A DNA stretch of 64,000 bases from contig JAHDID010000001.1 in NCBI GenBank assembly GCA_020630975.1, positions 79,687-143,686 on the forward strand. The letters run 5' to 3'. The position numbers and the translations under genes were made by a program. The DNA comes from Verrucomicrobiota bacterium (GTDB lineage: Bacteria > Verrucomicrobiota > Verrucomicrobiia > Verrucomicrobiales > DEV007). Shown in pieces: positions 1 to 64,000 of the stretch (its first letter is position 1; each line of letters opens with the position of its first letter). Under the pieces are notes generated by a model that was given only the letters and a program-made list of their open reading frames with translations, was not told the DNA's origin and did not search any database.

Positions 1-612
1 CTCGCCTCGCATGGCTTTGATCAGATCGACCATAGGCTCGACAGCCGCAGGATCTCCGGTACGCACGATATTCCCCTCCACGGTATCGAAGTCTACGGTA
101 TTAGGATCGACATCGGCCTCGATATCGCGGATCGACTTCACATAGGCGATCATCTCCAGATCTGGAGCAAACTGAGTTTTAATGATCTTTTTAGCAATCG
201 CTGCAGCCGCCACACGGCCGATCGTCTCGCGTGCGCTGGAGCGCCCCCCACCCTGCCAGTTGCGTATGCCGTACTTGGCCACATAGGTATAGTCTGCGTG
301 GGATGGGCGAAACTTTTCAGCCATCTCAGAGTAAGCCTCTGGGCGAGCATCTTTATTGCGCACCAAAATAGCTATGGGCGAACCTAAAGTGAGGCCCTCG
401 AAAGTGCCCGAAAGGATCTCTGCCTTGTCCTCCTCCTTGCGTGGAGTGGTGATCTCGCTCTGCCCTGGTCGACGACGGTCTAGGTCTTTCTGAATATCAT
501 CCTCAGTCAACTCGATGCGCGGCGGACAGCCATCGATGACCACACCGACTCCGCCACCATGTGACTCTCCCCATGTCGAAAGACGAAAAAGTTCTCCAAA
601 AACTGATCCCAT
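1..612 (-). CDS. aroC: Chorismate synthase, N-terminal 204 residues (cut by window edge)
   Basis: Chorismate synthase converts EPSP to chorismate, the last step of the shikimate pathway, in the cytoplasm using reduced FMN. Translating the minus strand from the ATG at 612 gives [20 protein letters not shown], with the family's first signature (T-x-GESHG). RRPGQ(S) follows near residue 47, and a [11 protein letters not shown]-like block and [15 protein letters not shown] follow near residues 100-135; all are hallmark AroC segments. The frame stays open to base 1, so the C-terminal part lies outside the window. An 87-bp gap separates it from the glycosylase gene upstream, which reads the same way. 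The identification is secure from the motifs alone. Confidence 0.96.
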
Positions 613-699
613 AATACTACTCAGATGCACCCCTACTCGGGAAGGCTACAGAGTCAACCGCATACCTCACTCAGATGGGACTTATCGGCCGTTTCTCAG

Positions 700-1317
700 T
701 TAGGATTTCTTTACCTTTCCATATTTCACTGATACATGCGGACAGTCCCGCTCCAAAAACCGCCACGGCAGCTCCTGAGCAGCGGATATACCGACACGGA
801 TATCGTCTAACACATCTATAGCAGGCAAGCCGGTCTCGAGTGGCCGGAAAAATCCATGCTGGGCCGAAGCCACAAGGCTGCGCCCATGATCCTCTCGGCC
901 GATCCCTAGCGCCATGCTCAACTTACCAGGTCCGGAGCAGAGCTCTGTGAGCTTTTCGCGGCTGCGACGCTCTTGCATCTTAGCAATGCCCTCTGTCGGC
1001 TCCAGAGCCCGGAGTAGGACGAAGCCGTTTTTATCCGACTTAGGACACTTGCAGAGCACATTCATCAGCCAGTACATGCCGTAATTCAGATAGACATAAG
1101 CCGTACCAGCCGGCTCTCCAGCGACAAACTCGCGCGCTGTGGGCCGATGATAGGTGTGGCAAGCCTCATCGCCATGCTCAGCATAAGCCTCGGTCTCGAC
1201 GACACGCCCAGCACAGGCCCCCCAGCGAAAAGACGCCCCCACTAGCTCTCTCGCACAGACCAAAGGATCGCGGCTAAAGAATCCCTCATCGAGCTGCTGC
1301 ATGGGCCGCTGTCTCAT
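700..1317 (-). CDS. DNA-3-methyladenine glycosylase, AAG/MPG type
   Basis: This base-excision repair enzyme removes alkylated purines such as 3-methyladenine. At 205 residues it has the usual length of bacterial AAG proteins. The segments ARELVGA, VETEAY, the acidic/His stretch after it, FVAGEPAGTAYVYLNYGMYW and the late GPGKLSMALGI block (residues about 129-139) are typical of the family, and the Glu in VETEAY is the expected water-activating residue. The start at 1317 is chosen because its ATGA overlaps the stop of the upstream aldo-keto reductase, which indicates translational coupling; an internal ATG at 1302 is the alternative. Confidence 0.9.
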   Translation of the reverse strand: MRQRPMQQLDEGFFSRDPLVCARELVGASFRWGACAGRVVETEAYAEHGDEACHTYHRPTAREFVAGEPAGTAYVYLNYGMYWLMNVLCKCPKSDKNGFVLLRALEPTEGIAKMQERRSREKLTELCSGPGKLSMALGIGREDHGRSLVASAQHGFFRPLETGLPAIDVLDDIRVGISAAQELPWRFLERDCPHVSVKYGKVKKS

Positions 1318-2117
1318 GCCATCGCCACCCGCCTAGCCGCCGCCGCATTCTGCCGCAGGTGCTTGGGATTGATCGTGCCTGTGATGACCGCAGTCGATGC
1401 GGAATGCTGAAAGATATGATCGAAAGCCTGCTGTACGGGGTCACCAGGCTCCACACCGCCATCCTGACCAAACCAACCACTGCCAAACGCTTTTTTGATG
1501 AAGACAGAGCAGTCTCCGGATACAGCAGCAGCATCGAGCACCGGCTCTTCCTCGGTGTGCCATGGATTGTAGGTGACCATGACAGTATCCAGCCCCATCT
1601 CTACGGCCAGGCAGCCGCCTGCCACAGTCTTGGTCGAGATCCCGATCGATAGCACCTTGCCAGCAGCCTTTAGCTCCGAGAGAGCTTCCACAGCCCCACT
1701 ATTTTTCAGGATATCCACATCGCGCCCGTCTGAGTGCAACAACACTGCCTCTATCCTATCTGTGCGCAGGCGTGTGAGCGTGCGCTCCACGCTGCGAGTG
1801 ATGGCAGCGTGAGAAAAATCAAAGACCGACTCACCACCGATAAACTCCTCGCCCGCCTTGGTCACGATCGCCCAATCATCGCGTCTACTACCTAGTATCT
1901 GGCCTAAGCGCTCCTCACTAGTCCCGTAAGCAGGAGCCGTATCCAGCAGATTGATACCCTCGCTCTGAGCGAGATCGAGGAGCTCGAGCACAGCACTATC
2001 CTCTGGCAGCTCAAAGCCAGTGGGATATTTCACCTGCTGATTGCGGCCTATTTTGACTGTCCCTAGTCCGAGGCACGAGACCTCTCGCTCTGCTCCGTGC
2101 AAGATCTTGCGATGCAT
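1314..2117 (-). CDS. Aldo/keto reductase
   Basis: This is an NADPH-dependent oxidoreductase of the aldo/keto reductase superfamily, about 267 residues from the ATG at 2117. The N-terminus LGLGTVKIGR, the GINLLDTAPAYGTSEERLGQ block (catalytic Asp and Tyr), a VTKAG strand with the catalytic Lys, and an LLHSDG segment (His tetrad member) are visible. The substrate cannot be deduced. The frame runs upstream to 2159, but those 14 residues would overlap the divergent membrane-protein gene and do not resemble the family, so 2117 is preferred. It overlaps the glycosylase gene downstream by four bases and is probably co-transcribed with it. Confidence 0.85.
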   Translation of the reverse strand: MHRKILHGAEREVSCLGLGTVKIGRNQQVKYPTGFELPEDSAVLELLDLAQSEGINLLDTAPAYGTSEERLGQILGSRRDDWAIVTKAGEEFIGGESVFDFSHAAITRSVERTLTRLRTDRIEAVLLHSDGRDVDILKNSGAVEALSELKAAGKVLSIGISTKTVAGGCLAVEMGLDTVMVTYNPWHTEEEPVLDAAAVSGDCSVFIKKAFGSGWFGQDGGVEPGDPVQQAFDHIFQHSASTAVITGTINPKHLRQNAAAARRVAMA

Positions 2118-2182
2118 GAGCAGATAGAACCACCGATTTGACACGAATCCAACCTCCAATCATCATACCTGTGTCTGTGGGG

Positions 2183-2596
2183 ATGAAAGTGACTTTGCCA
2201 ATAAAAATCATCAATGTGGTGCTAGCGGTACTGTTTGTCGTGTTTGCCTGGTTTCAGCGCAATGACATCGATCCGCAAATCTATCACAACGCATCGAGCC
2301 TCGATGCCGCTATGTGGCTACTTTTCTATCTCGTGATAGCAGCCCTCTTGATCGTGGTCATCTGGCGGCGTATCCCACTCTGGCTACTGGTGATCTGCGT
2401 GATCGCCTGCCTAGTGGAGTTGGCTCTGACCGGCCCCGGCCTCTACCAGAATCTATTTGGCAAAGAAGACTTTACCATGATGCAGCAGAGCATGAGTGCC
2501 GAGGATCCGCGAGTCGAGCTAAGCCGCGAGTTTTTCGGAGCCGTATTGGCACTAGCCGGAGTCGTGTGGGTAGGTGTGCAACACCGCAGGCAGTGA
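2183..2596 (+). CDS. Small membrane protein, TMEM220-like
   Basis: A 137-residue protein with four hydrophobic segments. The first helix ends in FAWFQRNDIDPQIY, followed by ASSLDAAMWLLFYLVIAALL, which resembles the pattern of the TMEM220 family (a helix ending in Q-x-NDPD followed by an aromatic residue). The cellular role of that family is unknown. The ATG at 2183 places the first helix directly at the N-terminus; an upstream ATG at 2138 would add 15 residues overlapping the divergent reductase. It lies alone on the plus strand and converges on the gene ending at 2730. Confidence 0.6.
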   Translation: MKVTLPIKIINVVLAVLFVVFAWFQRNDIDPQIYHNASSLDAAMWLLFYLVIAALLIVVIWRRIPLWLLVICVIACLVELALTGPGLYQNLFGKEDFTMMQQSMSAEDPRVELSREFFGAVLALAGVVWVGVQHRRQ

Positions 2597-2656
2597 ACCG
2601 GTACAGATAAAACGAAGCCCACGCTAAAACGGCTGATCGCGCAGCGCTTTGCTAAT

Positions 2657-2690
2657 TGTACCCTATTGAGTGAAAATTGTACCCTATTGA
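2657..2690 (+). repeat. 21-bp-phased intergenic repeat, array 1 (2 cores)
   Basis: Two perfect copies of the core TGTACCCTATTGA begin at 2657 and 2678, exactly 21 bp apart, with the spacer GTGAAAAT. The array lies in the 133-bp gap between two convergent genes. The same core occurs at 18155, 33724 and 48934 (minus strand there), so this is a dispersed family. No function is known to me. Confidence 0.9.
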
Positions 2691-2729
2691 ATTGCGACTA
2701 ACACGAGCACAGAAAGCCAATCCCCCCCA

Positions 2730-4121
2730 CTATAGACTCACACTTTTCTTCCACTCTGCGACCTCGATACGAGCTTCGTGCCTTTCGCTAAGGACTTTCT
2801 GCATGCCTGCGCTCTGTTCGGGCTCGCCGTGGACGAGGAAGATGTTTTTCTTGGCCCCACCCATCGCGTCGAAGTAATCAACCAGTTCGCTGCAGTCTGC
2901 GTGGCCTGAAAACGAGTCTAGCATCTCGACTTTGGCGCGGAGATTGTAGGAATCACCGAGGATGTTGACTTTCTTCTGACGATTACGGATCTTCGAGCCC
3001 AAAGTATTTTGCGCACAATAGCCAACGAAGAGAATAGTGTTTTTCTCGTCCTCGATGGAATTTCGCAAGTGGTGTAGGATACGACCCGCCTCGCACATAC
3101 CAGAAGCCGAGATGATGATCGCGGGACCGTCGACGTCGTTCAGCTTTTTCGACTCGCTGACTTTGCGCACCATGGTCAGATTCTCAAAGCCAAAGGGATT
3201 GCGCTTTTCAAACAGGAAGTCGTAGACCTCTTCATTGAAGCACTCGGGGTGTATCCGGAAAATCTCGGTGGCATTCACCGCTAGAGGGCTATCCACATAG
3301 ATCGGCACCTCGGGGATCTCTTTGTTCTCAGTCAACTCATGCAACACGTAGATCAGCTGCTGTGTACGCTCGACGGCAAAGGCGGGTATGATGACTTTGC
3401 CTTTCTTCTCTAGAGCTCGATTGAGAATATCTCGAATCATATGATTCGCCTGAGTCGGCAGTTCGTGCTCACGATTGCCGTAGGTGCTCTCCATGATGAG
3501 ATGGTCGACATCATCAGCAGCTACCGGATCACGTAGCAGCTCATTGTCCCCGCGCCCGATATCGCCTGAAAAAAGCAGGCGTTCCTTCTTATTGCCTTGC
3601 TTGATATCGAGCACGATCTGGGCGGACCCTAGGATGTGGCCAGCATCGATGAACTGTAGGGTCACGCCATCGGCGATCGGGATGGATCGGTCGTAGCCGA
3701 TATTGACGAACTGGCGCAGGCAAGCCTCAGCATCGTGCTCACTATATAAAGCTTCTACCGGCGCTAATCCTTTTTTCTTTAACCGCTTATTCAACCACTG
3801 AGTCTCCTGCTGCTGGATACGAGCAGAGTCGCTGAGCATGATCTGACACAAGTCTCGAGTGGCAAAAGTCGAGTACACACTGCCCTGAAATCCCTGCTTG
3901 GTGAGGTTTGGGAGGTTACCACTATGGTCGATGTGGGCGTGGGAGAGCACTACCGCATCTAATTCTGCAGGATCGAACTGAAATTCCCGGTTCCGCCGGT
4001 TGGACTCCTCCCGACGCCCCTGGTACAGGCCACAATCGAGGAGAATCTTTGAGCCATTCACCTCGATAAGGTGTTGAGAACCAGTAGTCGTGCCCGCGGC
4101 ACCGCAAAATGTAATCTTCAT
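2730..4121 (-). CDS. Beta-CASP metallo-beta-lactamase protein (CPSF/Ysh1-like RNase family)
   Basis: A 463-residue cytoplasmic protein of the bacterial CPSF73/Ysh1-like group, whose characterised members are mostly zinc-dependent RNA-processing enzymes. It begins MKITFCGAAGTTTGSQHLIE. The metallo-beta-lactamase motif SHAHIDHSG is near residue 80, DAGHILGSAQ near 180, and FSGDIG near 205. The beta-CASP segment follows (PAFAVERTQQ, YVDSPLA), and then ISASGMCEAGRILHHL and the C-terminal DSFSGHAD/HGEPEQ motifs, so all the catalytic His/Asp motifs are present. The ATG at 4121 is preferred over 4166 because the family starts directly with the first beta strand. It is divergent from the LysM gene. 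Confidence 0.9.
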   Translation of the reverse strand: MKITFCGAAGTTTGSQHLIEVNGSKILLDCGLYQGRREESNRRNREFQFDPAELDAVVLSHAHIDHSGNLPNLTKQGFQGSVYSTFATRDLCQIMLSDSARIQQQETQWLNKRLKKKGLAPVEALYSEHDAEACLRQFVNIGYDRSIPIADGVTLQFIDAGHILGSAQIVLDIKQGNKKERLLFSGDIGRGDNELLRDPVAADDVDHLIMESTYGNREHELPTQANHMIRDILNRALEKKGKVIIPAFAVERTQQLIYVLHELTENKEIPEVPIYVDSPLAVNATEIFRIHPECFNEEVYDFLFEKRNPFGFENLTMVRKVSESKKLNDVDGPAIIISASGMCEAGRILHHLRNSIEDEKNTILFVGYCAQNTLGSKIRNRQKKVNILGDSYNLRAKVEMLDSFSGHADCSELVDYFDAMGGAKKNIFLVHGEPEQSAGMQKVLSERHEARIEVAEWKKSVSL

Positions 4122-4236
4122 AAGAAATCGGGATCTATGCTTAGCGGAAGCTGTTAAAAACTTCAAGAAACATCAAGAATCCCGCCCATAAAACGGCGAA
4201 ATTTTGAAATTATTTAAGAAAAACTAAGTTTTTGTA

Positions 4237-4265
4237 TTGCTTAATTATAAAATAAAATTTATATT
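4237..4265 (+). promoter_or_regulatory. Candidate sigma70-type promoter of the LysM gene, possibly leaderless
   Basis: TTGCTT at 4237-4242 and TATATT at 4260-4265 are separated by 17 bp in a very AT-rich stretch. The ATG of the LysM gene follows only 6 bp after the -10 hexamer, so transcription would start at or next to the start codon and give a leaderless mRNA. No Shine-Dalgarno sequence is visible. This rests on pattern matching only. Confidence 0.4.
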
Positions 4266-4271
4266 ATCGAC

Positions 4272-5129
4272 ATGAAATGGTTCACCTCATCTACAGCACT
4301 GCTGACACTCGCACTGTCCGCAACCCATCTGGGGGCTCAAGATCTGAGGACTATCGAAGCTAAAGTGGCATCGATGGAAGATCGGATCGCAGCACTCGAG
4401 GCCAAACTCCAAGTTGGCCAGCCGATCATGGAGAGGGACCTGTCATTATCCCCCACACAACCGCAGCCTATGCCTGGGCCAATGGTAGAGACTCCCTCCC
4501 AGGAGACCTACGTGATCCGAGATGGCGATTCGATGGGAGGTATTGCCAGGAAATACAATATCCCACACCAAGCTCTGCTCGACGCGAATAAAATGGTCAA
4601 AGGCCAGCCGATCTACATAGGCGAAACGCTGATCATTCCATCGCCACCGACGACAACTACGACTACAGTCGCCCAGCCAGCCCAAGCCAGCGATCTACAG
4701 CACACTGTCGCCACTGGGGATACGCTGACGAATATCGCACGCCGCTATGGCACCACTGTCCAGGAGCTGAAGATCGTCAACAACCTGAAAACCGATGTGA
4801 TCAGCTTGGGGGCAAAACTAAAGATACCTGGTGCACCAACCATGACAGCAGCAGCGCAGGCTCAGGCCGCTACAGATGCAGATGCTCCGGGTAGTGATCT
4901 AAATTTCCAATACGACAATCCACTGCTAAAGAGCGATGAGACCTACGGCTACTACACCGTCCAAAAAGGTGACAACCTCTATGCTCTAGCACGCGACTTT
5001 TTTACCACCATGAAGGAACTCCAAAGACTGAATAAGCTGGGTAACAGCGCGGTCATTCACCCCGGAGACGAACTAGTGGTGCCGACATCGAAGTATAACA
5101 CCTACCACCAAAACATCGCCTCCAACTAG
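4272..5129 (+). CDS. Secreted LysM-repeat protein (three LysM domains)
   Basis: A 285-residue exported protein that probably binds peptidoglycan. The signal peptide MKWFTSSTALLTLALSATHLGAQ is followed by a short heptad-like helix (residues 25-47). Three LysM domains follow at about 79-125 (YVIRDGDSMGGIARKYNI), 142-187 (HTVATGDTLTNIARRYGT) and 226-272 (YTVQKGDNLYALARDFFT), each ending in an 'L-x-IP/VPT' strand. There is no peptidase or amidase domain, so it may be a structural or scaffolding wall protein. It is a single-gene unit with its own promoter and a strong terminator downstream. Confidence 0.85.
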   Translation: MKWFTSSTALLTLALSATHLGAQDLRTIEAKVASMEDRIAALEAKLQVGQPIMERDLSLSPTQPQPMPGPMVETPSQETYVIRDGDSMGGIARKYNIPHQALLDANKMVKGQPIYIGETLIIPSPPTTTTTTVAQPAQASDLQHTVATGDTLTNIARRYGTTVQELKIVNNLKTDVISLGAKLKIPGAPTMTAAAQAQAATDADAPGSDLNFQYDNPLLKSDETYGYYTVQKGDNLYALARDFFTTMKELQRLNKLGNSAVIHPGDELVVPTSKYNTYHQNIASN

Positions 5130-5220
5130 AGGCTGATCAGGTAGATCCTTCGAACAAGAAGAATTTGTCTCATAGCGATAATCCAAAAGGTTGTTTCAGA
5201 GACATTGTTGAGTGGTCATA

Positions 5221-5252
5221 AGCCCGGTTCTCGAAAGGGAACCGGGCTTTTT
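5221..5252 (+). terminator. Rho-independent terminator
   Basis: A perfect 10-bp GC-rich stem, AGCCCGGTTC/GAACCGGGCT, with an 8-nt loop is followed by TTTT. It lies about 90 bp after the LysM gene and just before the convergent envelope gene ends, so it may serve both. Confidence 0.85.
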
Positions 5253-5276
5253 CTCTTTCCTCAAAATGAGCCATTC

Positions 5277-6425
5277 CTACTCACTCTCCACAGCGACCTC
5301 AGAGCCAGACTGGTCTTGCTCAGTCTCCTCTGCCACTGGTATGGCGACCACAGGCGGCAGTCGCATCACCATCACCTGCGCTAGCCCTTGGTCGATACCA
5401 TCTGTCACTTCGATCAGTTTGGCCTTGATCCGCCCCTCGGCGACACCTGCAGCGATCAGCCACTGGCGCAGTTCATCTCGCCGCCGTTCGCCCAACCACT
5501 TGGCGAAGCTAGGAGCACCAGATCGATAGACTGACACTCTCAGCTCGATCGCTTGCTCCGCCCATTGGAGAGAGTTGAGACTAGCTGCGATCCCCGCAAT
5601 CTGATCGCGCTGTCCCTGCTGGGGTGATGCTGTGTTTCGGACGAAAAGAAGCGACCCAAATGCAACATAAGGATCTAGCGGGACTGCGGGCACTGGCAGA
5701 ACAGACTGCCCCCCGGCAGGAGAGCCAACTGCTCCGACCGCTACTGGAATAGAAGCTACATTCTGAAGTGCATCATCTGTCGTAGGCCTACCAGTCTGCA
5801 GCAGCCCCATATCGGCCGTGCTATCGATCAGGCGGCGAACTTTGTCTAAGAGTAGTCCTGGTGGCGTGAACTGTGCGGATTCATTTTCTCTCACATCCAA
5901 ATCGAATGCGAAAGGCTGGCGAGACTCACCAGAAGATAACAGAATCGGTACCTCGGGTAGATCAGCAGTCGGCACCTGACAGATCTGATCGATAAACACC
6001 CGATCCCCTAAAAGAGGTGCCAGCCTGATCCGTATCACCGATGTGGTCACAATGCTGTCGGTAAGTCCACCTACGAGCACGAAGTCCTCCCCTATCTCGA
6101 CTTCGCCTTCATGCAGAGATAGGACGACCTCGATCAATAGACTACGAAGCAACTCTGCAGTGGGTAAGTCGGCTGCCGAGTCAAAGACGATCCCTGCGTT
6201 TTTCACCTGAAGATCAGGACGTGCAGAGAGCAGCGCATTAGCCAGCAGGTCGGCCTGAGTTTTATCAGGCACACCACCAGAGAAAAATACCTGCGAACCA
6301 CTGACCTGTAGAACAAAAGGCGGCACACCATCACTCTCTCCACGCCGAGTGCTATCGCCCCCTAGGCTGAGTGAGATACAGAGCGAGGCTACCACGGCAG
6401 CCCATAGTTTTTGTATGATTCTCAA
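5277..6425 (-). CDS. Exported envelope protein, BON/OmpA-like
   Basis: About 382 residues from a proposed TTG start at 6425. That start gives the export signal RIIQKLWAAVVASLCISLSL and has GGAGG 12 bp upstream (6438-6442). The open frame continues to 6632, but the extra 69 residues are basic, do not look like a signal, and overlap the divergent lipoprotein gene. After the signal there is a BON-like strand pattern (FVLQVSGSQVFFSGGVPDKT), and a C-terminal OmpA-like segment near the end (WLGERRRDELRQWLIAAGV, then GRIKAKLIEV). A role linking the outer membrane to peptidoglycan is plausible, but the family match is weak and unverified. Confidence 0.5.
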   Translation of the reverse strand: MRIIQKLWAAVVASLCISLSLGGDSTRRGESDGVPPFVLQVSGSQVFFSGGVPDKTQADLLANALLSARPDLQVKNAGIVFDSAADLPTAELLRSLLIEVVLSLHEGEVEIGEDFVLVGGLTDSIVTTSVIRIRLAPLLGDRVFIDQICQVPTADLPEVPILLSSGESRQPFAFDLDVRENESAQFTPPGLLLDKVRRLIDSTADMGLLQTGRPTTDDALQNVASIPVAVGAVGSPAGGQSVLPVPAVPLDPYVAFGSLLFVRNTASPQQGQRDQIAGIAASLNSLQWAEQAIELRVSVYRSGAPSFAKWLGERRRDELRQWLIAAGVAEGRIKAKLIEVTDGIDQGLAQVMVMRLPPVVAIPVAEETEQDQSGSEVAVESE

Positions 6426-6544
6426 AAGATTGTCTTCCCTCCAGTAAAGGCCAGCTAGCCCATCTGAGTCAACCCCTCGCTCTATTCCCAAGAAGCTAAG
6501 CTTGATTTGATAAATAGCCGTCCTAAGCTCCAGCGGTATCTCTC

Positions 6545-7048
6545 TTGCCTTTGAAACTCGCAGCCCATACATCACTCGTGGCTTTGGTGGGCCTCGTCCA
6601 CCTAAATAGCTGTGCTCCAGTGGAAGACACATCGCCTTCGTCGGCGCTTTTTCCTACGTCCTACTATGGCGAAGTGCGACGCGACTTTTCTGCACAGCTT
6701 CAGTCGAGAGCTCACCGCTCAGAGGTAGAGATGCATGCCCTGTTTGGCAGGCTCTACACCGAGAAGCCACCAAAAGAGGTGAAACCCATCATCGGTGCTC
6801 TGGAGCAGGGTTTTTACGAGTGCCCAGCATCTGGTAAGCGGGTCTACCGGATCAACTCAATCTCTCAAGCCCAGCAGATCCTCGGCCACAAGTGGACCGA
6901 CGAATCGTGGGGCGAGAGCTCAGTGCTCGCCAATCAATTTCGGATCACACCAAGTGCCTCAGTCGCTGTGATGGGCGACAACGACCAAAGGCTAGTGTTT
7001 TTCGACCAATCCAATCAATTGGTCGCCGTCTATCCACGCTCGGATTAG
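6545..7048 (+). CDS. Small predicted lipoprotein
   Basis: A 167-residue protein starting at a TTG (6545), with signal LAAHTSLVALVGLVHLNSC and a lipobox-like L-N-S-C, so it is probably lipid-anchored. The mature part shows no family I recognise; it has a conserved-looking core (GFYECPASGKRVYRINSISQ) and a terminal beta-rich stretch. It is divergent from the BON/OmpA-like gene with about 120 bp between the proposed starts, so the two may share a promoter region. Confidence 0.55.
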   Translation: MPLKLAAHTSLVALVGLVHLNSCAPVEDTSPSSALFPTSYYGEVRRDFSAQLQSRAHRSEVEMHALFGRLYTEKPPKEVKPIIGALEQGFYECPASGKRVYRINSISQAQQILGHKWTDESWGESSVLANQFRITPSASVAVMGDNDQRLVFFDQSNQLVAVYPRSD

Positions 7049-7134
7049 TGAAAATGCTGAGCGGTTTAGGGTGCAGACGAAATCTCTACCTTCGAATGTC
7101 GCTTCGACTAGCCAAAGCTAGACAGGCCTAAGCT

Positions 7135-7160
7135 TTGCACCCCTTGACGGGGTGCAATTT
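7135..7160 (+). terminator. Hairpin terminator between convergent genes
   Basis: A perfect 9-bp stem, TTGCACCCC/GGGGTGCAA, with a 5-nt loop lies between the lipoprotein gene and the convergent glyQS stop. Only a short T run (TTT) follows on the plus strand, so it could act as a weak or bidirectional terminator. Confidence 0.65.
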
Positions 7161-7182
7161 GCGAACCAAATCGCCTGCTAGA

Positions 7183-8772
<1,590 letters not shown>

Positions 8773-8905
8773 TAGTTTTGCGCCATCACTTTAACCGAGA
8801 GAGGAAAATCGCAAGAGAAGATGAAGCAATAGAACCTAAATTTGAAACTAGCTAGTCCAAGAAAGAACTAACAATTGGAAGAAAGATCACCTTCTGTAAA
8901 AATCC

Positions 8906-9433
8906 TTACCTCCCAATGAAGGGATTGATGCTACTAGAAACAGAGCCGTCCGGCATCAAAACGTGCTGCCCTTCCCCATGATAGCCAGCACGCTCAACAA
9001 GCCATGGTTGGTTCCAACGGAATGGAGTCTGAGCACCAGGCGAAAATTGGGTAGGGATATAAGATCCCATATTCTCCTTGGTATCCCCTTGTGTCCTGTA
9101 CCTCAACCTAGTATCCGAGGGACACAACCAAGAATCTGGGCCAAAACCGTAGGGGTGAAGAGCTTTGAACCAAAAGCCAAAATAATCCGACTCCGTCATT
9201 GCTGGTCCATCTTCAACCACAGGGAGCTGCGGCCACTCACCATTGTCAGAAACTGCCGATGTAAAACCAGAATGGAGGGCCCGCATTTTAGAAACACATA
9301 CTGCCTTCTTTGCCTTTTTTCGAAAGTTTGAATACCCTCCCATTCCAACTGCCGTCAAGCCCGCAACCAAAACAACAGCAATTAGAACCTCGAGAAGGGT
9401 AACACCTTTGTTACTAGAGATTATCGACTCCAT
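8906..9433 (-). CDS. Type II secretion/type IV pilus-like pseudopilin
   Basis: A 175-residue protein with a class III (prepilin) signal. A short basic leader, MESIISSNKG, is followed by VTLLEVLIAVVLVAGLTAV, with Gly at -1 and Glu at +5, and then by a hydrophilic segment. The C-terminal region (HVLMPDGSVSSSINPF) resembles the H-x9-DG end of the pseudopilins that are abundant in Verrucomicrobiota and Planctomycetota. No secretion ATPase, peptidase or other pilin is nearby, so it is an orphan minor or pseudo-pilin. It appears more AT-rich than its neighbours. Confidence 0.75.
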   Translation of the reverse strand: MESIISSNKGVTLLEVLIAVVLVAGLTAVGMGGYSNFRKKAKKAVCVSKMRALHSGFTSAVSDNGEWPQLPVVEDGPAMTESDYFGFWFKALHPYGFGPDSWLCPSDTRLRYRTQGDTKENMGSYIPTQFSPGAQTPFRWNQPWLVERAGYHGEGQHVLMPDGSVSSSINPFIGR

Positions 9434-9488
9434 AATATTGTGCCAATTACTCTACTTGCCCCCTAATCGAAGGACTAATAGTAAACTA

Positions 9489-10193
9489 TTAGCCATTCCT
9501 AACAAAGCTCACTCTGCTTCCATAAACAGTGATAGGAACTCTGCGGTCATTAATACCTGGCGTTACTATATTAGCGATTCCTGTAGCAAAAAACTCCTGA
9601 GACCAAGGTCTGGAAAGGCTTGAAAGTTCACCATTAAATCTTGAGTTGATTGACCCGCCAGCTGTCGGCAACGTTAATATGTCAAAATCGTCTCCATCGA
9701 CACCTATAACAAGGACATCCTCAACCCTCCTGGGATCAAAAGGGACCACGATAAAGTCGGTATTCGCCGGAGTCTGGACTGCCCCAGGGCCTCCTAATGT
9801 TCCCTCGAAATTACCTGTAGAAGAGAGAAGTGAGGCCGTCCCCACGCAACTCACAACATTTAAAGTCGAATTCACAGTTCCAAAACAGGTGCCAAAGTAA
9901 ACCACTCCACGAGCGAAATAGACATGTTGATTGGTAGTTCCAGCAAAACCTCCGAACTGAACGTTCCCAGTATTACCGACCTGCCCATTAGTGTACTCAG
10001 CAGCTTGATTCTGGTTTCCAACTCCCCAACGATACGTTCCAGTTACGTCTAGCCCCGTAGCAACAGCCTCATAAACGCCGTCGTCGCCAGTAGGAGTGTG
10101 AGAATTATTGCTAAAAGGACCTCCAATCCATGCATGCGCATGGAATGTGGGAATAACGATGAGTGACAGGACAATCGCGAAGAGTTTCTTCAT
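9489..10193 (-). CDS. Secreted protein of unknown function
   Basis: A 234-residue protein with a clean signal peptide (MKKLFAIVLSLIVIPTFHAHA) when started at the ATG at 10193. The frame extends 12 codons further upstream, but those residues precede the basic n-region. The mature protein is rich in Gly, Asn, Thr and Val (VYEAVATGLDVTGTYRWGV, YFGTCFGTVNSTLNVVSCVG), contains two Cys that could form a disulfide, and is probably a beta-rich extracellular or surface protein. I recognise no family. It is separated from the chaperone module downstream of the FHA gene by about 70 bp of AT-rich DNA. Confidence 0.55.
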   Translation of the reverse strand: MKKLFAIVLSLIVIPTFHAHAWIGGPFSNNSHTPTGDDGVYEAVATGLDVTGTYRWGVGNQNQAAEYTNGQVGNTGNVQFGGFAGTTNQHVYFARGVVYFGTCFGTVNSTLNVVSCVGTASLLSSTGNFEGTLGGPGAVQTPANTDFIVVPFDPRRVEDVLVIGVDGDDFDILTLPTAGGSINSRFNGELSSLSRPWSQEFFATGIANIVTPGINDRRVPITVYGSRVSFVRNG

Positions 10194-10263
10194 AACCACA
10201 TTATGAGCGGGAAGGGCAACGTATTTCAAGTGCTAATTTTATTAAATTATCGTCTCAAATACG

Positions 10264-10575
10264 TTACTGCCCCACCGCATCCACCCACTTCTCCCGACAC
10301 TCTGCTATCGCTTCGAGCATTTCTTCCGCCTCAATACGCTGCTCGGCATTGAGACTACTGACGGCTTGGTTGTAGCGGCGATAGAGGCCGGCTAGGTGGG
10401 ATTTGATCTCTGCCTTGTCCATGGCCTCAGGATTTTCCAGTCCGCAGATCTGCTCTGGGCTGATTTGAATCTTTGCCTTTTTCTCCTGTATTCTGGTTTC
10501 AATAGGTCCTACAGGCCGAACCGCTGGGGCGGAGATATCTTTCTTCCTAAAAATCTTTCCGATCTTCTTTATCAT
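10264..10575 (-). CDS. Small helical protein encoded with the Hsp70 gene
   Basis: A 103-residue protein (ATG at 10575) encoded 28 bp after the Hsp70-like gene, almost certainly in the same transcript. It starts with a basic stretch (MIKKIGKIFRKKD), followed by a proline-rich linker and a helical C-terminal half. That half, AEIKSHLAGLYRRY then EAEEMLEAIAECREKW, resembles helices II and III of a J domain in spacing, but the HPD loop reads NQA instead. I infer a possible degenerate J-like cofactor; it could equally be an unrelated helical hairpin. A TTG at 10590 is an alternative start. Confidence 0.5.
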   Translation of the reverse strand: MIKKIGKIFRKKDISAPAVRPVGPIETRIQEKKAKIQISPEQICGLENPEAMDKAEIKSHLAGLYRRYNQAVSSLNAEQRIEAEEMLEAIAECREKWVDAVGQ

Positions 10576-10603
10576 CTTAGAAAAACACAAAATAATCAGC
10601 CGC

Positions 10604-12100
10604 TTAGACGACCTTCACCTTTTTGAGATAAGCGGACTTCCTGACTAGCTCTTCCTCAGTCAGCACCCCTTTGCCCTTGTATTCGATCTCCACATCGTGG
10701 CGCAGACCAGTGTGGCTATCGTGGATCTCTGCGCGCACACGCTGGTTCTCATCGTAGCTGTAAGTAATCGTAACCTCACTGCCTGCAGGACGACTAGGTG
10801 GGACCTCGAGCTGAATCTTGCCGATGATGTTCACAAAACGTGGCTCCACATCCTCCCCTTGTGTGATCTCGACCTCGATTATCGACTCATCATCCTCTGA
10901 TGTCAGAAAAGTCTGAGACATGGCGCAGGGTATCGGCGTGTTTTTCGGGATCACGATCGAGTTTTGGACCTTTGCCTCGCCAGTTTTCGCATCTTCCACC
11001 AAAGCGAGGATCCCGTAGCTATGATTACAGACTTCATGAACCGTCAAAGACTGCTGGGCAAAGAGCGCCGCCCCCAATGCCACACACTCATCGACATTCG
11101 CACAAGCCAGAGGCGGCTTACCAAAGAATTTCTCTAGATTCTCACGGATCTTAGGAATTCGCGTGCTCCCCCCTACCAATAGCACCTCATCGATGTCCGA
11201 TGGACCGATCTCCAGACTATCCAGCGCCTGCTCCACCAGCATCGTCGTGCGAATCAATAAACGGCCAATCGCCGCCTCAAAACGCTCTCGCGTCAAAGTC
11301 ACCCGAGTTAGCCCATCTTTGTCTGTAGCAAATGTCTCGGTCACGACATTCAGCTTGGACAGCATCTTCTTAGTATCCTCGCAGAGAGACATCAGGCGCC
11401 CACTCTGATAGGGACTCATCTGTAGCTCACAGCCCTTCTGCTGGCGGTATTCCTCTCGGATCAACTCATTGACGACCTGATCAAAATCGCAACCACCCAA
11501 GTGACGCGCCCCTTCCGAAAGCTGAATATGGATATTGCGGCCTTGGATGAAAAGAATGGTGATGTCTAGCGTGCCACCACCCATATCAAAGACCATCACT
11601 CGACCATTCACCCCTTGAGTCAGAGCATAATAGAGAGCAGCAGCCGTAGGCTCATTCACGATACGAGTGACATTGAGACCTGCTAGCTTGCCCGCATCGA
11701 TCGTCGCACGCCTAGCTAGCTCATTGAAATTAGCAGGCACGGTGATGACCACATCCTCGATCTCTCCGATGAACTGAGAGCAGTCATTCTTCAGTTTGGA
11801 GAGGATCAGAGCCGAGATCTCTGTAGGTGTCCATTTGCGACCATCAAACTCGACTGAGTAATCAGGATCGCCCATGTGGCGCTTGATCTGGCCCACAGTT
11901 CTCTCCGGATCTCCGCCGTCGCGCGCCGACGAGCCGATGAGTTTCACATCCTCGAAAGGATCAAAAAATACAACAGAAGGCGTAAGCCTTTCGCCATCGC
12001 TATTGGGGACCACAGCTGGAGATCCGTCTGGCTGAACATAAGCCAGAGCGGATGTACTAGTGCCGAGGTCTATCCCTACGTGTTTTGCTGATGCAGCCAT
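10604..12100 (-). CDS. Hsp70/DnaK-family chaperone lacking the C-terminal lid
   Basis: A 498-residue Hsp70 homologue with a complete nucleotide-binding domain: GIDLGTSTSALAY (9-21), ITVPANFNELARRAT, IVNEPTAAALYYA, VFDMGGGTLDITIL and VLLVGGSTRIPKIRE. A substrate-binding beta domain follows (HSYGILALV..., GKIQLEVPPSRPAGSEV). It stops at about the end of the beta domain, some 140 residues short of DnaK, so the helical lid is missing. It lies between the FHA/GrpE-like gene (57 bp upstream) and a small helical protein gene, suggesting a specialised chaperone with a dedicated exchange factor rather than the housekeeping DnaK. Confidence 0.88.
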   Translation of the reverse strand: MAASAKHVGIDLGTSTSALAYVQPDGSPAVVPNSDGERLTPSVVFFDPFEDVKLIGSSARDGGDPERTVGQIKRHMGDPDYSVEFDGRKWTPTEISALILSKLKNDCSQFIGEIEDVVITVPANFNELARRATIDAGKLAGLNVTRIVNEPTAAALYYALTQGVNGRVMVFDMGGGTLDITILFIQGRNIHIQLSEGARHLGGCDFDQVVNELIREEYRQQKGCELQMSPYQSGRLMSLCEDTKKMLSKLNVVTETFATDKDGLTRVTLTRERFEAAIGRLLIRTTMLVEQALDSLEIGPSDIDEVLLVGGSTRIPKIRENLEKFFGKPPLACANVDECVALGAALFAQQSLTVHEVCNHSYGILALVEDAKTGEAKVQNSIVIPKNTPIPCAMSQTFLTSEDDESIIEVEITQGEDVEPRFVNIIGKIQLEVPPSRPAGSEVTITYSYDENQRVRAEIHDSHTGLRHDVEIEYKGKGVLTEEELVRKSAYLKKVKVV

Positions 12101-12157
12101 GAGTGGTGGTGAGATAAGCGGGGGCTCACCGACACTATGGCAAGTTTTCAGCTAGCC

Positions 12158-14023
12158 TCAAGCGACAACGACTTCGGCTTTGCGAAGAATCATCTTGTGA
12201 CCATTTCTACGATAGATGAAGCCAGGTCTGACGGTCTGCAGCACGACGCTGCGGTCACCCTCGATGCCTTTCGGGCGCTTCAGCTTCGTGTCGCCATACT
12301 CCTCAGCCGTGATCAACTGGATACGGCGGCGAGTATCGGCCGATAGTTCAGTGCCTGGATTGTACTCAAACAAATCGATCGAGTGATTCCTCAGCATGCT
12401 GATAAAGCTATCCTGCAAAATCTTGAGCTGCTCCGCCACACTCGGCATAAACCAGCGGTGCTCATACTGCTGGATGAGATCTTCGATCAACTCGACACGC
12501 TCGATCAGCTCCGAACAAAAATGATGCTCATCCTCCGAGAATGATGGTGCCGACAGATCCTCATCGCCCTCGTTGTAAATACCACGACGACTGAGCGCAG
12601 ACCGCTGAGCACGCAGCACAGACTTTTCGAGCTCTGTCTCGAGCATCTTCAGGTGATCGACCCTCCGCTCGGCCAGCTTGAGCCTATCTGTAGCAGAGGC
12701 CAGCTGATTGAGGACTGCTGCGTCCTCCTCCATCACGCGAGGGACGACCGCAGGCTCCTCCGGCGTTAGCACTGGCTCATCCGAGATGGTTCTCGCATCT
12801 TCTGCGAGCAGGCGCTTCTTACGACCGATTTTCTCGGTCTCAGACATCAGTTGATCTTTGCGCAGCTCGAGCTGTGCGATTTCGGTATGACAGGCGCTCA
12901 GCTTGCCATCCATCTCTGCGAGATCGACAGACTTACCTAGGATAGCCTGATTCAGAGCACGCAGCTCTTCGCAGTCTGCCTGCAATTCCTCTAAAGAATC
13001 CTCCAGACCAGAAATCGTGATGCGCTGCTGAGACACAGTGACATTGGAAGTCTTAAGATCTCTCTCGAGCTTCTCCTGCAGGCCTTTCTCACGGATCAGT
13101 CGCTGCTCATAATCCGCCTCCATGGAGGCGAGATCGCAGCGCTGTAGCTCTAGCTCGTTCTCCAACTCCCGTAGGCGCTGCTTAGCATGGGAAAGCTCCT
13201 CTGAGCTGATCTGCTGCTGGCTATCGGCCTGGCTGTGCTGACTTCGCACAGAATGAACAAATGCAGACAAACCCTCGCGAGTCGACTCCAGACGCGCCTT
13301 CAGTTCCTCGTTTAGCTGCTCGAACCGGTCACGATCGCCCTCGGCCTCAGCTAGAGCGGCCTTTAGGTTGCTGGACTCTATCGTCCGCACTTGGTCGGAC
13401 TCGGTCTTCAGGTCTGTTAGACGCTTTTTGTAGGCTGTCAGCTCGCTCTTCGATTCATTCGCCTCTGCTTTGGCAGAAATCAGCTGATCCGTGAGCTCAC
13501 TGCTCGCCTTCTGCTGATTCTCCAGCTCTGCCTCTAGCTCTGAGATAGTCTCTTTCGCCGTCTCCAGATCCCGCTTCACCGTTTGGACTGACTCTCGCTG
13601 ATTCTCGAGCTCACTGCGCATCGTGCTCAGAGTGTCCCTCTCGTTGCTGCGCTGCAGAGGTGGATCTTTTGGCACCCGAGGCGTTGTTTTTGGGTCCACT
13701 AGCTTGCGCACTCGCTCCTTAGCCACCGGCGTCGCATCTACGATGATGCATGGCAGTGTGCCAAATTTCACCTTATCACCTGCACTTAGAGCAATCTTTT
13801 CCGTGACCTTTGATCCATTCAGAAACGTTCCGTTATTGGAAGAGCGATCCTGCACGAGGATCTTATCCCCCTCTTGCACAAACTCCGCATGGTAAGCGGA
13901 CACGTAGGTCTCCCTGATGCGGATGTCGTTATCATGTCGCCGCCCTACGGTGACGCGTTCTTTATCGAGCATATACTCGAAAACTTCTCCCCGGTTGTTG
14001 ATAGGTATTTGCAGCTTTAGCAT
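12158..14023 (-). CDS. FHA domain / coiled-coil / GrpE-like protein
   Basis: A 621-residue, apparently cytoplasmic protein with three parts. Residues about 1-95 form an FHA domain that would bind phosphothreonine peptides (VTVGRRHDNDIRI, YVSAYHAEF, DRSSNNGTFLNG). Residues about 130-460 are a long heptad-rich coiled coil. From about residue 494 the C-terminus looks like GrpE, the Hsp70 nucleotide-exchange factor: two helices (VAEQLKILQDSFISMLRNHS), a Gly-containing turn, and a closing beta segment, VRPGFIYRRNGHKMILRKAE then VVVA. That closing block matches the usual GrpE end (GY-x-L-x-x-R-x-LRPA-x-V). The adjacent Hsp70 gene supports the GrpE reading, which is otherwise an inference from weak similarity. 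Confidence 0.7.
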   Translation of the reverse strand: MLKLQIPINNRGEVFEYMLDKERVTVGRRHDNDIRIRETYVSAYHAEFVQEGDKILVQDRSSNNGTFLNGSKVTEKIALSAGDKVKFGTLPCIIVDATPVAKERVRKLVDPKTTPRVPKDPPLQRSNERDTLSTMRSELENQRESVQTVKRDLETAKETISELEAELENQQKASSELTDQLISAKAEANESKSELTAYKKRLTDLKTESDQVRTIESSNLKAALAEAEGDRDRFEQLNEELKARLESTREGLSAFVHSVRSQHSQADSQQQISSEELSHAKQRLRELENELELQRCDLASMEADYEQRLIREKGLQEKLERDLKTSNVTVSQQRITISGLEDSLEELQADCEELRALNQAILGKSVDLAEMDGKLSACHTEIAQLELRKDQLMSETEKIGRKKRLLAEDARTISDEPVLTPEEPAVVPRVMEEDAAVLNQLASATDRLKLAERRVDHLKMLETELEKSVLRAQRSALSRRGIYNEGDEDLSAPSFSEDEHHFCSELIERVELIEDLIQQYEHRWFMPSVAEQLKILQDSFISMLRNHSIDLFEYNPGTELSADTRRRIQLITAEEYGDTKLKRPKGIEGDRSVVLQTVRPGFIYRRNGHKMILRKAEVVVA

Positions 14024-14103
14024 CTGGATCTCTCCTGGTGTGGTGGGTGCTAGCTGGGGATTTTACCGAAATCTTTTCTAATGAAAAGGAAATCATGCTT
14101 CTC

Positions 14104-14131
14104 AATTAATTAAGTTGGGGAATTAATTAAG
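14104..14131. repeat. Paired AATTAATTAAG repeat in an AT-rich upstream region
   Basis: Two identical AATTAATTAAG units start at 14104 and 14121 (17 bp apart), each containing the palindrome TTAATTAA. They lie 80-130 bp upstream of the FHA/GrpE-like gene in the only gap between it and oppC, so they are in the expected promoter or operator position for the chaperone operon. No function is shown. Confidence 0.5.
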
Positions 14132-14154
14132 AAAACTTAAATTTCGTAACAATT

Positions 14155-15141
14155 CTAGTCCTTAGAACTCTTGGGGTCAAGTGCATCTCTTAACCCATCA
14201 CCCAAAAAATTTAACGAAAACAACGTTAATCCGAACACTAAAGAGGGGTAAAACAGCATTTCTTGATTAGTGACCATCAAATCCGCTCCTTCTTTGATGA
14301 GACTCCCCCAGCTAGCATTAGGCGGCTGCACACCCAAGCCTAGGAAGCTCAAAATCGCCTCAAAGCGCATAACCGCAGGCACCGTCAGCGTGCTGTAGAC
14401 GATGACGGGGCCCAACGTATTGGGGATGAGATGCCGCCAGATGATGCGCCAATTCGATAATCCCAAGCTGCGAGCTGCCTCCACGAACTCGCGAGCCTTT
14501 AGAGAAATCACCTGGCTGCGGACGATTCGCGCCATCGTGAGCCACTCCACTAGACCGATGGTGATAAAGACCAGCAAGAGCTGTTTGTTGCCATCAAACA
14601 CCCGCTGTCCTCCTATCGTAAAGTTCTGAAAAATGGTGATAATCAGGATGACCAGAATGATAAAAGGCAGGGCAAACAGGATGTCGACGATACGCATCAT
14701 CACCGAATCGATTCGCCCTCCCAGGTAACCACTGGTCGCCCCGTACAGCACACCTATCATCAGCGAGACCAAAGTTGCCGCCACACCCACAGCGATGGAA
14801 ATGCGCCCACCATGGACGATCCGAGACAGATTATCCCGCCCCAGATAGTCGCTCCCCAATAGAAAAAACTTTGCCTCCCCTTCCGCTGTCTCCGCCGAAG
14901 AGAACGGCCCGAGAGACTTCAGCGAGGGGTGGGTCTTATTCGGATCTGGCAGGATACTCCAGTCACCGATCTGGATAGGTAGGATGATACAGACGAGCGT
15001 GATGAATACGAAAAAACCCAGGCTCATCATCGCGAGCTTGTTCTTGCGCAGGCGCAGCCAGGCATCACGCCCGAGAGAGCTGCCTTTCTCCACAGTCTCA
15101 AGATCTGCGGCTAGGCCGGTATTGGCTATATTTTTGGCCAT
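14155..15141 (-). CDS. Oligopeptide/dipeptide ABC transporter permease, OppC type
   Basis: A 328-residue inner-membrane permease with an N-terminal cytoplasmic tail, a first helix (LAMMSLGFFVFITLVCIILP), a periplasmic loop, and then five helices. The family-typical segments are present: LLGSDYLGRDNLSRIVHGGR, the EAA loop EAARSLGLSNWRIIWRHLIPN and the closing FLGLGVQPPNASWG. It pairs with the OppB-type permease gene 18 bp upstream and the binding-protein gene beyond. No oppD/oppF ATPase gene follows; the next gene belongs to the chaperone module. The solute is presumably short peptides, by family. Confidence 0.9.
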   Translation of the reverse strand: MAKNIANTGLAADLETVEKGSSLGRDAWLRLRKNKLAMMSLGFFVFITLVCIILPIQIGDWSILPDPNKTHPSLKSLGPFSSAETAEGEAKFFLLGSDYLGRDNLSRIVHGGRISIAVGVAATLVSLMIGVLYGATSGYLGGRIDSVMMRIVDILFALPFIILVILIITIFQNFTIGGQRVFDGNKQLLLVFITIGLVEWLTMARIVRSQVISLKAREFVEAARSLGLSNWRIIWRHLIPNTLGPVIVYSTLTVPAVMRFEAILSFLGLGVQPPNASWGSLIKEGADLMVTNQEMLFYPSLVFGLTLFSLNFLGDGLRDALDPKSSKD

Positions 15142-15159
15142 GCGATTGGATTCTTCGGT

Positions 15160-16086
15160 TTAGGATTTCAGCTTTGCTCGCGGATCGAGCCAGGCTTGAG
15201 CGATATCGACGAGGAAATTCATGAATAACATCAGCGATGCCAACACCATGACAGTGCCCTGGATCAGATAAGGATCTCGATTGGTGACACCTTTGATGAA
15301 GTGCTGTCCTAGTCCGGGCAGCCCAAAGACACTCTCGACGACAAACGACCCTGCGATGATCTGGGCCAGAGCCGGTCCGATATAGGCGACCACAGGCGAG
15401 ATACCGCCACGAAAGGCGTGCTTGAACAACACTGCCAGACGCGAGACACCCTTGGCCGTAGCAGTGCGGATGTAGTCCTGACTGAGCACATCGAGCATAC
15501 TACCGCGCGTGAGTCGGGCGATGTATCCCGAGAAATAAAGCCCCAGCGTAAGCGTGCCCAGCACCCAGGCCGTGCTACCATCCCACCCCGCTACATCGAA
15601 TAGTTTTAACTTCAGCCCAAATATCTGGCCTAGCAGCGGCCCAATCACGAACGTGGGCAAACAGATACCCACCATGGCGAAAGCCATCAGCGAGTAATCG
15701 ATCGAGGAATTGGGACGCGACGCGGCAAACACACCTATGGGAATACCCACGATAAGCGCGAAAATCAGCCCCAGCGCCCCGACCATAGCAGACACAGGCA
15801 GACTCTGGGCGATGATTTCTGCGACAGTGAAGCCTTTGTTTCCGAAAGAAGGACCTAAATTTCCGGTGAATAGATTTCCCAAATAAACCCCGTATTGCTC
15901 GATCAACGGTTTATCGTAGCCGTGTTTGGCCTTCATCTTCTCCATCAGGTGAGCAGGGACTGCCTTCTCATCAAGGAAAGGGCTCCCAGGGATAGAGCGA
16001 GCCAAAAAGAATGTGAGCGTGAGCACACAAAACAGCGCAAACAGCGACTGCAGGAAACGGGATAGGATATAGCGGAAAGTGTCCAT
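15160..16086 (-). CDS. Oligopeptide/dipeptide ABC transporter permease, OppB type
   Basis: A 308-residue inner-membrane permease of the OppB/DppB family. The N-terminal helix (YILSRFLQSLFALFCVLTLT), a periplasmic segment with PGSPF, and the EAA-like loop YIRTATAKGVSRLAVLFKHA with the closing helix pair are all in place, and it ends with the DIAQAWLDPR motif. It is next to oppC and would form the channel heterodimer. A small antitoxin-like gene separates it from the peptide-binding protein gene. Confidence 0.9.
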   Translation of the reverse strand: MDTFRYILSRFLQSLFALFCVLTLTFFLARSIPGSPFLDEKAVPAHLMEKMKAKHGYDKPLIEQYGVYLGNLFTGNLGPSFGNKGFTVAEIIAQSLPVSAMVGALGLIFALIVGIPIGVFAASRPNSSIDYSLMAFAMVGICLPTFVIGPLLGQIFGLKLKLFDVAGWDGSTAWVLGTLTLGLYFSGYIARLTRGSMLDVLSQDYIRTATAKGVSRLAVLFKHAFRGGISPVVAYIGPALAQIIAGSFVVESVFGLPGLGQHFIKGVTNRDPYLIQGTVMVLASLMLFMNFLVDIAQAWLDPRAKLKS

Positions 16087-16156
16087 CTAGCTGATGATAT
16101 GTAGGCTGCTAGGCCCACCATTTGCATTTAATAAAGCTGTCATTATTCATCCTCCA

Positions 16157-16387
16157 TCATTCGGTAAATATCTTCACTAGTGATCGCACACCTGCGCCGC
16201 GTCTTTTTAGAACAGGAAAGCCATATTCATTTTTCTCCCAGATCACACCTTCGCCAGAAGGCCCTGACTCACCGATCTCCCTACGCAGAGCATGCTCTAT
16301 CATTGCTCGCAGAGTGGTGTGCCTCATCGCCGCCACCGACTTTGCTTTAGCTAATAGATCATCTGGGAGCTCGATTGTCGTCTTCAT
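16157..16387 (-). CDS. Orphan VapB-like ribbon-helix-helix antitoxin
   Basis: A 76-residue protein from the ATG at 16387, beginning MKTTIELPDDLLAKAKSVAA, the ribbon-helix-helix start typical of type II antitoxins of the VapB group. The C-terminal part (IWEKNEYGFPVLKRR) matches the toxin-neutralising tail of such proteins. No PIN-domain toxin gene is present: only 70 bp separate its stop from oppB. It is therefore either an orphan repressor, an antitoxin acting on a distant toxin, or a remnant. The frame extends 29 codons upstream, but that part does not look coding. Confidence 0.75.
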   Translation of the reverse strand: MKTTIELPDDLLAKAKSVAAMRHTTLRAMIEHALRREIGESGPSGEGVIWEKNEYGFPVLKRRGAGVRSLVKIFTE

Positions 16388-16529
16388 AGCGGGATATCGG
16401 TGAGAATACAGGAATATAGGTGGCCTGCAAGGTACCTCGCTGCGGGAGAGACGGCTCAGGGCTATCTCCGCCACTCAAACTACGGACTGATCAGCCCGAC
16501 CGGTTTAAAACGGGCAGTGTGAGTCATAT

Positions 16530-18221
16530 TCACTCATCCTCCTGCTTCAGGCTGATATGCTTGTAAGGCCTATTATTCAGCAGCAGTGGCGGCCAGTTTT
16601 CTATTCGTGGATCGATCAGGTAGACACTGGTGTACCAGTAGATCGGCAGTACTGGCAGCTCATTCAGTAGCAAAGTCTCTGCCTCCTGCAGCTTAGCGTA
16701 GCGCTCGGTGGTATCACTGAGCTGGCTCGCCTCTTGCAGCATGCGATCGTAGTCCTCACTGGCCCAGCCGGTGTTGTTATTCGAGTCATTGGCCTGCCAC
16801 ATGTTTAGAAAGGTGGTCGGATCGCTGTAGTCTCCGATCCAGCCGGCACGAGCCACTGTGTAGTCTTGGTCCAATATCGTCTGCTGATAGACCTTCCACT
16901 CCTGGTTGCCGATAGTGACCTTCTCGATGCCGAGATGCGTCTTCCACATATCCTGGATGGCTTCGGCTATCTGCTTGTGCGACTCCGAGGTATTGATGAG
17001 GATCTGAAAGTTCGGCACATCAGCACCACTCTCGTAGCCTGCGGCCTTTAAGTGAGCCCGAGCTTTCTCCGGATCGAATGAGATCTGATCCGGCGGCGTG
17101 TAGCCCCCCTCGGACGGAGGTGTAAAGCCATAGGCAGGCTGCTGGCCACCCATGGTCACATACTCGACCAGCGTGTCGCGATCGATCGCGTAGGCCAGCG
17201 CTTTGCGGAAATCCACATTATCTGCAGGCTTTTCATTGATGTTGCAGCGGTAAAAGTAACTGCCCGCATAGGTCTCGATGCGCAGTAGCTCTGGATGATT
17301 CTGCTGATACCAGCCGATCATATTCGCCGGCAGGGTGTAGGTGTAGTGTATCAGGCCATTACGAAAAGCGCGCTCCTCGGTGTAGACATTGTCGAATGGG
17401 ATGAAGTGGATGCCATTGGGCTTCACATTGTCTTTGTCCCAGTAGTGAGGATTGCGCTCGACTTTCACGTAGGCATTCAATCGCCAATCTTTCAGCTGAA
17501 AAGCCCCATTGCCCACATGGTTTCCTGGCTTTTGCCAATTGGTGAAGTGTTCGGTCTTATCGCCGTGCGCCTCGATAGTGGGCCGATGCACTGGATACCA
17601 GGTGGTGTGTTTGACGACATCAGGCAGATAGGGCGTGGGAGCCTTCAGCGTGCACACCAGAGTCAGGTCGTCCGGCGCCTTCACACCTACCTCGCTAAAG
17701 TCTTCGATATCCCCTCGGTTATAGGCTTCGCCATTTTTTAGGAAATACAGCATCGAGGCATAGGGAGCCGCCATATCTGGAGCGAGGATGCGGCTGTAGG
17801 CGTAGACAAAGTCGTGCGCTGTCACGGGATCGCCATTCGACCATCGCGCATCGTCGCGCAGGTGGAATGTCCATTCAGTGAAGTCTTCGTTGGCCACCCA
17901 CTTGTGAGCGACTCCTGGGTCGTGGATCGCATCGCTAGTCGGATTATTCGCGACCAGGCCCTCGAATAGGGCACGCATGATGTTTGAGTCGCCCACAGCA
18001 CTAACGAGGTGGGGATCGAGCGCTTTGGGCTCGCCACCATTGCCCAGCAGTAGTATGCCATCCTCAGCCGCCCGATCGACTTTCCGCTGCCGATCGCCAC
18101 AGGCTGTCAGCCCGACTAGCACGAAAATGACCGCTAATAGGCTAAGCAGTCGACTGTACCCTATTGAGTCAAAATTGTACCCTATTGAATCAGGACTGTA
18201 CCCTATTGAATGATTGGCCAT
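16530..18221 (-). CDS. Oligopeptide-binding lipoprotein, OppA/SBP family 5, with repeat-derived N-terminus
   Basis: A 563-residue extracytoplasmic peptide-binding lipoprotein that delivers oligopeptides to the OppBC-type permease. The lipobox LVGLTAC (Cys near residue 41) and the family-5 segments (GGEPKALDPHLVSA, FHLRDDARWSNGDPVTAHDF, FRKALAYAIDRDTLV) are clear. The first 23 residues, MANHSIGYSPDSIGYNFDSI and the following GYS, are encoded by three copies of the 21-bp-phased repeat, giving a heptad SIGY-x-x-D. No ATG, GTG or TTG lies in frame between the repeats and the middle of the hydrophobic core, so the repeats seem to be translated. The resulting signal has only one basic residue before its hydrophobic core. 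Confidence 0.88.
   Translation of the reverse strand: MANHSIGYSPDSIGYNFDSIGYSRLLSLLAVIFVLVGLTACGDRQRKVDRAAEDGILLLGNGGEPKALDPHLVSAVGDSNIMRALFEGLVANNPTSDAIHDPGVAHKWVANEDFTEWTFHLRDDARWSNGDPVTAHDFVYAYSRILAPDMAAPYASMLYFLKNGEAYNRGDIEDFSEVGVKAPDDLTLVCTLKAPTPYLPDVVKHTTWYPVHRPTIEAHGDKTEHFTNWQKPGNHVGNGAFQLKDWRLNAYVKVERNPHYWDKDNVKPNGIHFIPFDNVYTEERAFRNGLIHYTYTLPANMIGWYQQNHPELLRIETYAGSYFYRCNINEKPADNVDFRKALAYAIDRDTLVEYVTMGGQQPAYGFTPPSEGGYTPPDQISFDPEKARAHLKAAGYESGADVPNFQILINTSESHKQIAEAIQDMWKTHLGIEKVTIGNQEWKVYQQTILDQDYTVARAGWIGDYSDPTTFLNMWQANDSNNNTGWASEDYDRMLQEASQLSDTTERYAKLQEAETLLLNELPVLPIYWYTSVYLIDPRIENWPPLLLNNRPYKHISLKQEDE
18155..18209 (+). repeat. 21-bp-phased repeat, array 2 (3 cores), inside the oppA 5' end
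   Basis: Three perfect TGTACCCTATTGA cores start at 18155, 18176 and 18197, spaced exactly 21 bp, with spacers GTCAAAAT and ATCAGGAC. The array lies in the first codons of the peptide-binding protein gene, which reads on the other strand. Because 21 bp is seven codons, every copy is read in the same frame. Confidence 0.92.
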
Positions 18222-18254
18222 AGCCTGGATTTAGGGAGGTGCAGAGCAGGTATT

Positions 18255-18806
18255 CTAGAAAGGAATCTCTTCGTCTTCGTCCGATGGCGCGCCACTGGCC
18301 CCAGGGGGCGGGCTAGCCTGCTGCGGAGGCGGACTGTAGCTCTGCTGCGGCGGAGCCTGCTGCTGATACTGCTGCTGATACTGCTGTGGCGGAGCACTCT
18401 GTTGATACTGCTGCTGCTGCGGAGGTGCACTCTGCTGATAGCCCCCGCCTCCTCCACCACCGCCGCCGCCTTGGCGATCGCCGAGCAGCTGCACGGTCTC
18501 CCCGACGACTTTTAGCTTGGTGCGCTGCTGGCCGGTATTGCGGTCTTCCCAGCTATCCAGATTCAAGCGCCCTTCGACATAGAGAGGTCGCCCCTTACCA
18601 CAATACTCTGCTACCACTTCCGCCTGGCGCCCCCACAGGGTGACATCGACGAAAGTCGTATCCTCGCCACGCTGGCCATCGTCTCGCGAGTAGTAGCGAT
18701 TGATCGCCAGACCGATATCGCACACAGCGGTTCCCTTGGGTGTACGGCGCAACTCGGGATCGCGAGTGAGATTCCCCATGAGCATGACTCGGTTCAGATT
18801 TGGCAT
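18255..18806 (-). CDS. ssb: Single-stranded DNA-binding protein
   Basis: SSB coats single-stranded DNA during replication, repair and recombination. The OB fold covers residues 1-108 (MPNLNRVMLMGNLTRDPELR, then FVDVTLWGRQAEVVAEYCGK and YVEGRLNLDSWED). It is followed by a long Gly/Gln/Pro-rich linker and the conserved acidic tip DEDEEIPF, which recruits partner proteins. At 183 residues it is of normal length. The linker contains repetitive SAPPQQ-type units. It is transcribed towards oppA, 34 bp before that gene's ATG. Confidence 0.96.
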   Translation of the reverse strand: MPNLNRVMLMGNLTRDPELRRTPKGTAVCDIGLAINRYYSRDDGQRGEDTTFVDVTLWGRQAEVVAEYCGKGRPLYVEGRLNLDSWEDRNTGQQRTKLKVVGETVQLLGDRQGGGGGGGGGGYQQSAPPQQQQYQQSAPPQQYQQQYQQQAPPQQSYSPPPQQASPPPGASGAPSDEDEEIPF

Positions 18807-18875
18807 ACCCAGACTCTATAGAGAAAGACTACTTAGGCAATAAGGTTTTCTGAAAAAGACTGTAAAATTTCACAC

Positions 18876-20069
18876 CTATCCTTTTTTGACCAATAGCGGC
18901 CAGAGGATCACAAACGACAAGATAACAAAAAACGAGCTCACCGCCACGACGGCCGAAAGGTCCATCGCCTGAGCGATATAAAATCCAATGAACGGTGCCA
19001 GCGCCATGCGTATCCCCGTCATAAAGGTGTGCACAGACATGTAGCTGGCGATATTTGCAGGGGCGGCCAGCTTGGTCACCCACAGATTCCACAAGATCTC
19101 TCCCCCGCCCCTGGCCAAACCAAATAAAGCGGAACCCACTGCGATCATCACTATCTGACTGGGCAGGAAATACAGTAAAATACCGGCGAAAAAGACCGCA
19201 TTGATGATCGCTCGCAGGCGAAAGAAATCCATGCGATCAAAAAGCCAACCCCAGAAAAATGTCGAGGCCAGCCGCGTCACCGATGGGATCACCCCTGTGA
19301 TGAGAGCCACAGTCTTGGCATCGAGCTGCCAGGCGTAGTCGGGATTGGCGAGGTAGTCGACACGCATCGCATTGGCGATCAGCACACCCAGCCCCATAGC
19401 CATGGCGGCTGCGATCACTCGGCCAAATACCGCATCGCGACGCAGCCAGACGATAGACTGTGCCACAGGCGGCTTTCGCACCGCGGCATCGAGCTGAGTG
19501 CTGGGGATAAAAAACTGGGACACCGCTGCCAGCGCAGAAGAACCAGCGAAAAGCAGGATCACATGGGGGAAATCGGTCATCTCGCGGTCCAGATACGCCG
19601 CTATCAGCCAGCTAAACAAGATAGCCGACAGCGCTCGGACCAGAATAGATAGGGAGAACAACCGGCCACGCTGGTGTTCGGGAAAATTCTCCCGCAGATA
19701 ATGTGTCTGCAGCGGTATCGCCATGGCGATGACACCCATGCCTAGGCTCATCCCCACCAGATAGAGCCACTCTGACTGGAGTGATCCAGCAGCCAAGAGA
19801 AAGCCCAGCATACTCAGCAGCTGGATCCCGCCAGCAGCCTGACTGGTGCGCAGACGCAGCCGAGCCACCAGCGGCACTACAAACAGCCCGGCCAGTAGCC
19901 CGATAGCCATACACCCCACCAGCACCGCTTTGGGCGCAGGCCCCATGCCGAAGTGCCGCACGGCGATAAGGATGGCAAATGTCGCCAGAGCCGTCTCCTG
20001 GATACCGGCGGCTACAGCTCGCACCGCCTCCGCTACGAAGGTAGTACGCACGATACGAGACTCTGGCAT
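18876..20069 (-). CDS. Major facilitator superfamily transporter
   Basis: About 397 residues from the ATG at 20069, with roughly 12 hydrophobic segments and a cytoplasmic loop after helix 6 (FIPSTQLDAAVRKPPVAQS). The loop between helices 2 and 3 (PLVARLRLRTSQ) and that around residue 140 (RENFPEHQRGRLFSL) are consistent with MFS geometry. The substrate is unknown. The ATG at 20069 leaves 4 bp to the stop of the GH75-like gene, implying co-transcription; the upstream alternative at 20096 would overlap it. Confidence 0.8.
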   Translation of the reverse strand: MPESRIVRTTFVAEAVRAVAAGIQETALATFAILIAVRHFGMGPAPKAVLVGCMAIGLLAGLFVVPLVARLRLRTSQAAGGIQLLSMLGFLLAAGSLQSEWLYLVGMSLGMGVIAMAIPLQTHYLRENFPEHQRGRLFSLSILVRALSAILFSWLIAAYLDREMTDFPHVILLFAGSSALAAVSQFFIPSTQLDAAVRKPPVAQSIVWLRRDAVFGRVIAAAMAMGLGVLIANAMRVDYLANPDYAWQLDAKTVALITGVIPSVTRLASTFFWGWLFDRMDFFRLRAIINAVFFAGILLYFLPSQIVMIAVGSALFGLARGGGEILWNLWVTKLAAPANIASYMSVHTFMTGIRMALAPFIGFYIAQAMDLSAVVAVSSFFVILSFVILWPLLVKKG

Positions 20070-20073
20070 ACGA

Positions 20074-21609
20074 TCACTCCGGAGTCTCTGCAGCACCCGG
20101 CTCGACCGAGAATGTCGCCGACGCCCCCGCCTCTACGTCCACTCCTGCAGCAGTGCTCGCCTCTGGCTGAGCTGAGTTTTCCTGGATCTTCTCCAGCAGG
20201 TACTCGGGGTCATTGGCCTTTCGCCACTCCTCTAGCTTGATCGGGATGATGTCCTCCCACTCATGCAGAGTATAGCCCTCGCCCAGCCCACCCATGGCAT
20301 CGAGATGCTGCTGACACTTCTCATGCCAGCGCGCCAGATTGGGCTGTGAGTTTCTCTCCTCTCGAGACTGGGGAAAAACTAAGTAAGTCACCGACAGATC
20401 ACTGACAGGGCGATTGTAGGGCGACGATTTTTCATTCAGTTCCTTGGCGATACGCAGCGAGGCTTCGCCAAATTTAAAGGAAGGACCTGCATCGCCGACG
20501 ATGGCAGGGTAGATTTTACCTTCGTGAATGACAGCGGCGTAGTCACCGATCATCGGGCCAAACTCCGAGTCGCGATAACGCCCGAGAAAAGCCAGCGACA
20601 TGACGATGAAGGGATCGGCCTCTGCGATCAGGTGTGAGCGTACTTTTAGCTCCTCGCAGATAGGCTTCAGATAGGAGATCCGCGAGCGGAGAGAGCGATT
20701 TTCCTCCGCACTGAGACCGCGTACTGCGAATCGCTCCTCGCGCTCCTTTAGCTCTGTCTCAAATCGCTCCAGTAGCGGATTCGGCGTCTTGGTGAGCTTG
20801 GGCCAGCCATAGCTGGTAGTCGCCTGGTAGTAGGCCGACATCGAGATGTAGTTGTCGAGAAACGGCCAGCGATCACCATCGGAGCCATCCGAGACCACAT
20901 CCATATCGCTCTGGATGAAAAGCGCCTTCTGCCCAGAATCAGGGTGCTCGAGCTCGAGCACGGTCTCCAGATCGTAGAGATTGTGCTTCGACAGCAGCTG
21001 GTCAAAGCGCGTCACCTTCTGCTGGATACGCTCCGTCTTGCGCTCGTAGAGCTCGTGGAAGAAAGACGAGACCTGCCCCTGAGCCACCATATCTGGCAGA
21101 GCAGGCAGCATCTGGGCTAGATGCGGATTGATCGCCTGCAGCTCCTCCATGGTGGCCGAGGGCTTGGGCGTATTGAAAGATACCGTCAGCTGCACTTGCA
21201 TACCATCCTCTTTCTCCCGCTCTAGCGATGCTAGGCCGCCCTGCGGCGCATCCACAGCCGTCGCCACTTGGATGCCATTCCAGGCTTTGGCCACATCGAT
21301 CTTCTGCCACTCGATGTACTCAGACGGCATCGGCGGTTTCACTTCGACGATTTTTTCCACCTCGACGATCTTCTCCACTTCCTTTTCGACCACTTTCACC
21401 TGGCTGCCGCCAGTCGATAGATTCAAGGCTGAGAGGATCTTGCCGCCTAGGTTGAGCTTATCAATGGCTAGAAGTGAGCCAATGAATAGCGCACAAAGAA
21501 TAACGGAAACGATCACCAGCCACTTCAGACAACCAGCGGTGGGCACTGATACAGCTGGTGCTTCTTTGGCATCGTTAGCAGATTTTGCAGGGCGTTGGTC
21601 GGCGCTCAT
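20074..21609 (-). CDS. Membrane-anchored GH75 (chitosanase)-like protein
   Basis: A 511-residue protein from the ATG at 21609. It has a cytoplasmic N-terminus, one transmembrane segment (about 28-49), a Val/Glu/Lys-rich stalk (VVEKEVEKIVEVEKIVEV) and a large outer domain. In that domain the segments FIQSDMDVVSDGSDGDR (232-247), YISMSAYYQ, DPFIVMSLA (332-340) and GDYAAVIHEGKIYPAIVGDA (355-374), followed by GPSFKFGEAS and VTYLVFP, match the pattern of glycoside hydrolase family 75 chitosanases. The expected catalytic Asp (373) and Glu (382) are both present. If real, it would hydrolyse chitosan-like glucosamine polymers at the cell surface. The assignment comes from motif memory, not a search. 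Confidence 0.6.
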   Translation of the reverse strand: MSADQRPAKSANDAKEAPAVSVPTAGCLKWLVIVSVILCALFIGSLLAIDKLNLGGKILSALNLSTGGSQVKVVEKEVEKIVEVEKIVEVKPPMPSEYIEWQKIDVAKAWNGIQVATAVDAPQGGLASLEREKEDGMQVQLTVSFNTPKPSATMEELQAINPHLAQMLPALPDMVAQGQVSSFFHELYERKTERIQQKVTRFDQLLSKHNLYDLETVLELEHPDSGQKALFIQSDMDVVSDGSDGDRWPFLDNYISMSAYYQATTSYGWPKLTKTPNPLLERFETELKEREERFAVRGLSAEENRSLRSRISYLKPICEELKVRSHLIAEADPFIVMSLAFLGRYRDSEFGPMIGDYAAVIHEGKIYPAIVGDAGPSFKFGEASLRIAKELNEKSSPYNRPVSDLSVTYLVFPQSREERNSQPNLARWHEKCQQHLDAMGGLGEGYTLHEWEDIIPIKLEEWRKANDPEYLLEKIQENSAQPEASTAAGVDVEAGASATFSVEPGAAETPE

Positions 21610-21691
21610 ATATTTTAAAAAAGAATAATCTAGAAAAGCAGTTTCTGGAAAAGCAGCTGGACGAGCTGCAAGGTCGGTAGGATAACGAACA

Positions 21692-22048
21692 ATGACCATC
21701 AATCAACTCGACGAGCAGTCCCCATTTACTACTGCTGATGGCTCTACGATCCGAAGCATCCTCGATCTGTCGAATGCCCCCGTGAAACAGCAGAGTCTTG
21801 CAGAAGCGACCCTCCCCCCGGGTACCGCCACCCAGCGGCACTACCACATGGATAGTGAGGAATTTTACTACATCCTCGAAGGCACCGGCACCATGGATGT
21901 CGAAGGCGAGACCAGTACGGTCCAGCCCGGCGATGGTATCCTGATCCCCGCTGGCGCCTGGCACCAGATCACCGCGGCTGATACGGAGCTGCGCCTACTC
22001 TGCTGCTGTTCACCGCCTTATTCCCACGAGGATACGTTTTTCACATAA
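21692..22048 (+). CDS. Cupin-domain protein
   Basis: A 118-residue single-domain cupin. Both conserved motifs are visible: motif 1 GTATQRHYHMDSEEFYYILEG (G-x5-H-x-H-x3/4-E-x6-G, metal ligands His/His/Glu) and motif 2 PGDGILIPAGAWHQI (G-x5-P-x-G-x2-H). It may be a small metal-dependent enzyme or a sugar- or ligand-binding protein; the substrate cannot be told. It is divergent from the GH75-like gene, with an 82-bp shared upstream region. Confidence 0.85.
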   Translation: MTINQLDEQSPFTTADGSTIRSILDLSNAPVKQQSLAEATLPPGTATQRHYHMDSEEFYYILEGTGTMDVEGETSTVQPGDGILIPAGAWHQITAADTELRLLCCCSPPYSHEDTFFT

Positions 22049-22105
22049 ATATTTTGCAACTTTGCGAAAAGATCGCTAAACCTTGTGGTAACCGAAACAC
22101 ACCAC

Positions 22106-22480
22106 ATGACACGCACCTTTCTTTTCGCCTTAGCGGGTGGAGCTCTGCTCTCTACTGCCCTGACCAGCTGCCAAAGCTCAAACCTCGAAGTCGGCGGCGT
22201 GCCTGGAGCCTTTCTCAATGGCCGTTCCATCACCCAGACTGCCAGCGAGTTCAGCCAGCCTGAGGGTGCCAGCGTGCCAGATGCCGCAGTCCTTCCTACG
22301 GAGCGAGAGAAAGGCCAGGTGCGTTTCAGTAAGCCGATCCTCAAGCACCACATCCCATCTGAGGAGAAATATAAGAAGCCTTTCCCACAGTGCCCTCAGC
22401 CAGATCCTGTGCCCGCAGCCATCGATCGTGCCGCTGGCGACTACTCACGCGACTACCGTATCGATCAGTTGGTACGATAG
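22106..22480 (+). CDS. Small predicted lipoprotein
   Basis: A 124-residue protein starting at the ATG at 22106 (MTRTFLFALAGGALLSTA) with the lipobox ALTSC, so it is a probable lipid-anchored envelope protein. The mature part contains VGGVPGAFLNGRSITQTASE and a C-terminal YSRDYRIDQLVR. I recognise no family. An in-frame start at 22085 would add seven non-hydrophobic residues and is less likely. Confidence 0.6.
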   Translation: MTRTFLFALAGGALLSTALTSCQSSNLEVGGVPGAFLNGRSITQTASEFSQPEGASVPDAAVLPTEREKGQVRFSKPILKHHIPSEEKYKKPFPQCPQPDPVPAAIDRAAGDYSRDYRIDQLVR

Positions 22481-22540
22481 AGGCTAGCTGGAGTGGCTTG
22501 ACTTAGTCTCCCCTCCACTCGATAGGCGTAACTGCCTAGC

Positions 22541-23530
22541 GTGAAATTTCTCTCAAATACCAAACTCCATGCTGATTGGCTGTTTATCGGCCTAGCGTGG
22601 ATTCTGTGGCTCCTGCTATCCTGGTCCGGGTCGACGTGGCACTGGGTAGCGGAGAAATGGTTCATGTCCGCCACTATGGCTCTGGGCTCATTCGTAGCCG
22701 GGGCGACCAGCCAAGGCGGTGGAGCTGTCGCCTTTCCCGCGATGACACTGGCCTTTGGAGTCGAGCCCAAACCAGCTCGCGACTTCGCGCTGATGATTCA
22801 GTCAGCCGGCATGTCATCCGCCGCCATCGCCATCTGGGTCCATCGTATCCCAGTGGAAAGGCGAGCGCTGATTTTTGGCAGTATCGGTGGTGCACTAGGT
22901 GTCTGGGTGGGACTAGCCTGGCTACAGCATTTTTTCGCCGCCGATCCTACCAAGATCTTTTTTGTCTCTCTCTGGCTAGCTTTCGGGGTCGCCCTACTGC
23001 TGATCAATCGAAACACTCGCCAGGCTCGCCTAGAGCACCTAGGGGATGTGTGCCGACTCCGCACAAACCTATGGCTTTTCCTAGCAGGTGTCGCCGGCGG
23101 CATGCTGAGCGGGCTACTGGGTAGCGGGTTGGATATTCTGGTATTTGCCGTGCTTGTGCTCGGCTTTCGCGTCTGCGAAAAGGTCGCCACGCCTACCTCT
23201 GTCATCCTCATGGCAGGCAATAGTCTGATCGGCTTCCTATTGCGTCTAGCCGGTGTCGGTGGCGAGATTCAGCAGAGCACATGGGAGTTCTGGTGGGTGT
23301 GCGTCCCTATCGTGGTGCTTGGTGCACCTTGTGGCGCGAAGTTCATCGCCAAGCGGGGGCGAAAATTTTTGATCGGCCTACTGCTCGTCGTGATCGCACT
23401 GCAGTTCGTCGCCGCGATACTGCTCATCCCGATCGACCAGGCGCTAGCCCTTCTAGCTATCGGGACCTTTGTCGGTGGAGCCGCGCTTTTCTGGGCAGTC
23501 GACCGCTACGGAAAAGACAGCAAACAGTGA
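22541..23530 (+). CDS. TauE/SafE-family membrane permease
   Basis: A 329-residue polytopic membrane protein of the TauE/SafE (sulfite/organosulfonate exporter) family, starting at a GTG. Two homologous halves are visible: the first carries SFVAGATSQGGGAVAFPAMT and the second VAGGMLSGLLGSGLDILVFA, each a Gly-rich re-entrant motif, with about eight to nine helices overall. Family members export small sulfur compounds such as sulfite or sulfoacetate, but substrates vary widely and nothing nearby fixes it here, although two sulfatases lie elsewhere in the window. Confidence 0.8.
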   Translation: MKFLSNTKLHADWLFIGLAWILWLLLSWSGSTWHWVAEKWFMSATMALGSFVAGATSQGGGAVAFPAMTLAFGVEPKPARDFALMIQSAGMSSAAIAIWVHRIPVERRALIFGSIGGALGVWVGLAWLQHFFAADPTKIFFVSLWLAFGVALLLINRNTRQARLEHLGDVCRLRTNLWLFLAGVAGGMLSGLLGSGLDILVFAVLVLGFRVCEKVATPTSVILMAGNSLIGFLLRLAGVGGEIQQSTWEFWWVCVPIVVLGAPCGAKFIAKRGRKFLIGLLLVVIALQFVAAILLIPIDQALALLAIGTFVGGAALFWAVDRYGKDSKQ

Positions 23531-23565
23531 CAACGCCTCGCACTAAATAGCCAAGTTAGTCGACT

Positions 23566-25749
23566 CTAGAACGGCACTCGATCCGCAAATGAGGCAGGAT
23601 CCTTCATGTAATCAAAGCCATCGATCGGCTCACCATCTTTATCGACGATGGTGTATGAACCGCGAGATTTCTCGGCGATACCGGAGAAGCCAGGCTGCCC
23701 CTTGGATGTCTGCATCGCCACACAATTGATCTTGGGTTTCCCTGCCTTTCGATTGATCCGACTGATCTCATCGATATCCAGCTTGTTATCCAGTCCATCA
23801 GACATGAAGAAGACCACATCAGGCGGAGGGTCCATTCGCAATCCTAGCTCAATTGCATTATCCCAATCTGTACCAACAAACTTTTTCGAAGTCTTGACGA
23901 TCTCCATTGTTCTACGCACCGCGCTGGCGCTGGACTTTTTCCAATCCGGTGGCACAAACCCCTTATCATCATCCAATTCGTAGGTGTGTATATGATGCTC
24001 CTTGAATGTGTAATCGCCTTTGGGGCTGAAAAATTTTGTCTCACCCTTTGATGGGCCTTTAGACTTCGGGTCGACACCCCAACCCTTTTCAGCAAAATAG
24101 GCACCGCCTGCAAACAGAAGGACTTGGTATTCCACATTCTTGAGTGACTTCAAAGTCTTCTCCAACTCATCATCACGCAGCTTGATCTGCTCAGGTTTCA
24201 TCGATGCCGAGGCATCCAACACGAAGAGGAATCGCTTACCTGTAGACTTACCACCAAAGAACATCACCGAACCTCCGCCCGACTGATCCCCAAAGCTCAT
24301 ACTAGAGCCGAAGTCCGTCGTCATCGACATAGCACCGAGATCCATGGTAGGCGCGTCAAAGCTCTGCATACTGATGCTCGACGCCGAGGCTACCGTCATC
24401 ACATCCATCGACATCGAGGCCGAGGCTGCAGCAGGAGTCGGAGTGGGCGTGCTCTTCGTCATCGTCGGTTTCTCGATAGTTGGCTCATTCGATGGTGCCA
24501 CCACGCTCGCTGTGATCTGTGGCGGAGCAGGCCGCGGCAGAGCCTGTACAACCATGCCTAGTAGTACACCTACCAACACCACGGCTACGATACCGATCGC
24601 TATTGACTGGATCGTGGCCGCACGCTCCTTCTTCTTTCGCTCTTCATCCTTGGCAGCCTTATTGCGGCGGATGTTTTCCTGCAGATTAGCCACCGCCTCG
24701 CCACCCTCGGTCACCAGCGCGCTCACATAGATATCGTCTTCTGTGACGGTCGGCTCGAAGATTGTATCATCAGGCTCTTGGTAGTTATAGGTGACACCCT
24801 CTTCATACTCAGCAGTGTGGACCTCCACATTATTTAGCTGAGAGTAGTATTCCTCTTCCGATACGTAATTGGTCTCGGCATACTCGACCTCTTCCTGATA
24901 CGCCAGCTCTGGGAGCTCTGGGACCGAATTCGGGTCGATCAACGGTGCTGGTCCCTGCAGCGACAGAGCCTCTCGCAGCGTCATCGTCGGGTACTCTCCA
25001 GGAGCTGGAAAGTAGACCTGACTACGATCCAACGGCTGATACTCCTCAACAGGGGCCGCGGCTGGCGGAGGAGGAGGTGCGACCGCTTGTGGCGGTGCGA
25101 TAGGCACTGGAGCTGCTACGGCTGGCGCAGCCTGCACTTCCTCGACCACTAGCTCTACTTCTGGCTCAGGTTCTACAGCTACTGGGGCAGGCTGTGCCTC
25201 CAGCACTGGCTCTGGCTCAGCCACTAGGGGCACCGCCTCGGCAATCACTTCAGGTTCCGGCTCGGGTTCTGGTTCAGCCACCAAAGGCACTGCCTGCACA
25301 GGGGCAGCGGCCATCTCCGGTGGAGCCACAGGTTCGGGAGCTGCTACAGCGGCTTGTCCACCTTGCAGCTGCGCGGCGAAGCCCGGATCAGCCAATGCAG
25401 GGTTTAGCCCGATGGCTCCGTTATAAAGATTGGTCGCTTGCTCGATGTCCCCACTGGCGAAAAACAAACGCGCCTTCTCCGCATACACAGCCGGAGCATG
25501 CTGGGGAGAAGAAGCAATGATGCCGTCGAAAATTTGGTTTCCACTTTCGGGGTCGAGCAGACCGTAAGCCTTTCCGGCCATCATCTGCGACTCAATATCC
25601 TCCGGCAGCTCAGTCACCTGAGCGAGGGCGGCATGGGCCTCATCGACACGGTCTTCGTTTATCAGAGCCTCTACCAGAGCTAATCGACATTGCCAACTAT
25701 CGGGGGCCGCTTGCAGGGTGGCTATCAGGGTATCAATGATCGCGGACAT
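23566..25749 (-). CDS. TPR / Pro-Glu-rich linker / transmembrane / VWA-domain protein
   Basis: A 727-residue protein. Residues 1-125 hold TPR-like helices (WQCRLALVEALINEDRVDEA and the next repeats). Residues 135-235 are a low-complexity Pro/Glu/Ala/Val linker. A Tyr/Glu-rich stretch lies at 285-330, a charged segment (RRNKAAKDEERKKKERA) precedes one transmembrane helix (379-402), and a von Willebrand A domain starts near 505. The MIDAS motif DASAS (512-516), a distal Asp-Gly (SDGLDN) and a conserved Thr-Asp (GTDWDNA) are present. The TPR side would be cytoplasmic and the VWA side external, a layout suited to assembling surface complexes; the partner is unknown. Confidence 0.75.
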   Translation of the reverse strand: MSAIIDTLIATLQAAPDSWQCRLALVEALINEDRVDEAHAALAQVTELPEDIESQMMAGKAYGLLDPESGNQIFDGIIASSPQHAPAVYAEKARLFFASGDIEQATNLYNGAIGLNPALADPGFAAQLQGGQAAVAAPEPVAPPEMAAAPVQAVPLVAEPEPEPEPEVIAEAVPLVAEPEPVLEAQPAPVAVEPEPEVELVVEEVQAAPAVAAPVPIAPPQAVAPPPPPAAAPVEEYQPLDRSQVYFPAPGEYPTMTLREALSLQGPAPLIDPNSVPELPELAYQEEVEYAETNYVSEEEYYSQLNNVEVHTAEYEEGVTYNYQEPDDTIFEPTVTEDDIYVSALVTEGGEAVANLQENIRRNKAAKDEERKKKERAATIQSIAIGIVAVVLVGVLLGMVVQALPRPAPPQITASVVAPSNEPTIEKPTMTKSTPTPTPAAASASMSMDVMTVASASSISMQSFDAPTMDLGAMSMTTDFGSSMSFGDQSGGGSVMFFGGKSTGKRFLFVLDASASMKPEQIKLRDDELEKTLKSLKNVEYQVLLFAGGAYFAEKGWGVDPKSKGPSKGETKFFSPKGDYTFKEHHIHTYELDDDKGFVPPDWKKSSASAVRRTMEIVKTSKKFVGTDWDNAIELGLRMDPPPDVVFFMSDGLDNKLDIDEISRINRKAGKPKINCVAMQTSKGQPGFSGIAEKSRGSYTIVDKDGEPIDGFDYMKDPASFADRVPF

Positions 25750-25850
25750 AGGATGGTGACAACTATTGCTCCAAGCTGCCTAGAGTTGTGACATTACAGA
25801 CAAAAATACCCATCTAAGTCGATCTAAAACTTAGTTTTTCTTTAACGAGA

Positions 25851-26747
25851 TCAAGCCTGCTTCTCGCAATAAATCCGGATACCATCTGCACACATACCCG
25901 TGCCATTGATCGCTTGGTACTTTTCCCAGACATCCGAAGCGACTACAAACGTACCCGCCAGAGAGCTATGAAGCTTTTCATAGCCGGCTCGAACCTGCTC
26001 CGCACTCATCCCCGAGTCCACAGCCTCCTTGATAAAGGAGACACTGCTCTCCAAAAGTGATCGATAGCGATTCAAATGAGGCACAGGGTCGACCAAAGGG
26101 CCAAAATGGGTCGGGTAAATGGCGCTGGGCCTGAGTGCCTCGATTTTGCTCAAAGAGGCCAACGTGTGCTCCAAATGAAACTGTGGCGGCGCCGAGGTGA
26201 CCGAGGTATACAACGTCCCAGGGAATCTAGCCCCCACCGCATCTCCAGCAAACACGACGGTACCAATCTGAAACGCCAGATGATGAAAGGCATGCCCTGG
26301 CGTATCTACCGCACACACCTCGATACCTGCGATCTCGACAGTATCGCCATCGCTCAAGGTCCTCACTTGATCCTCCGGCGCAGGTGTCAGCCCACCCCAA
26401 AGCCCATCGAACTTATCGCCATACACCATGCGTGCACTCTCCTCCAAGCGAGACGGATCGATCAGATGTTTCCCCCCTCTGGTGTGGACATAGAGCGGCA
26501 CACCCTGACTCGCCGCCCACCAGCCAGCACCACCGGCATGATCGAGATGGATATGAGTGAGAAACACAGCGCGCACCAAGTCCGCTGAAAATCCAATTTC
26601 TCCGATCGCCTCCAACAATCGCTCCCGACAAGTCTCAGGCCCCGTCTCGATCAGAATAATACCGCCATCATCCGTCTCGATCGCATAGCTCGCGATAACT
26701 TCAGAAAGCCCCTGAAAATGGAGATCTAATGTGTGAATTTTGATAAT
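25851..26747 (-). CDS. MBL-fold metallo-hydrolase with an apparent ATT start codon
   Basis: A zinc-dependent metallo-beta-lactamase-fold hydrolase with THIHLDHAGG as the metal motif, GHAFHHLAFQ and FAGDAVG further on, and YPTHFGP towards the end. The nearest ATG/GTG/TTG in frame is a TTG at 26618. However, the family's first beta strands are encoded in the same frame upstream, as IIKIHTLDLHFQGLSEVIAS followed by YAIETDDGGIILIETGPE. That frame is closed by a TAG at 26754-26756 and contains no standard start, only ATT ATC at 26747-26742. I therefore propose an ATT start (298 residues). The gene follows recN by 88 bp. The substrate is unknown. Confidence 0.75.
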   Translation of the reverse strand: MIKIHTLDLHFQGLSEVIASYAIETDDGGIILIETGPETCRERLLEAIGEIGFSADLVRAVFLTHIHLDHAGGAGWWAASQGVPLYVHTRGGKHLIDPSRLEESARMVYGDKFDGLWGGLTPAPEDQVRTLSDGDTVEIAGIEVCAVDTPGHAFHHLAFQIGTVVFAGDAVGARFPGTLYTSVTSAPPQFHLEHTLASLSKIEALRPSAIYPTHFGPLVDPVPHLNRYRSLLESSVSFIKEAVDSGMSAEQVRAGYEKLHSSLAGTFVVASDVWEKYQAINGTGMCADGIRIYCEKQA

Positions 26748-26835
26748 GCCAGTCTAGCGCTGATCAAAGTGGAAATCCAACCACGGAAAAAAAGACTAAG
26801 ATATTTCACTGTCCCTCACTATGCCCCCCCCTTAA

Positions 26836-28476
26836 TCACACAGCCAACATCTTCTCAGCCAACGCTACTGACTCGGCACCTATTCCGCCTAGCATACGCG
26901 CTAGCTCTCGAGGCCGAGCGGCCTCAGACACTTGCCTAATTTCTGACACCGTCGCATCTCCAGCAGTCGATTTATTGACCACGAAGTGACTGTCAGCCTT
27001 GGCTGCTACTTGGGGCATGTGGGATATGGCTAATACTTGATGATACTGACTCAAAGTCGCCATCTTTTCGCCGACAGCTCCGGCTATCTCTCCACCCACG
27101 TTGGCATCGATCTCATCAAAGATCATGACAGGAGTGCCACCTCTCCGCGCGATCGAGCTTTTGATCGCCAGAATGATCCGCGACAGTTCGCCTGAAGAAG
27201 CGATCGTCCGCAGCGGTTTGGAAGCGACACCAGGATTGGGACTGAACAAGAACTCGACTCGGTCGGCACCATAGGCTGCGAGCTCTGGCTGCTCCGAGAT
27301 CGCTATCTCGAACACAGCTTGCCGAAACCCTAAGCCTATCAGATTCCGCTGAATATCTGGCTGCATTTTCGCCGCCGCATGTTTCCGGCGCGCCGAAAGA
27401 TCTGCCGCCAGTCTCTCCGTCTTGCCCTCCACCAGTGTCAGCTCGGCTTCCAAGGCGTCAATCCTCTCAGAGCGTGTTTCAATCTGCAACAACCGCGACT
27501 GCATCTGCCTGAATCTTTCAACAACGGCCTCTACGGTAGATCCATACTTTCGCTTCAGGCGCTCTACGGTGTCGATTCGACTCTCGATCCTCGCCATCTC
27601 AGCCTCATCGATATCGAGCCCCGCATGATATCGCTCCAAACGATCGTAAACATCGTCGAACTCTAGGCGAAGTGGCGAAAAACCCTGCAACATCGCACTG
27701 GCCTCACGATCGCCCTGCATCAGATCGCGAATCGGTTTTTGCGCCTCGGACAGCGCCTCCACAGCGAGAGCCAATTGCCCCACAGCTTGCTCTGCGTCTG
27801 ATACCAGTCGACTGTGCCGGTGCATACGACTGTATGTGACCTCCAGCTCAGCCACCTCTGCCACATCGAGATTCGCCGCCTCGATCTCCTCGACTTGATA
27901 ACGCAACAGCTCCACCTCTGCAGACGTCGAATCGCCGAGATCACGAATCTCCTGCAACTCGCTGCTGATCCGCTGCATCTTCTGGTAACTCTCCTGATAG
28001 GCCTCTAGCAGCTCATGGGTCTGGGCGTAGCTATCCACCACATCTAGCTGGCGAGAGGGGCTGGTCAGCGACAAGTGATCGTGCGGCTCATGCATATCGA
28101 CCAGATGGGCACTCAAAGTCTTAAGTGTCGCCAAAGTACACGGGGAATCATTGATAAACTGACGACTGCGCCCACCGATCGACCTGCGGATCACTAGCAC
28201 CCCATCCTCGCAGGCAGAAATACCTATTGTATCCAACAGCTCGCCCACGGCAGCAGCCGTATCCGCTAAGTGGAAAACCGCCTCTACCACACACGCCGAT
28301 TCCCCCTGCCTGATACAGTCGCGATTCGCTCGCTGACCAAGCGCCAACTTCAAAGCCCCTAAAATGATCGACTTCCCAGCGCCCGTCTGCCCAGTGATGA
28401 CCGTGAGGCCATCCGCCACTCTCCAATGCAAATCCTCGACGATCGCAAAATTTTTAATTTTAAGTTCTACCAACAT
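26836..28476 (-). CDS. recN: DNA repair protein RecN
   Basis: RecN is an SMC-like ATPase that helps hold and process broken DNA ends for recombination. At 546 residues it is of usual length. The N-terminus LVELKIKNFAIVEDLHWRVA leads into Walker A GQTGAGKS, then the central coiled-coil arms (about 150-350). Near the C-terminus are the signature SSGELSRIILAIKS, Walker B VMIFDEIDANVGGEIAGAVG and LAISHMPQVAA. All ATPase motifs are intact. It is divergent from trpA. Confidence 0.96.
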   Translation of the reverse strand: MLVELKIKNFAIVEDLHWRVADGLTVITGQTGAGKSIILGALKLALGQRANRDCIRQGESACVVEAVFHLADTAAAVGELLDTIGISACEDGVLVIRRSIGGRSRQFINDSPCTLATLKTLSAHLVDMHEPHDHLSLTSPSRQLDVVDSYAQTHELLEAYQESYQKMQRISSELQEIRDLGDSTSAEVELLRYQVEEIEAANLDVAEVAELEVTYSRMHRHSRLVSDAEQAVGQLALAVEALSEAQKPIRDLMQGDREASAMLQGFSPLRLEFDDVYDRLERYHAGLDIDEAEMARIESRIDTVERLKRKYGSTVEAVVERFRQMQSRLLQIETRSERIDALEAELTLVEGKTERLAADLSARRKHAAAKMQPDIQRNLIGLGFRQAVFEIAISEQPELAAYGADRVEFLFSPNPGVASKPLRTIASSGELSRIILAIKSSIARRGGTPVMIFDEIDANVGGEIAGAVGEKMATLSQYHQVLAISHMPQVAAKADSHFVVNKSTAGDATVSEIRQVSEAARPRELARMLGGIGAESVALAEKMLAV

Positions 28477-28634
28477 GCCTTTGTCGTGTTTTTCTGCACA
28501 TTTATATTCATAAACACAGTATTATTGCAAATAAATTTTACAATTTTGAACACTTGTTTGAAATAACCCTACCTAATGCGCTCGAGATGATGCTTTTCAG
28601 TTTCAAAAATCCACTTCGCGTCGATAATCCCGCC

Positions 28635-29438
28635 ATGAGTAACCGCATCGATCAGTGTTTCGCTAAACTGAAAGCCGAAGGCAAAGCTGCCTTTGTGGCT
28701 TATGTCGGCGCTGGCGACCCCAATTTGGAGAAATCCCTAGAGATCATGCACGCGCTGGAGCGAGCAGGGGCGGATATTATCGAGCTGGGAGTCCCCTTCT
28801 CCGATCCGATGGCAGATGGTATCGCCAACCAAATGGCAGCTCATCGTGCGCTAGAAGCAGGTGCGACATTCCCAAAGGTGCTCGATCTGATCCGTGATTT
28901 TCGAAAGACTTCCGAAGTGCCCGTGGTGCTCTTCACCTACCTCAACCCCGTGTATACCTATGGTTTCGATCGCTTCCACACCGACTCTGCAGAGGCTGGA
29001 GCCGACGGTGTACTGCTACTAGACCTCCCGCCTGAGGAGTCCGGTAAGTCCCCGGATCTGATGGAGAGAGATGCTCTGCAGCACATTCGCCTGATCGCTC
29101 CGACCACTCCAGAAGAGCGCCTACCCCAGCTGGCTGCGTCGGCAGAAGGTTTCATCTACTACGTATCACGCGAGGGCGTGACCGGTGCCCAGACTAGCCT
29201 GGCAGAGGGCATCGCGGAAAATGTCGCCAAAATCAAATCGCACACCGACGTGCCTGTCGTCGTAGGCTTTGGCATCTCAACTCCAGAGCAGTCCGCCACC
29301 GTGGCTGAATCGGCCGAGGGCGTCGTGGTCGGCAGCGCGATCGTGCGCATCGTCGAGAAACATGCCGATGCTGACGATGTCGCCGATAAAGTGGAGGCAT
29401 TTGTGAAGCCTCTGGTCGATGGCGCAAAGTCTGTGTAA
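28635..29438 (+). CDS. trpA: Tryptophan synthase alpha chain
   Basis: TrpA cleaves indole-3-glycerol phosphate to indole and glyceraldehyde 3-phosphate in the alpha2beta2 tryptophan synthase. From the ATG at 28635 it is 267 residues. The catalytic Glu lies in DIIELGVPFSDPMADG, the second acid in the LLDLPPEE region, and the phosphate site includes YYVSREGVTGA and GFGISTPEQ. The frame is open back to 28554, but the canonical N-terminus is at 28635. trpB and other trp genes are not adjacent. A hairpin terminator follows. Confidence 0.96.
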   Translation: MSNRIDQCFAKLKAEGKAAFVAYVGAGDPNLEKSLEIMHALERAGADIIELGVPFSDPMADGIANQMAAHRALEAGATFPKVLDLIRDFRKTSEVPVVLFTYLNPVYTYGFDRFHTDSAEAGADGVLLLDLPPEESGKSPDLMERDALQHIRLIAPTTPEERLPQLAASAEGFIYYVSREGVTGAQTSLAEGIAENVAKIKSHTDVPVVVGFGISTPEQSATVAESAEGVVVGSAIVRIVEKHADADDVADKVEAFVKPLVDGAKSV

Positions 29439-29457
29439 GCGTAGCGCCTGAACACAA

Positions 29458-29490
29458 AAAAGCCCCACTACGCGAGTGTAGTCGGGCTTT
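29458..29490 (+). terminator. Terminator after trpA, probably bidirectional
   Basis: AAAGCCC...GGGCTTT flanks an inner ACTAC/GTAGT pairing, with A-rich sequence before and T-rich after. This makes a stem-loop between trpA and the convergent small membrane-protein gene that can work in both directions. Confidence 0.8.
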
Positions 29491-29522
29491 CCGTTTACAA
29501 ATTCGTTTTGATAGGTGTGGCT

Positions 29523-29798
29523 CTAGCCCCCTAACAACGATTGGAGTTGGGCCAAACCTGATCCCAAAGCCGAGCCGCACAAAACAGCAACTACGATTCC
29601 AATCACGGCAAACACGATGTCCTTCTTCAAGAATCCATAGATGATTCCAACCAGTGGTGGAAAGAAGATCGCGAGGATCCCCCAGATAGTGTCCTTAGCT
29701 TTGAACATTTTGATAATAGACCAGATCCAGTAAACGAGGAAAGCAATACCTCCAAGGCCGCCGAGGATGCCGCTCAAATTTGCGATAATAGGTGTCAT
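29523..29798 (-). CDS. Small membrane protein with three helices
   Basis: A 91-residue hydrophobic protein from the ATG at 29798 (MTPIIANLSGILGGLGGIAF), with helices at about 5-28, 37-57 and 62-85. The segment YWIWSIIKMFKAKDTIWGIL followed by AIFFPPLVGIIYGFLKKD resembles small inner-membrane proteins common in Bacteroidota and Verrucomicrobiota; their function is not known to me. Upstream codons to 29888 lie in a hydrophilic stretch and are not likely to be translated. Confidence 0.6.
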   Translation of the reverse strand: MTPIIANLSGILGGLGGIAFLVYWIWSIIKMFKAKDTIWGILAIFFPPLVGIIYGFLKKDIVFAVIGIVVAVLCGSALGSGLAQLQSLLGG

Positions 29799-29955
29799 AG
29801 TTATAGTAGTTGTTTGTATGTTAATAAGGGGGGAAAGAATGAAAGTCCTCTCCCGAAACAGACCTTGTAGATAGCAAGTTTGGCACAATCCGTCAATACA
29901 TGGTCGCGCTAGTCAAACGGAAGCCTGCCTAGCTTCCAGCGAGCCGACCCTCTAT

Positions 29956-30951
29956 CTACCAAAACTTCCAGAACGGTTTTTTGGCAGTTCTAACGTGGGT
30001 TCCGAGCCTTTCAAACCATTCCTCCACTTCTCTCTTTTCGAGCACTTTTAGTATTTCTACATTGGGTAACGCCGAGTGAATAATCGGGCCGAAGAAACCA
30101 CTATCCCAAGTTCGGTTCTCCATGATTTTTGGCCACAAAAGGATCACCTTTTCACCGTCAATTTCTGCTACCTCCTCGAGAGAGCCCTCCCCCCACACCG
30201 ATGCCATCAATTCCGCTGTTGGAGAGGTAGCCTGACCATAGTGCCAAGAAGCACAATCTATCTGCCCATTCTGATTTTCCGACTCACCCAGAGCGGCGCT
30301 GATTACATGATCTGGTGCCGCCTGAGCACCTGGAATCACCTCGCCGATTCGGCTCTGGAAGATAGTGAAAAAATGAAATGCATTACTCAGATTCTCATAC
30401 TTCACTCGTACACCTCTGCGCGATGCCACATGGAGCATAGTGATTTCGCCGCTAGTCTGGCGCAAAATCTGAGCCAACCACATGCAGCCATTTGATAAGT
30501 GCTCTAGTCGAAAAATCTCCTGCTGAATTGATTCATCCGCCACCAACCGGTCATGGAGCTCTGGCGACCGCGTGAAATGAGCCACCACTCCCCTACCAAA
30601 ATGCTCGAGACCAAACAGAAGGTCTTCGTCAGGGGCTGAAGCGGCGTCACTCTCGTCATCCGTAATGATCGTACGGGTCCACTTCATCATTGCCATCAGC
30701 AGATGCCACCCACTCGATAGCGGATCACTACCACCCTCCACTTGAGCACCCAAAAAGATCGCTAGATATCCGGCTCCCACAGGATTCTCCACCTCGATCA
30801 GCCTCTCGGCCAAAGTGCTATACGCCTCCGGCAGGAGATCTTCTTCTAGCGCATTGATCTCCGCGACCAGCGCCGGATTAAACTCATGCCCCTCATGACG
30901 ATTGGCCAGCGACAGAGACATCGCGATCGCAGCTTCGACTTCCTGACTCAT
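29956..30951 (-). CDS. Conserved-looking cytoplasmic protein of unknown function
   Basis: A 331-residue protein with no signal peptide or membrane segment that I cannot assign to a family. It has an acidic, helical N-terminal half (NALEEDLLPEAYSTLAERLI) and a central segment with LSNGCMWLAQILRQTSGEIT. The C-terminal half alternates strands and helices, including DCASWHYGQATSPTAELMAS and EKVILLWPKI, and it ends in a basic aromatic tail, AKKPFWKFW. The gene is monocistronic and divergent from the lysine genes. Its coding character is supported by length and ordinary codon use. Confidence 0.6.
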   Translation of the reverse strand: MSQEVEAAIAMSLSLANRHEGHEFNPALVAEINALEEDLLPEAYSTLAERLIEVENPVGAGYLAIFLGAQVEGGSDPLSSGWHLLMAMMKWTRTIITDDESDAASAPDEDLLFGLEHFGRGVVAHFTRSPELHDRLVADESIQQEIFRLEHLSNGCMWLAQILRQTSGEITMLHVASRRGVRVKYENLSNAFHFFTIFQSRIGEVIPGAQAAPDHVISAALGESENQNGQIDCASWHYGQATSPTAELMASVWGEGSLEEVAEIDGEKVILLWPKIMENRTWDSGFFGPIIHSALPNVEILKVLEKREVEEWFERLGTHVRTAKKPFWKFW

Positions 30952-31071
30952 AGCGTGCCTCTAGGCTCTCATACACTCGGGTGCAAGACCTGATTCCCCA
31001 AAGCTCCCACCCTATCAAACCGCTTGTCGACGGGGGTAAGTCAGTTTAACCTCCCGCCGTAAAACACGATC

Positions 31072-31893
31072 ATGCCAAAGTTTTGGAAAATGAACGGCGC
31101 GGGGAATGACTTCGTAGTCGTCGACAATCGGGACCACTCACTAGACCTATCTCAGGAGCAGATCGCTCTGCTATGCCAGCGCCAGCGGGGCGTGGGGGCC
31201 GATGGCTACTTGGCCGTAGAGCCTGCTGAACAGGGTGCCGACTACCGCATGCGCTACTACAATGCCGATGGCGGCGAGGCCGAGATGTGTGGCAATGGCG
31301 CGCGTTGCTTCGCCCGCTTTGTGAATTTCCTAGAGGGAGGCAAGCTCGAGAGCACTTCCTTCGAAACCATCGCCGGAGTGATTGGAGCCGACTTCATCGG
31401 CGATCAGGTGCGCATCGCTCTGAGCCCGCCTTTCGATAAAGAGCTCGGAGCCGAGCTAGATTTGGATGGCGAGACCCACACGGTGCACTCGGTGAATACC
31501 GGCGTGCCACACGCCGTGGTCTTCGTCGACGATCTGGACGCTGTCGACATCAAGCGCCTCGGCGCAGCCGTACGCTACCACGAGCACTTCGCACCCGCCG
31601 GGACGAATGCCAACTTTGCTACGATCGAGGGCCCTGGAGCCATCCGCATCCGCACCTACGAGCGCGGTGTGGAGGACGAGACTCTAGCCTGCGGTACTGG
31701 TATGGCAGCCTGTGCACTGATCTACTCCGAGCTGAATGGCGTCGATGGCCCGATCAAAGTGCGCGTAGCCGGTGGCGACGTGCTGGAGATCGGTTTCCAG
31801 CAGACTAGCCCAGGCCATTTCTCCGATGTCACCCTACTCGGCCCAGCCGACTTCACTTTTTCCGGTGATTTACTCGTCCCTGGCATCGGCTAA
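31072..31893 (+). CDS. dapF: Diaminopimelate epimerase
   Basis: DapF interconverts LL- and meso-diaminopimelate for lysine and peptidoglycan synthesis. It is 273 residues starting MPKFWKMNGAGNDFVVVDNR. The first catalytic Cys is in EAEMCGNGARCFARF and the second in ERGVEDETLACGTGMAACAL. Both halves of the racemase-like fold are complete. It is the first gene of a dapF-dapA-dapB run with short gaps (57 and 114 bp). Confidence 0.97.
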   Translation: MPKFWKMNGAGNDFVVVDNRDHSLDLSQEQIALLCQRQRGVGADGYLAVEPAEQGADYRMRYYNADGGEAEMCGNGARCFARFVNFLEGGKLESTSFETIAGVIGADFIGDQVRIALSPPFDKELGAELDLDGETHTVHSVNTGVPHAVVFVDDLDAVDIKRLGAAVRYHEHFAPAGTNANFATIEGPGAIRIRTYERGVEDETLACGTGMAACALIYSELNGVDGPIKVRVAGGDVLEIGFQQTSPGHFSDVTLLGPADFTFSGDLLVPGIG

Positions 31894-31950
31894 TCCACTC
31901 ACTTTTTTCTTTCCAAAACTATTCTCTGAGCCACTTTCACACCACTTACT

Positions 31951-32832
31951 ATGTTTGCTGGATCTCACACTGCCTTAGCCACTCCATTCCTGGAGGATGG
32001 CACCATCGATGCCAATGCCTTTCGCGACTTGATCGACGATAGCTTCGACAATGGCATCACCGGGATCGTCCCTACGGGCACCACCGGTGAATCGCCCACT
32101 CTCACAAATGAGGAGCACAGCCTAGTCATCGAGCTAGCGGTGAAACACACCAAAGGCCGCGGCCTAGTGATCGCAGGCACGGGATCGAACTCCACTCGCG
32201 AGGCGATCCACATGACCCAGCACGCGCAGGAGGTAGGTGCCGATGCCGCCCTACTCGTAGCGCCCTACTACAATAAGCCATCTCAGGAGGGCCTCTTTCA
32301 GCACTATAAAGCAATCGCCGATGCCACCGAGCTACCGATCATGCTCTACTCCATCCCAGGTCGCTGTGTGATAGAGATCGCTGTCGATACCGTGCTACGC
32401 CTGGCCAAGGCCTGTCCCAACATCGTCGCCATCAAAGAAGCTGGCGGCGTGACCTCGCGCGTGGAGGAGCTGCGTGCCGCTCTGCCAGGCCAGTTCGAGA
32501 TCCTCTCAGGAGACGATGCTCTGACTGTCGATTTCATGAAAGCTGGTGGCTGCGGAGTCGTCTCCGTCGCGTCGAATATCATTCCTAAAGTGATGGCTGA
32601 CCTAGTGCAGGCCATGCTCGATGGCCGCGAGGCAGATGCACAGGCTCTCCACGACCAGTATTCACCACTTTTCGAAGGCTTTCTCAAACTCGACACCAAT
32701 CCCGTGCCGATCAAAGCCGCTCTCGACCTAGCAGGCAAGTGCTCCGACCGCGTGCGCCTGCCCATGGTAGAGATGACCGAAGACAAGAAAAACGAGCTAG
32801 GCACGATCCTAAAGCAGCTCGACCTGATCTAA
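31951..32832 (+). CDS. dapA: 4-hydroxy-tetrahydrodipicolinate synthase
   Basis: DapA condenses pyruvate with aspartate semialdehyde, the committed step to diaminopimelate. It is 293 residues. The TGTTGESPTL motif, the catalytic Tyr in MLYSIPGR, the Schiff-base Lys in IVAIKEAGG, and ILSGDDALT are all present. It starts MFAGSHTALATPF as expected and lies between dapF and dapB. Confidence 0.97.
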   Translation: MFAGSHTALATPFLEDGTIDANAFRDLIDDSFDNGITGIVPTGTTGESPTLTNEEHSLVIELAVKHTKGRGLVIAGTGSNSTREAIHMTQHAQEVGADAALLVAPYYNKPSQEGLFQHYKAIADATELPIMLYSIPGRCVIEIAVDTVLRLAKACPNIVAIKEAGGVTSRVEELRAALPGQFEILSGDDALTVDFMKAGGCGVVSVASNIIPKVMADLVQAMLDGREADAQALHDQYSPLFEGFLKLDTNPVPIKAALDLAGKCSDRVRLPMVEMTEDKKNELGTILKQLDLI

Positions 32833-32946
32833 GTCTCTATTCTGTAAAACAACCGAAAGACTGTGGAAGAAGTCTCTAGAACCGAGTGTCCCCGGACACA
32901 GACCGATGCCACAGCCGCATTTCGCACCTACCCTTTTTCTACCATC

Positions 32947-33693
32947 ATGAGTCAGCTCAAACTTCTAGTAACCGGATGCAAAGGCCGCATGGGCCAAGCC
33001 GTGACTGAATGCGCCGAAGCAGATGCCGATGTCACCCCTAGCGTAGGGATCGATATGGGCGATTCGCTAGAGGCTGCCATCGTGCAGTGCGACGCGATCA
33101 TCGACTTCACTCTACCCAGCTTCACCAAAGAGCTGGTCGAGGCCGCAGTCGAGCACAAGAAGATCCTCGTGATGGGTACGACTGGTCACGACGATGAACT
33201 ACTGGCTCTGATCGATGAGGCATCGAAGTCGATCCCTATCGTGCATGCTCCGAATTTCTCCGTAGGAGTGAATACCCTTTTCTGGCTAACGCGCAAAACC
33301 ACTGAAATCCTCGGCAAAGGCTTCGACCTAGAGGTAGTGGAGATGCACCACCGCCACAAGCAGGACTCTCCCAGCGGCACAGCACGCCGCCTAGCAGAAG
33401 TCCTCGCAGAGGCTCGCCAGCTGAGCTACGACAAAGACTGCCGCCACGGCCGCTTCGGCGATGTCGGCGCTCGGACAGAGGACGAGATCGGTGTCCACGC
33501 CCTCCGTGGAGGCGATGTGGTCGGCGATCACACCGTGGTCTATGCCGCCGATGGCGAGCGCGTCGAGCTGACTCACAAAGCCTCTAGCCGCCACACCTTC
33601 GCCAACGGCTCCGTCCGTGCCGCCAAGTGGGTAGCCAGCGAGGGGCACAAGACCGGTCTATTCGACATGCAGGACGTGCTCGGCCTGAAATAA
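32947..33693 (+). CDS. dapB: 4-hydroxy-tetrahydrodipicolinate reductase
   Basis: DapB reduces the DapA product with NAD(P)H. It is 248 residues from the ATG at 32947 (MSQLKLLVTGCKGRMGQAV). The nucleotide-binding GCKGRMGQ, DFTLP, VMGTTG, HAPNFSVGVN, the catalytic EMHHRHKQDSPSGTA and the GEIGV-equivalent DEIGVHALRGGDVVGDH are intact. An upstream in-frame GTG (32863) would add 28 residues that do not fit the family. The gene is followed by repeat array 3. Confidence 0.96.
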   Translation: MSQLKLLVTGCKGRMGQAVTECAEADADVTPSVGIDMGDSLEAAIVQCDAIIDFTLPSFTKELVEAAVEHKKILVMGTTGHDDELLALIDEASKSIPIVHAPNFSVGVNTLFWLTRKTTEILGKGFDLEVVEMHHRHKQDSPSGTARRLAEVLAEARQLSYDKDCRHGRFGDVGARTEDEIGVHALRGGDVVGDHTVVYAADGERVELTHKASSRHTFANGSVRAAKWVASEGHKTGLFDMQDVLGLK

Positions 33694-33723
33694 CGCCCTA
33701 TAAGATACGGTTTACCCCCGAAT

Positions 33724-33800
33724 TGTACCCTATTGAATAAAAACTGTACCCTATTCAATTCATATTTGTGCCTTATTCAGAAAAATCTGTACCCTATTTC
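33724..33800 (+). repeat. 21-bp-phased repeat, array 3 (4 cores, partly degenerate)
   Basis: Four cores start at 33724 (TGTACCCTATTGA), 33745 (TGTACCCTATTCA), 33767 (TGTGCCTTATTCA) and 33788 (TGTACCCTATTTC), with spacing 21, 22 and 21 bp. The array fills the 141-bp gap between dapB and folK. Substitutions accumulate in the third and fourth units, whereas the phasing is nearly kept. Confidence 0.9.
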
Positions 33801-33834
33801 TTGTTAGGGTGCTAGTAATTCCACGACAACACAA

Positions 33835-34356
33835 ATGGCAGAATCACTAGGTATCGCTTTAGGATCGAATATGGGCACTCGCATCGAGAATCTGCGCTCA
33901 GCTGTGGCTGGTGTGCTCGATCTCTGTGAGAAAAAAGACGTGCTGACCTCATCCGTATTCGAGACAGCCCCTGTCGACTGCCCCGAGGGCAGCGACCCGT
34001 TTTACAACGCTGTGATCGAGGTGCAATGCAAGCTGCCCGCCAAAGAAGTACTCGAGCGCTGCCAGCAGCTGGAGCTATCTCTAGGCAGGGACGATGCCGA
34101 AGAGCGCGAGACCAATGCCCCACGCCCGATCGATATCGATCTCCTCTACTACGGCGACAAGACGCTGAAAGGCAAAAAGCTCGCCCTCCCTCACCCTCGA
34201 CTACTCGAGAGACGCTTCGTACTGGAGCCACTTTGCGAGATCCGCCCCGGGCTGACACTACCCGGGCAGAGCGCCTCCATCGAGGAAGTGCTCGACGATC
34301 TAGACAGCGACGAGCCCGCACTCAAGCAGATCTACCCCAGCGGCATGTGGCTGTAG
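33835..34356 (+). CDS. folK: HPPK (2-amino-4-hydroxy-6-hydroxymethyldihydropteridine diphosphokinase)
   Basis: FolK transfers pyrophosphate from ATP to hydroxymethyl-dihydropterin in folate synthesis. It is 173 residues. It has IALGSNMGTRIENLRSAV at the start, SSVFETAPVD, a central FYNAVIEVQCKLPAKEVLERC, and the Mg/ATP signature RPIDIDLLYYGD. PHPRLLERRFVLEPLCEI follows; both are diagnostic. It converges on the AAA ATPase gene. No folP or folB is adjacent. Confidence 0.95.
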   Translation: MAESLGIALGSNMGTRIENLRSAVAGVLDLCEKKDVLTSSVFETAPVDCPEGSDPFYNAVIEVQCKLPAKEVLERCQQLELSLGRDDAEERETNAPRPIDIDLLYYGDKTLKGKKLALPHPRLLERRFVLEPLCEIRPGLTLPGQSASIEEVLDDLDSDEPALKQIYPSGMWL

Positions 34357-34382
34357 GAAGCAGAGACTTAAGCCCAGGGAAA

Positions 34383-35882
34383 CTAGCTAGTCACCGGCAC
34401 GAACCTACCACGCGCATAGTCTCGCAGCTTAGCGACCGCCTCTCTCCTCGATACCGATAGCGGCACCGTACTGCCGATCTCCTGCAGGATCAGCCCCGTC
34501 GATAGCGGCTCCTTTCGGTACAGCGACTCATAAGCCGCAGCGATGATAGCCTGCTCGATCTCAGCACCACTGAAGCCCTCTGTGGCATGGGTGAGACTAT
34601 CGATATCAAACTGGGCCGGATCGCAATTTCTCAGATCGATGTGGATCTCCAGGATTACCCGACGCTCTTCGCTATTCGGCAGATCGACGAAAAAGATCTC
34701 ATCGAAGCGCCCCTTGCGGAGAAACTCCGGCGGCAGTGTCTCCACATCGTTTGCGGTGGCTACGATGAAGACGGGCTGCTTTTTCTCCTGCATCCAGGTG
34801 AGAAAGGTACCCAGCATACGCCGCCCCACTCCCCCGTCGGTGCTATCGCTCCCGCCAGTGGAGAAGCCTTTCTCCACCTCATCGATCCACAGGACACATG
34901 GCGATAGACTCTCGGCGAGTTTCTGGGCTCGGTAGAGATTTTTCTCCGACTCGCCGATATACTTATCGAACAGCCGGCTCGCATCCAGCTTCAGTAGCGG
35001 CAGCTGCCATTCTTTGGCGATCACTTTAGCCGCTAGCGACTTACCACAGCCCTGCACCCCGACTAGCAGGATACCGCGTGGGTTCTTCAGATTCAGCGCC
35101 GCAGCCTCTGGGGAAAAACCCATCTGTGCCCGCTCCAGCCACGTCAGCATCTTATCAAATCCGCCAAGTCGAAAGGAATTGCCATCCACCTCGCAATACT
35201 CCAGCAGCCCCCCATCCCGCAGCGTGCGCGCTCGGTGATGGGCCACCTCATTGATATCCTCGGCAGACAGAGACTGGTCCTCCACGATCGCATGAGTGAT
35301 CCTCTGCCTGGCCTGATTGGCCGTCAGCCCCTTCAGCGCCTGGACTAGCTGATCTTTCTGCTGGTGATTGATCTCGATGGAAAAGTCGAGCCGCTTGGTC
35401 AGTCCGGTCACGGTGCGATTCACGATCGCCTCCAGCTCGCCCTCATCTGGCAGCTGCATCGGCACATGCGTCGCGAAGTGCTCCAGATCAGCTGGTAGAT
35501 CGATCGTCGCCCCCGACACGATCATCACCTTGGTGATCGGTGAAACGTGGAAATCGTCGATCAGCTCGCGGATGAATCGGCAGATCAGAGGATCCCGCAA
35601 ATGGTCCGCTAGATCGCGAAACCAAAAGATCGACGGTACAGCCATGTCCTTGATCCGCCCGAGAGCATCCATCAGCTCGTCTGGCACTACCAGAGTCTGG
35701 TTGAGCGTGCGGTTGCGCAGCCCTGATGCCAGCGACCAATCAAAATAATGCCACAGCTGATCCGAACTGAGCGCCCCCAGTAAGTGATCCACACGGTCCT
35801 CCTCCACTGTCTCGATAGCGAGCAGTGAGTGGCGAGATAGAGCGAGGCTCTTGACGTTGTGGAGGAACGACTCCGATGGCAT
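34383..35882 (-). CDS. Ycf46-type AAA+ ATPase
   Basis: A 499-residue AAA+ protein of the Ycf46 (chloroplast/cyanobacterial) group. The N-terminal domain (1-240) has the family pattern of a degenerate AAA fold (YFDWSLASGL, SIFWFRDLADHL). Then come Walker A GVQGCGKS (275-282), PLLKLDASRLFDKYIGESEK, Walker B CVLWIDEVEK (329-338), sensor 1 (FIVATAND) and LRKGRFDEIFFVDLP with arginine fingers. In cyanobacteria Ycf46 has been linked to CO2 use and photosynthesis regulation; here the role is unknown, so a general remodelling ATPase is the safest reading. Confidence 0.85.
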   Translation of the reverse strand: MPSESFLHNVKSLALSRHSLLAIETVEEDRVDHLLGALSSDQLWHYFDWSLASGLRNRTLNQTLVVPDELMDALGRIKDMAVPSIFWFRDLADHLRDPLICRFIRELIDDFHVSPITKVMIVSGATIDLPADLEHFATHVPMQLPDEGELEAIVNRTVTGLTKRLDFSIEINHQQKDQLVQALKGLTANQARQRITHAIVEDQSLSAEDINEVAHHRARTLRDGGLLEYCEVDGNSFRLGGFDKMLTWLERAQMGFSPEAAALNLKNPRGILLVGVQGCGKSLAAKVIAKEWQLPLLKLDASRLFDKYIGESEKNLYRAQKLAESLSPCVLWIDEVEKGFSTGGSDSTDGGVGRRMLGTFLTWMQEKKQPVFIVATANDVETLPPEFLRKGRFDEIFFVDLPNSEERRVILEIHIDLRNCDPAQFDIDSLTHATEGFSGAEIEQAIIAAAYESLYRKEPLSTGLILQEIGSTVPLSVSRREAVAKLRDYARGRFVPVTS

Positions 35883-35922
35883 CCCTAAAGGTAACTTTAG
35901 TTTATTGTAATTTCTATAAAAA

Positions 35923-37605
35923 CTACCGATTCCACGAAAATTCAGTCGAATTCATCAGGGCCCAATACAGATCAGCCAGTGCTTTCACCCGATCCTTGGG
36001 TTTCCGGCATTTCTCAAAAGCCTCACCGAAGACAGCCGCTTCCCGCTGTGTCGGTAGTCGGGTCAGTGTCGCGAGGAATGCGGCCTCCACAGCCACCTCG
36101 GGATTCTCCGCCAGAGTCGCGATACGAGTGCTGGCACTCACCAGAGGGTTCTCCTCACTTTTCTCATCCACTAGCTTGCCATTCATCAGGATCAGTCGCT
36201 GCGGGATCGTCCCGGTCGACTCCGTATACTCCTGCTCGCCCTTATCGCCGTAGCGCTTGATGAAGTCATTGGTCCCGCCCCAGCGCATGATCCGCTGTAG
36301 GATGTGCGAGCTAGCATCGATCGCCTGTACCGAAGCAGCCTGTATGACCGAGCCAGACACCTGCTCGGGCCGCAGCTGAGTGAGTGGAAAAGCCGCCCAC
36401 ACCTGCTCCTGCTCGACAGTCACCGGCAGATCAGGATCCCCCGACTGACTCGCCCGCTGAAAGGCCGCGCTATGCGCGATGAGCCGGAATAGCGACTGCA
36501 GATCATACCCCTCCGCTACCAGATGATCAGCTAGGTAGTCGAGCACCGCCGGTACCGGCGCATCGATCGGGATGTCATCGATCGGCTCGACCAGAGGCCT
36601 ACCGAAAAGGATGGCCCAAGCTCGGTTGGCTATGGCTCGAGAGAACGCTCGATTCTCCTCATGGGTGATCCAGCTGGCGAGACGATCGCGGGCAGAGCCG
36701 TCGTCGGTCATCAGCTCGGCCTGATAGGGCACCTGCATGGCCACAGGCTCGGCCTCTCGACTACCTCGCAGCCGGGTCTCATAGGTGAGCGATGGATCAT
36801 CCTGCACCCCGGCTAGGCTGATGTCCGACTCCACGAAAAAAGCGGCCAACTGATGAAAGTCTGTCTGCTTCCAGCGATCGCCGAACTTATCATCATGGCA
36901 CTGCATGCAGTCCAGATTCATACCGAGAAAAGCCCGACTAGTCCTCGCCGCGAGTTTGATCTCGTCGGGCGAGCCTTTGCCTCCACCATCCGTAGCCGTC
37001 ACAGTGATGAAGTTTGCCGCAGGCTCTGTGGTCCAGATGCCTTTGGCTGCGATGATATCGCGCGCCATCGCATCATAGGGTCGATTGGCAGCTAGCTGCT
37101 CAGCCAGCCAGTCGACCATGCGCCGACGCCGATAGACCAGAAAGGGTCCCGTCTCCACTCCCACATAGACTCGCGCCAGCCGCTCGGCCAGATAGTGCGC
37201 GTAGCGCTCGTCGGCGAACAAATGATCCAGCCACGCATCCAGCTGATCGATCTCAGCCGTTTTCTCCAGCCGCCGCAGCTCCTCCAGCGAGGGCACCGCT
37301 CCTGTGAGCCCCAGCGATAGTCGGCGTGCCAGTGTATAGACATCCACCTCTGGTGCAGGCTCCACCCCGGCGGAGGCCCACTGCGCTTTCACCAATCGAT
37401 CCAGAGCCACGATCTCCTCGCCACCCGAGCTGGGCAGCTCATTGCTCACAAATCCCGCTACCAGCGGACGAGGCAGCCAGAGATACAGCGTAGTCACCAG
37501 CGCCACAAAAGCCCCCACCAATAGACCTGAGAACAGCAGAAACCGCCAAAACACGAATGGCGTCTTCTCCACCGATTTCAGACGATCCTCTTCAGCCTTT
37601 GCCAC
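35923..37605 (-). CDS. DUF1549/DUF1553 protein with one heme-binding CxxCH motif
   Basis: A 560-residue membrane-anchored protein (GTG start, helix at about 20-44) of the DUF1549/DUF1553 type that is strongly enriched in Planctomycetota and Verrucomicrobiota. LARRLSLGLTGAVPSLEEL (92-110) starts the DUF1549 part, CMQCH (233-237) is a cytochrome c-like heme motif, and NRAWAILFGRPLVEPIDDIP begins the DUF1553 part, which ends in LYWALMNSTEFSWNR. Such proteins are usually next to DUF1501 sulfatase-like genes; here only a divergent DUF4159 gene is beside it. The function is unknown, probably extracytoplasmic and redox-linked. Confidence 0.8.
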   Translation of the reverse strand: MAKAEEDRLKSVEKTPFVFWRFLLFSGLLVGAFVALVTTLYLWLPRPLVAGFVSNELPSSGGEEIVALDRLVKAQWASAGVEPAPEVDVYTLARRLSLGLTGAVPSLEELRRLEKTAEIDQLDAWLDHLFADERYAHYLAERLARVYVGVETGPFLVYRRRRMVDWLAEQLAANRPYDAMARDIIAAKGIWTTEPAANFITVTATDGGGKGSPDEIKLAARTSRAFLGMNLDCMQCHDDKFGDRWKQTDFHQLAAFFVESDISLAGVQDDPSLTYETRLRGSREAEPVAMQVPYQAELMTDDGSARDRLASWITHEENRAFSRAIANRAWAILFGRPLVEPIDDIPIDAPVPAVLDYLADHLVAEGYDLQSLFRLIAHSAAFQRASQSGDPDLPVTVEQEQVWAAFPLTQLRPEQVSGSVIQAASVQAIDASSHILQRIMRWGGTNDFIKRYGDKGEQEYTESTGTIPQRLILMNGKLVDEKSEENPLVSASTRIATLAENPEVAVEAAFLATLTRLPTQREAAVFGEAFEKCRKPKDRVKALADLYWALMNSTEFSWNR

Positions 37606-37704
37606 ATCCCTATGATGTCCCGAACTGGCGAAAACCTAAAGCACAAATATTCCCGCTCGCCTGCGAGGTTGAAAACTTTGCCTGCATGAGCCAGACTGCC
37701 CCCT

Positions 37705-38577
37705 GTGAAAACCGTCCGCCATTGCCTCGTGCTACTCGCATTAGTCGCCACGCTCACGCTCGCCCAGGACTCGATGCGCAAAGTGGAGCCCGTTTACTTT
37801 GGCATACGCGATGGCCAGATGCCTGAGGATCCGCGAGACTTTGGCCATCAGTTCTACGACTTTCCGAACTGGGAAGTCGATGCCGATCTACCCAACGATG
37901 TCTTCACCTTTGCCCGCCTGCGCTACAACTCCGGCACCTGGATGGGCCGTCGCGCCAAATGGCTGATCGACTACCCCGATAGCGAGCTCAATTTTTCCTA
38001 CCGCCTACAGCAGCTCACCTCGCTAGAAGTCGATCCCAAAGGTGCCATTGTCGATATCGATCCCGAGCAGCTACGCCACTACCCCTTCATCTACATGATC
38101 GAGCCGGGCAATATCTGGCTCGAGGAAGACGAGGCAAAGATCCTCCGTGACTACCTACTGAATGGCGGCTTCATCATGGTCGACGATTTCTGGGGCTTTG
38201 ATGAGTGGAAAAATTTTCACCGCGCTCTGAAACAAATTTTCCCCGACCGCGACTACGTCGAGCTAGAGCTAGATCACCCGATCTTTCACATCGTCTTTGA
38301 CCTAGAGATGAAACCCCAGATCCCAGCCGTAGGCATGGCCCAGATGGGCCGGGAAGAAGGCATCACCTACGAGTGGAACAAACCTGGCTCAGAGACACCC
38401 CACTACCGCGCCATCTACGACGACAATGGTCGCATGTGCATGATCATCTGCTGGAACACCGACCTCGGCGACGGCTGGGAAGAGGAAGGCACCGACCCTT
38501 GGTATTTCCGCGAGTTTTCAGAGAAATACGCCTACCCACTAGGAGTGAATATCGTGTTTTATGCGCTGACTCACTGA
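37705..38577 (+). CDS. DUF4159 family secreted protein
   Basis: A 290-residue protein starting at a GTG, with signal MKTVRHCLVLLALVATLTLA. The segments FTFARLRYNSG, DYPDSELNFSYRLQQLTSLE, YPFIYMIEPGNIWL and LLNGGFIMVDDFWGFDEW are typical of DUF4159 proteins, which have a glutamine amidotransferase/GATase-like fold and are common in PVC bacteria next to MoxR/DUF58 operons. The conserved C-terminal end (YPLGVNIVFYALTH) is present, so the gene is complete. Here it is divergent from the DUF1549 gene. The function is unknown. Confidence 0.75.
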   Translation: MKTVRHCLVLLALVATLTLAQDSMRKVEPVYFGIRDGQMPEDPRDFGHQFYDFPNWEVDADLPNDVFTFARLRYNSGTWMGRRAKWLIDYPDSELNFSYRLQQLTSLEVDPKGAIVDIDPEQLRHYPFIYMIEPGNIWLEEDEAKILRDYLLNGGFIMVDDFWGFDEWKNFHRALKQIFPDRDYVELELDHPIFHIVFDLEMKPQIPAVGMAQMGREEGITYEWNKPGSETPHYRAIYDDNGRMCMIICWNTDLGDGWEEEGTDPWYFREFSEKYAYPLGVNIVFYALTH

Positions 38578-38618
38578 TCAAGGCCACCAGCCTTTCCTAT
38601 TCAGCCAAGCGCAGTAGA

Positions 38619-39462
38619 ATGCCGACAAGTCAATTCCATCAACGATTTGATCTCTCACATTTTGAAAAGATCTTTCGCGAATACCCAGAAAGTGAGCTAA
38701 GCCGAGAGTTCAGCGCATCACCTTTTGATATATTTTCCGTAGAGTGCCTACGCTCTAAAGTACCTGAGCAAGAATACACTCGCATCCCTGTTGATATAGC
38801 TGTTTGGGGGCGTGGAGAACCAGACAACCCGGCAGGAACTAAGATAGGTGGAGTTCCTCTGTGGTTACCAGAAATCCCAATACCTTCGAATTTAAAGTTC
38901 CTCGGTCAGTTTAACTTTGGAGACTCTTTAGATATCCTCCCACCTCTTCCTGAGGTCTTATTATCAGTATGGGTTGATTGTGACTTTCCATACTCAGATA
39001 TCCCACCTACCTGCCAATGGTTAGATGCGGAGAGAGCAATACCCGTAAAAGATCCAGAGTCATTCAGATTGCACCTCGAAGGACACCCGAGAACCCTTTT
39101 TTGCCCAGCTTCATAGAAGCTGGGACCCGCTCATTTCTCCTGATAGAGATTTCCTCGAGCCAGCAATTGTTGAACACCCTTTCCCAGTCTACCGCGAGTA
39201 CTACCTAGAGCCCTGGTGTTCAACAAAATTCGGCGGTTCCACGAAAAACTCGCTCTTCACTTTCTCATCGATCCAAGCAGAGCCTGAAGTCGAGTGGCCT
39301 TGGCTCACTCGGGCAGAGCCCTTTCAATTAAACGACTTAATAAAAGGCGAAGGTTACAACGAAAATGAGAATAGCTTTGTCTTTAGCGACATGGGAAAAA
39401 TGTCATTCAAATTAATTGATGACGGAAAGACAGTGCAGAAATCATCTTTCGAGTACAGGTAA
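38619..39462 (+). pseudogene. DUF1963-like gene broken by a +1 shift in a T6 tract
   Basis: The first frame (ATG 38619) reads MPTSQFHQRFDLSHFEKIFR and continues through GTKIGGVPLWLPEIPIPSNL and VLLSVWVDCDFPYSD to a TAG at 39114-39116. Removing one T from the run at 39097-39102 joins it to a second frame, which continues AQLHRSWDPLISPDRDFLEP, CSTKFGGSTKNSLFTF and on to the TAA at 39462. The combined product of about 280 residues resembles DUF1963/YwqG-like proteins weakly. The break may be a real mutation, phase variation or a sequencing error. The local base composition looks more AT-rich than the flanks. Confidence 0.7.
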
Positions 39463-39478
39463 ACCTGCTTCACCAAGA

Positions 39479-42400
39479 TCAGTTGCTCACCGCACGCAGT
39501 CGGAAATACTTCCTCTGCTCTGCTGCAGGATCTAAAATCGTGATCTGCACATCATCGCCATCTGGTGACTCGACGAAGTTGGCCGATCCTGTTGCTGAGC
39601 TTCCACTGACCTTGGAAAGAATCGGTGTCCAGGTCTCTAGGTCAGTCGAGCTTTCGATCAGCACAGTTATGCCAAAGCTATTGCCCCTCAGCTTGGTCTT
39701 TAGCTCCACCTGAGAGCCGACTACAGCTATCGCGAGTGCGATAGTCTCGCCATCGGCTAGGGCGTACTCGGTGATATTGTCGATATCGTCGCCATCCGCA
39801 TCATTGAGAGGCCCGGCTAGGCTGGGATTATTCAGCTGTTCGGATGTCAGCGCACCATCTTGCCAAATCAGGTAAGTGAAGCTATCTGCGCGGTTATATA
39901 GAGCCGATATCTCGGAGCCCGTGAGTGCTCGCTTGTAGACTCGGAAATCATCGATCTGGCCTTTCCATTGCCTACCACCAAAACTGTAGTCTCCGATCGT
40001 AAATGGCTGATCACCTTTGGCATCGCCCGACGCCTGCTCAGAGACGAGAGTGCCATCGTCGTAATACAGGCGAGACCTCCAGGTACCACTACCCGAATCG
40101 AAATCGTTCACGAGAGTCATCAGATGCCACTCACCATCATTGATCGGGTCCGAAGAGACATTCAAATAGTTCGTCGCATAGCCACCCATGTTCGATTCCA
40201 ATAGCGTAGCACTGTCTGCCATGCCCATACGGAACTGAGGCGCCCAACTCGCCGATGAACCCGCATTTTTCGCAAACACCACATTGAATCCTGAGCTAGC
40301 CGTAGTCCTGACCCACGCTGATACCGTAAAAGCATCGGCCCGTGGATCGAAATCCAGATCCGCTTGTTCGCTGGGCTGAAAAGCCACCACAGCCGAACTA
40401 CCTCCCGACGAGCCATAAGCCCTACCAAATCGGCCATCAGTCACCCAACTGGCCCCAGACACCGTGGTCACATGGTTGTTGCCATTATTACTGGCATCCC
40501 AGATCTGCTGCCCACTGCCTTCATCAAAAGTGTAGTGCAAAATCAAATCCGAATCGGTGCTCAGTCCCGTAGTCGGCTGGATCTGCAAGGTCAATGATTG
40601 AGTATCACTACCAGAGACATCTGTCACCCGCACAGTGATCGATGCCGTGGCAGCCGCAAATGGCACACCACTGATCACCCCACTGTTGCTCAGCGATAAT
40701 CCAGTCGGCAATATTCCACTGACCAGAGACCACGTCCGCCCATTTGAACCACCACTGGCTTCAAGAGTCTGGGTGTAGGAGAGCGACACCGTACCTACAG
40801 GTAGGCTGGTGGTCGTGATTTGCACCGGACTATCCACCCCTAAGGTCGCAACACTGGACGTGACACTGCCGACACTATTCGTAATCGTGACGGTGTAGTC
40901 ACCCGCATCCCCCGCTGCGACACTCGGAAATTCCAGCTGCGGAGCGTTACCTCCGACATTCACACCCTCTTTCTTCCACTGATAGGTAAATGGACCAGTG
41001 CCTTCGACACTAACAAACATCGAAATATACTGCCCCGCTGCGCCTACCTGGCTGGCTGGCTGAGTGAGAATAACGGGAGCCTCGGCTGGCCCCTGATCAG
41101 CATCAGGCAAAGTCACGCCCTGATCATCCCTACCATCGAGCTGCCTGAGGTATGCGATCAGGTCCGACTGCTGACTTGAGGACAAAGACTTTACCCTACG
41201 ATGAGGCTCTGCCGCTGTTACATGAGAGGGTTTCGAGACCAAAAGCGCATTGATGACGATATTGTCATCGCGGAGGATCTCCACAGTATTCGACTGGCCC
41301 GCATTCAGCGCCACATCGATATACGACCAACGCCAACCGCTGACCATCCAGCCGTCTAGAGGCACATGACGATAGGCAGTGACCGTCTGGGCAGAGCCCC
41401 CATTCAATTTCAAACGAAAGGTGGTATCCGTGTAGCCACGCGCATAGCGGATCGCGATGCGACCGACGCCACCAGAACCACCATCGATATTCGTAAAGCG
41501 CAGCGCAGGACCTACAGGCCCACCCAGCGACACACCGCTACCACCGAGCGCGCCGCGGAAATAGCCACCACCATCGAGCTCTGCTGGGAAGGTGTAGTTA
41601 CCCGCATCGAGCTGCGCCGCGTCGCTAGCGAGGTAGAGATCGCCACCGAGGTAATCAAATGCTTCACTCAACGAACCAGCCTCGCCATTGTGCAAAAACG
41701 TCCGGGACGCATGTAGACCGTGCAAGGTCGGCGTATCGATACCCGACAAAGCCCCACCCAACCGACCGCCACTCAGTGGTGATAAGGTGCCAACATCGAA
41801 TAATGTGGTCGAGTCGACCGATTCATTAGCACTGTTGGTAAACGTATCGGCCGTGTGACAGGTCGCACAATTTTGTGAGGCGAATAAAGCTTTACCACGC
41901 ACTGCCGCTGCGGTCAGACTACCATTGGACTGTCGCTCTGGGCTACGTGGCACATCGGTATTACCTAGGGCAGCCACATAGGCAGCCAAAGCATCTAACT
42001 CGGTGCTGAGCCCAGCTTTGGTAGTAGATGGCGAGGGGTGCTGACTGGCAAACTCGGTCGGCGAGAGATTTAAAAATCCGCTACCACCGAAGAAATTGCG
42101 CATATCATGCTCGAAATCTTGAATCTCATCAAAGTTGCCCGACCAGTGTACATTACCATGCCCCATACCACTGCGGCCTCGCAGATCAGTCGTGCGCCGC
42201 AAGCCATCGCCACGCCCAGTAAAATCCCATGCCTGTCCATCGTGACCACCATCCACATGGCACGTCGCACAGCTGATATAGCTATCCGCCCCCATCCGAG
42301 GATCATCCGCATTGTAAAAAATCTGTTTACCCAGCAGAACCTCCGCAGTTAGTAGCTCAGTGCTAACAGTATCGGTCGTCGCCACTAGCGATGCCGAACT

Positions 42401-45316
42401 CAAATTTTGCTGCAGCATAGCCGTCGCATCACGCACGGTGATCGTCCGATCCATAAAATTCTGCACAAAAATCCGATTACTAGCCGTATCGATCAGTAGA
42501 CCCTGAGGAGCCAGACCAGAGGCGAGATCGTGAGTGATCACTGCTGGTGTCGACTCTGTCGAGCCTTCTGTGTGGTAGGCAGACGTGGCCAATAGAGATA
42601 GCGTATCTAGGCCCACCACACGATTATTCCCCTGCAGAGCGACTAGCAGGGTATCTCCTAGCGGAGTGTAGGCCGCTGCACTCGGACTATCTGAATTATC
42701 AAAATCTTTACGTAGATTGGCGATCTCTTGATTGGTCGATAGATCCAGAAAAGATACTACCGATCGCACGGTCGTCTCGTGGGTCAGATCCCCCACCCCA
42801 TAGGCTAGGCCGCGCACCATATTGTCCTGCTTTGATACCACCGAAGCACGACTACCGTCTGGAGAGATCGCGATACTGGCCAAGTAATTAGGCACACCAG
42901 AGGCGCGATCTCCCGCATCGCCCTGTGTCGCATAGCGCAGCGGGATCAGTCGCGTGTAACTGAGGGAACTACCAGAAAATTCTGCCACCTGCCCCTGCAG
43001 ATGAGCCGAGATAAAACGGGTCACAAACACACGACTGCCATCTCCAGTCACAGCGATCGCCCGCGGTGTGGGAAAAGGTGCCGCCGTGGTAACAGGTGTG
43101 CTCGAGGGGCTCGAGGCAGAGTAGCGCTGCACCTGGCTCGAGCCGTATAGAGAAACATATATCACTGCACCATTGGGCGAGGCACATACCCCATAGGGCG
43201 CAGCACCGTAGGCCAGATTGATAGTAGTGTGAGTGGTGCCATTTGAGTTGAGCACGCGAATCTCATCAGATCCCTGGCAAGTCACCCAGTAGCGTCCAAA
43301 GCTATCACGAGCAATATTCCTCGGATTCACCCCGACAGAATACTCCGCCACCTTGGCACCAGTCGTCGCATCCAGTACAGACACGGTATTGGCATCAGGA
43401 TTCACAGTCCACAGGCGGCGACCGCCGGGATCGTTTCCGATAGCCATCGTATTACTCTGGGTCGGCGCAGCCCCTGTCGGTGCCGATATCACCAGCGGAC
43501 GCAACGAACTAGTCGCTAACTGACCAGAGGTATCTCGCACCTGGACTAGCACTTGAGGCCGCCCCTCACTAGCATAAGCATGGCTAGCAGATGCGGTGCT
43601 ACTCCAGCCCGACCAGGTACCCTCAAAATTGAAACGATACTCCAACGCACTGGAGCCCGAAGCACTCACCGAGATCGAGATACTCTGCCCTGGCGCCGGC
43701 TGATAATCACTAGATGTCACACTAGAGATCGTCGGTGGCGCTACGGCATTGATACCGCCACCAGTAGAAAATCGAAACGAATAAGCTTCGATCGCATTAC
43801 CTGCGGCGTCGACAAAACCAATGTTATTGCCAGGGTCAGAAAAGAAATCCACCTGATAAGTCGCATCTGCGGCTAGGCCACTGTCGGGTGTGAAAGTAAC
43901 CACACCGGAAAAATCGTGAGCCAAAAAGCCAGGCACTGCCGAACCTAAAGAATCTCCGGCGAGTACTTGCCGAACGGCAAAATCGATACCATTGCGGATA
44001 CCTCCATTACGCGGATGCTCATGTAGCAGAAAGCTGAGCGGTGCATGGCGTGGGTAGTTGGTGCGATTCGCCTGTGGTAGGTGATAGGTGATCCGCGGAG
44101 CTACCGTATCGGCCGCCTTTTGATGCACCCATACCCCCATGCCTTGGTTCTGCCCAGTCGACGGGTAGCCTCCGGTGATCCAAAGGTTGCCTAGAGCTAG
44201 AGACATCTGGCTCACATTCACGCCAGCCCCAGCTTCGTCGAGCGTCAACACAATGGGGTTGGGATCGCCAGCTAGAAAGCGGCTGGTATCGATCTTGCGA
44301 TTATCGATGAAAGCCATCTGATCCTGAAACACCGGGTAGGTCGCATTATCGAAATCCGGCACCGACAACCTAGCCTTCAGACTGACTGAGCCAGAGCCCG
44401 AGGGATTAACCGCATCTGTGATCTCGGCAGCGACTAGACCATTGCTATCGGAACCGATGACATATAGCCCAGATCCATCACTGAAAAAGGTCGGCCAATA
44501 GCCTGTAAACCCTTGATCCATCGACCCAACGAAATGCGGCGTGATTGAGCGTTTGCTCATATCCGGATCGTCAAAGTTATTGTACTGTAGCCGGTAAACC
44601 ACCACTCCATCGCGACCCGCTCCGCCACTGCGAGCGTAGATCAGGTAATTTCCGAAAAACATCGGATGCCAGTCACCACCGCCATACGGCCCAACGTGAT
44701 CAAACTCTGCCATCTGATACAGATGCGGATTGCCGAACTGGTTGATGGCCACTTTGTGGATGGTAAAATTCTCGTTGGGCGAGCCATACCAGGGGAATGA
44801 CGCCTCCCAGGGTCCCGCTTGGCTAGAGCGATTGTAGCCGATCAGCATATCATCCCAGGCGGGGATGCCATTGGTGCCACCCAGCTCGACTAGCCCTCCA
44901 TAGTTCTGCACCCGAATCACATTGGGCAGTAGATAGGGGCCGACCTGCGACGAGCCGTGGGCATTCCAGCCGAAGTTGCCCTGTATCCAGTAGTTGCCAG
45001 GGTAGGTCAGATTGAAGTCGCTCGGCTTGCGGCGGATCGGGTTCGCTGGATTGGAGATATCGTAGACCCTCAGCTCGAGGTCTGATCCCACCCGAGAGCC
45101 TGGTGCCTCGCCACCTACGATCAGCCAGCCATTCACGTAATTGACTGAAGTGGTACGGCCAATAGGCTCCGATCCATTAGCGACCGGATGGCTCAATAGA
45201 GTGCCTGGGTTTTCAGCCCTAGGTAGGTTCAAGAAGCCAGAGGTCGTCACCTGACCCTGCAATAGAGACGCCGCGCTGCAAAGCAGAGCGCAAAGGATGG
45301 TTGGTATGTGCTTCAA
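39479..45316 (-). CDS. Giant secreted multidomain protein: beta-propeller, split cytochrome c, CBM6-like, Ig-like and LamG domains
   Basis: A 1945-residue exported protein (TTG start; signal MKHIPTILCALLCSAASLLQ). In order I see an LVIVD-like propeller region (50-400), a Big/Ig-like segment (405-515), another Ig-like domain (527-610) and a YncE-like beta-propeller (620-965). A di-heme cytochrome c/cytochrome peroxidase-like part follows, with heme motifs CATCH at 1016-1020 and 1150-1154. A CBM6-like beta domain (about 1240-1362) sits before the last cytochrome helix (SSSQQSDLIAYLRQLDG, 1379-1395). Then come an Ig I-set domain (1412-1493), a putative-Ig domain (1500-1577), a LamG domain (1590-1808) and a Verrucomicrobia-type C-terminal tail. 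It probably acts at the cell surface in binding polymers and electron transfer. Confidence 0.8.
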   Translation of the reverse strand: MKHIPTILCALLCSAASLLQGQVTTSGFLNLPRAENPGTLLSHPVANGSEPIGRTTSVNYVNGWLIVGGEAPGSRVGSDLELRVYDISNPANPIRRKPSDFNLTYPGNYWIQGNFGWNAHGSSQVGPYLLPNVIRVQNYGGLVELGGTNGIPAWDDMLIGYNRSSQAGPWEASFPWYGSPNENFTIHKVAINQFGNPHLYQMAEFDHVGPYGGGDWHPMFFGNYLIYARSGGAGRDGVVVYRLQYNNFDDPDMSKRSITPHFVGSMDQGFTGYWPTFFSDGSGLYVIGSDSNGLVAAEITDAVNPSGSGSVSLKARLSVPDFDNATYPVFQDQMAFIDNRKIDTSRFLAGDPNPIVLTLDEAGAGVNVSQMSLALGNLWITGGYPSTGQNQGMGVWVHQKAADTVAPRITYHLPQANRTNYPRHAPLSFLLHEHPRNGGIRNGIDFAVRQVLAGDSLGSAVPGFLAHDFSGVVTFTPDSGLAADATYQVDFFSDPGNNIGFVDAAGNAIEAYSFRFSTGGGINAVAPPTISSVTSSDYQPAPGQSISISVSASGSSALEYRFNFEGTWSGWSSTASASHAYASEGRPQVLVQVRDTSGQLATSSLRPLVISAPTGAAPTQSNTMAIGNDPGGRRLWTVNPDANTVSVLDATTGAKVAEYSVGVNPRNIARDSFGRYWVTCQGSDEIRVLNSNGTTHTTINLAYGAAPYGVCASPNGAVIYVSLYGSSQVQRYSASSPSSTPVTTAAPFPTPRAIAVTGDGSRVFVTRFISAHLQGQVAEFSGSSLSYTRLIPLRYATQGDAGDRASGVPNYLASIAISPDGSRASVVSKQDNMVRGLAYGVGDLTHETTVRSVVSFLDLSTNQEIANLRKDFDNSDSPSAAAYTPLGDTLLVALQGNNRVVGLDTLSLLATSAYHTEGSTESTPAVITHDLASGLAPQGLLIDTASNRIFVQNFMDRTITVRDATAMLQQNLSSASLVATTDTVSTELLTAEVLLGKQIFYNADDPRMGADSYISCATCHVDGGHDGQAWDFTGRGDGLRRTTDLRGRSGMGHGNVHWSGNFDEIQDFEHDMRNFFGGSGFLNLSPTEFASQHPSPSTTKAGLSTELDALAAYVAALGNTDVPRSPERQSNGSLTAAAVRGKALFASQNCATCHTADTFTNSANESVDSTTLFDVGTLSPLSGGRLGGALSGIDTPTLHGLHASRTFLHNGEAGSLSEAFDYLGGDLYLASDAAQLDAGNYTFPAELDGGGYFRGALGGSGVSLGGPVGPALRFTNIDGGSGGVGRIAIRYARGYTDTTFRLKLNGGSAQTVTAYRHVPLDGWMVSGWRWSYIDVALNAGQSNTVEILRDDNIVINALLVSKPSHVTAAEPHRRVKSLSSSQQSDLIAYLRQLDGRDDQGVTLPDADQGPAEAPVILTQPASQVGAAGQYISMFVSVEGTGPFTYQWKKEGVNVGGNAPQLEFPSVAAGDAGDYTVTITNSVGSVTSSVATLGVDSPVQITTTSLPVGTVSLSYTQTLEASGGSNGRTWSLVSGILPTGLSLSNSGVISGVPFAAATASITVRVTDVSGSDTQSLTLQIQPTTGLSTDSDLILHYTFDEGSGQQIWDASNNGNNHVTTVSGASWVTDGRFGRAYGSSGGSSAVVAFQPSEQADLDFDPRADAFTVSAWVRTTASSGFNVVFAKNAGSSASWAPQFRMGMADSATLLESNMGGYATNYLNVSSDPINDGEWHLMTLVNDFDSGSGTWRSRLYYDDGTLVSEQASGDAKGDQPFTIGDYSFGGRQWKGQIDDFRVYKRALTGSEISALYNRADSFTYLIWQDGALTSEQLNNPSLAGPLNDADGDDIDNITEYALADGETIALAIAVVGSQVELKTKLRGNSFGITVLIESSTDLETWTPILSKVSGSSATGSANFVESPDGDDVQITILDPAAEQRKYFRLRAVSN

Positions 45317-45333
45317 GATGAGATAATTACTCT

Positions 45334-45355
45334 AAATATCAATTTTATGATATTT
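45334..45355. promoter_or_regulatory. Perfect inverted repeat upstream of the giant surface-protein gene
   Basis: AAATATCA and TGATATTT form a perfect 8-bp inverted repeat with a 6-bp spacer, 18 bp upstream of the TTG start in AT-rich DNA. The position suits an operator or a stem-loop in the leader; which one is not clear. Confidence 0.45.
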
Positions 45356-45437
45356 ATGAAAATTATCAATCAACTTAATCACGGTTTTCCAGCTTAGCAT
45401 GAAGGACGTACCAGAATCATTTCTGGCAGAACCACCG

Positions 45438-47129
45438 CTACTCTTGCCATTGACCTCGTTTCACCCCCACATAGGCGAGGAATAGCCCAAACGCGATATG
45501 CACCACTAGCACGCCGTAGCAGATCATCACAGGAGACAGCCAGGTCTCGGTGACCTGATCGACATAGCGCAGGTATTTGGGCGATAGCGAGTCCATCACC
45601 CCGGCCCAGCTCCAGTAAGCCGATATAAAGGGGCGAGTCGCCCAGGCAGCCCACACTGGCAGAGCCAGCACGGCCCCAGACAGTGGTAACTGGAAGCCCA
45701 CCAGATAGATACTGAGCAGCGAGGCTTGGTCCGCCGTTTTCGCCAGAGAGGAGATCCCCAGACAGATCGCCGTCATCGCTCCATTTACCAGCAGCAGCAG
45801 GATCAAGTGGGCAGGTGTCCCCGATGGGATACCACACACCGTCTGCACAAACAACCACATCCAAAAGCTCTGCAGCCCCACCAGGAGACTGAGGAAAGCG
45901 ACCTTGCTGGCCACATACACCCCTGGCCTGACACCGCCGAGCTTCTCTTTCTCAAAGATCTTTCTCTCCCCCGCTATCTCGCGGGCCGAGTTGTTGGAGC
46001 CCATAAGAGTCAGCAGAATCACCTGAAACATAACCAAACCCGAGACCAAACCACCGAGATTCAGATTCTCGGTGATGATGTCGCGCTCCTGCTCCATCTG
46101 CTCCAGCGATCGCGGCAGACTATCACTCAGACTTTTAATCTGATCGACCCCGTCCAAATCGAATAGAATGACCAATGCTGGAAACCCGACCAGGATCGCA
46201 ATGATCAACCCCAGTTGCCCGAGATCCCGGAAAAGAATCTTAAACCTCCGGCCCAGCAGTGCAAAAAACTGCGAGACTGCATCCGGCGTCTTCGCCGCCA
46301 CCGACTCCATATCCGGATTCGGCACAAAGTTCATCCCAGAGTTTTGGTAATACTGCTCGCTGCGCTTCATCCAGCTAGCCTGCCACTCATCGGATGAGCG
46401 CTTCATCAGCGTCGGGTAGATATTCTCCGCACCATCCACAGAGAAATAGTGCTCCACCGCTCGCGGCGGGCCGTGGTAGGCGACTTTGCCCTCGTGTAGG
46501 ACCAACACCGAGTCGTACAGATCCAGCCCCTGCAGACTGTGCGTCACATTCACCACGATACGATTCTGATTGCGACTCATGTCATACATCAGCTTCACGA
46601 TCTCGGCCTCGCTCCTAGGATCGAGACCACTGGTCACCTCATCGCACAGCATCAGCACGGGATCAGTCACCAGCTCCATGGCCAGAGCTAGGCGGCGCTT
46701 TTGGCCACCGGATAGCACTTTCACCTGTCGATCTTTGATCGCCTCTAGCCCAGTCGACTCCAGGGCACGATCTACCAGACCATAGAAATGATCCTTATTC
46801 TTCGTCTTCACCCGTAGGCGCACCGAACTCTCGATACTCTCCTCCACCGTCAGCGCATCGTAGGCGATGCTGAACTGCGGTACATAGCCGATCTCCGAGG
46901 GCTCCAGATCGTCCTCCTCGGAGAGGTCTCGGCCATTCCAGAGCACATGCCCATGAGACTCGACATTGATGCCCGCGATCAGCTTCAGCAGCGTCGACTT
47001 GCCACAGCCAGAGGGCCCGACGATCGCCATGAAATGCCCGGCAGGCACTTTTATCGATACATTATCCAGCAGGTGAATATCATCAGATCCCTTCTGGATG
47101 GTGAAATAGGTGTTTTGTAATTCAAGCAC
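45438..47129 (-). CDS. ABC transporter half-type (ABCG-like): ATPase fused to ABC2 permease
   Basis: A 563-residue half-transporter. The GTG at 47129 is chosen because GGAGAAGGG lies just upstream and the N-terminus then begins with the first ABC strand (LELQNTYFTIQ). Upstream codons to 47231 look non-coding. The ATPase has Walker A GPSGCGKST (38-46), a Q-loop region, signature LSGGQKRRLALAMEL and Walker B VLMLCDEVTSGLDPRSEAE. The C-terminal half has about six helices of the ABC2 type (LLTLMGSNNSAREIAGERKI). ABCG-type half-transporters dimerise and usually export lipids or other hydrophobic compounds; the substrate is unknown here. Confidence 0.88.
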   Translation of the reverse strand: MLELQNTYFTIQKGSDDIHLLDNVSIKVPAGHFMAIVGPSGCGKSTLLKLIAGINVESHGHVLWNGRDLSEEDDLEPSEIGYVPQFSIAYDALTVEESIESSVRLRVKTKNKDHFYGLVDRALESTGLEAIKDRQVKVLSGGQKRRLALAMELVTDPVLMLCDEVTSGLDPRSEAEIVKLMYDMSRNQNRIVVNVTHSLQGLDLYDSVLVLHEGKVAYHGPPRAVEHYFSVDGAENIYPTLMKRSSDEWQASWMKRSEQYYQNSGMNFVPNPDMESVAAKTPDAVSQFFALLGRRFKILFRDLGQLGLIIAILVGFPALVILFDLDGVDQIKSLSDSLPRSLEQMEQERDIITENLNLGGLVSGLVMFQVILLTLMGSNNSAREIAGERKIFEKEKLGGVRPGVYVASKVAFLSLLVGLQSFWMWLFVQTVCGIPSGTPAHLILLLLVNGAMTAICLGISSLAKTADQASLLSIYLVGFQLPLSGAVLALPVWAAWATRPFISAYWSWAGVMDSLSPKYLRYVDQVTETWLSPVMICYGVLVVHIAFGLFLAYVGVKRGQWQE

Positions 47130-47234
47130 AGCCCTTCTCCTATAAAGATTCCAGCCCCACTTGGCAAGCCCCGTGTCACCTAAGAAAAGCACTTGAGTAC
47201 GCGTCCACGCTAAGCGACAGATTCTCAGCAAGCT

Positions 47235-48785
47235 ATGAGTCGATCAGAGAAAAAAACCAAGAAGAAGAAAAAGGGCTGTAACCCTCTGATAGCCATCCTC
47301 ATCCTAGGAGCGGGCTTCATCGTTTGCCTAGTCGTGGCGCTGTTCGTTGGCAAAGGCATGCTGAAGAAATGGGTGCAGGGTCCTGAGTTTCAGGAACTCG
47401 TCCGCAAACAGTCAGCCGAAAAACTCAATGCCGATGTGCGCATCGACGATGTGCAGTGGGATGGCTGGAGCGCCACTGTCGGCAAGGTCACCTCCAAAGG
47501 CTACAAAGACGCGGCCTTTTCCAAAATGGATCTCCACGGCATCCGCACCGACTTCTCTCTGGTCGACAATGCCTTCCGCTTCGATGAAATCGATGTCAGC
47601 CAGGCTTCTATCGAATTTTCTGACGATCGCCTGATAGGCGATCCTCCCGGCAGCTCTGCCGAGGCAGGTAGCGCCGAGTCCGATGGCAGCAGCGGCACGC
47701 CCAAGCTTCCAGGGTTTCTGGCCAAATACGCTCCCGACCGCGTCGAGATCGAGGACATCATCATCGGCTCGGCCTCCATGGATGTGAAAGACGCCAATGG
47801 CGAGAGCTCTCTAGCGGTGAAGAACACTCGGGCACAGATCAGCCCCAATCTCGAGACTGGCAATGCCGTGATCAACGCGCAGGACGGCAAGCTGCTGCTG
47901 AAAGGTGCCCCAGAGCTAGCGATCCGCGATGCCAAGCTCCGCTGGCAGGACAGCAGCCTATTTATCAACCGCTCTTCCCTCGGTATCTACGGCGATGGCC
48001 TGGTCGAGGCCACTGGCGAAGTCGGCTTTCCAGAAGGCGGATCTCCCGCACTGGACCTGAATCTCGATATCTCCGCCATCGATGTACAGGAGGTCCTACC
48101 CGAGGACATGAAGGACAAACTCGTGGGTACCGCCCGCGGCCCCATCAAAGTCCAGGGCACTCCGGAGGCAGCCAAAGTCACCGGTACCCTCCACCTGGAC
48201 GATGGTGTGCTAAAAGGCGTAAAGATCCTCGACACCATCGCCAAATACACCAAAACCAACCGCTTCAGCCGATTGGTGCTGGACCAAGCCCAGTCTGACT
48301 TTGAGCTCGATGGCGACTTCCTCAAGCTGCGTAATATCCAGATCGAATCCAACGGCCTGACTCGCATCGAGGGCGTACTGGATAAAAATGGCGAGTCCCT
48401 AGCTGGCGTCATCCAGGTCGGCGTGACACCCGCCACTCTCAAATGGATCCCTGGAGCCGAAAATCAGGTCTTTAACGAAAATCGCGACGGCTTTGCCTGG
48501 ACCACCGTCAATATCGGTGGCACCACCGCCAAGGTGGAGGAAGATCTGAGCAAGCGCATGATGGCTGCTGCTGTCAGCTCACTGCTTTCGGGCGGCAAGC
48601 TAAAGGACATCATCGGCGGTATCGCTGGTGAAGACGAGTCCGGCACAGCAGGTCCCGGCTCCGGCCGCATCCGCGATCGCCTGAATGGCATCATCGGCGA
48701 AAAAGTCGGCGAAGTCATCGATGGCGGGACCGGCGAAGACGGCAAAAAGCTCATCGAAATGCTCGGCCCCCTCTTTGGTAGATAA
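47235..48785 (+). CDS. AsmA-like envelope protein
   Basis: A 516-residue protein with a very basic N-terminal tail (MSRSEKKTKKKKKGCN), one transmembrane helix (about 17-40) and a long periplasmic region. The features resemble the AsmA/DUF748 group: a first beta segment on amphipathic strands (LNADVRIDDVQWDGWSATVG), a middle (KLPGFLAKYAPDRVEIEDII), and an AsmA_2-like C-terminal part (LVGTARGPIKVQGTPEAAKV, GTLHLDDGVLKGVKILDTIA). Related proteins form bridges for phospholipid transport between membranes. It is divergent from the ABC transporter, with 105 bp between the starts. Confidence 0.7.
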   Translation: MSRSEKKTKKKKKGCNPLIAILILGAGFIVCLVVALFVGKGMLKKWVQGPEFQELVRKQSAEKLNADVRIDDVQWDGWSATVGKVTSKGYKDAAFSKMDLHGIRTDFSLVDNAFRFDEIDVSQASIEFSDDRLIGDPPGSSAEAGSAESDGSSGTPKLPGFLAKYAPDRVEIEDIIIGSASMDVKDANGESSLAVKNTRAQISPNLETGNAVINAQDGKLLLKGAPELAIRDAKLRWQDSSLFINRSSLGIYGDGLVEATGEVGFPEGGSPALDLNLDISAIDVQEVLPEDMKDKLVGTARGPIKVQGTPEAAKVTGTLHLDDGVLKGVKILDTIAKYTKTNRFSRLVLDQAQSDFELDGDFLKLRNIQIESNGLTRIEGVLDKNGESLAGVIQVGVTPATLKWIPGAENQVFNENRDGFAWTTVNIGGTTAKVEEDLSKRMMAAAVSSLLSGGKLKDIIGGIAGEDESGTAGPGSGRIRDRLNGIIGEKVGEVIDGGTGEDGKKLIEMLGPLFGR

Positions 48786-48933
48786 CAGACTCAATCGTGG
48801 CGGCGAGTGTCAACAAGTGGCCAGCAGAGCATCCAGCCGCCGCCCCAGTGCCCCCAGCTCCAAAACAACTGCTCGACACCCCTCCCACAACCCATTGATA
48901 ACTAGCGTCCTAGAGGCCTGAAAATAGCGAGAT

Positions 48934-48967
48934 TCAATAGGGTACAGTTTTCATTCAATAGGGTACA
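48934..48967 (-). repeat. 21-bp-phased repeat, array 4 (2 cores)
   Basis: Two perfect cores lie on the minus strand, seen on the plus strand as TCAATAGGGTACA at 48934 and 48955, exactly 21 bp apart. The array is in the 269-bp gap between the AsmA-like gene and the DUF2089 gene; the rest of that gap contains nothing I recognise except an AT-rich stretch (48980-49050) likely to hold the DUF2089 promoter. Confidence 0.9.
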
Positions 48968-49054
48968 ATCGACCATTTTCCAATCTTGAACTTTATTAAG
49001 TTGCATTCCAATAAACTTTTCACTTTATTAAAAATGATTTAAATAAAGTTAAAG

Positions 49055-49378
49055 TTGGAACGCCAAGATAAATTGCCCCGTTGGCTGAAAGCCTTATCCA
49101 CAGAAGATCTCAATTTTCTGAAACGCTTTCTGCTGCACTCTGGTTCGCTCAAAAAAATAGCGGCTGAGTATGGGGTGTCGTACCCCACTGTCAGACTACG
49201 CCTGGATCGCCTGATCCAGAAGGTCGAAGTGACGGAGCAAGCCCAGCAGATGAGCGAATTCGAGCAACGACTGCAGTTCCTGCTGGTCGACCAAAAACTC
49301 GATGCCGACACCTATCGGGAGATCATGGCGGCCCACCAAGCCGAAAAAGCAACCGAATCAAACACAGAAGCCACATGA
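49055..49378 (+). CDS. DUF2089-type helix-turn-helix protein
   Basis: A 107-residue cytoplasmic protein starting at a TTG. LPRWLKALSTEDLNFLKRFL, then LHSGSLKKIAAEYGVSYPTV and RLRLDRLIQ, form a compact helix-turn-helix with the sequence pattern of the DUF2089 family, followed by a helical tail. It is probably a DNA-binding regulator of the gene downstream: the two overlap by ATGA (49375-49378), so they are translationally coupled. No clear Shine-Dalgarno sequence is present; a TTG at 49073 is an alternative start. Confidence 0.75.
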   Translation: MERQDKLPRWLKALSTEDLNFLKRFLLHSGSLKKIAAEYGVSYPTVRLRLDRLIQKVEVTEQAQQMSEFEQRLQFLLVDQKLDADTYREIMAAHQAEKATESNTEAT

Positions 49379-50103
49379 TGAAAAACACAATCCTGCCCCT
49401 CTCGCTGACCACCACACTACTTCTCGCTGCTCACAGCCTATCCGCTGCCGACACCACGGCTATTCATCTGGCAGGCCAAAAGCTAGGCCCTCAGGTCAAA
49501 ACGACCGCCGAAGGCAACCTGCGCATCGCACCCGAAAACCCTTTGTCCACTGCTCTGGACTTATTCGAAATCAAGAGCCCACAGATCCGTGGGGAATCGT
49601 TCGTGATCGAAGGTGAAATCCGCTATGCCGATGTCGACCAAGCGGGCTTTCTCGAGATGTGGACACACCTCCCCGCTAAAGGCGATCTACCCAAGGTCCA
49701 ATTTTTCTCTCGCACTATGGCCATCAGCGGGCCAATGCAAAAAATCCACGGCAGTAGCGATTGGCGAAGCTTTCAGCTACCAGCCATGATCGATGATGGT
49801 AGCAAACGCTTGCCTACCAAGTTGGATCTCAATCTTTACCTACCAGGAAAAGGCTGGGTAGAGATCCGCAATGTATCCGTCCGCTCACCCTACTCTATCA
49901 CCACACCTACCGCGCCGGCCACTGCAGACAGCGATGCAGCCCCAAACAATCCTGAATCACCAAGCACAGACAAGCTAGCAGGCCTAGTCGGGACCGTCGT
50001 AGGCGTAGCAATAGCCGTGACCGCAATGCTGCTCTACCGCGCCAAACGGAATAAGGAACTGCGCCAGATGAGTCATATCGATACTACCAGTTCCCAGAAG
50101 TAA
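49375..50103 (+). CDS. Exported protein with C-terminal transmembrane anchor
   Basis: A 242-residue protein with signal MMKNTILPLSLTTTLLLAAH and processing near SLSA-A. A beta-rich external domain follows, with an aromatic core (GFLEMWTHLPAKGDLPKVQF, SDWRSFQLPAMID, KGWVEIRNVSVR) that resembles a carbohydrate-binding-like jelly roll. A Thr/Ala/Pro linker and one transmembrane helix (about 198-220) come next, and the tail is basic. It is coupled to the DUF2089 regulator. I recognise no exact family. The pairing suggests a membrane sensor or an output of that regulator. Confidence 0.6.
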   Translation: MMKNTILPLSLTTTLLLAAHSLSAADTTAIHLAGQKLGPQVKTTAEGNLRIAPENPLSTALDLFEIKSPQIRGESFVIEGEIRYADVDQAGFLEMWTHLPAKGDLPKVQFFSRTMAISGPMQKIHGSSDWRSFQLPAMIDDGSKRLPTKLDLNLYLPGKGWVEIRNVSVRSPYSITTPTAPATADSDAAPNNPESPSTDKLAGLVGTVVGVAIAVTAMLLYRAKRNKELRQMSHIDTTSSQK

Positions 50104-50156
50104 ACCCACCCTAAAATGAATGGCACAAGGTTAATTAAAATCTCATGTACTGGTAG

Positions 50157-50363
50157 ATGTGGCAGCGAACGCCAGTGAGTGGCTGCAGAGCCTATCCGCC
50201 AATGCAGCGGCACGATGAAGCTGCCACTCGCTAGACGCTCGCCGACACACTCGCCCAAATAGGCCTACTCGGTGAATGTGGCTGCGAACGCCAGTGAGTA
50301 GCTGCAGAGCCTATCCGCGCAGCGGCACGATGAAGCTGCCACTCGCTAGACGCTCGCCGACAC
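50157..50363. repeat. REP/BIME-like tandem pair of imperfect-palindromic units
   Basis: Two near-identical units, 50157-50248 (92 bp) and 50276-50363 (88 bp), differ by a 4-bp indel and a few substitutions. Each begins with GCGAACGCCAGTGAGTGGC-like sequence and ends with GCCACTCGCTAGACGCTCGC, which pair imperfectly to make a hairpin with a loop containing GCAGAGCCTATCCG. The pair lies in a 305-bp gap between convergent genes, the usual location of REP elements. The rest of the gap (50104-50156, 50364-50408) holds nothing I recognise. Confidence 0.85.
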
Positions 50364-50408
50364 TAGCCAAAGCGAACTGACTCGTGCCATTCGCCCTAAG
50401 GTTACGAC

Positions 50409-50831
50409 TCACGCCCGCCGAGTTCCTCGGCCGCCAATTTTAGCCCCAAGCCATGCCAGGGGTAGATAGGCAAAAACCAGATCCAAGACGGTGAACCATA
50501 CAGGCCCTTTGATCATGATCGCTGCCAGGATGCCGCCGACCAAAAAGACTGCGCCAACAGTGAGGCCGAAAAACATCTTTTTCTCGACCACGATTTTGGC
50601 CGCCAGAAAAGCGCCGACCAATGTACCTACCGCATGAGCGATGAACGGAAAAATGAAATGCTGAGGCTTGAGGAGCGACTTGGCTTCTACCAATCCCTCA
50701 GGTGTCGTCGTATCAATACATTCAGGCAAGGGTACCACGCGGCCACCCAGCTCGATCAGTAGTATATTGACGATACTACCGATCACAAAGCCGACTGCTA
50801 CAGCTAGAAAATTGCGAAACACAGTATTCAT
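50409..50831 (-). CDS. Membrane protein with about four helices, unknown function
   Basis: A 140-residue protein with helices at roughly 7-28, 59-80, 86-105 and 110-130, and a hydrophilic loop between the first and second (PLPECIDTTTPEGLVEAKSL). I recognise no specific family; the layout resembles small conserved membrane proteins of Bacteroidota and Verrucomicrobiota. It overlaps by ATGA the end of the upstream PLDc_N-type gene, so the two are co-translated. Confidence 0.6.
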   Translation of the reverse strand: MNTVFRNFLAVAVGFVIGSIVNILLIELGGRVVPLPECIDTTTPEGLVEAKSLLKPQHFIFPFIAHAVGTLVGAFLAAKIVVEKKMFFGLTVGAVFLVGGILAAIMIKGPVWFTVLDLVFAYLPLAWLGAKIGGRGTRRA

Positions 50832-51055
50832 TCTTCCTGCGCTGCTTCACTAGCCACCCCCACAGGCTCGCGAGGTAAGAATAAATAAACAATCGCTCCT
50901 ATCGGACCTAAAGCTGCAATCAATACCACACCGACGAGACGCGTACTATCACTCAAACGTTTGTTGCGGATGCAGTGAATGATACAGACCAGAGAGCTGA
51001 GACCGATCGCAGCAAAAAGTACAATCACCAGTATCTCGAAAAGTCCTAGGTTCAT
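50828..51055 (-). CDS. Small PLDc_N-type membrane protein
   Basis: A 75-residue protein with two helices (LFEILVIVLFAAIGLSSLVC and LVGVVLIAALGPIGAIVYLF), linked by HCIRNKRLSDSTR and ending in an acidic tail. The pattern matches the PLDc_N domain, found at the N-terminus of cardiolipin synthases and also as standalone small proteins (for example near SigY in Bacillus). Here there is no phospholipase part. It is coupled to the next membrane-protein gene by a four-base overlap. Confidence 0.65.
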   Translation of the reverse strand: MNLGLFEILVIVLFAAIGLSSLVCIIHCIRNKRLSDSTRLVGVVLIAALGPIGAIVYLFLPREPVGVASEAAQEE

Positions 51056-51083
51056 CTATCGGGATAGGTACAAATCACTTTGT

Positions 51084-51482
51084 TTATTCACCATCTTCAG
51101 ACCGCTCGATCTGCACCACATACTCATCGGGCTTCTGCATATTCAGCCGATCACGAGCGACGGTTTCCAGATAGTACTGGTCCGATGCCAGACTACCATG
51201 CTCTGCCTGTAGCGCTTTGACGACCTTGAGCTGCTCAGCTTTGGCCTGCTCCAGCTGCTGGACCTCATCGGCCAGACCCTTTCGCTTGTCCAGATCTGGG
51301 CCTAAAAGCCTAGCAATAGCCAAAACAAGGAGAATATAAATGACGACCTCGACCACTCGCGACAGCTTTCGCCACACACCTATCTCACCCGATGTAGACC
51401 GCCCCTCTCTGTGAGGCGGCCCGTATACAGATGCTGACAGGCGTGGGTCCCAATCGTCCGGTGGTCTATGGTCGTCACGCAT
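51084..51482 (-). CDS. FtsB/DivIC-like cell-division protein
   Basis: A 132-residue single-pass membrane protein. It has a cytoplasmic basic tail, a helix VVEVVIYILLVLAIARLLGP, then a coiled coil (LADEVQQLEQAKAEQLKVVK, ALQAEHGSL) and the YYLETVARDRLNMQKPDEYV end. That end fits the 'A-R-x2-L-x2-x3-G/P-E-x3' tail of septum-formation initiator proteins (FtsB/DivIC), which link FtsQ/FtsL in the divisome. It lies 56 bp after eno, the same neighbour as in several other bacteria, which supports the call. Confidence 0.75.
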   Translation of the reverse strand: MRDDHRPPDDWDPRLSASVYGPPHREGRSTSGEIGVWRKLSRVVEVVIYILLVLAIARLLGPDLDKRKGLADEVQQLEQAKAEQLKVVKALQAEHGSLASDQYYLETVARDRLNMQKPDEYVVQIERSEDGE

Positions 51483-51538
51483 GTATTTCTTTAGAAAATG
51501 GGGGAAATGGCGGAAGCTTGATAGCCCTAGGGTAACCC

Positions 51539-52861
<1,323 letters not shown>

Positions 52862-52897
52862 TCAAATTCAAAATCACAAGGGTGCTAATACCCAAGT

Positions 52898-52932
52898 TTG
52901 GCGGAAACGGACACAGCCGAATTTTCCGCCAA
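52898..52932. promoter_or_regulatory. Strong stem-loop in the eno / acidic-protein intergenic region
   Basis: TTGGCGGAAA (52898-52907) and TTTCCGCCAA (52923-52932) form a perfect 10-bp stem with a further CGG/CCG pairing inside the loop. GGGT/ACCC 5 bp upstream may add a small hairpin. It lies about 75 bp before eno on the minus strand and 160 bp before the acidic-protein gene on the plus strand. There is no T run, so a regulatory leader structure or operator is more likely than a terminator. Confidence 0.6.
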
Positions 52933-53033
52933 GCGGTAAGGCGCAAGAGGTGACAATGCAAGCACCAAACCTGCCCCCTAGTAGAGATCCCTCAGTTCCT
53001 CTTAACCTTTAGCTTAACCGAAACAAGGCACTC

Positions 53034-53061
53034 TTGATTTACTGGTTATGGAAATTATATT
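53034..53061 (+). promoter_or_regulatory. Candidate promoter of the first acidic paralogue
   Basis: TTGATT (53034-53039) and TATATT (53056-53061) are 16 bp apart. Transcription would start near 53068, after the in-frame ATG at 53048 and before the ATG at 53090; this supports 53090 as the real start. Pattern match only. Confidence 0.4.
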
Positions 53062-53089
53062 TACCTTCCCTCTTTGTGACTCTGAACTT

Positions 53090-54799
53090 ATGGAAGTGAA
53101 TCAAGATTCCCCGGATCAACAGGCTAACCAAGCTGAGGACGACAACAATCTGCCCGAGGACACGCAGGCGCCTACAGGCTCGATCGTGATCGATGCTGGC
53201 GAGCTGTTGGCCGATGAGGAAGACGTGCAGACCGCTGACTCCGCAAAACTCTCCAGCATTTTAAATATCGCCACAGAGATCCTAAAGACCAAAGGTAACA
53301 AGCAAAACCAAGAGGAGGAAGAGGACGAGGAAACCACATCATTTTCGCGGCAAGCTGTCCAGGCGGAGTCATTCCTCATGGCAGCGAGCGGCATCGACTC
53401 CACAGCCAATGAGCGCCCAGACACAGACTACTCATCAGCTGGCGATTACTCGGGGAATGACGTTTCAACCAACGAATACCCCCATAGCCCCTCCCTAGTA
53501 GCAGAGAGTCTAGGACAGCTCGCCGACAGTCGTGACGATAGTGATAGTCAGCCCAATCTACCTCCGCTCCCTCCCAATAGCGCCGAGGTCCCTAGGTCGG
53601 CCATCGATCATATGGTGGAAAGCCGGCTCAAAGAGCTGAAAGCCAGTGATTTCGAAGTCGCAGCGAAATACTACTCGGAACAAATCAACGATGGTGGGGA
53701 CATGGTTTTTGGCGGAGCATTCCATGAAGAACACAATGTCGCGCAGATCCTCCCGCCTCTGATGAACGAGGTCGCGTCGACACTGACCGAAATGGCGAGC
53801 ACCGGTTGGGAAGATCTACCCTCCGGCTCTGAAGATGACAAATACGACAGTTTTGTGGGCAATACTGACGAGCCGACTATCATCGGTAGCACGAGTGCAT
53901 CAGCGACAGCTAGCGATACCCCTGAAGAAGGAGGCGGCGACACCCTTGGTCAAGAATTAGAGGCCATCTTGACCCTAAGTGGAGAGGAAACCGGCGACCC
54001 AGCCGTAAATACCGGTCAAGTCGAGCTCGAGCCTGATGAGAGCCCAGGATACGAAACCTTAGGTGGAAAAATCGGCCAAGATCCCCAAGCCCCTTCCAAT
54101 GGGTCACCCAGCGACACCGCTATACTAGGGGCCAGTGTTGCGCTTCCAGATCCCATTGTAGAGCCAACAGATTCCCCCGGCCAAAGTGTCTATGACCAGT
54201 CAGAAACAGGGCGTGCCGAAGCCACTACCTCTCAAAGCACCACATTCGACGTAGAGGTGGAGGAAGAATTCGCCGCAGAAGCCATGGCTGATTTCCTCCC
54301 CTTTGCCCAGTCTCCTCAAGGTAATCCTTTAGATGAAGATAGCGAGGTATCCAGCCTAGATCACCAGCCAAATTTCGATGTGAGTGTCGAGGAGGTTTTC
54401 GCCATCGACGCAGTCGGTGAGTCAGTGCCTGCTGACCATCCAACTACCGATGAGGCCACCGAGCCTCAGGCAGCAGCCGACCAGCCCCCCGCCCAGCAGA
54501 TGTTCATCGTAGATGCCAATGGTCTTTTAGTACCCGGTGCCAGTGAACCCGAGTACGATGACACGCCCATCGATGCTGAGCTCTCTTTGTCGGATATCCT
54601 CTACTCCATAGATGAGTACGATGAAGATGCGCAAGATCTGCTCCTACAAATCGACGATCAGACGGTGAACCTGAGTGAGAGCCAGGAATGCCCGCTGCCC
54701 CATGGTCACAAGGATGACAATGCTGCCTCGCACTGCGCCAATAAAGAAGAAAACTTTGAGGAGACACAAGCTGCTGCTGCCGCCGAGCTAGGCCTGTAG
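53090..54799 (+). CDS. Highly acidic protein of unknown function, paralogue 1
   Basis: A 569-residue protein from the ATG at 53090, with no signal peptide or membrane helix and a large excess of Asp and Glu. It is mostly low-complexity and probably disordered, with islands that look conserved. One is SKYY-like DFEVAAKYYSEQ followed by IVASTLTEMAS-type sequence (NEVASTLTEMASTGWEDL). Two related blocks follow, FDVEVEEEFAAEAMADFLPF and FDVSVEEVFAIDAVGESV. At the C-terminus is DAQDLLLQIDDQTVNLSESQ. The middle and C-terminal motifs recur in the next gene, so the two are tandem paralogues. I recognise no family. Confidence 0.65.
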   Translation: MEVNQDSPDQQANQAEDDNNLPEDTQAPTGSIVIDAGELLADEEDVQTADSAKLSSILNIATEILKTKGNKQNQEEEEDEETTSFSRQAVQAESFLMAASGIDSTANERPDTDYSSAGDYSGNDVSTNEYPHSPSLVAESLGQLADSRDDSDSQPNLPPLPPNSAEVPRSAIDHMVESRLKELKASDFEVAAKYYSEQINDGGDMVFGGAFHEEHNVAQILPPLMNEVASTLTEMASTGWEDLPSGSEDDKYDSFVGNTDEPTIIGSTSASATASDTPEEGGGDTLGQELEAILTLSGEETGDPAVNTGQVELEPDESPGYETLGGKIGQDPQAPSNGSPSDTAILGASVALPDPIVEPTDSPGQSVYDQSETGRAEATTSQSTTFDVEVEEEFAAEAMADFLPFAQSPQGNPLDEDSEVSSLDHQPNFDVSVEEVFAIDAVGESVPADHPTTDEATEPQAAADQPPAQQMFIVDANGLLVPGASEPEYDDTPIDAELSLSDILYSIDEYDEDAQDLLLQIDDQTVNLSESQECPLPHGHKDDNAASHCANKEENFEETQAAAAAELGL

Positions 54800-54937
54800 C
54801 CGCTCTTCTGTCCCCCTTTTTTCTCCCAACTAGCCGCCACTCTCCTCTAGGAGAGGCGCTGTGGCTTAGGCTCGTTCCAAACTGAGGGATTGCCGCTTCA
54901 AAATTAATAATTTCCATAAATTAAGACATGCTTAGAC

Positions 54938-54965
54938 TTGCGCCTTTCATTATGAAATTTATAAT
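54938..54965 (+). promoter_or_regulatory. Candidate promoter of the second acidic paralogue
   Basis: TTGCGC (54938-54943) and a perfect TATAAT (54960-54965) are 16 bp apart, about 27 bp before the ATG at 54992. A 7-bp hairpin (CTCTCCT/AGGAGAG, 54840-54855) lies upstream, so the two paralogues are probably separate transcription units. Confidence 0.5.
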
Positions 54966-54991
54966 ATATAACACCCGGCAACCCCCAACAC

Positions 54992-56380
54992 ATGGAACCC
55001 AACTTCGAAACCCCGGAAAATCAGTCCGAGCAGACTGAAGAATCCAACTCAAAACAGGAACTCCCGATCGCTGTACCTACCGATGCAGCTCAGCCTACAG
55101 CTAATGATCTACCGCCTCTACGCAGCCAAAGCCTGAAGCTGACCACAGAGATGCTCGAGGCTAGCGCAGCACAGCTGGAGGCACAGGAGGATGAGGATGA
55201 AAATCCCTCTATTTTGAAACCCAACCCATTTGCAGGGAATCCCTTTGCCACTCCGATGAGCGAAGAGCTCGCCAGCCCTTCAGTCGACCAGGCCGAGCAG
55301 CGACTTCAGTTCATCCAGGACATGGTGAGAGGCAATAGTAACAGTAGCCTAGATTCCGATTACTTTGCCGCAGCATCCAAGTTTTTCTCCGAGCAGCATC
55401 ATGAGGGAACGACCGACATAGACGAAGATGTCAGCGAGATCGACTTCATCCCACTGGTCAATCATATCGCCTCGACGCTCACGGAGCTAGCCTCTGCTGA
55501 TTGGGGGGGCAGGATCACACCCGAGACACCTCTGAAAGGTCTGGAAAAATTTGTCCACGCGATGGATGTGTCGCATTTCGAGTTAGACGAGGACGTCGTC
55601 TATGATGATATCGATTTCGAGGAAATCCCCCTCGTTTCTAACGGTACTCTCAGCGAACCTTTATCATTTGAAGCCGCTGATCTCGGCCAAGACCTAGATG
55701 AAATTTTCTTCTGGGACGATCTGGAAGGCGGCAATCCCGGAGCACTACTCGACCAACTCGATGCCCTGCTACCTGACGAATCTGGCCTCCTAGCAGCCGA
55801 TACCGACTATTCGTACATCGATTTCCTCCCAGCTATGGACACGCCTGCTACCAGCCAGCCTGATGAGCAGGAGCTGGAGCAACAGTCCGACACGAGTGTG
55901 GCGATGCTCATGACAGGTGGCACCATGACTGCAGAGCCTGAGATGGCCGAACTAGTCATGGCCGCAGAGGGCGACATCGCCCCAAATCTGGAGCCTGTGC
56001 TAGCCGAGCACCTACCGGATCAACCTAGGGAAGCCCCCGAGCCTCAGATGGCCAATATCTTTGAACTAGCCGAAGAAGCTCCAGAGCAGCCATTCACAGA
56101 AATCCCAGAGGACGAACCTCAGACCGGACTCATCGCCGAATTCATCTCTGCCGAGATGAGCGATCTATCCGACATCTACGATAGTGAACTAACCCAATTC
56201 TGGGATGATGACTCTGATGAAATCGTGCTGCAAATAGGCGAACAAATCATCAATCTAGGCGAACCCGACTTGGGGCAATCCTCAGCGCCAACTCCGCAAG
56301 GTGATGCCCTGATCGCACCTAGCGTGACAGATGACAGCTTTGACGAAGCTCAGATCATAGCCACCGAGATGGGGATGTAG
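54992..56380 (+). CDS. Highly acidic protein of unknown function, paralogue 2
   Basis: A 462-residue, strongly acidic protein with no signal or membrane segment, beginning MEPNFETPENQSEQTEESNS much as paralogue 1 begins MEVNQDSPDQQANQAEDDNN. A shared domain near residues 120-175 (LDSDYFAAASKFFSEQHHEG, NHIASTLTELASADWGG) aligns with paralogue 1, and the C-terminus DEIVLQIGEQIINLGEPDLG matches its LLLQIDDQTVNLSESQ. The ends AQIIATEMGM and TQAAAAAELGL also correspond. The central parts differ in length and sequence. Function unknown; a scaffolding or surface-independent binding role would be speculation. Confidence 0.65.
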   Translation: MEPNFETPENQSEQTEESNSKQELPIAVPTDAAQPTANDLPPLRSQSLKLTTEMLEASAAQLEAQEDEDENPSILKPNPFAGNPFATPMSEELASPSVDQAEQRLQFIQDMVRGNSNSSLDSDYFAAASKFFSEQHHEGTTDIDEDVSEIDFIPLVNHIASTLTELASADWGGRITPETPLKGLEKFVHAMDVSHFELDEDVVYDDIDFEEIPLVSNGTLSEPLSFEAADLGQDLDEIFFWDDLEGGNPGALLDQLDALLPDESGLLAADTDYSYIDFLPAMDTPATSQPDEQELEQQSDTSVAMLMTGGTMTAEPEMAELVMAAEGDIAPNLEPVLAEHLPDQPREAPEPQMANIFELAEEAPEQPFTEIPEDEPQTGLIAEFISAEMSDLSDIYDSELTQFWDDDSDEIVLQIGEQIINLGEPDLGQSSAPTPQGDALIAPSVTDDSFDEAQIIATEMGM

Positions 56381-56411
56381 CCCCATCTCGAGATAGCGCC
56401 TTTGTGAGCCG

Positions 56412-57938
56412 CTATTTGGGCAAATAGGTCACTTCACGGTCGTTTGGCACTGGCTCTCCTGCTGTGCTGCGTCCGGTCTCGACCTCGGTCTTCATTATCG
56501 CCAATAGCTCTGCCACCTTCTCGGGCTGGCTTTCCACTAGATTGGTCTGCTCGCCGGGATCTGTGCTCAGGTCGTATAGCTGCATACTGGGGAGTCCCGC
56601 TTTCTTGGCAGCGGGCTCGCGAGGATCGCTCCAGCCGCCGCTACCCGCACAGAGGCAGAGCTTCCAGTTGTCTTTGCGGATGGAAAAATTGCCCGCTATC
56701 GAGTGGCTGATCAATGTCTCACGAGAGCCCGCCTCTGCACCTGCGAAAAGCGGCACCCAGCTGTGCGAGTCCTCGCCCGCCTGGGCCTGCTTTTCCGCTC
56801 CCGTCAGGTCGCGCATGGTCTCGTACAGATCGGTCAGACAGGCGACAGCTTCGGTCACTTGTCCCGCCTTTATCCCCGCCGGCCAGCGAGCTAGTAGTGG
56901 TACCCGATGGCCGCCTTCGTAGATATCGGCTTTGTGACCGCGATAGATGCCACTGGGATCATGATCATACTTGGCCAGTTCGCCGAAGTTGCCCTCCGGC
57001 GAGCAGCCATTGTCACTGGTGAAGAAAACCAAGGTATCCTCATCGACACCAGCCTCCGCCAGCGCCGCGAACAGCTCACCCATGTGATGATCGACCTGCA
57101 TCATGAAATCCGCATACGGATTCATCTCGCTGGCGTCTTTGAATGGTGGCACCGGCACGATCGGTGTGTGAGGCGCAGGCAGTGGTAGGTAGAGAAAGAA
57201 TGGCTCACCCGCCTTGGCTTTCTCAGCCCGAGATTTGATGTAGTCGGCGCTTTTCTCAAACAAATGTGGAAGCACTTCATCGATCTCGAAGTCGGGACCG
57301 ATCGGACCTTTTCGATACCAGCCGTATGGATCTTGCTTTCGGTCCACGCCTTCCTCTCGCTCAGGCACAGCTGTCACATGACCAGTGTCGACCCACACGT
57401 AGGGAGGCATATCCAGCGAGCCGCAGTGCCCGTAGTAGCCGTGAAAGCCATTGATGTCTGGGCCATTTTTCACCGGCTTGGTGAAGTCGATATTCTGCCA
57501 CAGTTTTTCAGACTTATCCGCTCTAGCCCAGTCCCAGCCGAGATGCCATTTGCCGATCATCTGAGTGTGATAGCCCTGCGCCTGTAGTAGATGGCCTACA
57601 GTGGCTCTGTCCGCAGGTATCAGGTGATTGGCGGTACCGCTCAATACTCCTCGAGCCAATCTCGACCGCCAATTGTAGCGCCCGGTCAGCACCCCATAGC
57701 GAGTCGGCGTGCACACCGCACTAGAGGAGTGAGCATCGAGAAAGGTCAGCCCCTCGTCTGCCATCTTCTGCAGGTGCGGGGTTTTGATCTTGCAGTCAGG
57801 ATTGGTCGGCGAGATGTCGCCGATACCGAGATCGTCTGCTAGGACGAATATCATATTCGGCTTTCGCACCTCGGCACTAGCTGTGCTCAGGATGCACAAT
57901 CCGCCGAACACGGCAGTGATGAGAGTCTGTATCTTCAT
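56412..57938 (-). CDS. Type I sulfatase (arylsulfatase family), exported
   Basis: A 508-residue exported sulfatase (signal MKIQTLITAVFGGLCILSTA). NMIFVLADDLGIGD carries the calcium ligands, and SSAVCTPTRYGVLTGRYNWR (72-91) is the formylglycine motif C-x-P-x-R with Cys76. GKWHLG, PFFLYLPLPAPHTP, FFTSDNGCSPEG and YEGGHRVPLLARWPAG complete the family set. It should remove sulfate from sulfated carbohydrates or similar esters after Cys76 is converted to formylglycine. No maturase gene is in the window. It is next to a second, distinct sulfatase. Confidence 0.93.
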   Translation of the reverse strand: MKIQTLITAVFGGLCILSTASAEVRKPNMIFVLADDLGIGDISPTNPDCKIKTPHLQKMADEGLTFLDAHSSSAVCTPTRYGVLTGRYNWRSRLARGVLSGTANHLIPADRATVGHLLQAQGYHTQMIGKWHLGWDWARADKSEKLWQNIDFTKPVKNGPDINGFHGYYGHCGSLDMPPYVWVDTGHVTAVPEREEGVDRKQDPYGWYRKGPIGPDFEIDEVLPHLFEKSADYIKSRAEKAKAGEPFFLYLPLPAPHTPIVPVPPFKDASEMNPYADFMMQVDHHMGELFAALAEAGVDEDTLVFFTSDNGCSPEGNFGELAKYDHDPSGIYRGHKADIYEGGHRVPLLARWPAGIKAGQVTEAVACLTDLYETMRDLTGAEKQAQAGEDSHSWVPLFAGAEAGSRETLISHSIAGNFSIRKDNWKLCLCAGSGGWSDPREPAAKKAGLPSMQLYDLSTDPGEQTNLVESQPEKVAELLAIMKTEVETGRSTAGEPVPNDREVTYLPK

Positions 57939-57981
57939 ATGAGTTTAGATTTTGAAATTTGATTTCTGAAGTCAAATTTGG

Positions 57982-58076
57982 AAATCCATGCTAATCCCTT
58001 TAAATCCATGTTCAATCCATGCCTGATAGCAAAGCCTGAGAATCTCTACGTGGATTGGGACGGATTGAACATGGAT
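57982..58076. repeat. Intergenic element with a perfect 15-bp inverted repeat and AATCCATG repeats
   Basis: ATCCATGTTCAATCC (58004-58018) and its exact complement GGATTGAACATGGAT (58062-58076) are separated by 43 bp. AAATCCATG occurs at 57982-57990 and 58002-58010 and CAATCCATG at 58013-58021. The element fills most of the 200-bp gap between the two sulfatase genes; the remaining sequence holds nothing I recognise. Confidence 0.8.
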
Positions 58077-58138
58077 GACACGGATTATTTCTGGAACCTT
58101 CGGCTCGCTATATATCGCTGGAGAAAAAAAGTATCGGT

Positions 58139-59995
58139 TTATTGCTTCTGAGGCTTCTGAAAAGCGATCGCACTAGCCGTGAAGCCTTTACCACGCCCCC
58201 CATCTACCTCTGGGTAGCTACGTAGAAAGCGATTTTCATCCACTAGATTCAGGTAGTAGTGAGTGGTACCCTTTGGCAATACCACGCTCACCTCTCCCGG
58301 CGCGCTTATCTCTGCCTGCATGCGGTGCCACTCTTCGTACCGATGGCCACCGTTTTTGGAGTAAATCAGATCAGCTCGCACCACTTTGGCACCGCGCTCT
58401 TTGTAGGTAAAAGTGACTTTGCGCCCCTTAGCAGTATGGCCAGTCGCGACACACACTTTTTTCTTGTGCGGTAGATCCAGGCCGATGTGCGGATTGTAGT
58501 AGGGCAGACTCGCCTCCATCCCTCCGAGGATACTCATCAGCTTTTCATCCATCTCAGCGACACGCTCTGGCTCGGCATCGGCTAGGTTATTCGCCTCCTC
58601 GATATCGACTCGCTCACCACCATCATAGAGGCGATACAGCTCGTACGGCACGTCGGGTGTCATCACATGGCTATGATTTCGCACCAGCTTGTAGTCGCCC
58701 ACGCGTATCGTGCTCTCCTGCGCCGGCACGTGGGGAAAGTGCCAGACCATGGTATCGCGCACGCTGCCGTCAGCCTCTTTCACCAAACTAGCATCGGTAG
58801 GATCGCCGGTGAGTAGCGGCAGCAGATCGCAGCCGTCTAGCACCTTGTCCGCAGGCTTTTCGACACCTGCCATCGATAGGATAGTGGGATAAAAGTCTAA
58901 GCCATTGGCCAGCACGTCGCTCTGCACCTCAGTCGGTATATTCGGCCCTGCGATCATCAGAGGTACTCGGGTGCCGCCTTCCATAGCAGATATCTTGCCT
59001 CGCGACAGTGGGCGATTATCAGTGTAGCGCTCCTTAGGGCTACCTTCCATTCCACCATTGTCCGAGGTAAAGATGATGTAGGTATTCTCGCTCAACTTAT
59101 GCCCAGGCCAGCGTGGGTCATCGGTCTGATCGAGATAGTCAAAGATCTGTCCCATGTAGTAATCGATCTCCTCGATCATCGCTAGGTAGAATGGATTGCC
59201 CTGGCCCGGAGTGTCCAGTTTGGGAGTATTCGCCGGATCCGCCCCCAGCTTCTCGACATACTTCTTCAGAAGAGCCTCTGAGCGGGTCTGGATCGGCGAA
59301 TGCACTAGCCAGGTGGCGTAGTAGAGGAAAAACGGCTTATCACTCCCCTGCTGCTCGCGCATGAAGTCGAGCGCATCCTCATTGGTCTGATGCAGAGGAT
59401 AGCCTGCTGGATCTAGACGGAACGGATCATCTTTCTCAGTCGTCGCAAACCCCGCTAGGCGATCAGGCATAGAGGCACGTGCTCCACGAGTCGAGCGAGT
59501 CCAGTCAAAGCCGACATCCAGCGGCTGCGGAAAGGCATGGTGATCGATGGCGATGTGCCATTTGCCCGAATGCCCAGTCACGTAGCCATTTTTAGACAAG
59601 ATTTTAGCAATCGTCAGTGTGTCCTCCGGCATGCGCCCGCTGTACCAAGGGTCGATCATGCGCGAGTTGGGCATATACGGCTTGGGTGGTGCCCCACCCA
59701 CGACGTGAGTTTTCTGAGCACGAGCCGGGTGAACCCCACTGAGGATCGCGCAGCGAGACGGCGCACAGGTCGGCGCCGGAGAGTAGCCCTGCCAAAACAT
59801 GACTCCTCGCTTGGCGAAGGCATCCAGATTCGGCGTCTCCACGGGCAATGGCTCATCGATATCGTAGCAGCCCACATCTTGCCATCCCAGGTCATCGGTG
59901 AGGATGAGCACGATATTCGGCTGGGCGGGACGATCGGCTAGGGCGATGCCCATGGCGGCGACCGCGATCACGATTTGCGTCAGAAATTTCATCAA
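58139..59995 (-). CDS. Type I sulfatase with C-terminal extra domain, exported
   Basis: A 618-residue exported sulfatase. The signal MMKFLTQIVIAVAAMGIALA is followed by PNIVLILTDDLGWQDVGCYD with the metal site, and SPAPTCAPSRCAILSGVHPA contains the C-x-P-x-R formylglycine motif with Cys77. GHSGKWHIA, FFLYYATWLVHSPIQ, YIIFTSDNGGMEGSP and EGGTRVPLMIAGP follow. After the catalytic domain a C-terminal beta-rich segment (about 515-600, VTFTYKERGAKVVRADLIYS) looks like an appended binding domain. It differs clearly from the neighbouring sulfatase, so the pair is not a recent duplication. The substrate is unknown. Confidence 0.92.
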   Translation of the reverse strand: MMKFLTQIVIAVAAMGIALADRPAQPNIVLILTDDLGWQDVGCYDIDEPLPVETPNLDAFAKRGVMFWQGYSPAPTCAPSRCAILSGVHPARAQKTHVVGGAPPKPYMPNSRMIDPWYSGRMPEDTLTIAKILSKNGYVTGHSGKWHIAIDHHAFPQPLDVGFDWTRSTRGARASMPDRLAGFATTEKDDPFRLDPAGYPLHQTNEDALDFMREQQGSDKPFFLYYATWLVHSPIQTRSEALLKKYVEKLGADPANTPKLDTPGQGNPFYLAMIEEIDYYMGQIFDYLDQTDDPRWPGHKLSENTYIIFTSDNGGMEGSPKERYTDNRPLSRGKISAMEGGTRVPLMIAGPNIPTEVQSDVLANGLDFYPTILSMAGVEKPADKVLDGCDLLPLLTGDPTDASLVKEADGSVRDTMVWHFPHVPAQESTIRVGDYKLVRNHSHVMTPDVPYELYRLYDGGERVDIEEANNLADAEPERVAEMDEKLMSILGGMEASLPYYNPHIGLDLPHKKKVCVATGHTAKGRKVTFTYKERGAKVVRADLIYSKNGGHRYEEWHRMQAEISAPGEVSVVLPKGTTHYYLNLVDENRFLRSYPEVDGGRGKGFTASAIAFQKPQKQ

Positions 59996-60080
59996 TTTGT
60001 ATCTGGGAAAATTAAGAGTGTTATCGCAAGCTTGGCATGGTACGCCAAACCGTCTAACAAAAACCCCATCCTAATTTTCC

Positions 60081-60785
60081 ATGGTCAATCCCATCACCAT
60101 CCTCGACCTGCTGATCATGCTGGTGCCCCTAGCACTGGTCGCCATCGTCTACTGGCGCTGGGTCGGCAAGCCTGCTGAGATCGGCATGGCCACCGCCCGC
60201 ATGGCGCTGCAGCTGCTGGCCATGGGCTATTTTCTCACCTTTCTCTTTGGGCTCACATCGGCCTGGGTCGGTGTGGCAGTGATCATCGTCATGCTCTCGA
60301 TCTCGGCCTGGATCGCGCTGCGCTCATCGGAGGACCGCAGCTGGGCCACCTATCGGCGCATCTTTATCGCCATCGGCCTGGCAGGCACGCTCAACCTTCT
60401 GCTCGTGGTTTTCTTCGTCATGGGCCTGAAACCCTGGTTCGAGCTACGCGCCATGGTGCCTATCGCCGGTATGATCTACTCCACCGGCATGAACAGCGTC
60501 AGCCTCTGCGCCGAGCGCTTTCACGCCGAGTACAGCCGCAACTGCGACTACATCGACTCACGCCGCCACGCCTACCGCGCCTCTCTGATCCCCCAGATCA
60601 ATAGCTTCCTAGCCGTAGGCCTAGTCTCCCTCCCCGGCATGATGACCGGCCAGATCCTAGCCGGAGTCTCCCCTCTCGAAGCTGTACGCTACCAGATCAT
60701 GGTGATGTGCATGGTCATGGGCACAGCAGGGCTGGGGGCGGCTATTTATTTGTGGCTGTGCCGAAATAATTGCTCAAGTGGGTAG
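60081..60785 (+). CDS. UPF0014/FetB-family ABC transporter permease
   Basis: A 234-residue protein with about seven hydrophobic segments. The family-specific parts are RMALQLLAMGYFLTFLFGLT, the IAGMIYSTGMNSVSLCAERF segment, SLIPQINSFLAVGLVSLPGM and MTGQILAGVSPLEAVRYQIM. In E. coli FetAB exports iron; other members handle different metals or compounds. The ATPase partner gene is not next to it. It is divergent from the sulfatase, with 85 bp between the start codons. Confidence 0.85.
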   Translation: MVNPITILDLLIMLVPLALVAIVYWRWVGKPAEIGMATARMALQLLAMGYFLTFLFGLTSAWVGVAVIIVMLSISAWIALRSSEDRSWATYRRIFIAIGLAGTLNLLLVVFFVMGLKPWFELRAMVPIAGMIYSTGMNSVSLCAERFHAEYSRNCDYIDSRRHAYRASLIPQINSFLAVGLVSLPGMMTGQILAGVSPLEAVRYQIMVMCMVMGTAGLGAAIYLWLCRNNCSSG

Positions 60786-60833
60786 GTCTGCTCCCTCAAT
60801 CTCCCCCTTATGATTCATAACTAGAATTCAACA

Positions 60834-60851
60834 CTGAAACCAAAGTTTCAG
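60834..60851. promoter_or_regulatory. Inverted repeat before the small-protein/kinase pair
   Basis: CTGAAAC-CAAA-GTTTCAG is a perfect 7-bp inverted repeat with a 4-bp spacer, 42 bp upstream of the ATG at 60893. It could be an operator for an autoregulated pair or a leader hairpin. Confidence 0.45.
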
Positions 60852-60892
60852 GTGACTTGAGCGAAGATGGGTGGTACTTGTATTTTAGACTA

Positions 60893-61072
60893 ATGAGTTC
60901 TGAAGAGAAAAAAAAAGCCAATGCTCTTTTCCGCCAAAAGGTGAAAGAAATGGCTATAGCTCGACAGGAGGCTTCTTCCCAGAAAATATCAGCAGTCGAA
61001 TTTCTGAGACAATCACCGGAGGAAGTCAGAGCTCAACCTCTACCCAATCGAGAAAAGAGCGGGAATTTCTAG
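60893..61072 (+). CDS. Small charged protein upstream of the kinase-like gene
   Basis: A 59-residue protein from the ATG at 60893: MSSEEKKKANALFRQKVKEM, then helical and polar sequence with AVEFLRQSPEEVRAQPLP. It has a basic helical start and a Pro/acidic end, without any family I recognise. A TTG at 60857 would lengthen it by 12 residues across the inverted repeat region. Its TAG shares the final G with the GTG start of the next gene (61072), so translation is coupled. Antitoxin or regulatory partner roles are possible, by position only. Confidence 0.6.
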   Translation: MSSEEKKKANALFRQKVKEMAIARQEASSQKISAVEFLRQSPEEVRAQPLPNREKSGNF

Positions 61073-61617
61073 TGAATGCAGGATTACTTCCGATTGTGGA
61101 ACGCCCCGCTAAAAGGCATATTTTAGCCCGAGGCAAGGAACATCTCGTAGCTGTAGATGGCAGAAGAGTATGGAAGTATCAGGATGGTCCTGCTTTAATC
61201 CCCATCGCAAAAAACAGCAGAATAGCGGTGCGAGAATCTACTCCATCCGAATATTTAGAGCGCTTGCATCTACAGAATACGCTTTTCGGAGACGACATTC
61301 GTGTAGAAGGAACCTTGAAATCCGGCAAGCTAGTTACTTCTCAATCGTTGATCAAAGGAACTCAACCAACAGAGCCAGAAATGACAGCTATGCTTGGAAG
61401 TTTGGGATGGATTAGAATTCCAACAATTCTACATGACCTACCGCATAATTTAATGGCTACAGCCTGGATGCATCCCATAGCAGAGACTGTTTTAGTCGAT
61501 GCTAGGCTCCCCAATTTCAAGCTTACTCTGAAAGGCGACGTCCTAGCGATTGATTTAATGCTGGCTAAAGCAATGGGTGGTCTTTTAAAATTGATCACAA
61601 GAATTGGTATCAAATAA
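61072..61617 (+). CDS. Polyvalent-protein-type kinase domain, standalone
   Basis: A 181-residue protein (GTG start sharing one base with the upstream stop). The order RHILARGKEHLVAVDGRRVW then K35, STPSEYLERLHLQNTLFGDD, LVTSQSLIKGTQPTEPE, and a late VDARLPNFKLTLKGDVLAID resembles the small kinase domain described for polyvalent proteins of mobile elements. The catalytic-loop-like D143-x4-N148 and the following D161 (metal-binding position) are present, as is a candidate ATP-binding Lys (K35). It may phosphorylate a cellular target. The pair with the 59-residue protein looks like a small module. The family call is from memory. Confidence 0.6.
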   Translation: MNAGLLPIVERPAKRHILARGKEHLVAVDGRRVWKYQDGPALIPIAKNSRIAVRESTPSEYLERLHLQNTLFGDDIRVEGTLKSGKLVTSQSLIKGTQPTEPEMTAMLGSLGWIRIPTILHDLPHNLMATAWMHPIAETVLVDARLPNFKLTLKGDVLAIDLMLAKAMGGLLKLITRIGIK

Positions 61618-61737
61618 ATGTGGAGAGGGTCCACTTAAGAACGACAAGAAATTCCCTGCCAATCTCACTTGAGCAGACGTACAACTGTTGTCTAAGTTCA
61701 CAAACTAGACTTCTCTTTCCCCTGAAACACACGACTT

Positions 61738-63234
61738 ATGAGTGCGCGCCCATCCATCAATATCGCAGGTGCTGGCCCCGGTGGCCTGGCCTCAGCCATG
61801 CTTCTCGCCGCCAAGGGATTCGATGTGCAGGTCTTTGAGCGGCGCTCGCGAGTCGGAGGGCGCACCAGTTACATCGTGGATGGCGACTTCAAATTCGATG
61901 CTGGGCCGACGTTTTTCCTGTTTCCCCAGCTGCTCGAGGAGATCTTCGCAGAGGCAGGGGCGGACCTGAATGAAGAGGTCGAGATGGTGCGGCTCGATCC
62001 CCAGTATCGACTAGTCTTCGAAGATGGGCCGACTCTCGATGCCACACCCGACCTCGATCAGATGGAGCGCGAGATCGCCAAGATATCCGAGGCCGATGCC
62101 GCGAATGTGAAGAAATTCATGGCGGAGAATGCCTGGAAACTGGAGAAGCTCAGCCCGGTGCTGCAGAAGCCCTTCAATGGCCTCGCCGATTTCATCGATC
62201 CCTCGCTATTCAGTGCCTTACCGGCAGTGCGCCCCTGGGCCTCACTTGATCAGGATCTCAAACGCCACTTCAAAGACCCGCGCACGCGGCTAGCCTTTTC
62301 CTTTCAGTCGAAGTACTTGGGCATGTCGCCCTACCGCTGCCCGAGCCTATTCTCGATCCTCAGCGGACTGGAGTATGAGTACGGCGTCTACCACCCGATC
62401 GGCGGCTGCTCAGCAGTGAGCGAGGCGATGGCCCGAGTCGCTCAGCGCATGGGGGTAAAGATCCACCTCGATGAGCCAGTCGAGCAGCTGATCTTCGATG
62501 GTGGCAAAAAGAAAGTCGCCGGCGTGAAGACGAAAAGCGGTGAACACCGAGCCGATGCCATGTTCATCAATGCTGACTTCGCCCGCGCCATGCACCGGCT
62601 GGTGCCAGAGGGCATGCTCAAGCGCTGGGGCGAGAAGAAGATCGAGACCAAGAGCTTTTCCTGCTCCACCTTCATGCTGTACCTCGGCATCGATAAGGTC
62701 TATGAGGATCTCCCCCACCACACCATCTGCATGTCGAAAGACTACGAGGGCAATCTGGACGATATCGAAAACCAGCACCGTCTGTCAGCCGATCCCTCTT
62801 TCTACGTTCAGAATGCCTGCGTGACCGATCGTAGTCTGGCTCCCGAGGGACAGAGCACGCTCTACATCCTGCTACCCTGCTCGCACCAGCATGAAAATAT
62901 CGACTGGTCGGTCGAGGGCCCACGCTACCGAGAGCTAGCGCTCGATCGCCTGAAGCTGATCGGCCTCGACGATGTGCGCGGCCACATCGTCTGCGAGACG
63001 ATGATCACCCCAGCCGACTGGGATACCGACTACGAGATCCACAAAGGCGCAGTCTTCAATCTCGCGCACAATATCGGCCAACTGTTACACAACCGTCCTC
63101 GCAATCGATTCGAAGAGCTGGATGGCGTCTACCTCACCGGCGGTGGCACTCACCCCGGCAGTGGGCTACCCGTCATCTATGAGTCGGCTCGCATCAGTAG
63201 CAATCTCGCCGCCAAAGATTTTGCCCTCGCTTAG
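61738..63234 (+). CDS. CrtI-type carotenoid (phytoene/diapophytoene) desaturase-like oxidoreductase 1
   Basis: A 498-residue FAD-dependent enzyme. The N-terminal dinucleotide fold (INIAGAGPGGLASAMLLAAK, GFDVQVFE) is followed by RVGGRTSYI, FDAGPTFF, and the C-terminal CrtI signature region (LTGGGTHPGSGLPVIYESAR). The protein is full length and acts on a polyene at the membrane. With the second CrtI-like gene 63 bp downstream it is probably part of a carotenoid pathway; in Rubritalea these are C30 compounds made from squalene or diapophytoene, so the substrate might be C30, but C40 cannot be excluded. Confidence 0.88.
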   Translation: MSARPSINIAGAGPGGLASAMLLAAKGFDVQVFERRSRVGGRTSYIVDGDFKFDAGPTFFLFPQLLEEIFAEAGADLNEEVEMVRLDPQYRLVFEDGPTLDATPDLDQMEREIAKISEADAANVKKFMAENAWKLEKLSPVLQKPFNGLADFIDPSLFSALPAVRPWASLDQDLKRHFKDPRTRLAFSFQSKYLGMSPYRCPSLFSILSGLEYEYGVYHPIGGCSAVSEAMARVAQRMGVKIHLDEPVEQLIFDGGKKKVAGVKTKSGEHRADAMFINADFARAMHRLVPEGMLKRWGEKKIETKSFSCSTFMLYLGIDKVYEDLPHHTICMSKDYEGNLDDIENQHRLSADPSFYVQNACVTDRSLAPEGQSTLYILLPCSHQHENIDWSVEGPRYRELALDRLKLIGLDDVRGHIVCETMITPADWDTDYEIHKGAVFNLAHNIGQLLHNRPRNRFEELDGVYLTGGGTHPGSGLPVIYESARISSNLAAKDFALA

Positions 63235-63297
63235 CCCACCCTTTTCCTCCCATATTGACAAACCTCCATCACAGACCGAAAGCAACCAACCCAAGAA

Positions 63298-64000
63298 ATG
63301 AGCGAAACACGTGAAAAATCAGCTGTAGTCGTCGGTGCAGGCCTAGGAGGTCTATCCGCTGCTATCTCACTACGAGCCGAGGGCTATCAGGTGCGTATCG
63401 TCGAGAAAAACGACAAGATCGGCGGCAAGCTCAACTTTCGCGAGATCAATGGCTTCGGCTTCGATCTCGGCCCATCGATCTTCACGCTGCCACAGATCTT
63501 TCGCGATCTGTTCGAGCGCGCGGGCAAGTCGATGGACGACTATGTGCAGCTCCAGCGAGTGACCCCACATTGGCGAAATTTCTTCGAAGACCGTGACCCC
63601 ATCGACCTCTACGAGGAAGACGACCTACAGCGCGCCGAGATGGCCAAGCTGCCCGGTGGCATCGAGAAAAACTGGCCCCAGCTAGAGAGCTTTCTCGCCT
63701 ACGCACGCGAGCAGTACCAGATGGTAGACGAGGGCTACTTCGACAAGGGCCTCGACAATCTGTGGGAATTCGTCCGCCACTACGGCTTTTCCCTGATGAA
63801 TGGCAAGATGGACTACAAAAAGACCATGTCTGAGTCCATCTACGAGCGTCTCGACGATCCTCACCTGAGGATGATCTTTGAGTACTTCATCAAATATGTC
63901 GGTTCATCCGCCAAAGACGCCCCCGGCTACATGAATCTGATGCCCATCATCCAGTACGACTACGGTCTCTGGTATGTGCAGGGCGGCATGTACAATCTCG
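63298..64000 (+). CDS. CrtI-type carotenoid desaturase/oxygenase-like 2 (cut by window edge)
   Basis: An ATG at 63298 starts MSETREKSAVVVGAGLGGLS, with AAISLRAEGYQVRIVEKNDK and IGGKLNFREINGFGFDLGPS, the FAD fold of the CrtI/CrtN/CrtP family. The frame is open to 64000, giving about 234 residues, roughly half of the protein. It is clearly different from gene 1 (about 25-30 percent identical by eye over the FAD fold), so the two likely catalyse different steps, for example desaturation and terminal oxidation. The remaining pathway genes are expected downstream. Confidence 0.88.
   Translation, partial: MSETREKSAVVVGAGLGGLSAAISLRAEGYQVRIVEKNDKIGGKLNFREINGFGFDLGPSIFTLPQIFRDLFERAGKSMDDYVQLQRVTPHWRNFFEDRDPIDLYEEDDLQRAEMAKLPGGIEKNWPQLESFLAYAREQYQMVDEGYFDKGLDNLWEFVRHYGFSLMNGKMDYKKTMSESIYERLDDPHLRMIFEYFIKYVGSSAKDAPGYMNLMPIIQYDYGLWYVQGGMYNL

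Follow-up and report, generated by a model that had tools for sequence, protein, structure and literature searches.

Three genes lie head to tail on the minus strand of the window (the whole 64,000-nucleotide stretch of Verrucomicrobiota DNA analyzed here), in the order gene 1, gene 2, gene 3 (Table 1). The gaps between them are short, 57 bp from gene 1 to gene 2 and 28 bp from gene 2 to gene 3, the latter reduced to 13 bp if gene 3 begins at an alternative TTG (position 10590, giving a protein of 108 aa). The coordinates and both spacings agree on re-checking with those of a preliminary description of this DNA, and gene order and spacing make a single operon for the three genes plausible. Gene 3 is part of the cassette; neither its membership nor the existence of a second Hsp70/gene 3 copy elsewhere in the genome featured in that description. 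The locus is a conserved three-gene set, encoding a probable phospho-reader/exchange-factor fusion, a shortened Hsp70 and a small protein without a known family; the gene 1 and gene 2 products are soluble-looking.

Table 1. Features of the cassette (positions within the window) and contigs of a different GrpE-Hsp70 pair in relatives.
Feature	Position	Strand	Details
Gene 1: FHA-coiled coil-GrpE-like protein	12158..14023	-	621 aa
FHA domain, residues 24-88	13760..13954	-	PF00498 E 1.2e-16; Gly-Arg, Ser-x-x-His, Asn-Gly signature
Coiled-coil stalk, about residues 125-480	12584..13651	-	heptad periodicity z 4.3; matches to coiled-coil families only
GrpE-like domain, residues 496-621	12161..12538	-	profile evidence from relatives
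Gene 2: lidless Hsp70, 498 aa	10604..12100	-	PF00012 E 1.9e-103, profile 2-506 of 599
Gene 3: small conserved helical protein	10264..10575	-	103 aa from ATG; downstream of lidless Hsp70 in 42/44 loci
Different GrpE-Hsp70 pair, contigs	G034:C18, G052:C881, G038:C259, G050:C190		
Different GrpE-Hsp70 pair, further contigs	G059:C46, G094:C1, G073:C183, G078:C12		

The FHA-coiled coil-GrpE-like fusion

The N-terminal region of gene 1, originally described as an intact FHA domain, is indeed a canonical one. Over 39 aligned rows the signature columns, which serve phosphothreonine binding in FHA domains, are kept at 100% (Gly), 94% (Arg), 97% (Ser), 100% (His), 87% (Asn) and 100% (Gly), and all of these residues are present in the window copy; judged on its sequence, the domain has both the profile match and the phosphothreonine-binding residues of an FHA module. 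FHA is found in the same frame in 38 of 43 distinct GrpE-like ORFs (one duplicate locus having been dropped), and the genome itself contains 16 Pkinase-family matches, all over cut-off. A second Pfam family, PF16697 (an FHA-like cytoplasmic region from a protein of a secretion system), also matches gene 1 (E 3.4e-12), and phospho-binding is not known for this group of FHA-like domains. The match would suit a plain protein-protein module that neither senses phosphorylation nor takes part in signaling, a reading that we hold to be highly improbable and against which stand the better score of PF00498 (1.2e-16) and the retention of the phospho-binding residues. The coiled coil that follows displays hydrophobic periodicity at 3.5 residues, its z score being derived from 300 shuffles.

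That this protein is an FHA-coiled coil-GrpE fusion was borne out by the sequence profiles of relatives, which identify its GrpE end. The family was built from 95 related genomes searched with gene 1 and gene 2, from which the regions were fetched and 32 C-terminal domains aligned (alignment A1); for 27 of these 32, PF01025 is the sole Pfam family matched at E<=0.01 (best 1.8e-9). Taken alone, the window copy is sub-threshold (PF01025 E 0.12, 12.5 bits for the isolated C-terminal segment; no Pfam match as a 151-aa member in the member-by-member search), and its GrpE identity is therefore established through its relatives. When the genomes were searched with PF01025, the curated cut-off was exceeded by several of the fusions (e.g., 47.1, 37.0, 35.4 and 34.1 bits), and a hand-typed consensus of the domain reached 42.8 bits (E 5.6e-11). 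Comparison of the 32-member family with 13 canonical GrpEs using hhalign gave a probability of 96.1 and E 2.8e-9 across 128 columns at 13% identity; no control did better than E 0.066 (ten column shuffles, 0.066-0.78; reversed profile, 0.14). When A1 was compared with PDB sequences, E. coli GrpE (1dkg) came first (E 7e-4), followed in second place by the unrelated titin (0.012), with GrpE 4ani sixth (0.12). On the strength of these profiles, we regard the C-terminal domain as a divergent but real GrpE homologue.

It is the sequence profiles that settle this homology, the predicted fold being too poor to decide: a single-sequence model of the domain reached a pLDDT of 49, Foldseek with this model gave no match at E<=0.001 (rank 2, at E 2.4, was E. 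coli GrpE), and the top three rows from VIA, all GrpE, were tied with unrelated rows (Z 4.7 with 91 aligned at 5.9 Å; 4.7 with 87 at 6.5 Å; 4.5 with 88 at 4.6 Å). The genome also encodes a separate canonical GrpE (one match at E<=0.001), hence the housekeeping role in nucleotide exchange does not fall to the FHA fusion. Two GrpE-like paralogues are present elsewhere in the same genome, one of 390 aa (L041, G000:C122:95327-95797) that matches nothing in Pfam at E<=0.01 and so shows no sign of an FHA domain, and the other of 458 aa (L042, G000:C64:12625-13995) with an FHA domain; a Pkinase match (C64:18229-19020) lies about 4 kb from the latter.

The lidless Hsp70 and the gene 3 protein

The PF00012 match of gene 2 covers residues 8-484, spanning the ATPase and beta substrate-binding domains, and its termination at profile position 506 of 599 means that the helical lid is absent, as the preliminary description had proposed. 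All 36 listed gene 2 orthologues terminate soon after one common motif, and across the same set the Hsp70 ATPase motifs are strongly conserved; the best solved relative is DnaK 2v7y (E 3.8e-87). A plasmid search with the Hsp70 produced 104 records, every one under 60% identity, hence no mobile copy was seen among plasmids. The genome carries a second lidless Hsp70 (L043, G000:C99:42683-44434; 66% identical) accompanied by a second gene 3, with no FHA-GrpE gene beside it. Of the matches to gene 3 itself in the genome, two are strong, one behind each lidless Hsp70, and a third is weak (E 0.47).

These features bear on what the GrpE-like end might do. Were it a docking module only, without nucleotide exchange, an Hsp70 held on a long scaffold would be an ATP-controlled clamp or structural part and not a folding chaperone. 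Such a role would be in keeping with the scaffold-like spacer between FHA and GrpE-like domains (52 to 1875 residues among relatives), with the distance of the GrpE-like domain from canonical GrpE (the 13% identity over 128 columns given above) and with loss of the Hsp70 lid. We nonetheless consider it somewhat unlikely: the strong conservation of the ATPase motifs in the 36 orthologues argues against it, as does the finding that conservation of the GrpE-like domain is highest at positions of its C-terminal beta part, the region through which GrpE touches Hsp70 in solved complexes.

Gene 3 proteins (alignment A3, 23 sequences) comprise a variable start and linker followed by a conserved helical domain, which is modeled as a helical hairpin (pLDDT 69). 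The Pfam matches of the 23 members and of a typed consensus include no known family for gene 3, other matches being weak and scattered (FliS 0.0098, flagellin 0.34). Assignment as a J-domain was tried and failed its sequence controls: PF00226 is absent from the Pfam matches of the 23 members and of the typed consensus, the His-Pro-Asp motif is absent from the alignment, hhalign gave E 0.035 against 9 J-domains (with 0.0017 for the best-scoring of 50 shuffles) and E 0.018 against 22 (2 of 100 shuffles scoring higher), the global alignment in the 22-member test fell below the six best shuffles, and with HMMER shuffled gene 3 sequences outscored the real ones. Structural comparison placed the Tid1 J-domain at Foldseek rank 1 (E 0.56, probability 0.84, non-significant), with J-domains at ranks 1, 4, 6 and 18 among the 50 matches listed, none significant; by VIA, J-domains scored Z 6.1-6.8, level with unrelated helical proteins, the highest of which reached 7.3. 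J-domain identity is thus only a lead.

A lid supplied in trans was likewise not supported, hhalign of alignment A3 against the lids of three Hsp70s from the same genome giving E 0.21, 0.25 and 0.0031, the last covering 17 columns with one of eight shuffles reaching 0.014. Among 11 gene 3 protein starts, 7 gave a hydrophobic moment reached by <=5% of shuffles, which is weak evidence for an amphipathic segment because the starts were chosen by hand. A complete phospho-addressed Hsp70 machine with a new layout, in which an FHA-anchored exchange factor and the lidless Hsp70 would be joined by gene 3 as both a degenerate J-like co-chaperone and, via a short amphipathic start, a membrane tether, strikes us as decidedly unlikely.

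Conservation of the cassette among relatives

The association between these genes, whose recurrence in other genomes the preliminary description had set as a test, does recur. Of 47 Hsp70 loci scored, 44 remained after removal of a canonical DnaK and two repeats (L095, identical to L058, and L002, taken to be L077 because the two contigs have the same length); they correspond to 43 of the 52 close gene 2 matches listed, together with L003. In 32 of the 44, the gene immediately upstream of the lidless Hsp70 is GrpE-like, with a same-frame FHA in 29; among the other three, L048 and L100 begin at a contig end, and L052 (G013) has its FHA further upstream in a different frame. The 12 loci lacking an upstream GrpE-like gene are varied in nature: L097 and L108 are cut by a contig end; L075 and L076 (two genomes of genus g6) have an upstream FHA-coiled-coil gene without the GrpE end, a natural loss, and these genomes contain no GrpE-like match at E<=1e-8 anywhere; L003, L077, L078, L088, L089, L092 and L093 have no such gene visible upstream of Hsp70; and L043, the second copy in the window's own genome, is preceded by an ammonium transporter gene. 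The two loci in which gene 3 is not seen behind the Hsp70 reach a contig end (83 and 210 bp left). Match coordinates also place Hsp70 and GrpE-like genes side by side in six genomes in regions outside the 44 loci (G001, G006, G008, G019, G027 and G029).

At the level of whole genomes, a strict GrpE-like cut-off (1e-34, chosen after seeing the match list, with genomes counted by hand) divides the 95 genomes into 43 with both genes, 8 with Hsp70 only, 8 with the GrpE-like gene only and 36 with neither (one-sided Fisher 5e-11, a value that ignores shared ancestry); for the 69 more complete genomes the corresponding counts are 35/4/5/25. Co-occurrence weakens at a loose cut-off (any match at 1e-8), to 44/7/21/23 (P 6e-5, likewise ignoring shared ancestry). 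Both genes are missing from every one of the 11 genus g19 genomes (2.3-3.2 Mb). The range search took in this phylum and plasmids; in a 288-genome sample of the phylum (with 261 unlisted negatives of unstated kinship), the Hsp70 was matched in 7 genomes at E<=1e-120 and the GrpE-like domain in 7 at E<=1e-6, and every matching genome belongs to the same taxonomic order as the window.

The distribution invites an alternative in which the core unit is Hsp70 plus gene 3, the FHA-GrpE protein being a frequent but dispensable neighbor with a role of its own (e.g., serving other Hsp70s). Gene 3 follows the Hsp70 in 42/44 loci as against 32/44 with a GrpE-like gene before it, the 8 of 95 genomes with a GrpE-like gene and no Hsp70 at the strict cut-off point the same way, and the window's own genome has its two further GrpE-like paralogues, one without FHA. 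Against this, G060, G075 and G081, which are missing the upstream neighbor, keep an FHA-coiled coil-GrpE gene elsewhere in the genome, so its function may be kept unlinked, and on balance we think the alternative unlikely. Single genomes depart from the pairing in both directions: G087, G090 and G093 have Hsp70 and gene 3 with no GrpE-like match in the genome, and G094 has the fusion with no lidless Hsp70.

Proposed mechanism and relation to known Hsp70 systems

The three domains, the missing lid and the conserved linkage are established at the level of sequence, and from them we infer phospho-binding, docking, exchange and targeting. Our preferred reading, whose prospects we rate as even, is that the cassette forms a dedicated, spatially targeted Hsp70 machine, with a phosphothreonine-recruited exchange factor cycling the lidless Hsp70 at a fixed site. 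A Hanks-type kinase of the cell would lay down the phosphothreonine mark, to which the FHA domain would bind. GrpE normally has a long paired stalk ahead of the part that opens Hsp70; the gene 1 coiled coil, very variable in length, would prolong this stalk, with FHA capping its far end. The GrpE-like end would then dock on the ATPase domain of the neighboring lidless Hsp70 and drive ADP release. Absence of the lid should make client binding weak and release fast, so that the Hsp70 would have to be brought to its client, a task that may fall to the phospho-anchored exchange factor; the gene 3 protein would be an obligatory partner of the lidless Hsp70.

Accessory pairs of a DnaK-like and a GrpE-like protein are known, as in SglK/GrpS of Myxococcus, with which the cassette shares this arrangement and for which no FHA fusion is known. 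In common with DnaK-GrpE-DnaJ, the cassette has an Hsp70 ATPase with a beta substrate domain and, encoded in one cluster with it, an exchange factor of the GrpE type; it differs in that its Hsp70 is lidless, its GrpE is fused to FHA via a long coiled coil, and it has no recognizable J-protein. GrpE-Hsp70 gene clusters have also been reported next to GAP1-N2 GTPase systems, with mention of an Hsp70 without a peptide-binding domain (PMC7159879); these resemble the cassette in having an Hsp70 and a GrpE of their own, apart from the housekeeping operon, whereas the FHA-GrpE fusion found here is not described in the accessible part of that report. The literature searched, mostly without subscription papers such that absence is not proof, held no description of an FHA-GrpE fusion together with a lidless Hsp70 and a third gene. 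The parts are already known; it is the fusion, lidless partner and third gene as one conserved unit that did not turn up in that literature. If correct, the proposed mechanism would couple the Hsp70 cycle directly and physically to threonine phosphorylation in bacteria, through a phospho-reader fused to an exchange factor. It would also offer a naturally occurring Hsp70 that has an exchange factor of its own and no lid, and thereby a way to study the purpose of the lid.

A different GrpE-Hsp70 neighbor pair is present in eight relatives, where the Hsp70s are full-length (open frames of 590-705 aa).
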